This document shows positions 1-33,347 of a stretch of DNA of 33,347 nt, piece after piece. This DNA comes from Chrysochromulina tobinii. Lineage: Eukaryota > Haptophyta > Prymnesiales > Chrysochromulinaceae. The notes beneath the pieces were generated by a model that saw nothing but the letters and a program-made list of their open reading frames with translations, did no database searches and had not been told where the DNA came from. Numbering within the stretch: position 1 is the first letter of the stretch; the number at the start of each line of letters is the position of its first letter. The position numbers were made by a program, and so were the translations under genes. The stretch covers positions 1-33,347 of the forward strand of contig JWZX01002376.1 in the NCBI GenBank assembly GCA_001275005.1, read 5' to 3'.

Positions 1-277
1 TGCTCCAGAGCAGAGCGAAATTTTCTTTCGCTGTGCGAACGCGTTGGGATGGTGTGTTACGTTGGGTTGGTGTGTGGGACCTTCCTAGATGCCCGAAGCA
101 GCGCATTACGGGTGCTTCCCAATGGCCACAGCGCCGGTGCAGCTACAATTGTACTCTGGTTGTGTTCCGATGGCGACCTCTCAGGGCCGGCGCGCACTGT
201 TATCCGCTGCACCTCTCCGCCGGCAGCTCCACGCGAAGGTGGGAATCCGTTGACGTTCACCGGCATGCATGCGCGTC
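1..277. other. Intergenic sequence downstream of RFC4
   Basis: Short stretch beyond the 3' end of the minus-strand RFC4 gene. Open frames occur on both strands, as expected by chance in GC-rich DNA, but none resembles a known protein. I see no RNA gene or repeat here. Confidence 0.5.
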
Positions 278-1273
278 TCACGTGCGCATCATGCGCATCG
301 TGAATGCGAGCAGATTGCACAGCTGCATGTACTCGTCGGCACCGTCGATGAGCTGCTTGTCCACCTCAGCCAGCTGCACGGCGATCTTGGCCTTGGCAGC
401 CGAGCTCATGGCTCTCGCGATCGGCCCCTCCCCCACGAGGTAATCGAGCATCTGCGCGGCGACCTGTGCGGCCGGGTAGCCGTCGGCGAGCGTGTCAGAT
501 ACGAGCTGCTGCATCGCATCAAAATTCTGCCCCTTGCACGTCTCAAAGACCTTGACGATCTTGTCGTCGGGGAGGGCGCCCGAGATGTCGAGCACTGCCT
601 GCGGCTCGATGCGCCCGCCATGCAGCTGGTGCAGCGACTGAAGCATCTGGATGGCGCGGCGCATGTCGCCCTCTGAGAGGCGCATCAGCTCGACGAGACC
701 CTCGGGCGCGATCTCGACGCCTTCCTGATCGGAAATGAACCGCAACCGCTCGATCATGGCCTCTGCAGGAAGCGCCTTGAATCGGAACTTGGCGCAGCGC
801 GAGGCTATTGGCGGGATCAGCCGCGAGATGTAGTTGCAGATGATGCAGAAGCGCGTCACCTTCGAGTACGTCTCCATCGTCCGGCGCAGCGCCGATTGCG
901 CGTCCGTCGTCATAGAGTCCGCCTCATCAAGCACGATGAGCTTGTACGGCGGGGGCGCGTCCACGCCCGAACGATCCGTTTGCGACGAGACCGCCACCTG
1001 CGCGAACGACTTGATCTTGTTACGCACGACCGCAATACCGCGCTCGTCCGACGCGTTGAGCTCCATCACACGAGAGCGGTAATCCTTGCCAAAGAGCTCC
1101 CGTGCAGCCGCAAGGATGGTGGACGTCTTGCCGGTACCTGGAGGCCCATAGAAGATGAGGTGTGGCAGATTCTTCTCCTCAATCGCTTTTCGCAGCGAAC
1201 CGATCACGTCGCCCTGGTGAGACACCTCGTCGACGCTCTTCGGGCGGTACTTCTCTACCCAAGGCAGAGCCAT
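278..1273 (-). CDS. RFC4: Replication factor C subunit 4 (clamp-loader AAA+ ATPase; yeast Rfc2 type)
   Basis: Small subunit of the replication factor C clamp loader, which uses ATP to place the PCNA ring on primer-template junctions in the nucleus. The 331-residue protein is uninterrupted, close to the family length (about 350). Visible motifs in order: the N-terminal RFC box WVEKYRPK (residues 5-12), Walker A GPPGTGKT (43-50), the LNASDERG box (72-79), Walker B/DEAD LDEAD (115-119), sensor 1 around CNYISRL and the arginine-finger SRC motif (158-160). The RFC collar domain follows to the C-terminus. The long SALRRTMETYS segment and the close match along the whole length to the RFC4/Rfc2 branch separate it from RFC2, RFC3 and RFC5. 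No intron is needed. Start chosen at the only Met before the RFC box; the minus strand reads TTCACA immediately before this ATG. Confidence 0.95.
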   Translation of the reverse strand: MALPWVEKYRPKSVDEVSHQGDVIGSLRKAIEEKNLPHLIFYGPPGTGKTSTILAAARELFGKDYRSRVMELNASDERGIAVVRNKIKSFAQVAVSSQTDRSGVDAPPPYKLIVLDEADSMTTDAQSALRRTMETYSKVTRFCIICNYISRLIPPIASRCAKFRFKALPAEAMIERLRFISDQEGVEIAPEGLVELMRLSEGDMRRAIQMLQSLHQLHGGRIEPQAVLDISGALPDDKIVKVFETCKGQNFDAMQQLVSDTLADGYPAAQVAAQMLDYLVGEGPIARAMSSAAKAKIAVQLAEVDKQLIDGADEYMQLCNLLAFTMRMMRT

Positions 1274-1384
1274 TGTGAAGCGTCGACGGCGCCCTCAGCG
1301 CGAAATTCGCGCCCACAGGCCGCGACCCTGAAGGTGTGAAGCCATTTAACGGAAGCTGTGAACTCACTCGTTTTCAAACAAGAA

Positions 1385-3142
1385 TCACGACTTGTAATCG
1401 ATGCCCATCCGAATGTACTTGGGCTCACAAAACTCCAGGGTGCCATGGTGCGAGCCCTCGCGGCCGAGCCCGCTCTCCTTGACGCCGCCAAAGGGCGCCA
1501 CCTCCGACGAGATGATGCCCTCGTTGACGCCGATGATGCCGAATTCGAGCGCCTCCGACACACGCCACGCGCGCGCGAGGTCCTTTGTGAACAGGTAGCC
1601 CGCGAGCCCGTAGGGCGTGTCGTTGGCGAGCTGGATGACCTCCTTCTCGGACGAGAACTTGAAGAGGCCCGCCACCGGCCCAAAGGTCTCCTCGGAAAAG
1701 AGCGCCATATTGGGCGTCATGTCCGCGAGCACCGTGGGCGCGTAGAAGCCCGGACCGAGCTCGGGTAGCCGCGTGCCGCCCGTCAGGACGCGAGCGTCCT
1801 TGCTCACTGCGTCGCTCACGTGCCGGTGTACCTTGTCGACAGCGCGCGCGTTGACAAGCGGCCCGATGACGACACCGTTCGCGGTGCCGAACCCTATGGT
1901 CATGGCACTCACCGCGGCGGTCAGCTTCGAGGCGAAGGTCTCGTACACGGCCTCGTGCACGAAGATACGGTTGGCGCACACGCATGTCTGGCCCGCGTTG
2001 CGAAACTTGGCGGCCATCGCGCCTTTGACTGCCACATCGAGGTCTGCGTCGTCAAAGACGATGAGCGGAGCGTTCCCGCCAAGTTCGAGGGCCACCTTTT
2101 TGACCGTCGACGCCGCCTTGCTCGCGAGCAGCTTGCCCACTGCCGTCGAGCCGGTGAAGGCGACTTTGCGCACGGCCGGGTGCGTGCACATCTCGTCGCC
2201 GATGAGCGGCGTGCTTTGTGCCGAGCCCACCACGACCGAGAGGATGCCTTGGGGCATGCCTGCGCGGTTGGCGAGTTCGACGAGAGCGAGGCACGAGTAC
2301 GGAGTGAGCTCCGACGGCTTGATGACGACGGGGCAGCCAACGGCGAGCGCCGGGCTGACTTTGCGCGTGACCATCGCGCTCGGGAAATTCCACGGCGTCA
2401 CCGCCGCCACCGGCCCGATCGGCTGCTGGATCACCACGATGTGGTTCTTCGCGCGGTCGGGCGGAATCCACTCGCCGTACGAGCGCTTCGCCTCCTCGGC
2501 GAACCACTCGACAAAGGCGGAGCCGTAGCGGATTTCACCAAGCGACTCGGCGAGCGGCTTGCCGCACTCGGCCGTCATGATGCGCGCCAGGTCCATCTCG
2601 TGCTTCACGATGAGCTCGTACCACCTGCGCAAGACCTTTCCACGCTCCTTGCCCGTGAGGGCCGCCCAGTCGTGCCACGCCGCCGCGGCGGACTCTATAG
2701 CGCGCCGCGTTTCGGCGCGGCCCATCTCCGGCACTGTGCCGATCACCTGCAACGTGGCCTTGTCGAGGACCTCGAGTGTCGCGCCACTGTCTGCGTCAAC
2801 CCACTTACCATCGATGAAGCCCTGCATGCGCAGGAGCAGCGGATCGTCGACCTTGAGCGCCGCTACGTGCGCCTCAGCCGAGATTATGGCAATGGAGGCA
2901 TGGCGTCGACTGATGCCATTTAGCGCCTTCTGGGTGATGATGCGGTTGGCGTGTCGCAGTGCCATCATGTTCTCGTCGAGCGTCGTGAAGGACGGCCCGT
3001 CCGCGCACAGAACCTCATGTAGAAAACTGCTCGTTTTGAGTTTTTTCATATTGACGAGCACCGTCTCTTTCAACGACCCACGACTCAGTACGGCCGATTG
3101 CACAGCGTGTGGTCGCGAAGCAATCCCCCCGAAGAGAAGCAT
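1385..3142 (-). CDS. ALDH5A1: Succinate-semialdehyde dehydrogenase (ALDH5 family), probably mitochondrial
   Basis: NAD(P)-dependent oxidation of succinate semialdehyde to succinate, the last step of the GABA shunt. The aldehyde dehydrogenase fold starts near residue 98. Visible motifs: the TPWNFP cofactor-binding segment (249-254), FTGST (329-333), catalytic Glu in LELGG (Glu353), nucleophile Cys387 in QTCVC with a second Cys389, and the C-terminal FGGVKESGLGREGS signature. The CVC pair is the redox-switch pair known in human SSADH. The longest frame gives 585 residues. Human SSADH has 535, so the true start may be internal: Met60 (ATG at 2965) begins a basic, hydroxylated stretch, ALRHANRIITQKALNGISRR, that looks like a mitochondrial presequence and gives 526 residues. 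It lies 111 bp from RFC4 on the same strand and head-to-head with the WW-BAR gene. Confidence 0.92.
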   Translation of the reverse strand: MLLFGGIASRPHAVQSAVLSRGSLKETVLVNMKKLKTSSFLHEVLCADGPSFTTLDENMMALRHANRIITQKALNGISRRHASIAIISAEAHVAALKVDDPLLLRMQGFIDGKWVDADSGATLEVLDKATLQVIGTVPEMGRAETRRAIESAAAAWHDWAALTGKERGKVLRRWYELIVKHEMDLARIMTAECGKPLAESLGEIRYGSAFVEWFAEEAKRSYGEWIPPDRAKNHIVVIQQPIGPVAAVTPWNFPSAMVTRKVSPALAVGCPVVIKPSELTPYSCLALVELANRAGMPQGILSVVVGSAQSTPLIGDEMCTHPAVRKVAFTGSTAVGKLLASKAASTVKKVALELGGNAPLIVFDDADLDVAVKGAMAAKFRNAGQTCVCANRIFVHEAVYETFASKLTAAVSAMTIGFGTANGVVIGPLVNARAVDKVHRHVSDAVSKDARVLTGGTRLPELGPGFYAPTVLADMTPNMALFSEETFGPVAGLFKFSSEKEVIQLANDTPYGLAGYLFTKDLARAWRVSEALEFGIIGVNEGIISSEVAPFGGVKESGLGREGSHHGTLEFCEPKYIRMGIDYKS

Positions 3143-3182
3143 TCACAGCGCGTGCGTCACAAACTAGTGTGAAGAAACTCTC
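3143..3182. promoter_or_regulatory. Possible compact bidirectional promoter between SSADH and the WW-BAR gene
   Basis: Only 40 bp separate the two outermost ATGs of these divergent genes, or about 218 bp if SSADH starts at its internal Met60. The interval holds TGTGAA on each strand: at 3168-3173 on plus, nine bases before the WW-BAR ATG, and at 3147-3142 on minus, overlapping the outermost SSADH ATG. That the interval is a promoter is inferred from position alone. Confidence 0.4.
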
Positions 3183-4899
3183 ATGTTGTCCAGCCTTCCG
3201 CGTCCGAGCTTCATGCGCGGCGCGGGTGGGCTCCCGAGTGGGTGGAAGGAGGCCACCGCTGCGGATGGCAGGACCTACTACTTCCACGCTGCGAGTGGGG
3301 AGACGAGCTGGGAGCGTCCGGTGGTGGCCGGAAGCGAAGATTCGGGCAAGTCCACGGCGGCGCTCGCCGTGAAGGTGAAGCCAGTGATCCCAAGCGTGCC
3401 CACAACTGCGGGCATCGGGAAGCTGCCCAACGGATGGAGAATGGTATCTTCACCAGAGGGCACGCCGTACTACTTCAACAAGAAAACCGGGGAGACCTCG
3501 TGGGAACGACCCGCCGGCTATGAGGAGGATGACAGCGCCGACACGTTGGGGCTCGAGAAGGCGACGCTTTCGGTCAAGGATGGCTGGCGGCGTACCAAGC
3601 AGGTGGCGGCGGCCACTGTTGGGCTCGGACGGCCAACGGGGAGCTCGGACGACGCGTGGCTCGACGGGCAGTACGAGCAGGTGCTTCAAGTGGAGCGCCA
3701 GATGCTGGGGCTCAAGCAGATGTGCGAGGCGTACGCCAAGTCGCTCGTCGACATGTTGCGCAGTAGCGAGCAGCTGGCGGCCAAGTTCGGCGAGTATCTG
3801 GTAGAGCCGGGTGCGGTGGGCACCGAGCCGGCGAGGCAGTCCGCCGCCGTCTGGAAGGAGGTCAACAAGAGCGGGCAGCGCTCACTCGAGGTGCAGTTCA
3901 CGAGCAAGGTGCTGCAGCCGCTCGCGGGCTACCTCGGGGAGATCGAGGGCATCAAGAAGCTGCATGCCGAGCACCTCAAGAAGAAGCTCGACTTTGAGTA
4001 CTACCGCCGCAAGGTGGATGAGCTCACTTTTCGTCCACCCAAGGATGCGGCCAAGCTCCCGCGCAACGCCGAGAAGCTGCGCGAGCGCGAGGCGGACCAC
4101 TGGAACTGCAAAAACGAGCTGATCGCGCGGCTGGCCGCACTGATCGCTGAGAAGTGGGACTTTGCCAACGCCCCTCTGCTGCACCTGCTCGAGTTCCAGC
4201 AAAGGTTCCACGCACAGATGAGCGAGGGCATGCGATCCTTGAGCGCCTTCACGCACGAGGGTACGCTGCTCGACGCCGAGGCGCGCCAGATGTCACGCCA
4301 GACGCTCCGTACTGAGGCGCTCGCCTCGCCTGTCGAAGCCAAACCTCTCGCTTCGTATCTGCCCCACGCGCCCGCCGCCTACTACGGAGCGCCACCTCCA
4401 GCTCCGCAGCCCTCATACTCTGAGCCGCCGCCGCCGCCGCCGTACGCCGCGCCGCCGCCTCAGCCGTCGTGCGCAGCGGCGCCGCCTCCGCAGCCGTCGT
4501 ACGCCGCGCCGCCGCCTCAGCCGCCGTGCGCAGCGGCGGCGCCGCCTCCGCAGCCGTCGTACGCCGCGCGGCCTCCCGCCCCACCACCGCTGCGAGCACC
4601 GCCGCACGGCGAGCAGGTGCGGGCCATCGGCGATTATATCTCGAATGACCCGCGCATGATCTCGTTCAGCGCCGGAGAGCTCATGTTGAAGGAAAAGGAG
4701 GAGGCCGGCTGGTTCTTTGGTTCGGTGCGTATCTGGCGTATCGGCGCGATCCCTCGACCTCAGGTCCACGTACCGGCCCTCTCCTCGCTGCCTGCTGCTC
4801 ATCTGCGTGTGTGCTCCGAAATGCTCGCAGAACTCGCGAGGTGAGACGGGCTACTTCCCTCCTAACTATGTCGAGCCAGTGCCGTATTTTGCAGATTGA
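3183..4899 (+). CDS. WW-WW-BAR-proline-rich-SH3 protein (membrane-curvature adaptor), 2 exons
   Basis: Exons 3183-4724 and 4831-4899, joined over a 106-nt GT-AG intron. The phase-0 join completes the SH3 domain (GWFFGS/NSRGETGYFPPNYVE) and gives 536 residues. Domains: WW1 around W21/W43 with Pro46; WW2 around W85/W107 with Pro110; a helical BAR domain about 140-355 with the hallmark LDFEYYRRKVDEL and a closing FQQRFHAQM helix; a Pro/Ala-rich linker about 385-470 with repeated AAPPPQPSYA units; and a C-terminal SH3 with ALYDY-like GDYISNDP and the PPNYVEP end. BAR domains sense or shape curved membranes, SH3 domains bind proline-rich partners such as dynamin, and WW domains bind PPxY-type ligands. 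I infer a role in endocytosis or cortical actin, like amphiphysin/Rvs167. The two N-terminal WW domains are unusual for that family. An alternative start is Met11 (3213). Confidence 0.85.
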
Positions 4900-5374
4900 A
4901 GGACGCTCCTCAGCTCGCTCCACGTAGAGAACGGCTAGGAAGCGTGTCGGGAGAACCGAACGCTGCACCGGGGGATTCCCGGGCACCGCGTAATGTGTGA
5001 ATATCCGGTACGGGCCAGACTCAAAGACCAGCGCCGGAGCTGTGAACTCGTGTGAAAACGCTTCTACCTTCTTAATGTACATCAACCGCAACGAATCATC
5101 GAATTTAGACTGAAAACTGAGTATAGTCGATGCGCATGCCCGCATCCGCGTCATTGGCGTTCGGTTAGCGGTGCGAAGCAAGCGGTGGCACGTCGCGGCG
5201 CTGGGCGGTCGCGTTCAAAGGCTTCCCTTCAGCGGTCTATAACCTTCCAACCGGGGCGGTCCCTGACCCGGTGCGTGGCGTAAGGCGTATGTGTGTTTCG
5301 AGTTTCGAACTACAACTTTTCGGAATCGGAAGCCATGGGAGGACCGTAACGCGCGAGGCGGCGGCGCCGCGCCG
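4900..5374. other. Intergenic region upstream of the EF-hand-like gene
   Basis: Lower GC than the genes around it. Three copies of TGTGAA occur on the plus strand at 4996-5001, 5041-5046 and 5051-5056. A CTATAAC stretch lies near 5237. A minus-strand open frame crosses this region but has no recognisable domain and overlaps the WW-BAR exon, so I do not call it. Confidence 0.4.
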
Positions 5375-6016
5375 ATGGATCCCGCCGCCGTGTTCGGGAG
5401 TCGCCGCCTAAAAGGTAAGATGCTGGCCGTCTTGCAAGCGGCGCGCTCAGAGCACGGCGAGGGCGAAGTCAGCGGGCCGGTGATGAAGGCAAGCGAGCTC
5501 CGCACTGCCCTCGCAGAGTCTCTTGGAGAGGAGGTACCGTCGAAGGAGCTGTTTCCATTGATGCAGATGGCAGATCCTGATAGCGAAGGCGTGATCACGC
5601 TGCCTCGTTTCCTCGAGGTTGTCGAAATGCGACGGATACATGCCGAGACTGAGCGAAGGCAGCGGCAGCTCCTGGCTGCGTACATGGCATTAGGTGGTAA
5701 CACTGACAAGGACGCGTCTGTGAAGAGCGACACACTGATGCAGATTGTCAGCGACTTTGTGGGCGCAGGAGCGTCCAAGGAGGCGATGCAGGCCGTTGTG
5801 AAGCATAAGATGAAATCCGTGCAGGAGATCATCGCCATGGGAGGCGCGCTCGACTCGGATGAGGAAGAGGAGATTCGAGATACTTCGAAGCTCGAATTTG
5901 AGCAACTCGAGGTGTTTGGAAGAGCATTGAAAGAGTGGGGATCGAGCAGAAGAGAGACCGGCACTGCTGAAGATGGCATTGACGAGGACGGCGTGAGTGC
6001 TGCCATCTTGAGATGA
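5375..6016 (+). CDS. EF-hand-like helical protein of unknown function
   Basis: A 213-residue acidic, helix-rich protein. Around residue 50 the sequence ELFPLMQMADPDSEGVITLP has the spacing of an EF-hand loop (D-x-D-x-E-G-x-I). The last loop position is not Glu, so calcium binding is doubtful. The preceding ELRTALAESLGEEVPSKEL has the helix-loop pattern of a calmodulin-like N-lobe. Later come a second helical pair (KSDTLMQIVSDFV...) and an acidic DSDEEEEI run. The overall plan recalls small EF-hand proteins of the axonemal dynein-regulatory complex, but I cannot assign it to one. Start: the frame is open from an ATG at 5291, but the extra 28 residues look like translated leader, so I favour MDPAAVFG at 5375. 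No intron is needed. Followed on the same strand by SNAPC1. Confidence 0.72.
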   Translation: MDPAAVFGSRRLKGKMLAVLQAARSEHGEGEVSGPVMKASELRTALAESLGEEVPSKELFPLMQMADPDSEGVITLPRFLEVVEMRRIHAETERRQRQLLAAYMALGGNTDKDASVKSDTLMQIVSDFVGAGASKEAMQAVVKHKMKSVQEIIAMGGALDSDEEEEIRDTSKLEFEQLEVFGRALKEWGSSRRETGTAEDGIDEDGVSAAILR

Positions 6017-6612
6017 GCTATATGAACGCTCTACTGAGTCGATCGCAGGTCGATCGTCGTGGCGGGTGGCGCTCAGATGCAGGTTTAACTGTGCCAGCCT
6101 TATGTCGATGGGCACAGTGATATGTTAATCGTGTCATTGGTATGATGATCAGCGAAGTTATGCACTCAATATGTGAGAAGCTGTGAACTGGTGTCTTGGG
6201 TCTTCTCAGTACTCAGTAACTCATCCGTGGGTGTTCGAGATTATAACCGTTTTTAAGATATTAACGCCCGTTGGCCGTTCCGTTCGTATCGACCCACAAC
6301 GGTCGAACTTCGTCGAACCTCATGGTCGAACCTGCACACAAAACCATCGTCGCGTGCGGCGTGACTCACTTCGGAAGAGGAAGATCTATGACCCAGCCCC
6401 CCTGTATGAGTGTTGTTTGTGTGTCCGCCACGGTGCACACGCCAGCCAGGTGCGAGGTGGTCGCACGGGTCCAGAAATACGGGTTTGACCGGGTTATGGT
6501 GACTCTGATCCGTGTCTGTGAGCGCGGTATGCGTTGCACGTCGCGAGCATGTCGCGAGCATGAGAATGAAGCGAGCTGAGCGGCACCGAGCGTACGTGAA
6601 CGCGGTGTGAAT
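6017..6612. other. Intergenic region upstream of SNAPC1
   Basis: About 600 bp of lower-GC DNA. It carries TGTGAA at 6182-6187 and again at 6606-6611, the latter two bases before the SNAPC1 ATG. A short cluster of GTCGAAC repeats lies at about 6301-6335. Several open frames exist on both strands; none has a recognisable domain. Confidence 0.4.
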
Positions 6613-7839
6613 ATGAATGTACAAGGTCTCGTGCGTGCACGGCAGATTTTTTGCCTCGCCTTCAGCAACGCGAACATGTCCTGCCACCTAGTCGTGCGCG
6701 CATCGCACCCGCTGCAAGTACACAAGCGCAAGCAGCCCTACGACGGCCCTGGCTATGGCACGTTCGGGAAGACAAAGCTCGCGCGGCTGCCGCTCATTCC
6801 AGAGGTCTTGCACGACATTGACCATTGCATTAGCCGCTTCGAGGCTAGTGCGCTGCGCAGCTTCGCAGCATTCCGAGCAGTGGCGCTCGAACTGCGGATC
6901 GTCGATCTGTTTGACACTGATCGAAAAGGCGGCCGTGCGACCAAGCGATTGGAGACGCCCGCCGAGTACGCCACGCTGCTGTTCGAAGCGACGGTGCGCC
7001 GTATCGCGGACCCGGAGCGATCCTTTGAGGCAAGGCTTGGTGCGTTGTATCTGCTGCTCACGCTGCACGAGTTGCAGCAAAGCTCACCGAAGGTGCCCGT
7101 TCCCATCCTCGCGACTCAGTGGAATGGCTTCGAGCGACTGAGTCGCGAGCTGCGTTCGCTGCGCCACGCTGACGGGTTTCGCGCGCTGCACACGTTGTGG
7201 GCCGGCGAGAGGCTCTCGCACCTCTTTGGCGGCGAGTCCACGCTGATGACCATACGTGACCAGCTCAACGATCGTGAGGTCGAGCGCGACGCTGCCGTAC
7301 TGCCTGCCAGCGGCGGCGCCAGTGCAGAGCCTGGCGGGGGACTGTTTGCCACGCAGCTTATCGACGCCCTGCCTACCCTGACCGCCGACGAGGCATCATA
7401 CAGCGCTGCTCTCGCGCAAGCACGGTCGGCTCTCGCCGCTACCGATGCGCCGGCGGCATCGTCTTCTCTATTGCGCAGCCGCCTGCCGAGCACTGCCGGC
7501 GATCTCGCGGCGCAGATTCGGCAGGAGCTTGACGATCACCGTGAGGGTGTCGTCGTTCCAACAGGCGTGGACGACGACGACGCGGTGATTCCCGCCTCGG
7601 CGAGCGCCCACAATGCAGCCGTGCCCAACCTCGTGCCCACGCTTGACGAAGAGGGGCTGGTCGTGGATGCGTCGTACCTGCGGCGCGAGCATGTGCGCCG
7701 CCGTGCCTACAAGCCCAGGGCCAAGCGTACCCGGGAGCGGGACGGCACACACTCTGGCACCCACTCTGGCAGCTTGCGGCCGGGCTTGTCGTCGTTGGCC
7801 GGGCGACCGAGGACGGCAGACCGCGCCGATCGTAGATAG
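6613..7839 (+). CDS. SNAPC1: snRNA-activating protein complex subunit 1 homologue (SNAP43)
   Basis: SNAPC1 is part of the complex that binds the proximal sequence element of snRNA gene promoters for RNA polymerases II and III. The protein has 408 residues. The conserved SNAPC1 domain spans roughly residues 45-200: a first helix in DIDHCISRFEASALRSFAAF; then FEARLGALYLLLTLHELQQ, which matches the family core F-x-x-R-x-GALYLLY-x-L; then VPVPILATQWNGFERLSREL and HADGFRALHTLWAGERLSHLF, corresponding to the human KDWDEVLKFQQDL and HFDAAYIFRKL segments. The rest is low-complexity, with a basic C-terminal tail (YKPRAKRTRER) as in other members. The start is ATG 6613; a GTG two codons earlier is not a likely eukaryotic start. 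The assignment rests on one domain recognised by eye. SNAPC1 is poorly conserved across protists, so confidence is moderate. Confidence 0.75.
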   Translation: MNVQGLVRARQIFCLAFSNANMSCHLVVRASHPLQVHKRKQPYDGPGYGTFGKTKLARLPLIPEVLHDIDHCISRFEASALRSFAAFRAVALELRIVDLFDTDRKGGRATKRLETPAEYATLLFEATVRRIADPERSFEARLGALYLLLTLHELQQSSPKVPVPILATQWNGFERLSRELRSLRHADGFRALHTLWAGERLSHLFGGESTLMTIRDQLNDREVERDAAVLPASGGASAEPGGGLFATQLIDALPTLTADEASYSAALAQARSALAATDAPAASSSLLRSRLPSTAGDLAAQIRQELDDHREGVVVPTGVDDDDAVIPASASAHNAAVPNLVPTLDEEGLVVDASYLRREHVRRRAYKPRAKRTRERDGTHSGTHSGSLRPGLSSLAGRPRTADRADRR

Positions 7840-8432
7840 ATCGAGACCGGGAGGAGTCGCACGGCTTGACTTTATCCACAGTACACAGTTCAAAGACTAC
7901 ACAGTACACAGTTCCACACCGCTCACCGGCCAAGACAGTCAAGCGGCAAGCCCTCGAGGCAAGCCCGTGGTGGCCCCAGCCCAAGCGCCACAGCCACCGC
8001 GGGCCACCCACCCGCGACGCTCACGCTGCAAGCACACGCGCGCGCCGCCTTCTGCTCTGATGTGCCAGGACTCCCTCCCCGCATAGTTGATTGAATGCAG
8101 TCGCAGAGTTCATTTGCATGCATTTGTGCACGTTCGTCGAGACTCTTCCCTCGCATGGCCTCATCGCTAGGCGCGACACGATTCGGCACTCCGACCACCC
8201 TTGCCTCGTTGATTGGATGGGCGGTCGCACGCTCGCTGCTGCACGGTAGGACGAGCGCCACCATCCACGCCCGTCTCGCGAGCGCCGTCTCCGGCCCTTG
8301 AGCCTTTGACGGCTCGGCTCGTGGCATCGTCCCATTGGGTGCGGCCTCTCCGGGAAGCAGCGCCCACGGCGGCGCTCAACGGGAAGCAGTGCCCACGGCG
8401 GCGCTCATCGGAAGGAGCGCCCACGGCGGCGC
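7840..8432. other. Intergenic region between convergent SNAPC1 and POC1
   Basis: Holds the 3' ends of both genes. A 15-bp direct repeat (CACAGTACACAGTTC at 7877-7891 and 7900-7914, spaced 23 bp) lies just after the SNAPC1 stop. Most of the 8351-8460 tandem repeat lies at the other end. No gene recognised. Confidence 0.45.
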
Positions 8433-8460
8433 TCACCGGGAAGCAGCGCCCACGGCGGCG
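8351..8460. repeat. Imperfect ~28-29 bp tandem repeat spanning the POC1 stop codon
   Basis: About 3.8 copies of a unit beginning GGGAAGCAGCGCCCACGGCG and ending GCGCTCAAC or similar; copies begin near 8352, 8381, 8410 and 8438. On the minus strand the first copy encodes the last POC1 residues (AAVGAASR) and the TGA stop at 8433-8435. The other copies are 3' untranslated. Because the unit is not a multiple of three, each extra copy would be read in a new frame. Confidence 0.85.
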
Positions 8461-8691
8461 AGGACGCTGCGCTGGCCGTGGGCGAGATCCTGCAGCAGGC
8501 CCTCGAGCCGGTGCGTGCGCTCCTCACCGACGGAGAGGCGCTGCTCAAGCAGCGCGACCGTCTGCGCCAGGATGTCAAGCTGGCCTACCACCTGCTCGAG
8601 CGCCGCCGCGAGCGGCGCGCTGCCGACGTTCGATGGCGCGGCCGCGGCCGCCTTCAAGCCCGATGTGGCCGTAGGCGGTGGGCGGGGCATG

Positions 8692-8723
<32 letters not shown>

Positions 8724-9853
8724 TGCAGGCGGCGGCAGCTTCGCCGGCGCCGGTAGCCGCGCCGACGACGGCGGAGTCGGTGTGGCGGTAGCGGCATTGA
8801 GCGGCGAGGGGCCGGACGGGCCGATGTTTGAGCGCCACACCATGGCCTGCATGTCGACACCGCTCGAGGCGAAGAAGTCGCCGTCGGGTGAGAAGGCGCA
8901 CGCGTTGACGCCCCCCTCGTGCCCGTGCAGCGTGCAGAAGAGCCGCCCCTCGACGAGGTCCCAAACTTTGAGCGTCGCGTCGAGCGAAGAGGTAAGCAGG
9001 TAGGAGCCCGAGCTGTGGAAGGAGAGGTCGGTGACACTCTCGTCGTGCGCGTCGTAGTGTTGCAGCAGCTGCTGCGTGCGAAGATCCCACAGCTTCGCCG
9101 TACGGTCGCTCGAGGCCGAAGCGATGCACGTGGCATCCGGATTAAAGGCAGCCGCATTGACGACGTCGGTGTGGTCGTAAAAGGTGCGCACGCACCCGTG
9201 AGTGCGGCTGTCCCAGAGCTTGAGCGTCTTGTCATCGCTGCACGAGAGCAGCAGCCGGCCTGCCGGTGCACACGCGGGGCACAAACACGCATCCGTGCGT
9301 CAAGAGAGGGTCCGCGCCACCGACAAGCAAGGCAGTGGCTCGTGTGCGGCTCGGGCTTTCGCTGCTCTTGCCGCGCACCGTCTGGCGAGAACTTGGCCGA
9401 GCGGACCCAGTTGGAGTGGCCGGCGAGCGAGTAATTGAACCTCTGACCCGGGAGCGCCCAGACTTTGATCGTCTTGTCGTCCGATGCAGACGCCAGGCTC
9501 TGCCCGTCGGCCGAGAAGGCCACGCTCCGCACGGTGGCCATGTGCGCCTTGATCACGGTGGACTCCCCCTTGACGGTCGGAAGCCACAGGCGCACCGTGC
9601 GATCCTTGGAAGCGGAGGCGATGAGGTCTCCGGAGGGGGACGCGGCAACCGACAGCACAGGCGCCTTATGACCCACGAAACGGAAGGCACGCAGCTGAAG
9701 CCGGAAGTTCCACACCATCACGCACGAGTCGTGGCCGCCCGAGATGAGCTGCTTCATGTTCGGGTTGAAGCACACAGAGGAAATGGCATCCTTGTGACCG
9801 CGGAAGCTCCGTTCGAGCGAGGGCGTGTCCGCCGTGAGGTCGGCGCCAGTCAT
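8433..9853 (-). CDS. POC1: POC1 centriolar protein (seven WD40 repeats plus POC1 coiled coil), 2 exons
   Basis: POC1 is a structural protein of centrioles and basal bodies that stabilises triplet microtubules, so the organism makes centrioles or flagella. Exon 1 is 9853-9379 and exon 2 is 9259-8433. The 119-nt GT-AG intron (9378-9260) joins SPD and GRLLLS within the fifth WD repeat in frame; total 433 residues. Seven WD40 blades run from [14 protein letters not shown] to [14 protein letters not shown], with typical SPDG, DDKT and LWD motifs. A proline/alanine-rich linker follows, with a run of about 14 Pro-rich codons from a (GGC)n tract. The C-terminal coiled coil [20 protein letters not shown] is the diagnostic POC1 motif. 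The start at 9853 (MTGADL) matches family N-termini; a Met 18 codons upstream (9907) is possible. The 3' end is built from a tandem repeat. Confidence 0.93.
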
Positions 9854-10134
9854 CGTTTTTGTCGATCGTCGCCGCGAATGCTCCCGCCAAAGCGCCGAGG
9901 CGGGCATAGGCGCGCTCTCGCAAGTTTCGCAGTTGTGCGTGGGTGCTGAAAATCAGGGCTTGAGGGAGACGGTCCAGAATTGACAAACATTACACTTTGA
10001 CTATCTTCCGATCGCTTGATCATTCCTTCGGCACACACACCGACGTAACCAATCTTCTTGACGTGATACAACGTTTCGCTATTCTAGAACGTACATGTAC
10101 AGTACGAGGGTTGAGGGAGGTGTCGTTGTTCTGT

Positions 10135-13100
10135 TCATCTAGGCGATCTGGGCGACGCCACGGAGCGCGGCGAGCGTGGCGAGCGCTGCGACGACGCCAT
10201 ACTGGCGGCCGTCCCGGCGGGCATTGGCAGCTTGGGCTGCGAGAGCGGCGCCGCGCTCGGCCGGCTGCGCGCGCGAGGGCTCTCCGCGCGCACGGCGCCT
10301 GCGCCGCCCCCACCGCGAGGGCTGCTGGGACGCAGTGGCGCACTCGAGGGCGGCGGCGGCGCGCCGCGCGGGCTGTTGGGACGGCGCGGGCTGGCTGCAC
10401 GCGCCGTGCTCACGGAGGAAGCAGTGGGCGGGCGGCCGGTCGCGCGCGGCGCGATGAGCGTGATCGGGGAGCCGGCGACGGGCAGTCCGTTGAGGGTGAA
10501 GGTGATTCGGTACTCGCCGCTCACCTGCACGGCCGTCGCCACACGGTATGACCCGCCGCCCGCGTCGGAGACCTCGAGCGCGACGGGCGCGGGGCCCGTC
10601 GACAGCTGCGCCTTGAGAGGGCCGTTGGTGCGCTCTGACGGACGCCCCGCTTCGTCTACAGACGAGACGAGGACATCGAAGAGCACGCCCGGCTTGACGC
10701 GGATCACCGATGGCGCCGAGACGAGCGATTCGTCGCCAAAGCGGATGGCTGGGTCCATGCGCAGCCGACCGATGCAATGCTCCTGCCTCGTGCCGTCGCT
10801 GGAGCGAGCAAAGCCGATGTAGACGCCATGGAGGCCGATGGGCGTGTTGGGCGGGTAGGTTGCTTCCACACGCCCATCGCCGAGGTCGGACACCACGCAC
10901 GGCATCATCATGGGCGATGCGTCGCCCGCCGCACCGCCCAAGGGAATCTCGCGCAGCTCGCACCATAGCGGCTGCGAGAGCGGGCCGGTGCGTGCGTTCG
11001 CGAGGCAATCGCGCGTCTGCAGCCACAGCCGGCCTCCACCTATCGAGGCCACGCGCTGGAGCGGCTCGCCATCGATACCCACCTCGAGCACCGTGCAGCA
11101 GCTGAGTTCCACGGGCCCGGCACCGCAGCAGAGCTTGAAGGGCGATCCGGTAACGGCCACTCCTCCGGTCGAGGCGTGCAGTAGGTAGATGCCCGGCTCG
11201 AGAAGGGTGAAGTGCACGCGGCAGCCGCCGTCAGGGCCCTCGGCCAACTCCACGTCCACAGTACCCAACTCCTCGCCACTCCCGTCGGGATCGGCATCTG
11301 CGGCGGGCGCCGGCTCCACCGCGCTCCCCACAGCGCCGCCCACCGCGCCGCCGCGGCGCGCCTTGGACGTCACCGGCAGCTCGCGCGAGATACGCACGAG
11401 GCGCGCCGAGTAGAGGCCTGGCTCAAACGGCCTCGTATTGCCCACGTGGTCGCGCGCGTTCACGTCGACAAATGTGCCCAAGCCCACGCCACACTCGCGT
11501 AGCGCCGCGCCGGTAACGGTCGCGTTCTTGGGCACGTGTGGGCCCGGGGCCACATTCACCGCGAATGGGGAGCCGTTGATGTGCCCGCCGCCGGCGAGCT
11601 CGATGCCGAGGCGCAAGGTGCCCGCGCACACGGCAGTGTAAGCCACGTGCCACGTGCCGTTGCCATTGTCGCGTACCTCGTTGAGCACGAATGGCGTGGG
11701 CACCCAAGCTGGGTCGCTGCCAGGGCTGCGCTCCACCGTGCCGTTCACCGCCAGCTGCGCCTGGTCGAGCACCGTGTGCTCGGCCTGCGACCACGAGCTG
11801 AGCCGCGCCTGATGGCCACCGGCCAGCACGTCCTGCCCTTCATAGCGCATCACGCGACGCGGCGGCGAGCGCAGCGGGCGCGGCGGCATGCGCACGGTCA
11901 GCGAGCGCATCTCTCCCGCCACGCACGCCCCCAAGCCAGGGCCGAAGGCCTCACAGGCGAGCGCCGTCTCGGCGCGCGCATGCTCTTCCATGGCTGTTCG
12001 GGCTTCCTCATCGGACAGATGACGCGCGAGCGCCGGCCGCACGACCACCATGAACGAGCGGCCGCCCAGCACCGTCGCCATCTCTTGTGCCGCCTCGGCC
12101 AGAGCGGCGTTCCCACCGCCACTGGCCTTTTTCTGAGGCGACTTGGGCGGCGAAACAGCCGCGATCGCCGCGCGCCACTTATCCGCCGCAGAAGGCGCTT
12201 CCACAATGGCGCCGCTGCCCGCGGCTGGCCGATGCAGAAGGCTCAGCTCCCAGCGACCCGCCTGGGGCGGAGTGTACCGCACGATGTACGTGCCGTCCTG
12301 CTGGTCGTCGATCGTGTGCTGGAGCGGCGTGACGCGGCGCATGCCGCCTGGCAGAAGCTTGTGCGCGCGCAGCTCGAAGTGCTCGCCGCCGCACGCCGCC
12401 GCGTTGCCGTAACGGTCGTAGACTTGCACCTCATACGCTGTCTCCTCGCCCTCATAGCCGATGACGAGGCCTTCGCCACTCAGGGCGCACGCAGGCGGCC
12501 ACGTGGCGCCTGCAACCACCTTGACGACCGAGATGACGCCCTCGGCCTCCTCGAGCGCGATGGCCCGCGCTGCATCATGCTCGACCGTCTCGACGACTGC
12601 GCTCTCACTCAGGTCACTCAGGTCGGGCGCATTCGCTGCCTGCACGCGCGCGGCGGGCGCGCCGCTACCGCCGCGCCCAGCAGGGTCGGCCGCCGAGGGC
12701 GCAAGCGGCGCGAGTCGGATGCACATGTGGTAGTGCCCGCTCTGCAGTGGCGTACCGGTAAGTTCGTAGACTCCGTTGCCCAGCTCGACCACCTCGCAGT
12801 GCACGTACGCACCCTCCCCGTCGTCCGCGCCGCCGTTGCCGCTGCTGCCCGCGAGGGTGCTGCCCGCGAGGGCGCTGCTCCCCGGGGCGATCGGACCGGG
12901 ACCTGGGATCGGGAGGCTGTGGTGGCTGTGGCTGCAGCCGCTGCTGCTCTGAGCCATCTCGCCCGCGCCCGCTGCGCCGCCCACGGACGGCGACGGCGCG
13001 AAGGCAAGGCTGCCGATGGCGCTGCCGTCCTCGTTCCGACGAAGCTTCGGCGTCGATGACGACGGCGCCGCCGCATGCGGGCTGGCGCTCGCTGCACTGG

Positions 13101-15124
13101 CGCCGGCCAAGCGCAGCTGCATCTTGCCGGGAGATTGCATCTTGCCGGGAGATGTTAACGGTCGACCGCCAGCGTCGCCACCGGCGCCGTTGCCGTGGCG
13201 CGTCGCTGTGAGCGCCTCGACCTCCTTGAGGATCTCGCGCCAGTCCTCGGGCAACTTCTCCCCAAAGTCACGTTGCAGCTGCGCCTGCAGGCGCGCGCTC
13301 AGACTGCGCGCTATCGCACCGCCGCCGCCGCCACCGCCGCCGACGCCGCCGACGCTGACGCCACCGACGCCGCCGCGTGCGCCGAGGCTCGCCTGCGCCC
13401 TTGGTCGCGCTCGTCGTCAACGGCGGCGGCGCGAGTGGCAGCCGCGGCGGCGTGATCGCCATCCCCGCGATCGCCGAGGCGCCCGACGCGGCGCCCGACG
13501 CCGTCGCTGAGGCCGTCGCGGGCGTACTGAGCGCCGTATTTAGCGCTCCGGTGCGAACGCGCTCGGGTGAACTGCTGCGCGATGCGGCGCTGCCCACGCG
13601 GCGTAGCCAGATGGAAGGGCGCGGGCAGGCGCCGCTGGTGAAGGTGTTGCCGAAGCGATCGTGCGCCTGAATACGCACCTTGAAGCGCACGCCGGCGGGT
13701 ATGGTAGGCCAAACCTTGGGCTTGGAGGTCAGCTTGTACGAAGGCGCGTGCGGCGGTGCCGGGAGCGCCTTGATGGTGAAGGGTGACCCTTTGACGTTCA
13801 TGCCCGCCCAGCACACGTGCACCGTGATCCTGCCCTGGGTGGTCGGCGTGAGCGAGAGGGAATAATGTGCCGAATCGACAAGCTCGACTATCGCAATGTC
13901 GCGTGGCGCGCCACGCTGCCGATCAGGGCCCATGTCGGGGGTCATGAAGGCGGAGGGCACCTCGTTGCTGTCCGCGCTGAGACGATCGTGCGCGCACAGG
14001 TTGCCCCACCGATCACGCGCGATCAGCTGCAGCTTGAACGGACGGCCACAGAGCACCGTCGCGGGCGGCGGCGCCACGAGCGCCGTGGTTCGCGGGTCAG
14101 CGGGGCCCGGCTTGACGACGATGGTAAATGGTGACTGCGCGATGGGCCCCACGTTGGGCGCGAGCCCCACGTCGAGCCGGTAAGTGCCAGCCGCCTTGGC
14201 CGTGTAAGTGACCACGTAGCTGCCGTCGCGCTCGTCTCGGATCCGGCAGTCCCACTTACCTGGCCCTTGCACGTCGGCGTAAAAGTGGTCGACGCCGCGC
14301 GTGCGCGGCTGGCCGTGCCGGTCGCGCTTGTAGATAGTGAAGCTCGCCGCCTTGCCCGCTTCGCTGCTGCTCAACCCGAGTCCCTCGGCATGGCAGTTCT
14401 CGGGGCGCGTCACATCCGAGTCGACAATGAGGTTGAATGGTGAGCCCTTGATGGGCGCACGGTTGAGCGTCACGTGCATGACGTAGTTGCCCGAGACTGT
14501 GGGAATGTAGCGCACCTCGTACGTGCCATCGCCACGGTCCAGCACGTCCGCAGACATCAACACCGGGCCGCGCGCGCGCACCTCAAACAGCTCGCCGCCG
14601 CTCTCGCATGGCCGGTGGACCCAGTCGCGTGCGCGGATCAAGAAGGACGTCTCCACGTCCGTCACAGCAACCTCCAGGCCGGTGCCCTCGGCGACCGTGT
14701 GTTCGGGCATGGCAGCCGTCTCATTCAGCCAGCAGCGCTGCTCGTCGAACGTCGGGTGCATCGTGTAGAGCGCCTTGAGGTTGGCCGACGCCACGTCGGA
14801 GAGGCTGACGACATGCGAGATGCCGTCTGATGCAGTCAGCGTAAGCGAGTCATGCGTATGCGGCGCACCCTTCATCACATACGAAACGACCTCGCACAGC
14901 CCGGTCAGGCTGAGTGCGCCGTCTGGGCGCGCGGCCAGCTGCCTTAGTATGGCGCGCAGCTCGTCCTCGACAAAGTGGCGTTCAAGGGCGAGAACGATCA
15001 CTCCGACATGCTGGAGCGCAATGCGCGCCTCGCCACCGCCATCAGTGCGGGCAAAGCGGTTGAAGAGGCTGCGGCATGCGGACAGCGCCTCCTCCATCCC
15101 GCGAGGAGCGCAGGTCCTGACCAC
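10135..15124 (-). CDS. Large filamin/ABP280-repeat protein with EF-hand-like N-terminus, probably 2 exons
   Basis: Two long minus-strand frames (15124-13268 and 13254-10135 as Met-to-stop) belong to one protein. The upstream frame degenerates after an AHDRFGNTF filamin strand, and the downstream frame is open above its first Met. A GT-AG intron at about 13597-13393 (205 nt, phase 0) would join them into roughly 1,590 residues. Other acceptors in the GGC-rich tract, or a one-base sequencing error there, are also possible. N-terminus: two degenerate EF-hand-like helices (LFNRFARTDG..., LSLTGLCEVVSYV). Then about nine immunoglobulin-like filamin repeats showing the D-x-GDGTYEVRYIPTVSG-Y and GSPF signatures. 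One repeat is split by a long Ser/Ala/Gly-rich insert. The tail is Ser-Pro-Arg rich (repeated SPRSP). There is no calponin-homology actin-binding domain, so it is not a true filamin. I infer a structural or axonemal scaffold. Start may be 15097 (MEEALS). Confidence 0.8.
13393..13597 (-). other. Tentative intron of the filamin-repeat gene
   Basis: Minus-strand donor GTGGGC at 13597 and acceptor GCGCAG at 13393. Removal changes frame by one, exactly as needed to join the two filamin-repeat frames at codon boundaries. The interval also reads open as Ser/Ala/Thr-rich sequence, so the true edges cannot be fixed from the sequence. A second acceptor (CTGCAG) lies nearer 13280. Confidence 0.4.
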
Positions 15125-15171
15125 CCTCGAGTGCCGCCGCCGTGGAGCCTAAGGCGCAGATAGGAAGGGTC

Positions 15172-15205
15172 GGTCAGAGAAGACTTTGGGGTCAGAGAAG
15201 TCTTT
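15172..15205 (+). repeat. Left terminal inverted repeat, present as a tandem pair
   Basis: GGTCAGAGAAGACT at 15172 followed by GGGTCAGAGAAGTCT from 15188. Both are in inverse orientation to the single copy at 17364-17379. Confidence 0.8.
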
Positions 15206-15287
15206 GTCGCAGATGACGTCGCACGAGCGCCGAAAAACCGTCGCTCGAGCGCCGAGAAACCGTCGCATCTGCGCGCAAATGCGAAGC

Positions 15288-15401
15288 TCTGCGACGCACA
15301 ATGCCACATCTGCGACGCACAATGCCACATCTGCGAGCGCAGAATGCCACATCTGCGACGCCTCCATGTGCGATCTGCGACGCTTCCATGTGTGATCTGC
15401 A
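15288..15401. repeat. Left subterminal array, 21-22 bp period
   Basis: TCTGCG recurs at 15288, 15309, 15330, 15352, 15374 and 15396 (steps 21, 21, 22, 22, 22), in a unit like TCTGCGACGCACAATGCCAC. The last copies are diverged (TCCATGTG replaces AATGCCAC). Confidence 0.85.
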
Positions 15402-15416
15402 TCGTGTGCAGTTGAC

Positions 15417-15699
15417 GACGCTCGACGCGCGCTGCAGCGGCGGGCGCCCGCTGCCGCGCTGCCGCGCGGTTGTGGCGGGCGGCCGCGGCCGTTGGCAGTG
15501 CACCCGCGGACGCGGCGCGCGAACCCGGGCATCCTCAACTGGCGTGGTAGGTCAGGCGGCTGGCAAGCTGCCGTACGCCACGACACTGTGGTTACTCGAC
15601 GCCGTCGCTCGTCACGCGACGGCGGCGTCGAGTGACTTTTTGCGTTCCCGTTCGGGGGGCGCGCCAACGGGCGCGTCTACCGGCAGTGCAGACAACGCC
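15417..15699 (+). repeat. Left arm of long internal inverted repeat
   Basis: About 283 bp, inverse to 16489-16774. Matching landmarks include GTTGGCAGTGCACCCGCGGA, the ACTCGACGCCGTCGCTCGTC stretch and CGGCAGTGCAGACAACGCC at its inner end. Differences are scattered substitutions and small indels. Confidence 0.85.
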
Positions 15700-15820
15700 A
15701 CTAAGACCGACATTAAGACCGAAGCCGCCACCACAGCCGCCCCTCCGCCTGTTCTGGTCGCATTGGCCCCGCAGGCTTCTTATAGGCTTCCGCCCAACCG
15801 CCGCCCGCCTCGGGAGCTCG

Positions 15821-15867
15821 GTACGGTGCGTTTGCGCCGCAGGCTGCTACGCGCCACTCACTGCCAG
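15821..15867 (+). repeat. Left arm of nested inner inverted repeat
   Basis: GTACGGTGCGTTTGCGCCGC followed by AGGCTGCTACGCG matches the reverse complement of 16415-16466. About 120 bp separates it from the outer arm here, against about 22 bp on the right, so one side gained or lost roughly 100 bp. Confidence 0.75.
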
Positions 15868-16414
15868 CCGTGAAGGTCCGCCGTGGGCGTTTGGGACCGG
15901 TACGAGTACTGCACCGTCGCCTCGTACATGCTTGGACCGGAGGTACACGCATCACTGTAACGTGTGTAGGCTTTACTACGACCCGCATTCACTCATTTAT
16001 CGGAAAGCGACGCGCTTGGTTTCACCCTGGCATGCGCAAGCGCACGTCGTCGCGTTTCGCCGGCCGGTCCCGCCGGACCCGCTGCGACCGGGGAACGGCG
16101 GAGGCGCTGACCGAACGCCGTTTTGCAGCCTTTACCACACCGTCAGACGAACTTAGACACGCACACAGCCGCACTGCTCTTCGGCGGCGGCGATGCGCGC
16201 GCCTCTCCGCGCCCCTCCGCGCTTACTACGCGCCGCGGGCTCGCTCCCGCCCTCGAACTTCTGTATAAGGAAGGCACAACTTCCGGACTCGCGCGGAAGC
16301 CTGCGCACACGCAGCTGGCGGGCGTTAGGCGGGCGCCAGGCGGGCGTGCGGCGGGCGGCGGCCTGCGGCGCACACGCAGCCGGCGAGCGTGTGGCGGGCG
16401 GCAGCCGCACGCGC

Positions 16415-16466
16415 TGCTGGCAGTGGGAGAGCGCGTAGCAGCCTGCGGCGGCGCAAACGCACCGTA
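16415..16466 (-). repeat. Right arm of nested inner inverted repeat
   Basis: Reverse complement of 15821-15867 with a few indels; contains GCGTAGCAGCCTGCGGCGGC and ends CGCACCGTAC. Confidence 0.75.
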
Positions 16467-16488
16467 CAGGGCACCCGGGGCCGCTGGG

Positions 16489-16774
16489 GGCGTTGTCTGC
16501 ACTGCCGGTAGACGCGCCCGCTGGCGCGCCCCCCGAACGGGAACGCAAAAAAGTCGCTCGACGCCGCCGTCGCGTGACGAGCGACGGCGTCGAGTAACCA
16601 CAGTGTCGCGTGGCGTACGGCAGCTTGCCAGCCGCCTGACCTACCATGCCAGTTGAGGATGCCCGGGTTCGCGCGCCGCGTCCGCGGGTGCACTGCCAAC
16701 GGCCGCGCCAGCCCGCCACATCCGCGCGGGAGCGCGGCAGCGGGCGCCCGCCGCTGCAGCGCGCGACGAGCGTC
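16489..16774 (-). repeat. Right arm of long internal inverted repeat
   Basis: About 286 bp, the inverse copy of 15417-15699. A piece of its outer part (GGATGCCCGGGTTCGCGCGC) recurs as a direct repeat just outside, near 16785 (GGATGCCCGGCTTCGCGCGC). Confidence 0.85.
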
Positions 16775-17143
16775 CACGCCATTTGCGGATGCCCGGCTTC
16801 GCGCGCCGCGTCCACGGGGCTCACCTTCACGCAGGCGAGCTTGGGCCGCGCGCCCCTGATGCGCATGGCCCGCTGCACGTCGCCGTAGGTGTACGTGTCC
16901 TCTCCTTTGGGCGCCGCTCGGGGGGCTCGTGCTCGGGGGCCTCGTGCTCGGGGGCCACGTGCCCGGGCTCCTCGCCGGAGCCGTCCCCGTCCTCGCTCCC
17001 CGTGTCGCCATCGCCGGCTCCATCGCGGGCCCTTAGCTATGGCGCAGGTGAATGGGACGGGAGGACGGCGCGGCGTCCACTGCCGACGGCCGCGCCCGCC
17101 CGCCACCGGCAGCTCGCGTCGAGCGACGGCGATGCGTCGCACT

Positions 17144-17347
17144 GACGCACATCGCACTGCGCACCGACGCACAACGCATTGCGCTCTGACGCAAAGCGCG
17201 CGTGCTCTGCGCTTCCGACGCAAATCGCACGCGGCTCCGACGCAATTGCGGCAGGAGAACCGCTGTTTTTCACGCAATTGCGTCCGAATTCGGACGCAAT
17301 TGCGTCGGATCTCGGGCGCAATTGCGTCGGGTTTGGGCGCAATTGCG
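17144..17347. repeat. Right subterminal array with ~22 bp period and CGCAATTGCG palindromes
   Basis: GACGCA recurs at 17144, 17166, 17188, 17217 and 17239. The palindrome CGCAATTGCG then occurs at 17241, 17273, 17295, 17317 and 17338. Most steps are 21-22 bp. Positions 17272-17305 form a 34-bp perfect palindrome centred on GAATTC. Confidence 0.85.
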
Positions 17348-17363
17348 GCACGATTTGCGTGTG

Positions 17364-17379
17364 AGTCTTCTCTGACCCC
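17364..17379 (-). repeat. Right terminal inverted repeat
   Basis: AGTCTTCTCTGACCCC, the reverse complement of the left-end GGTCAGAGAAGACT. Confidence 0.8.
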
Positions 17380-17523
17380 CTGCGCGCGCGGTCTAGGTCA
17401 CTCAACAGAGCGCGCGTGCGTTCCTCCGACTTCGACTTTGACTTGACTTGGGTTGCCCTGCCCTGTTTTTTCTTCGAGCCCGTTCGGCCTCGGTACCTGT
17501 GCTTCAGCTTTGGCAGCCAACCG

Positions 17524-18057
17524 ATGTACGCCCTGCACCCCGCGGCACAGGATGACGGCACCACGGACCGGATCCTGGCGTACTTGATCAAGACGGCACC
17601 CAACACGCCACGTGTGGCACCAACGGCCGGCGACGGGACGGCTGCAGACCTAGCCGCGATGGCCTTGTCGACGGCGCTGTTGCTTGCAGACCAGAAGCAT
17701 GCGCACAGGCCGCGATCGCCACAAGCGGAATGGAGCCCACGAGTTGCTCGTGGGCATGCGGGCAAGCCTGGAAAGCTCACCACACTCCAGCCGACGGCTC
17801 GCGCTCTGCCACCACTGCGCAGTCCCCAGCTAGCTCCGCGACCTAAGCCCACGACAGTGGTGTACGCAGCCCTGCGACAGCAAATTTCCGATCGTGCCGT
17901 CCGCCACTGCGATCCGCGCTTCAACTCTTGGGCCGACGTCGACATCCCGCCGCTCTCTCCACGCCGGGCCCGCGCGGCTGTGTCAAATGACTTGGAGGAG
18001 CCCGGACCGGGCTTCTATGCAGAGAGCATACGAAAGTCACCGCGGGCCAGGAAGTAG
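17524..18057 (+). CDS. Hypothetical protein with a C-terminal PGPGFY motif
   Basis: A 177-residue basic, proline-rich protein. The N-terminal part (TDRILAYLIKTAPN, ADLAAMALSTALLLADQ) looks helical. The C-terminal part contains FNSWADVDIPPLSPRRAR and EPGPGFYAE. The PGPGxY motif is the core of SHIPPO/STPGR repeats found in sperm-tail and flagellar proteins. A single copy is weak evidence, so the function is unknown. The frame is open from 17416, but the first 36 codons look like untranslated leader, so I favour the Met at 17524. It begins about 145 bp from the right end of the transposon-like element and ends 181 bp from the convergent kelch-EGF gene. It may be real or a chance frame. Confidence 0.45.
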   Translation: MYALHPAAQDDGTTDRILAYLIKTAPNTPRVAPTAGDGTAADLAAMALSTALLLADQKHAHRPRSPQAEWSPRVARGHAGKPGKLTTLQPTARALPPLRSPQLAPRPKPTTVVYAALRQQISDRAVRHCDPRFNSWADVDIPPLSPRRARAAVSNDLEEPGPGFYAESIRKSPRARK

Positions 18058-18238
18058 CGTCAGACAACAAAACTTAGAGAGTTAGAGTACGCAGCACCTA
18101 GACACTCCACATCACATTCTCTCACGATTCAGAGGCGCGCGCACGCCCTCGTGGCATATGCCCACTGTCGCACTGTCTAAAATTTGCCGCCCTGTGGAAC
18201 ACACTCGCCACGCCTGAGAGGGCAACCTTCGCTCAGGC

Positions 18239-21200
18239 TCAGCCCAAGCCCGAGGAGAAGGGGCGCTGCGCCTCCGCCTGCAAGATCTCGCGCATCTTGC
18301 GCCGCTGGCGTAGCTCGAGCGCATGGCGCACGCCCCATCCCAAGCCCGCGCCCACGCTCGCCAGCACCACGAGCACAAGCGTCGCCGTGCCGAGGCTGAT
18401 CCCCTCCACCTGAGTGGCGGCGGTGGGCGTGGCGCAGTCGGCGCCGCGCCACCCCTCACGGCAGTAGCACTTTGCGAGCGCGCATACGCCGTGGCCCGAG
18501 CAGCCAGCCGGACAAGGGACGAGCTCGTCACAGGCCGGGCCTGTCCATCCCGGGTCGCAGAAGCAGACGCCGTACGCGCACACGCCGTGTTCCGAGCAGC
18601 CGCCTTCACAGGGCACGGCTTGCGAGCAGTCGTCGCCGCGCCATCCAGGGTCGCACACGCACTTCCCATGGAAGCACTCGCCGCGCGAGGAGCAGCCGCC
18701 CAGGCACGCAGCGGAGCCGGCCGAGGCGGTCAGCTTTAAGGTCAGCTCGGGCTTCGGGGCAGCGGCGGCGGCCGAGGCGGCGGCGGGGGCGGCGGCCGGC
18801 CGGGAGCCGCCGCTGGCGGTGTAGGCCGAGGGCCACACGCGCGCGGGGACCAAGCCCGCAGCTTGCTGCGCCGGCGTCGCGCTCTGCAGGCGGTCAGCGC
18901 CTTTGCCGTCAGCGCTCCATTGCCGCCACCCGGCCGCGGTCGCCGCCGCCGCTGCCGCCGCCGTCAGCGGCTGCGGCGCCTCGGAGAGCTGCAACGCCGA
19001 TGGGTACACGGGGTACGCGCCGTCTGCGCCATCGTCTGCGGCACCGCTGTGCCCGAGGAATAGCAGGGCGCGCCCTGGCGCCCTGGCCGCGCGCTGTACC
19101 GGGCGCGTGCGGTACTCGACCAGACCAGTGGCGCTACCCTCGACGGCACGGTTGGACCCCTCGACGCCCACGTTGGCCGCGGCAGAGGGCGCGTCGCCGG
19201 TTTGGAACGCGATCGCGGCGGCGGCGGTGAACACCTCGGAGCACGCCACGCCACCCACGCCCGCGACGCACACGCACGTACCCAGCGCACATAGGCCACG
19301 GCCCGAGCAGGTGCGCCCGTTGGCCACTGGGCACCGTACCTGTGGGGAAGGGGGGGGGGCGCCGTGGTGAGCACCTGCATGCAAGGCCGGCCGTTGGCCA
19401 CTGGGCACCGTACCTGATCCAGGCAGTCGGGGCCGCCGTAGCCGGCATCGCAGAAGCAGCTGCCGTGCACACAGAGCCCGCGCTGGCTGCACTGGCCCGG
19501 GCAGGGCGTGGGCAGCTCGCATGCATGCCCCTCGAAGCCCGCGTCACAGAAGCACTGGCCATGTCGGCAGAGCCCGTGAGAGGAGCAGTCCTCCGGGCAC
19601 GCCGAGACCAGCGAGCAGTCCTCGCCCTCGTACCTGTGGGGAAGGGGGGGCGCCGTGGTGAGCACCTGCATGCAAGGCCCGAGCAGTCCTCGCCCTCGTA
19701 CCCGGGGAAGCACAGGCAGCGGCCGCCCCAGCAGAGCCCTTGGTTGCGACACTCGTGCGGACACGTCTGCTGCACCTCGCAGGCCTCCCCGGTGAACCCG
19801 GGCTCGCACACGCACTGACCACGCTCGCAGCGACCGTTGCCGGAGCACGTATCTCCCGCGGAGCTCGACGGGCACTTGAGCCGCCGAGTGCAGTCGTCGC
19901 CGCCCCATCCGGTGTAACAGAAGCACCGGCCGCTGGCGCACACGCCTTGCTCCGCGCCGCCACAGCCATGCGGGCACTCGATCTTATGCGAGCACTGCGG
20001 ACCATAGAAGCCCGGATCGCAGAAGCACCGGCCGTGCTCGCACACGCCGACGCTGCCGCACTGCTCGGGCCCGGTGCAGCCCGTTCGGGTCGCACAGTCG
20101 AGTCCGTCGAAGCCCGGCTCACAGTAGCACCGGCCATAGGCGCACACGCCGTGGCCCGAGCAGTCGTTTCCGGGGCAGCCGCGTGGAACCGAGCAGTCGG
20201 TCCCAGCCCACTCGAGGTCGCATTCGCACACGCCGTGGACGCACACGCCGTGATGATGGCACTCATTGAGGCACGAGGGCAGGGGCACCGCACAGTCGAG
20301 GCCGCCGTAGCCCTCCTCGCACAAGCACTTGCCGCCCAGGCACAGCCCGTGCGCCGAGCACGCGTGCGGGCACTCGATCGGCTGCTCGCAGGCCACGCCC
20401 TGCCAGCTAGGCTCGCAGAAGCAGGTGCCGAGCCGGCACGCGCCATGGCCGGTGCAGTTGGCCTGACACTCGAAGAGGGCTTGAGAGCAGTCGTCGCCGC
20501 CGTAGCCGGCCTCGCACGCACACGCGCCGCGGAAGCAGACGCCGCGGTGCGAGCAGTCGTTGACGCAGCTGGCCACCTCGGCGCACGTCTCGCCGCCGAA
20601 GCCGGGGTCGCACCAGCACTGGCCGTGCACGCAACGGCCGCGCTGCACACCGTCCGCGTCACGGCAGTCGCCCGGGCAGGGCAGGGCTTCGTCACACGCG
20701 ACGCCAGCGAAGCCAGGCTCGCAGAGGCACTTGCCCTCGAAGCACTCGCCGCGTCCGGAGCAGCTCGTGTGCTCGTGGCTCCCCGGGCAAGGCTCAGTCA
20801 CTTCGCACCCCTCGCCCGACGAGCCATACAGGCAGTAGCACTTGGCATTGATGCAGATGCCGCGCCCTGAGCAGCCGTGAGGGCACGCGACGAGCTCCGA
20901 GCAATCGGCGCCAGTGAAGCCCGCGGCGCACGTGCAACGGCCGTGCACGCACACGCCGTGGGCCGAGCAGTCGTTGGCACAGCGCGCGATCAGCTCGCAC
21001 TGCGGCCCATCGAAGCCCGGGTCGCAGAAGCAACGGCCGTGCGCGCACACGCCGCGCTCGTGGCAGTTGCACTCCGAGAGCAGAGAGCAGTCGTAGCCTT
21101 CGTAGCCGGGCTCACACAAGCAGCGGCCCTGCCAGCACTTGCCGTGCGCCGAGCAGCTCGACGGGCAGCTCGTCGAGCCGATGATCGGGCCCGCCGCCGC

Positions 21201-22511
21201 CATCGCGCCACCGAGGCTCTTCGCGCCTTCGGCCGTAATAGGCGTGTGACGGCGTGCATACTTGAACGAGAGGCTGCGCACTTCGTCGGTGCATGCCGAA
21301 CCGGCGCACCCACCAAAGGTGAAGACCGTGCGCCCACGCAGCGTCAGCGACTGGCCGTAGCGCGCGGGGGGGGGCGTCCCAGACGGAAGAGGGCGCGACC
21401 AGCTAAAGGTCTCAGCGTCCAGGATGGCGACGTCTGGCAATGGAGTGCGCTGTGGGGTGATCCAACCCCCGAGGATCAGAAGGCGGGAGCCGAGGGTGAG
21501 GGCGGCATGCAGCGAGCGCGCGCTCGGTGCCAGATCCGTCGCCTGCATCTGCACCGCCGGGTCGTGCCACGTCGATGTGATCACGTCGAAGTACGCCAGG
21601 TCGGTGAGCGACACGTAAGAACGGCCCACCTTACCAACGCCTCCGTAGACCCAGAGCTTGGTGCCTATGAGCGCGGCGCTGTGGCCCTCGCGCGGCGCAG
21701 GCAGCGCGCATGGCATGGGCACGCAGCGGGCCTTGGGGTCCGTCCATTGCTTCGCATCCGATGCGAGCACGTGCACATCGTTGAAGGGCGTCGCGTCGTC
21801 TGTGCCTCCGAACAGCACGAAGCCGCCGGCGAAGCGGGTGAGGGTGGCGCCTTGGCGCGGCTTGGGCGCGACGCCCGCGGGCATGGCGAGGGTCCACACG
21901 CGCGTCGTCGCGTCGAAGAGGTGCACCTTGCTCGTGTACGTCCCCGCGTACCCACCGAAGACGGCGAGGACTGGTCCATTGGACGCGCACGCCACATTGG
22001 ACGCTGGGTGAGGCGCGCTGCCCGAGGTCGCGACGCGCGACCAGGCGCCCGAGCTCAGGTCGAGCGCGTGCATGTCGTTGAGGCACTTGCTGCGCGTGCC
22101 GGCCGCGCAACCCCCGAAGATGTACAGCGTCTGCAGCACGAGGTGCGAGCAGTGGCCACCGCGGGGTGAGGGCGGCGTGCCCGTGGAGGGGAAGACGCTC
22201 CACTCGGCCTGCTCCTCCTGGAACTCGAGCTGCTGAATGAAGCTCATCGGAGCGCTGTGGTTGCCGATCCGGCTCAAAGCCTTGTCGTTCGAGGCCGGCG
22301 CCACGATCGCACACAGCTTGGCGATCGAGCCGCTGGCGACGTGTGACCCATTGTGCTGAGCGTGATCGAGGAGCCCGCGGAGTGACCCAAGGCAAGGATC
22401 TGGGGCATCGTGAGCGTCTGTAACGCTGAACGCCCCGGCGAAAGGTACGGCCGTGAGAGTGGCGAGGGCGGCGAGCGTCCACACCCCGGACCGCTCAACA
22501 CTCATTGCCAT
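18239..22511 (-). CDS. Kelch + multi-EGF type I membrane protein (attractin/MEGF8-like plan), 3 exons
   Basis: Exons 22511-19702, 19633-19414 and 19339-18239 give 1,376 residues. The two introns remove duplicated sequence and restore perfect EGF units. An N-terminal signal peptide (VWTLAALATLTAVPFAGAFS) is followed by a kelch propeller of about six blades (roughly 100-430), each with GG pairs such as LYIFGG, VFGGY, VLFGG, WVYGG, LILGG and FTFGG. Then 18 EGF-like repeats of the tenascin type, C-x3-C-x3-GxCxxGxCxCxxGxxGxxC; a poly-Ala/Ser-rich spacer of about 150 residues; three more EGF repeats; a single membrane helix (TATLVLVVLASVGAGLGWGV); and a short basic cytoplasmic tail (LRQRRKMREILQ). 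I infer a cell-surface adhesion or receptor protein. The kelch plus EGF plus one-TM plan recalls animal attractin and MEGF8, but orthology is not claimed; CUB and PSI domains are not seen. Confidence 0.9.
19340..19413 (-). mobile_element. Introner-like intron 2 of the kelch-EGF gene (74 nt)
   Basis: On the minus strand the intron starts with a 23-nt copy of the downstream exon start (GTACGGTGCCCAGTGG... at 19413-19391; exon copy at 19339-19317). Then come CC, then the shared element GGCCTTGCATGCAGGTGC...TTCCCCACAG with a run of 10 C. The phase-0 splice joins CLDQ to VRCP in EGF unit 18. The 5' GT lies in the duplicated host sequence and the 3' AG in the element. Confidence 0.88.
19634..19701 (-). 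mobile_element. Introner-like intron 1 of the kelch-EGF gene (68 nt)
   Basis: On the minus strand the intron starts with a 22-nt copy of the downstream exon start (GTACGAGGGCGAGGAC... at 19701-19680; exon copy at 19633-19612). The 46-nt shared element follows, GGCCTTGCATGCAGGTGC...TTCCCCACAG, with a run of 7 C. The phase-2 splice restores FPGYEGEDCS in EGF unit 15. Element sequence is identical to that in intron 2 apart from the C-run and two extra C at the 5' edge. Confidence 0.88.
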
Positions 22512-22561
22512 ACACTCTTATCTCGACCCGCTTTGCCGAGGCGCCGTATCGAGCGCAACGC

Positions 22562-22683
22562 TGAGCGCGAGGGGAGTTTTCTTCTGGTCCTGCGCGAGTT
22601 TCATCCTCTACGGTCCCTCTCATGAGCGCGAGGGGAGTTTTCTTCTGGTCCTGCGCGAGTTTCATCCTCTACGGTCCCTCTCA
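22562..22683. repeat. Perfect 61-bp tandem duplication
   Basis: Two head-to-tail copies (22562-22622 and 22623-22683) beginning TGAGCGCGAGGGGAGTTTTC and ending CTCTACGGTCCCTCTCA. It lies in the 234-bp gap between the kelch-EGF start codon and the AP-2 sigma stop codon, so it may affect the former's promoter and the latter's 3' UTR. Confidence 0.95.
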
Positions 22684-22745
22684 AACACGGAGTGCTGGCA
22701 CTGTTCCCCTTTCACTCACACTCCGACTCCGCACTCCCTCCCACT

Positions 22746-23380
22746 CTACTCAAGCTTGTCGAGCTCTTGGACTCGGTGCAGGATGGCCTGCTTGGACGTC
22801 TCCTGCACCTCGCCCGCGAGAAAGAACTCGTCGAGGATCATGTAGACCTGCGGCGTACGGCGGCGCGCCGCGCGGCACACGCACCATTTGGGGCTCAGTC
22901 GGAGGCGGGCGGCGGGGGAAAGGGGGCGACCAAGATGCAGCGGGGTGGAACCGAAGGAACGCGAGCGCGCGGGTCGAGGGTGCGCGGCGGCTGCCGCCGC
23001 CGCTCGTCGCGACGGGGACGTCGACGGCGCGCAGGCGGCCGCAGCGCACGCACCTTGTTAAAGTTGAAGACGAGGTCGAGCTCGCACACGTTGCCGAAGA
23101 ACTGGTCGAGCAGCTCGACGAAAAGGTGGATGGACTCAAAGTACAGGAGCTCGTTGTCGTGCACGTCAACGGCCAGCGTGAAGAAGAGGCCGGCGTACCG
23201 GCGGTAGATGAGCTTGTACGACCGGAACTCAACAAAGTTGGTAAACTTGGCGTCGCGGGTAGTGACAATCCGGTGGACCTCGGTTTCGATCTTCAGCCTC
23301 TCCTCGTCGGTGTAGGGGCGGTAGTACTTGCTCAGCCGCGTCTTGCCCTGACGGTTCTGCAGCAAGATGAACTGGAGCAT
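22746..23380 (-). CDS. AP2S1: AP-2 complex sigma subunit (clathrin adaptor), 2 exons
   Basis: Small subunit of a clathrin adaptor that binds dileucine cargo signals and supports endocytosis at the plasma membrane. Exon 1 is 23380-23054 (109 codons) and exon 2 is 22847-22746. The 206-nt GT-AG intron (23053-22848, phase 0) joins FNFNK to [13 protein letters not shown]. The product is 142 residues, the same length as human AP2S1. It matches that family nearly end to end: [59 protein letters not shown] and [23 protein letters not shown] fits AP-2 sigma better than AP-1 or AP-3 sigma. Single-copy and complete. It lies 234 bp from the kelch-EGF start and is transcribed in the same direction. Confidence 0.96.
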
Positions 23381-23701
23381 GCGTGCGCTGCGCCCGCGAT
23401 CGCGGCACAGCGAACTGTGCAGGTTATGTTTCCTTCACAGGCGCTTACCGCAGCCCATTTCCCCACAGTGCGCCGTGACGGTGCTCCCCGAGCCGTCCCG
23501 CGCGTGTCCCATTTACCGCTTTTCCGATATTATCGCCGCGGAACAGGTCTTCGAAACGAAACACAGTCATCTCATTCTTTAGTTTGCTCCTCGCACCCAA
23601 TGCTCGCACCGGTGTCGAGCCTCGAGGCATCTCTGTCTGTATTCGCGATCTTGATCCTGGACGGCGTCGAAGGTTCGGCGCTTCGGACCGTTGAACTTTA
23701 A
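23381..23701. other. Intergenic region between AP-2 sigma and the FkbM methyltransferase
   Basis: Contains the upstream region of AP-2 sigma and the 3' end of the methyltransferase gene, both on the minus strand. I see no gene, repeat or RNA in it. Confidence 0.5.
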
Positions 23702-24589
23702 CTAGGTAGATTTCGATGCATTGATAAGCGTTTGCTCGAGCCAGCTGATCGTCCGCTCGGACACATTGGCGTGATTCCATCTGTAGCGCTGCATGCGAGC
23801 GTCGTAGGTGAGCCCAAGATCGTTCGCTCGCTTTGGATCGTCCAGCAGCAGCATCTCGTCGACTCCGGGCGCAAGAAAGACCTCAGAATGGGGGATCTGC
23901 TCAGAGAGCCTCGCAGCGAGGTGCATGCCTCCCCCGAGGAGCATCTCGTGAACCAGCTTCCGCTGCTGCGCGTCCAGATTATCCACTTCAACCATGATCA
24001 CTTTGAATGCCAGCGGGTCGATTGTCCGGAGCACCTGAACCTCCGCACCCTCTACGTCGAGTGACAAGAAAGTCGTCGGGAGCGTCATGTTTGTCTTGGC
24101 CATGAGCGAGGGCAGCGGATGACAGGGCACCTCGACCACACGGCTCATATTGTATCTCTTCAATGTTCGAAGCTGGGCAAGAGAACTGTTTTGTATTGCA
24201 TCGGGTTGGCCCGAGATCGGCCCACCTTGCTCGGTCATCAAAACCGTTCCACTGTGGTTGCACACGGCGGAGTGTAGCTTGACGGATCTCCTTTTGCTCA
24301 CGGCCAGTTGATTGAAGTTGGACGGGTTGGCCTCGATGAGCAGCCCGCGCCAGCCTAGGCAGCGCTCGAAAATAATTGTGTTTGATCCGGTGACGCCGTC
24401 CAGCGCACCCAGCTCCACAAAGCTCCCTGTTCCAAGAGCCAATCGCGCTGCTCGATACAAGGTCGGTAATAACAAGCTCTCTTCACCAGAGAACGATCGA
24501 CCAGAGAACAAGCTCGAAGAAGTAGCATGGCTTCTCACTGAAGCGGCATTCAGGAAGCAATTGGCCTCCTCACGAGCAAAAGTCGACAT
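23702..24589 (-). CDS. FkbM-family SAM-dependent methyltransferase
   Basis: A 295-residue protein. The Rossmann-fold motif I reads SFVELGALDGVTGSNT (about residues 56-71), followed by FERCLGWRGLLIEANP, where the acidic residue after strand 2 (Glu86) should hold the SAM ribose. The second hallmark, FLSLDVEGAEVQVLRTID, is typical of FkbM (Methyltransf_21) proteins, many of which O-methylate sugars or small metabolites. The substrate is unknown. No transmembrane segment or clear signal peptide is seen, although some relatives are Golgi proteins. No intron is needed. GC is visibly lower than in the neighbouring genes. With the mainly prokaryote-rich family this makes horizontal acquisition possible but not shown. 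Confidence 0.85.
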   Translation of the reverse strand: MSTFAREEANCFLNAASVRSHATSSSLFSGRSFSGEESLLLPTLYRAARLALGTGSFVELGALDGVTGSNTIIFERCLGWRGLLIEANPSNFNQLAVSKRRSVKLHSAVCNHSGTVLMTEQGGPISGQPDAIQNSSLAQLRTLKRYNMSRVVEVPCHPLPSLMAKTNMTLPTTFLSLDVEGAEVQVLRTIDPLAFKVIMVEVDNLDAQQRKLVHEMLLGGGMHLAARLSEQIPHSEVFLAPGVDEMLLLDDPKRANDLGLTYDARMQRYRWNHANVSERTISWLEQTLINASKST

Positions 24590-25283
24590 ACAAGTCGAGC
24601 CGTGACAGAACCTGCAGAATCAAAAACAGGCTGTATGGTTGTTTCGTTTGGAGCGCTCAAGCTCTGTGAATAGTGACCTGTGAATAGGTACACGGTTAGC
24701 ATCTTACTATGCTATAGGGACATACTCGGTAATTGGGTCCGACCGATCCTCGGTTGCATCTCGTGCCCTGGGCACTTCGCCAGAACTCGCCGAGATAAAC
24801 TCCGAGATAGTGTATCTCGGCGATCATCTCGGTCGTTCTGGCTACTGTCCCCCGGTTGCGGTCCGTACCTGGACGCCAGCGGGCTTTACAGTACCGCTAG
24901 GATGTCTGCAGGTGGCTGCTGGGGTGGTCGGTGGGTGTTTTATTGCGTGAGCTTGAGCGTGTGTGCGAGCGGGGTGCGTGCGGATCGCGGGGGTGCCGAT
25001 GCCGACGCCCATGGTTCGCGATTCCCCAAGGGGGCAAAAGCGGGAGCGCCGCCTTTTGCGTTCACACCCGGTAGTGCGCTACTTTTGCCCCCGGCGCTGG
25101 CCCTAACCCCTTTGGGGGTTTTGGGTTCGAGTTTTGCGATTTTTTATAAGTTCCCTCTACGATCTCCAGCGTGGCGCTCGACTTTCGAGGGAAGCGCCAC
25201 GTAAGCTTCGCGACGACAGAGCTCATCTGAACGTGTTCGGGCTGCTGATTCTCAGGCCTTCCCCTGGCGCTATGCTCTGTCAC
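24590..25283. other. Intergenic region between divergent FkbM and Grp170 genes
   Basis: About 700 bp, probably holding both promoters. It has TGTGAA at 24665-24670 and 24679-24684, a large hairpin at 24779-24842, an 11-bp inverted pair GGGGGCAAAAG (25030-25040) / CTTTTGCCCCC (25082-25092), and the small hairpin AACCCC-TTTG-GGGGTT (25105-25120). A 174-codon plus-strand frame (24680-25204) has no recognisable domain and spans these hairpins, so I do not call it. Confidence 0.45.
24779..24842. repeat. Imperfect inverted repeat (hairpin) with repeated CGAGAT/ATCTCG
   Basis: Arms GCCAGAAC (24779-24786) with GTTCTGGC (24835-24842), and CGCCGAGATA (24788-24797) with TATCTCGGCG (24813-24822). A 12-base bulge (ATCATCTCGGTC) sits on the right side. 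It lies upstream of both divergent genes, 189 bp from the FkbM ATG and about 440 bp from the Grp170 ATG. Confidence 0.8.
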
Positions 25284-28200
25284 ATGCAGAATAGCGGCAA
25301 GGCTGCCGTGGCCGTGGCATTGCTGCTGGCCACAACCACCTCGGGTGCCGTAATCGGAATCGACTTTGGTGCGCGATTCCTAAAGGTGCGCTCTCTCTGC
25401 GCAGCCCGGAAACAGGCACCCAGAAATTGCATCTGCCGCCTCTGCATCTGCACCTTGCCAGGCAGTGCAGCACAGTAGCTGCATGCTGGTGCAGCCGGAG
25501 CTTCGGCCACGTCGATGGCTAGAAGACAGAGCTATTTGCTCCTGCTTTTGCGAAACACTCAGAGTGTACGACTGGCCCAACGCGGCAGGCCTCTGTCTGA
25601 TGTCGTGGTCGATTTGGTTGTCCGGCGCTCGATTATGGGCGAGAAGCTCACACAGTTAGTGCTGCACCCCACATGCTTGGCAGGTTGGCATCATCCGGCC
25701 CGGCACTGGCATAGAGATGGTGCTCAACGAGGCGACGCAGCGCAAGTCGTCCTCCTCTGCGGGCTTCACCGCGCTGGAGGAGCGCGTGTACGGAAATGAG
25801 GCTCAGAATATGCTCGGCAAGGTGCCTGAACGCATCTTCATCATGTCGAAGCTGCTGCTCGGCCAGACGCTCGATTCGGAGGCGATCACGGACTTCAAGC
25901 GGTGAGCGCCACTTCCAGGCTCCTAACGCCCTGCATGCTCTCGCCTGCGCAAAACTCACCTGCGAGTCTCCTCCCCGACTGTTCATCTTCAGCTATCTGT
26001 ACCCATACAAGTTTGAGACAGACGAGGCCACTAATGCTGCAATCGTGCGCTACAACGCCAACTCTACTTACCGCGCCGAGGAGATGGTTGCCTTTGTGCT
26101 CACGTATGCCAAGCAGATTGCGGAAGGCCATGCAGGGATCACCGTTAAGGATTGCGTGATTACCGTCCCGCACTTCTTTGGGCATACCGAGCGCATTGCG
26201 TTGATCAATTCCGCCGCCATTGCGGGCCTCAACGTGCTATCGTTGCTGCACGAATCGACTGCATTCGCCTTCAAGTACGGTTTCGATAAGGAGAGCGAGT
26301 TCAGTGCCGAACCGACCAATGTTGTTTTCTTAGACTTGGGTGCCTCCTCGTACAAGGTCTCCGTCGTTTCGTTCTCCGCGACTGTCGGCAAGAAGAACAA
26401 GACGTTGGGCGCAATGCAGGTGCGTGGCCTCGGCTGGGACGCGACTCTCGGAGGTAAGGACTTCGACGACATCGTCCTCAACTTGATTGCCGCCGAGTTC
26501 AACGAGAAGCAACTCAAGGGAAAGGACGAAGTGCGGCAGGATTCCAAGGCGGTGGGCAAGCTGCGCAAAGCAGCTGAGTCAACGAAGGACATCCTCTCAG
26601 CCAACACCCAGTATCAGATGGGCATCGAGGCTCTCTACAAGGATCTCGACCTTCGCATGGTCCTCTCGCGTACGGAATTCAACGCCGAGGCCGAGCGGCG
26701 TGGCCTGTGGAAGCGGCTGGTTCCACCTCTCGAGGAAGCGCTCACGATGGCAAATCTAACGAAAGAAGAAATCCATAGCGTCGAGGTCGTTGGCGGTGCG
26801 ACCCGTATTCCGCAGGTTAAGCAAGCTGCGATGGATTTCTTCGAGCGCAAGCAGCTTGGTGGTGCGCTCAACGGCGACGAAGCCGCCGCATTCGGCGCCA
26901 CGCTCTTCGCCGCCAAGCTCTCGACTTCTTTCCGGTTGCGCGAATTTACTGTTAACGATGTCTACCCGTACGCGACGTCCATCAAGATCATCGGGCAGGG
27001 TGACGACTCTGCTGACGATGGTACCACGGACGACGACGCAGAGGGCGGTGGCAGCAGCAAGAAGGGCAAGGACAAGCTGCTTTTCAAGGCATACACGAAG
27101 ATGCCGCATAAGAAGCTGATCACCATGACCCGCACCGATGACTTGGTTGCCACCCTTTCGCTGGGTGAGCCGACGAATGTTGAGGGCCTCTCTCCAATCG
27201 CCTCCTTCAATATCACGGGTGTTGCGTCCGCATATGCTCGGCTGCTCAAGGACGAGACGCGGACTGTGATGGGCAAGCCCAAGGTCTCCGTCACCTTCGC
27301 GCTCTCCACATCAGGTCTCATCGACGTCTCGAAGGCAGAGATGGCGATCGAGATGCTAGAGAAGTATGATGACTTCGAGATGGTGCCCGATCCGAATGCC
27401 ACGACCAATGCCACCGACGCCGCTGCGGACGACGCCGGCACCGCTGCTGCCAAGGATGAGGATGCGGCGGCCACCGACGACGCTTCGAGCCCATCAGCTG
27501 CCACGAATGCCTCTGCGGCTTCCAATTTGACGAACGCCACCGCGATGATCAAAGTGAAGGTTGAGAAGGAGCGCAAGCGGTTGCACTACGTTACGCTGAA
27601 GACGGTGAAGACCGTGCTTGGCAAGTGCACGCCCATCAGCCAGGAGATCATATCGAGCTGCATCGCGCGCAACGTCGAGCTCCTCAAGGCCGAGCAGCTG
27701 CGCAAAACGAACGCGGAGGCGAAGAATTCGCTCGAGTCATTCATCATTGACACGCGCGACAAGTTGCAAGAGGAGGGAGTCGCGGAGGTGTCCACCGAAG
27801 AAGAGCGGGAGGCATTGCGTGTGCAGTTCGATGAGACCGAGGAGTGGCTGTACGGTGACGGCGTGTCGGTGGATGCGGCCACGTACACCAAGCGGCAAAA
27901 GTCCATGCAAGTGCTCACGCAGCCCATCTTCAGCCGATTCTCGGAGCTCAAGGCGCGGCCGGAGGCTGTCACTAAGGCGCGCGAGGCGGTCAACTGGACG
28001 CTCACCATCCTGCAGACATGGGCGACAGAGCGACCGGAGGTCACTGAACAGGAGCGGGCCAAGGTGGAGGGCATGTGCACCAACTTCACGTCCTGGCTGG
28101 ACGATGTCGAGGCGAAGCAGGCTGGCCTGACGCTCACCGACCCACCTGCCTTCCTCTCCTCTGCTGTTGCCAGCAAGCTCGAGGTCATCGAGCTGGAGGT

Positions 28201-28393
28201 GCGCAAACTCATCAAGAAGCCGAAGCCCAAACCGCCCAAAGTCAAGCCCAACGCCACGAGCACCAACGAGACCGAAACGAATGGCACAGCGTCCGACGGG
28301 GCGTCGTCAGCGGGCACAGGTGCAGGCGATGCCAGCGACGGCGACGCAACGGCTCAGGGAGATGAGGAGCTCCCGGCTCACGACGAGCTGTGA
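25284..28393 (+). CDS. HYOU1: ER lumenal Hsp110-type chaperone (Grp170/HYOU1/Lhs1), 3 exons, HDEL C-terminus
   Basis: Large Hsp70 relative of the endoplasmic reticulum; known members act as nucleotide-exchange factor for BiP and as holdase. Exons 25284-25385, 25684-25901 and 25993-28393, split by GT-AG introns of 298 and 91 nt, give 906 residues. Signal peptide VAVALLLATTTSG precedes AVIGIDFGARFLK (phosphate-1 loop, with the Thr of classic Hsp70 replaced, as in Grp170). FLDLGASSYKVSVV is the phosphate-2 loop and VEVVGGATRIPQ the adenosine motif. ITVPHFFGHTERIAL and LLHESTAFAF are also typical. Acidic linkers rich in N-x-T sites split the substrate-binding part. A C-terminal helical domain is followed by a Lys/Pro-rich segment, and the protein ends in HDEL, the ER-retrieval signal. 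Signal peptide and HDEL together make ER residence secure. An upstream in-frame Met (25272) is possible. Confidence 0.95.
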
Positions 28394-28896
28394 TCGGCCC
28401 TTCACTGTGCGAGACTGCGCCTTTGAGAACAAAAAGGTCCACGGATGAAAGCCACGCGCGAAGAGATGGACGATGATGAAATGCATGTGACCGACACGGC
28501 TGGGACTGCCAAGGTTGCGTGCGTTTGCGTGGAAGCTGCAGCATACAGAAGCAAGGTGGCCGCGGCGCCGATCACCGCAGTGTGCAACGCGTTGAGTCTA
28601 CGTTGAGAGCATGTGACTGTGTGTTCCTATACGCCTTTGCGCTTTGGTAATGCGATGATTAAGTCGAAGATTTTGGTGTGCGTTGTGCGCGTCCGACGAC
28701 GAGTGTAACCTCGTAACGTAACGGGTTCGCCAAGCGGCGTATACAAGCGTCCAGACCGCGCGCGTGACCCTGACCGCAGCGCGTTATCGGCCCTGAAGCC
28801 TCGATAAGTGATATCCCGGTTACCGCGTCGTGTAACGAATGCGGCGATCGGTGCGCGTCGTGTACCTCTGCTACGCTGCTCGGGACCCGGCGGCGG

Positions 28897-29080
28897 GCGC
28901 GAGATTATTAATTTATGACCTTGGAGGGGAGGGTTACACTTCGCAACACTGAGGTCATTTTTACCCTATGGCGGTTTCAACATAGCTATGTTGAAACACC
29001 ATAGCGCATACTTAGGGTAACATACCTGAGTGTTGAAAGTATCCCTGTTTCCCTCCCCCAAAGAATGTCAAAATCTCACC
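28897..29080. mobile_element. Fold-back miniature element A
   Basis: About 185 bp that folds on itself. The centre is a 24-bp perfect palindrome (GTTTCAACATAG and its complement, 28974-28997). It is flanked by paired CTATGG/CCATAG, TACCCTA/TAGGGTA, AACACTGAGGT/ACCTGAGTGTT, then GGGGAGGG/CCCTCCCC, and GCGCGAGATT...GACCTTGG against CCAAAGAATGTCAAAATCTC at the tips. No coding capacity. Confidence 0.75.
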
Positions 29081-29104
29081 TCGGGCCCCATGGGGGCGCG
29101 TCGA

Positions 29105-29214
29105 GGGGCGCGCGAGATTTTGACCTTGGTGGACCATAGAGGCAGACCATAGGGTAATTACCTGAGCGGTGTTGAAACCCTCCCCCAAGCGCCAAGGTCA
29201 AAATCTCGCGCCCC
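29105..29214. mobile_element. Fold-back miniature element B
   Basis: A 110-bp element with near-perfect ~23-bp inverted ends: GGGGCGCGCGAGATTTTGAC-CTTGG on the left and CCAAGGTCAAAATCTCGCGC-CCC on the right, differing by one CG. The interior (ACCATAGGGTAATTACCTGA, GTTGAAACCCTCCCCC) matches the right half of element A, so B looks like an internally deleted relative. Confidence 0.75.
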
Positions 29215-29233
29215 ACACTTCTTCGACGCCCCA

Positions 29234-29309
29234 CTATGTTGAAACACCGATAGCTGGGTATAAAATGTGTAAATATTATCTGAGTGATGAAACCCAGCCT
29301 GTTTCAACA
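29234..29309. mobile_element. Fold-back fragment C
   Basis: TATGTTGAAACACCGATAGC with the GCTGGGT/ACCCAGC and GTTGAAAC/GTTTCAAC pairs, plus ATCTGAGTGATGAAACCC. The order of blocks is that of the centre and right half of element A, but the outer GAGATTTTGACC tips are missing. Confidence 0.6.
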
Positions 29310-30156
29310 AAGTGGTACGTCCGCGCCGGACCAACGCCGGACCTACGTCCGTTAGAGCGGGCGACTCTGCATCTCCGGTGGATCCGGGCTAGATCCGGGC
29401 GGTGCCGAGAAGGTGCCGAGCGGGATAATGGCGAGCTGCGTGGTGAGCTTCACCATCGCGGAGGCAATATTTGCTTGAGGTTTGCGAGTTGAGGTGGCCG
29501 AGGAAGAGGACCAGGAAATGCTTCACGAGGTCGCACGCGCAGCCAGCGGGCAGCGCACGCCGAGAGAGAGCGGCTCCGGCTGCCCGTGAGCTCGTGCCCG
29601 GGGGCTCCTCCTGGCCGAGGTCACGGCGGGGGAGAGACCGGGGAACCGGGGCGGGGAGTTGACAGTTGTGCACTTTGTGCCCGCGGGGCCAGGGCGCGGG
29701 GCGTGGCGGACGCGGGACGGCACCGGTGGGTTTCGCGTCGTGCGTTCGGCACGTCCGCGGCCACGGGCCACCGCGGACGGCAGAAACGCCGGTCGGCGGT
29801 CCCGCGCCGCCGCGTTCTTTGCTTTTGCCGTGGTCTAGGCGTCTAGCGTCTCGGCCCGGTTTATTAACCGCCCAAACCGCGCCGACGCACGGATATCCGG
29901 GCGCGATTGCGGCGTTGGGATTGCGGATACGGCACGCGGCGAGACGCGTACGGGCCGCGCTTTCGTTACGGGCAGGGGGCGGGGGGGTCGACCCGGGGGG
30001 TGGTGGGGGGAAATACCCTCTGCAGCTCCGCAAGCCACGTAGTATAACGTACGCACCCACGACCCCCGCGCTACCCCCGCGCCCAAAAGAAGGGACCTAT
30101 TAACGCCCGCTTGACGTGGCACACCCGATCACTACGGGCTTTGCCCATCAACAGGA

Positions 30157-32575
30157 TCAGTTCGGCCTGCTGCCGCCTCCGCGGCTCTTGCCGGCACCTC
30201 TGCCTTCGCCACGCACGTGTCCGGGCCCATGGCTCTTGCTGCTACCACCTCGCCCCCCTCTGCCACCGCCTTTGCTGCCTGCACCACTGTAGGACGTGGG
30301 CGGAGATGCATCAGTGCCCATTGAACCCGTTGTAGGGTCGACCACCCCTTTGGCAAAGTAGGGGATTGAACCCGTTGCAGGGTCGACCACCCCTTTGGCA
30401 AAGTAGGGGAGGTCGCCGTCTTTGTGTGCAGCTGGGGCACTGGCGTCACCGGCAAGACCTTGCGCGTGTGCCACAGCATACGCCGCAGCCGGCACCGGTT
30501 GTGCCTGCTGCGTGTGCGGCTCGAGGGGCAGCGGAAACCCAGATGCCACATGCAGAACCTGATCGACAGACAACGGCAGTGGTAACTGAAGGCGTGGAGC
30601 TGCTGATGAAGCAGGAGGCCACGGAGCGACGCCACCAGCAGTCGCCAGCGGCACTTCCATATGGACGGCGAGGGCAGAGCCTTCATCTGATCCTGCCCCG
30701 GGCATTGCAGCGTCACATATGGAAGGCAAGATGTGGGCAAGGCGAGGGGCGCATGAGGAGATTGAGGTAGAGCAGCCGCATCCGCCGATATATCCTGGCA
30801 AAGGGAACACGCCTGCGCTTACGAAAGAAGGGATGAGACGCCGAGTCAGCATACGAGGTTCCGAAATTGGGAGGCGGGAAATCCGGCTCGTGTGCACCTG
30901 GGAGATGGAGTGGCAGGCTGCGAGCTGCGCTTCCATCACTCTGATAGAGCGATGACTGTATGGAAGATGAAAGCGCCGTCAGCGAAGGCAATTGATGGTT
31001 TGACGCTTCAGTCGGCGAGCAAAACTGTAAAACCGAGGGCGGCGGCAATGGCAGAAGCGCGGGGCCCGGCTCATCCAGCCCGAGCGATGCAAGTACGTTC
31101 GAGAGCGGTGACGGACAGGACAGAGTTGCGCTGGCTGTATGCGAGTCTGCACGAGAACCGGTGGCGGCAAAGTGTCCGTGCATCGCATGCAAAGAGGAGC
31201 TGAACGGTTGGCGATAGGCATCCCTTGTTTCGTTGTCATATCGACTGCTCCCGTCACCTAATGGCGCCGCAGCAACGGTCCGAGTGCTGTGCTGCAACGG
31301 CTTCACGAACGACTCACAGTCTCCAGAGCTGCCATAGTCCGCACAGGCCAGCATATGATTCAAGGCGCGGTTGCCGCCGCCCTGGGTCTCATGCGGATTC
31401 ATATGAACCGTACCGGTGTGATGAGTGCCGGCGCAGCGGGCTTGCTGGGCGAATGGCAGCAGGTTCGAATACGAGACGCTCTGCGACGGCGCGTGGTTCG
31501 CATGCAAATGGCAACTACTGACCGGGGGCAGCGGCCATGGCATCATATCAAGCCCTGCACCAGCTTGAGCCGCTCCCATGCTCATGCCTGCCTGCGACGG
31601 CAGCAGATAGGGAAGCGGTGGTGGTGGTGTCCTCATCGATGTCGATGACTGTGGCGGCGGCGGTAACGGCGGCGGTGGCCGTGGCGGCGGTGGCGGGACT
31701 GGTACAAAGACGCCGAGCATTTCGGGTGCGTGCGGCGCGTGCAGCTGTGGCTGCCCGACAGCGCCGCCGAGAGGAGCGACGAACTGATGGTGACACGGTT
31801 GATAAGCCGCCGTAGGCGGCGACGGGAACGGCGCGTACATGGGCGGATGCGACTGCTGGTAAGGATAAAACGGTGGCATGGGCGGCTGGGCGGGTGGCAC
31901 CCATCGAACGGCGCTGCGGTTGTAGTCCGGATCGAATCCTGCTTTGCCCTGCAGCTCATGGCGATTCTCGGCGCGCACCACCTTCTTGCCCTTCTTGCCG
32001 TTGGAGCCACCGGCTGCCGTGCAGCTACTCCCGGAACCAGCACTGGAACCGTGTGGAGCACTGGCGGCGCATGGACAGCTGCTGACGTCGCTACTTCCGC
32101 CGCAGTCGCACACCCTGTCGATGCCGCCAGGAGCACCGGCTCCACCACCTGCGCTCACACCATGCTCGAAACCACGCAGCGCCAGGGCAGCCGCAGCCGC
32201 AGCCGCAGCCGCTGCCGCTGCCGGAGCCGCTGCCGCTGCCGCTGAATTCGCAGTAGGCTCCGGTGCTGGCGCTGGCACGACTGGTGATGAGTCGTCACCC
32301 TCGACGGCGTCACTTCCGAAGATGCGCGCCTTGGCCACAGCGTACGCGTTCGCGCGCTGCCGTAAGCGAGTCGCTTCCTCTTCGGCGCTGTGCTTCGGCG
32401 GCGGCGCCTTTGCAGACCCGGGAGCGCTCTGCGGACGCACGAGCATCTTGACCTTCTCCGCTGCGATCTTCGTCGGTGCCGATTCATCGACTCCTACTGG
32501 CACCATCCTTGTCACGCAGGAGGTCACGCAGCGGCAGACCACGGCGTTTTCCCCACATGATGGAATAGAAGTCAC
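30157..32575 (-). CDS. SUZ-domain RNA-binding-type protein with RG-rich C-terminus, 2 exons
   Basis: Exon 1 is 32575-30823 and exon 2 is 30692-30157. The 130-nt intron (30822-30693, donor GTAAGC, acceptor GGCAG, phase 1) joins the two frames with no stop, total 762 residues. Near the N-terminus KVKMLVRPQSAP and EEEATRLRQRANAYAVAKAR-IFG match the SUZ domain, an RNA-binding motif of R3H-type and related mRNA regulators. A poly-Ala tract and long Pro/Ser/Gln-rich disorder follow, with polyproline runs. The C-terminus, GGGRGGRGG...GPGHVRGEGRGAG, resembles the SUZ-C motif found at the ends of SUZ proteins. No R3H domain is seen. The N-terminal 25 residues look unlike a conserved start, so an upstream exon is possible, but it would overlap the divergent plus-strand gene. 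Probable role in cytoplasmic mRNA control. Confidence 0.78.
30320..30409. repeat. 45-bp in-frame tandem duplication in the SUZ-domain gene
   Basis: Two copies (30320-30364, 30365-30409) starting ATTGAACCCGTTG and differing at one base (T or C at position 14). They encode two 15-residue units of PYFAKGVVDP(A/T)TGSI/M type. Confidence 0.92.
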
Positions 32576-32682
32576 GGACTCGCTTCTGAAACTCCGTTAA
32601 CGCTCGCGAAAACCCCTGTTGTACATGTACATGGCCACGTTTGGAAAACAAATGCACACACGTGGGGTGTGTCTTTTTTCTG

Positions 32683-33347
32683 ATGTGTGCGTCATGGAAA
32701 GTCACAAACTATGAGGATTATCGTTTTCTCTCGTTGCATGCAGAAGCTCGCATTTCCATCGACCGCACGATGGTGAACACCAACCCGTGTACAGGCGGAT
32801 GCGGCCGCATGCTCACCTTCGTTGGATGCTACTGCAAGTTCTGTTCCAAGGAGCTTGGCGTGCCATGCGATCCCGAGGGGAAGAGGAAGGCCTACAACGA
32901 CAAGTCGAACCCCATCCACAATCCATTCAACAACCCCAAGAACAGCCTCGTTAGGCTCGACGCGCGGCGCGCAGACACACGCGCTTCGACGGCGGCGCTC
33001 CCTAACCTTTCGAACATCTTGCGGTACTCCGATGAGTACCTTCGTGCGTGCGTCGCGATGGCCTTCCGCCGCCCAGAGGTCATGGAGATCTGGGCGGCGG
33101 GCTCGTTCTACTTCACCTACATATTCTTCTGGACGTGCGAATGCGGGCGGCGGGCGACTACGAAGCAGCTGAAATCAGCTGAGCGTATGGAGTCGACCAA
33201 TGCCATGCGCCGTACCGAAAACCCGCTGCTCGTGGTGCCCAACCCTGCCTGGGGCGGGGTGCCGCGCAAACTCGTTCACAGTGACATTCACTTTCAAGGA
33301 TCGCCTGCAGTGATCCTGCGGCTGGCGATCGGCCTCTGCGTTGACGA
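32683..33347 (+). CDS. Unrecognised Cys-containing protein, 5' part only (runs off the window)
   Basis: A plus-strand frame opens at ATG 32683 and stays open to the window edge: 221 codons plus two bases, with no stop. It reads like real protein: varied composition, aromatic segments (SWKVTNYEDYRFLSLHAEAR; SFYFTYIFFWTCECG) and clustered cysteines. Cys36, 40, 49, 51, 54 and 62, then a later CEC pair, could bind zinc. I do not recognise the family and assign no function. The frame is open for about 90 bases before this ATG without another Met, so 32683 is the first possible start; Met30 (32770), just before the Cys cluster, is an alternative. It is divergent from the SUZ-domain gene, 107 bp away. 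Confidence 0.65.
   Translation, partial: MCASWKVTNYEDYRFLSLHAEARISIDRTMVNTNPCTGGCGRMLTFVGCYCKFCSKELGVPCDPEGKRKAYNDKSNPIHNPFNNPKNSLVRLDARRADTRASTAALPNLSNILRYSDEYLRACVAMAFRRPEVMEIWAAGSFYFTYIFFWTCECGRRATTKQLKSAERMESTNAMRRTENPLLVVPNPAWGGVPRKLVHSDIHFQGSPAVILRLAIGLCVD

Follow-up and report, generated by a model that had tools for sequence, protein, structure and literature searches.

The origin of new spliceosomal introns is a long-standing question, and many of the introners described resemble DNA transposons with short target duplications; those of Micromonas and Aureococcus were reportedly treated by Huff, Zilberman and Roy in 2016. The stretch of Chrysochromulina tobinii DNA analysed here (33,347 nt, hereafter the window) raises this question at a single gene, for which an earlier note had described two introns carrying the same inserted sequence between direct repeats of the local exon. 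Are these introns the products of an intron-generating element, how common is such an element in the genome, and by what reaction could it have entered the exons?

The kelch-EGF gene and its two predicted introns

The gene encoded domains of the Pfam kelch and EGF families (Table 1), and its start codon, the third codon of the stop-to-stop frame, was our own choice. Both introns were found on the minus strand by direct reading and scripted excision, with the repeats and coordinates as the earlier note had given them, and the exon separating them was 220 nt. Cutting out one repeat copy and the module, which the note took to restore an intact EGF unit each time, also restored the frame: 1378 codons preceded the stop with both introns removed, as against a stop at codon 1127 without any excision, at codon 1161 with only intron A removed and at codon 1159 with only intron B removed. 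Excision of both introns is therefore needed, since only then is the full kelch-EGF frame obtained.

Table 1 Features of the kelch-EGF gene (positions in the window)
Feature	Position	Strand	Basis
Kelch-EGF gene, ATG to stop, two introns	18239..22511	-	ORFs, Pfam kelch and EGF families, spliced frame
Predicted intron A, 68 nt	19634..19701	-	Direct reading and scripted excision
Target copy 1 of intron A, 22 nt GTACGAGGGCGAGGACTGCTCG, at the front of the intron; would supply the 5′ splice site GTACGA	19680..19701	-	
Introner module A, 46 nt, 7-C run	19634..19679	-	
25-nt conserved core of module A; branch-site-like CTCAC at 19662-19658	19649..19673	-	
Target copy 2 of intron A, 22 nt, remaining exon	19612..19633	-	
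Predicted intron B, 74 nt	19340..19413	-	Direct reading and scripted excision
Target copy 1 of intron B, 23 nt GTACGGTGCCCAGTGGCCAACGG, at the front of the intron; would supply the 5′ splice site GTACGG	19391..19413	-	
Introner module B, 49 nt, with a run of 10 C; additional CC at 19390-19389	19340..19388	-	
25-nt conserved core of module B; CTCAC at 19371-19367	19358..19382	-	
Target copy 2 of intron B, 23 nt, remaining exon	19317..19339	-	

A protein of 431 aa (P0122), from an ENA contig of 1911 nt that is either intron-less DNA or RNA-derived, had no extra residues at either junction when compared by eye. The first 23 nt of the module matched twice in the window (up to 3 mismatches) and not at all in 100 shuffles. 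A rare variant, GGCCTTGCATGCAGGTGCTCACCACGG, matched the genome at 113 places when up to 2 mismatches were allowed and at four without any, two of the four being in the introns of the window; its presence in both copies suggests a local hop or a common source, and the identical repeats suggest that introns A and B were inserted recently.

Near the gene, an Hsp70 gene had its best species-named relative in Prymnesium parvum (57%), and the neighbouring RFC gene shared 99% identity with a protein from a metagenome and 72% with that of Haptolina ericina (taxid 156174, order Prymnesiales). Both place the host among the haptophytes, with no identical protein under a species name among the hits listed. 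Elsewhere in the window, the arms of a long inverted repeat (15417-15699 and 16489-16774, 96-98% complementary and about 790 nt apart) look like a foldback or TIR element; a perfect 61-nt tandem duplication was located at 22562-22683 and a near-perfect 45-nt one at 30320-30409.

A multi-copy family with exon-start duplications of variable length

Chrysochromulina tobin, a freshwater haptophyte, has been described with a genome of 59 Mb and a GC content of 63.4% (PMC4580454). In the 53.15 Mb searched here (2253 contigs; GC 64% over the 219 kb that were read), the 25-nt core GCATGCANGTGCTCACCACGGCGCC had 1919 matches with up to 2 mismatches (905 + 1014), whereas the reversed pattern had none, so that the core of the two introns is indeed found elsewhere in the genome and highly similar predicted introns lie at many unrelated positions. 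Consensus building from 84 copies gave a sharp block from GCATGC to GGCGCC, followed by a variable tract and by CCCCACAG. The left edge was rather sharp at GCATGC, with the letters 5′ of it varying by subfamily, and the right end was CACAG, without a poly-A or short-repeat 3′ tail. Strong conservation was confined to the 25-nt core, and the tract between it and CCCCACAG varied from copy to copy; thus, of the 46-nt repeated core reported before, the shared module stands, but its strongly conserved part is considerably shorter. CTCAC in the core matches the branch-site consensus, yUnAy, and is a candidate branch site. Terminal inverted repeats were absent from all 67 modules compared (longest terminal match, 2 nt). 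A search with the extension CTAAGATGGACCCTGCC gave 7 matches with up to 3 mismatches, from which no donor was named. Microhomology at the left edge was noticed by eye in several core copies. The reverse transcriptase domain RVT_1 had 26 matches in the genome, 22 of them above the cut-off, as a count of domains only, not linked to the module.

The acceptor is part of the module. Within 212 kb, the core lay no more than 60 nt upstream at 50 of the 54 CCCCACAGG sites; CCCCACAG as the ordinary acceptor of the species was therefore unsupported. The exact 17-mer GTGCTCACCACGGCGCC occurred 668 times in the genome, 418 times with CCACAG and 402 times with CCACAGG within 20 nt. GT followed immediately (CCACAGGT) in 360 of the 418 CCACAG-bearing copies (86%), compared with a background of 6.6% after other ACAG in the 212 kb (n = 909). 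Such a share is expected under the model set out below, in which the nucleotides following the acceptor are a second copy of the ones used as 5′ splice site. One splice site would thus be carried and the other taken from the target, which supports the earlier reading of an introner-like multi-copy sequence using the 5′ splice site of a duplicated target.

For 124 core copies, with up to 6 mismatches allowed, the flanking sequence was read in the window and in fetched loci, a non-random sample picked by similarity to the core of the window or to one extended form of it. No acceptor was present within 45 nt in 26 of the copies and 20 more trailed another core by 130 nt or less, leaving 78 single acceptor-bearing copies. 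In 37 of the 78, a stretch of 12 nt or more beginning at the 3′ splice junction was duplicated exactly (0 of 1560 shuffled pairings), and 35 of these 37 duplications opened with GT; the predicted introns were 64-93 nt long, with two exceptions of 168 and 170 nt. Many of the other 41 single copies had diverged duplications. The nine clean copies, with 7 nt or less between duplication and core, had duplications of 22, 23, 25, 27, 30, 31, 33, 36 and 42 nt; the 36-nt one belongs to a tandem pair, of which it is the first unit, and chance may account for a few of the terminal matches. With such a spread the length is not fixed, and a constant duplication of 22-23 nt, as first proposed, is ruled out. 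That the duplications are unusually long was borne out by comparison with the 3-9 bp of the introners characterised so far (Gozashti et al. 2022, PMC9860276).

Frames compatible with splicing were found on the two sides of 30 of 57 copies with clear duplications, against 1/6 expected (P about 6e-10), when the best frames of 90 nt on each side were compared by codon scores from 40 long ORFs; the test failed in the other 27, with stretches that were short and some that lay in arrays or beside other introns. Local alignment of the flanks placed 41 of 121 copies above the 99th percentile of the control (48.9), which serves as a source of examples only, the control being inflated by core sequence in the flanks. 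The only near-identical pair among the window and 20 loci (L014 and L015, 99.8% over 5968 nt) contained no introner-sized gap.

Chance as the origin of repeats and core is ruled out by the 100 shuffles, the control core search and the 1560 pairings, each of which gave zero, and assembly artefacts by the same module lying between unrelated duplications at many loci. Carriage by viruses was also rejected. Two contigs of viral collections matched: one of 4.6 kb (L029), with GACGAACCCT repeats and one core copy at 4350-4554 near its last bases and reading frames that look phage-like, is probably chimeric, and the match in the other (L050), inside a phage-like-looking open frame, was taken as chance.

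Arrays, acceptor-less copies and a second acceptor family

Tandem arrays of duplication plus core were observed, for example in L013, L044, L009 and L017, which indicates that slippage operates after insertion. Slippage between the long repeats is in keeping with the arrays and would be expected to remove such introns precisely as well. In L017 (minus strand, about 5500-5790 and 8140-8260), the bare 25-nt core was repeated in three arrays, whose periods (45, 36 and 51 nt) are multiples of three, and was flanked in them by duplications of 20, 11 and 26 nt, respectively. An open frame was present in each, so that these arrays apparently lie in frame within coding sequence. A further acceptor-less core was located between 27-nt repeats in L023. 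Copies of this kind indicate that the long duplication is not solely a product of selection for a minimum intron length, and those of L017, in open frames and with duplications, that the end inserted can be something other than an intron 3′ terminus. As a separate observation, L009 and other 10-kb loci contained many tandem repeats with units of 9-11 nt, such as TGATTGCC, CTGATGACCT, CCCTGACGAA and GGGCAATTA, some of them enclosed by direct repeats of 19-25 nt.

Direct repeats of at least 16 nt lying 30-170 nt apart amounted to 323 pairs in 212 kb and to none in triplet-shuffled sequence; 49 pairs involved the core, and many of the others were tandem repeats. An intron-like layout was found at 27 sites, 16 with the core and 11 without it. 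The filter for this layout passed 28 of 602 pairs, against 6 of 602 on reversed sequence; some of the 11 core-free sites may therefore be due to chance. Some of these 11 ended in CTCCCTCATCAG or nearly so.

A second family of acceptors, unrelated to the core and ending in TGATTGCCTCCCTCATCAG, was observed in L013, L017, L018 and L019. Allowing up to 1 mismatch, its pattern, GATTGCCTCCCTCATCAGG, matched the genome 2219 times and the control not at all. Among 43 such acceptors examined, 25 were followed by GT, and for 12 an exact copy of no fewer than 12 nt lay upstream (control, 2 of 430); these 12 duplications came from four loci, several being array units, and represent perhaps five separate events. 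In L013, an insert of no more than 32 nt was enclosed by a 33-nt duplication. The same duplication habit is thus partly shown for the second family, and the evidence that two unrelated modules have it is good but limited. The single element of the earlier note accordingly stands as one core family, to which at least one further acceptor family with exon-start duplications may have to be added.

Possible routes of insertion and comparison with known systems

These observations point, with a probability of roughly 0.7, to a haptophyte introner system with unusually long and variable duplications, in which the module is the acceptor half of an intron and splicing restores the message. The module would consist only of the near-invariant core with its branch-site-like CTCAC, a mostly pyrimidine variable tract and the terminal CCCCACAG. 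It would enter an exon at a (G)|GT site through a staggered cut of variable length, and fill-in would leave a second copy of about 20-40 nt from the start of the downstream exon. Of the two copies, copy 1 would form the front of the intron and give the 5′ splice site, the module would provide the branch site and the 3′ splice site, and copy 2 would stay exon, so that splicing would restore the original message. Weighing against this acceptor-half model are the single copies without an exact 12-nt duplication (41 of 78), the core copies lacking a nearby acceptor (26 of 124), the copies that failed the frame test (27 of 57), the small number of loci behind the second family and the choice of loci by similarity.

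For the chemistry, which, like the splicing, we infer, an RNA template is our first choice, at slightly less than even odds. The 3′ end of an excised intron would attach at G|GT, either through one-step reverse splicing or in the manner of LINEs, through target-primed reverse transcription; the position of a second nick, 20-40 nt farther downstream, would set the length of the duplication, and synthesis of the copy would break off before the 5′ end was reached. Both one-step reverse splicing with reverse transcription and LINE-like insertion would be expected to leave variable duplications and a right junction placed exactly at AG|GT. However, selection for seamless splicing could also yield the exact junction, and the sharp left edge at GCATGC speaks against free truncation as in LINE copies.

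The main rival is the repair of staggered double-strand breaks, which we hold to be rather unlikely. Nicks on opposite strands 20-40 nt apart would be filled in and duplicated while an acceptor-bearing scrap of DNA or cDNA was captured, and selection would retain those exonic insertions that are spliced seamlessly, hence the exact AG|GT junction. The variable duplication length, the occurrence of a second, unrelated insert and the acceptor-less copies of L017 and L023 agree with it, the latter being better explained in this way than by RNA templating, and new introns of Daphnia have been described in such terms (PMC4202315), but with repeats of just 4-12 bp. The inserts, however, are not the non-recurrent filler of staggered breaks: random capture should not yield the same 25-nt core 1919 times, and the module ends are too regular for it. 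Still less probable is that the module is a non-autonomous DNA transposon, mobilised by a transposase of the host or of an autonomous element that makes an exceptionally long target duplication; the earlier note implied such an origin, and it has been proposed for the introners of Micromonas and Aureococcus. The defined core with its sharp left edge and the carriage of one splice site, the other coming from the target as in described introners (PMC9860276), are in line with it, whereas the modules lack terminal inverted repeats and a transposase of fixed stagger is disfavoured because it leaves the 22-42 nt spread unexplained. We give almost no credence to the proposal that there is no mobile element, the introns having arisen by tandem duplication of AGGT-containing exon segments or from assembly errors. 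Arrays of duplication plus core do exist, but the introns do not consist solely of duplicated exon; the same exon-foreign module lies between unrelated duplications at many loci, and also on a contig of another collection (L029).

A broader version of the introner reading, which we consider tentative and doubtful, is a general intron-birth reaction not bound to one element, in which 3′ halves of existing introns, from at least two unrelated families, are pasted into exons and the long variable duplication becomes the new 5′ half. If true, it would amount to half-intron retroposition, for instance by one-step reverse splicing into DNA followed by target-primed reverse transcription, and through slippage between the long repeats such introns could grow into arrays or be lost precisely from the DNA. 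Since the duplications are long, variable and often intact, each insertion would record the cut positions on both strands. The insert is little more than branch site and acceptor, the core has some two thousand matches in the 53 Mb of the genome, and the arrays hint at ready expansion and maybe at loss as well; the reaction could be amenable to direct testing.

Target-primed reverse transcription of LINEs and SINEs leaves variable target duplications and one exact junction at the 3′ end of the element. The introns described here resemble such insertions in both respects, although the exactness may also come from selection, and differ from them in having no poly-A or other tail and a less variable 5′ edge. 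Fungal introner-like elements, for which reverse splicing has been proposed (PMC9860276, PMC3443670, the latter also reviewing intron-gain models), are likewise intron-sized, multi-copy and spliced, here by prediction, with an RNA route proposed; target duplications are found here, whereas none are reported for them in these sources. The Daphnia introns share a direct repeat of the adjacent exon, of variable length, at the far end of the intron, but their repeats are shorter and no recurrent insert family like the present one is described for them in the passages concerned (PMC4202315). Repeated introns with direct repeats at their borders are also known from Amoebophrya, where the direct repeats are 3-5 nt and inverted repeats of 8-20 nt occur (PMC7789003), unlike the modules here, which lack terminal inverted repeats. 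For 213 introns of every kind, repeats near the borders were reported with lengths of 4-30 bp and an average of 11.4 (PMC11782384). Within the portions of the literature covered, neither an introner with duplications of more than 20 nt nor this module was found. The closest likeness is to introners as characterised in PMC9860276, namely similar introns in large number at unrelated sites, a carried splice site combined with one from the duplicated target, and seamless splicing, here predicted; the differences lie in the 22-42 nt variable duplications, the lack of terminal inverted repeats and a module of only 40-50 nt. In the Chrysochromulina family of that study, the 5′ splice site is the one carried and the duplications measure 4 bp, a layout opposite to that of the present module, which carries the 3′ one.
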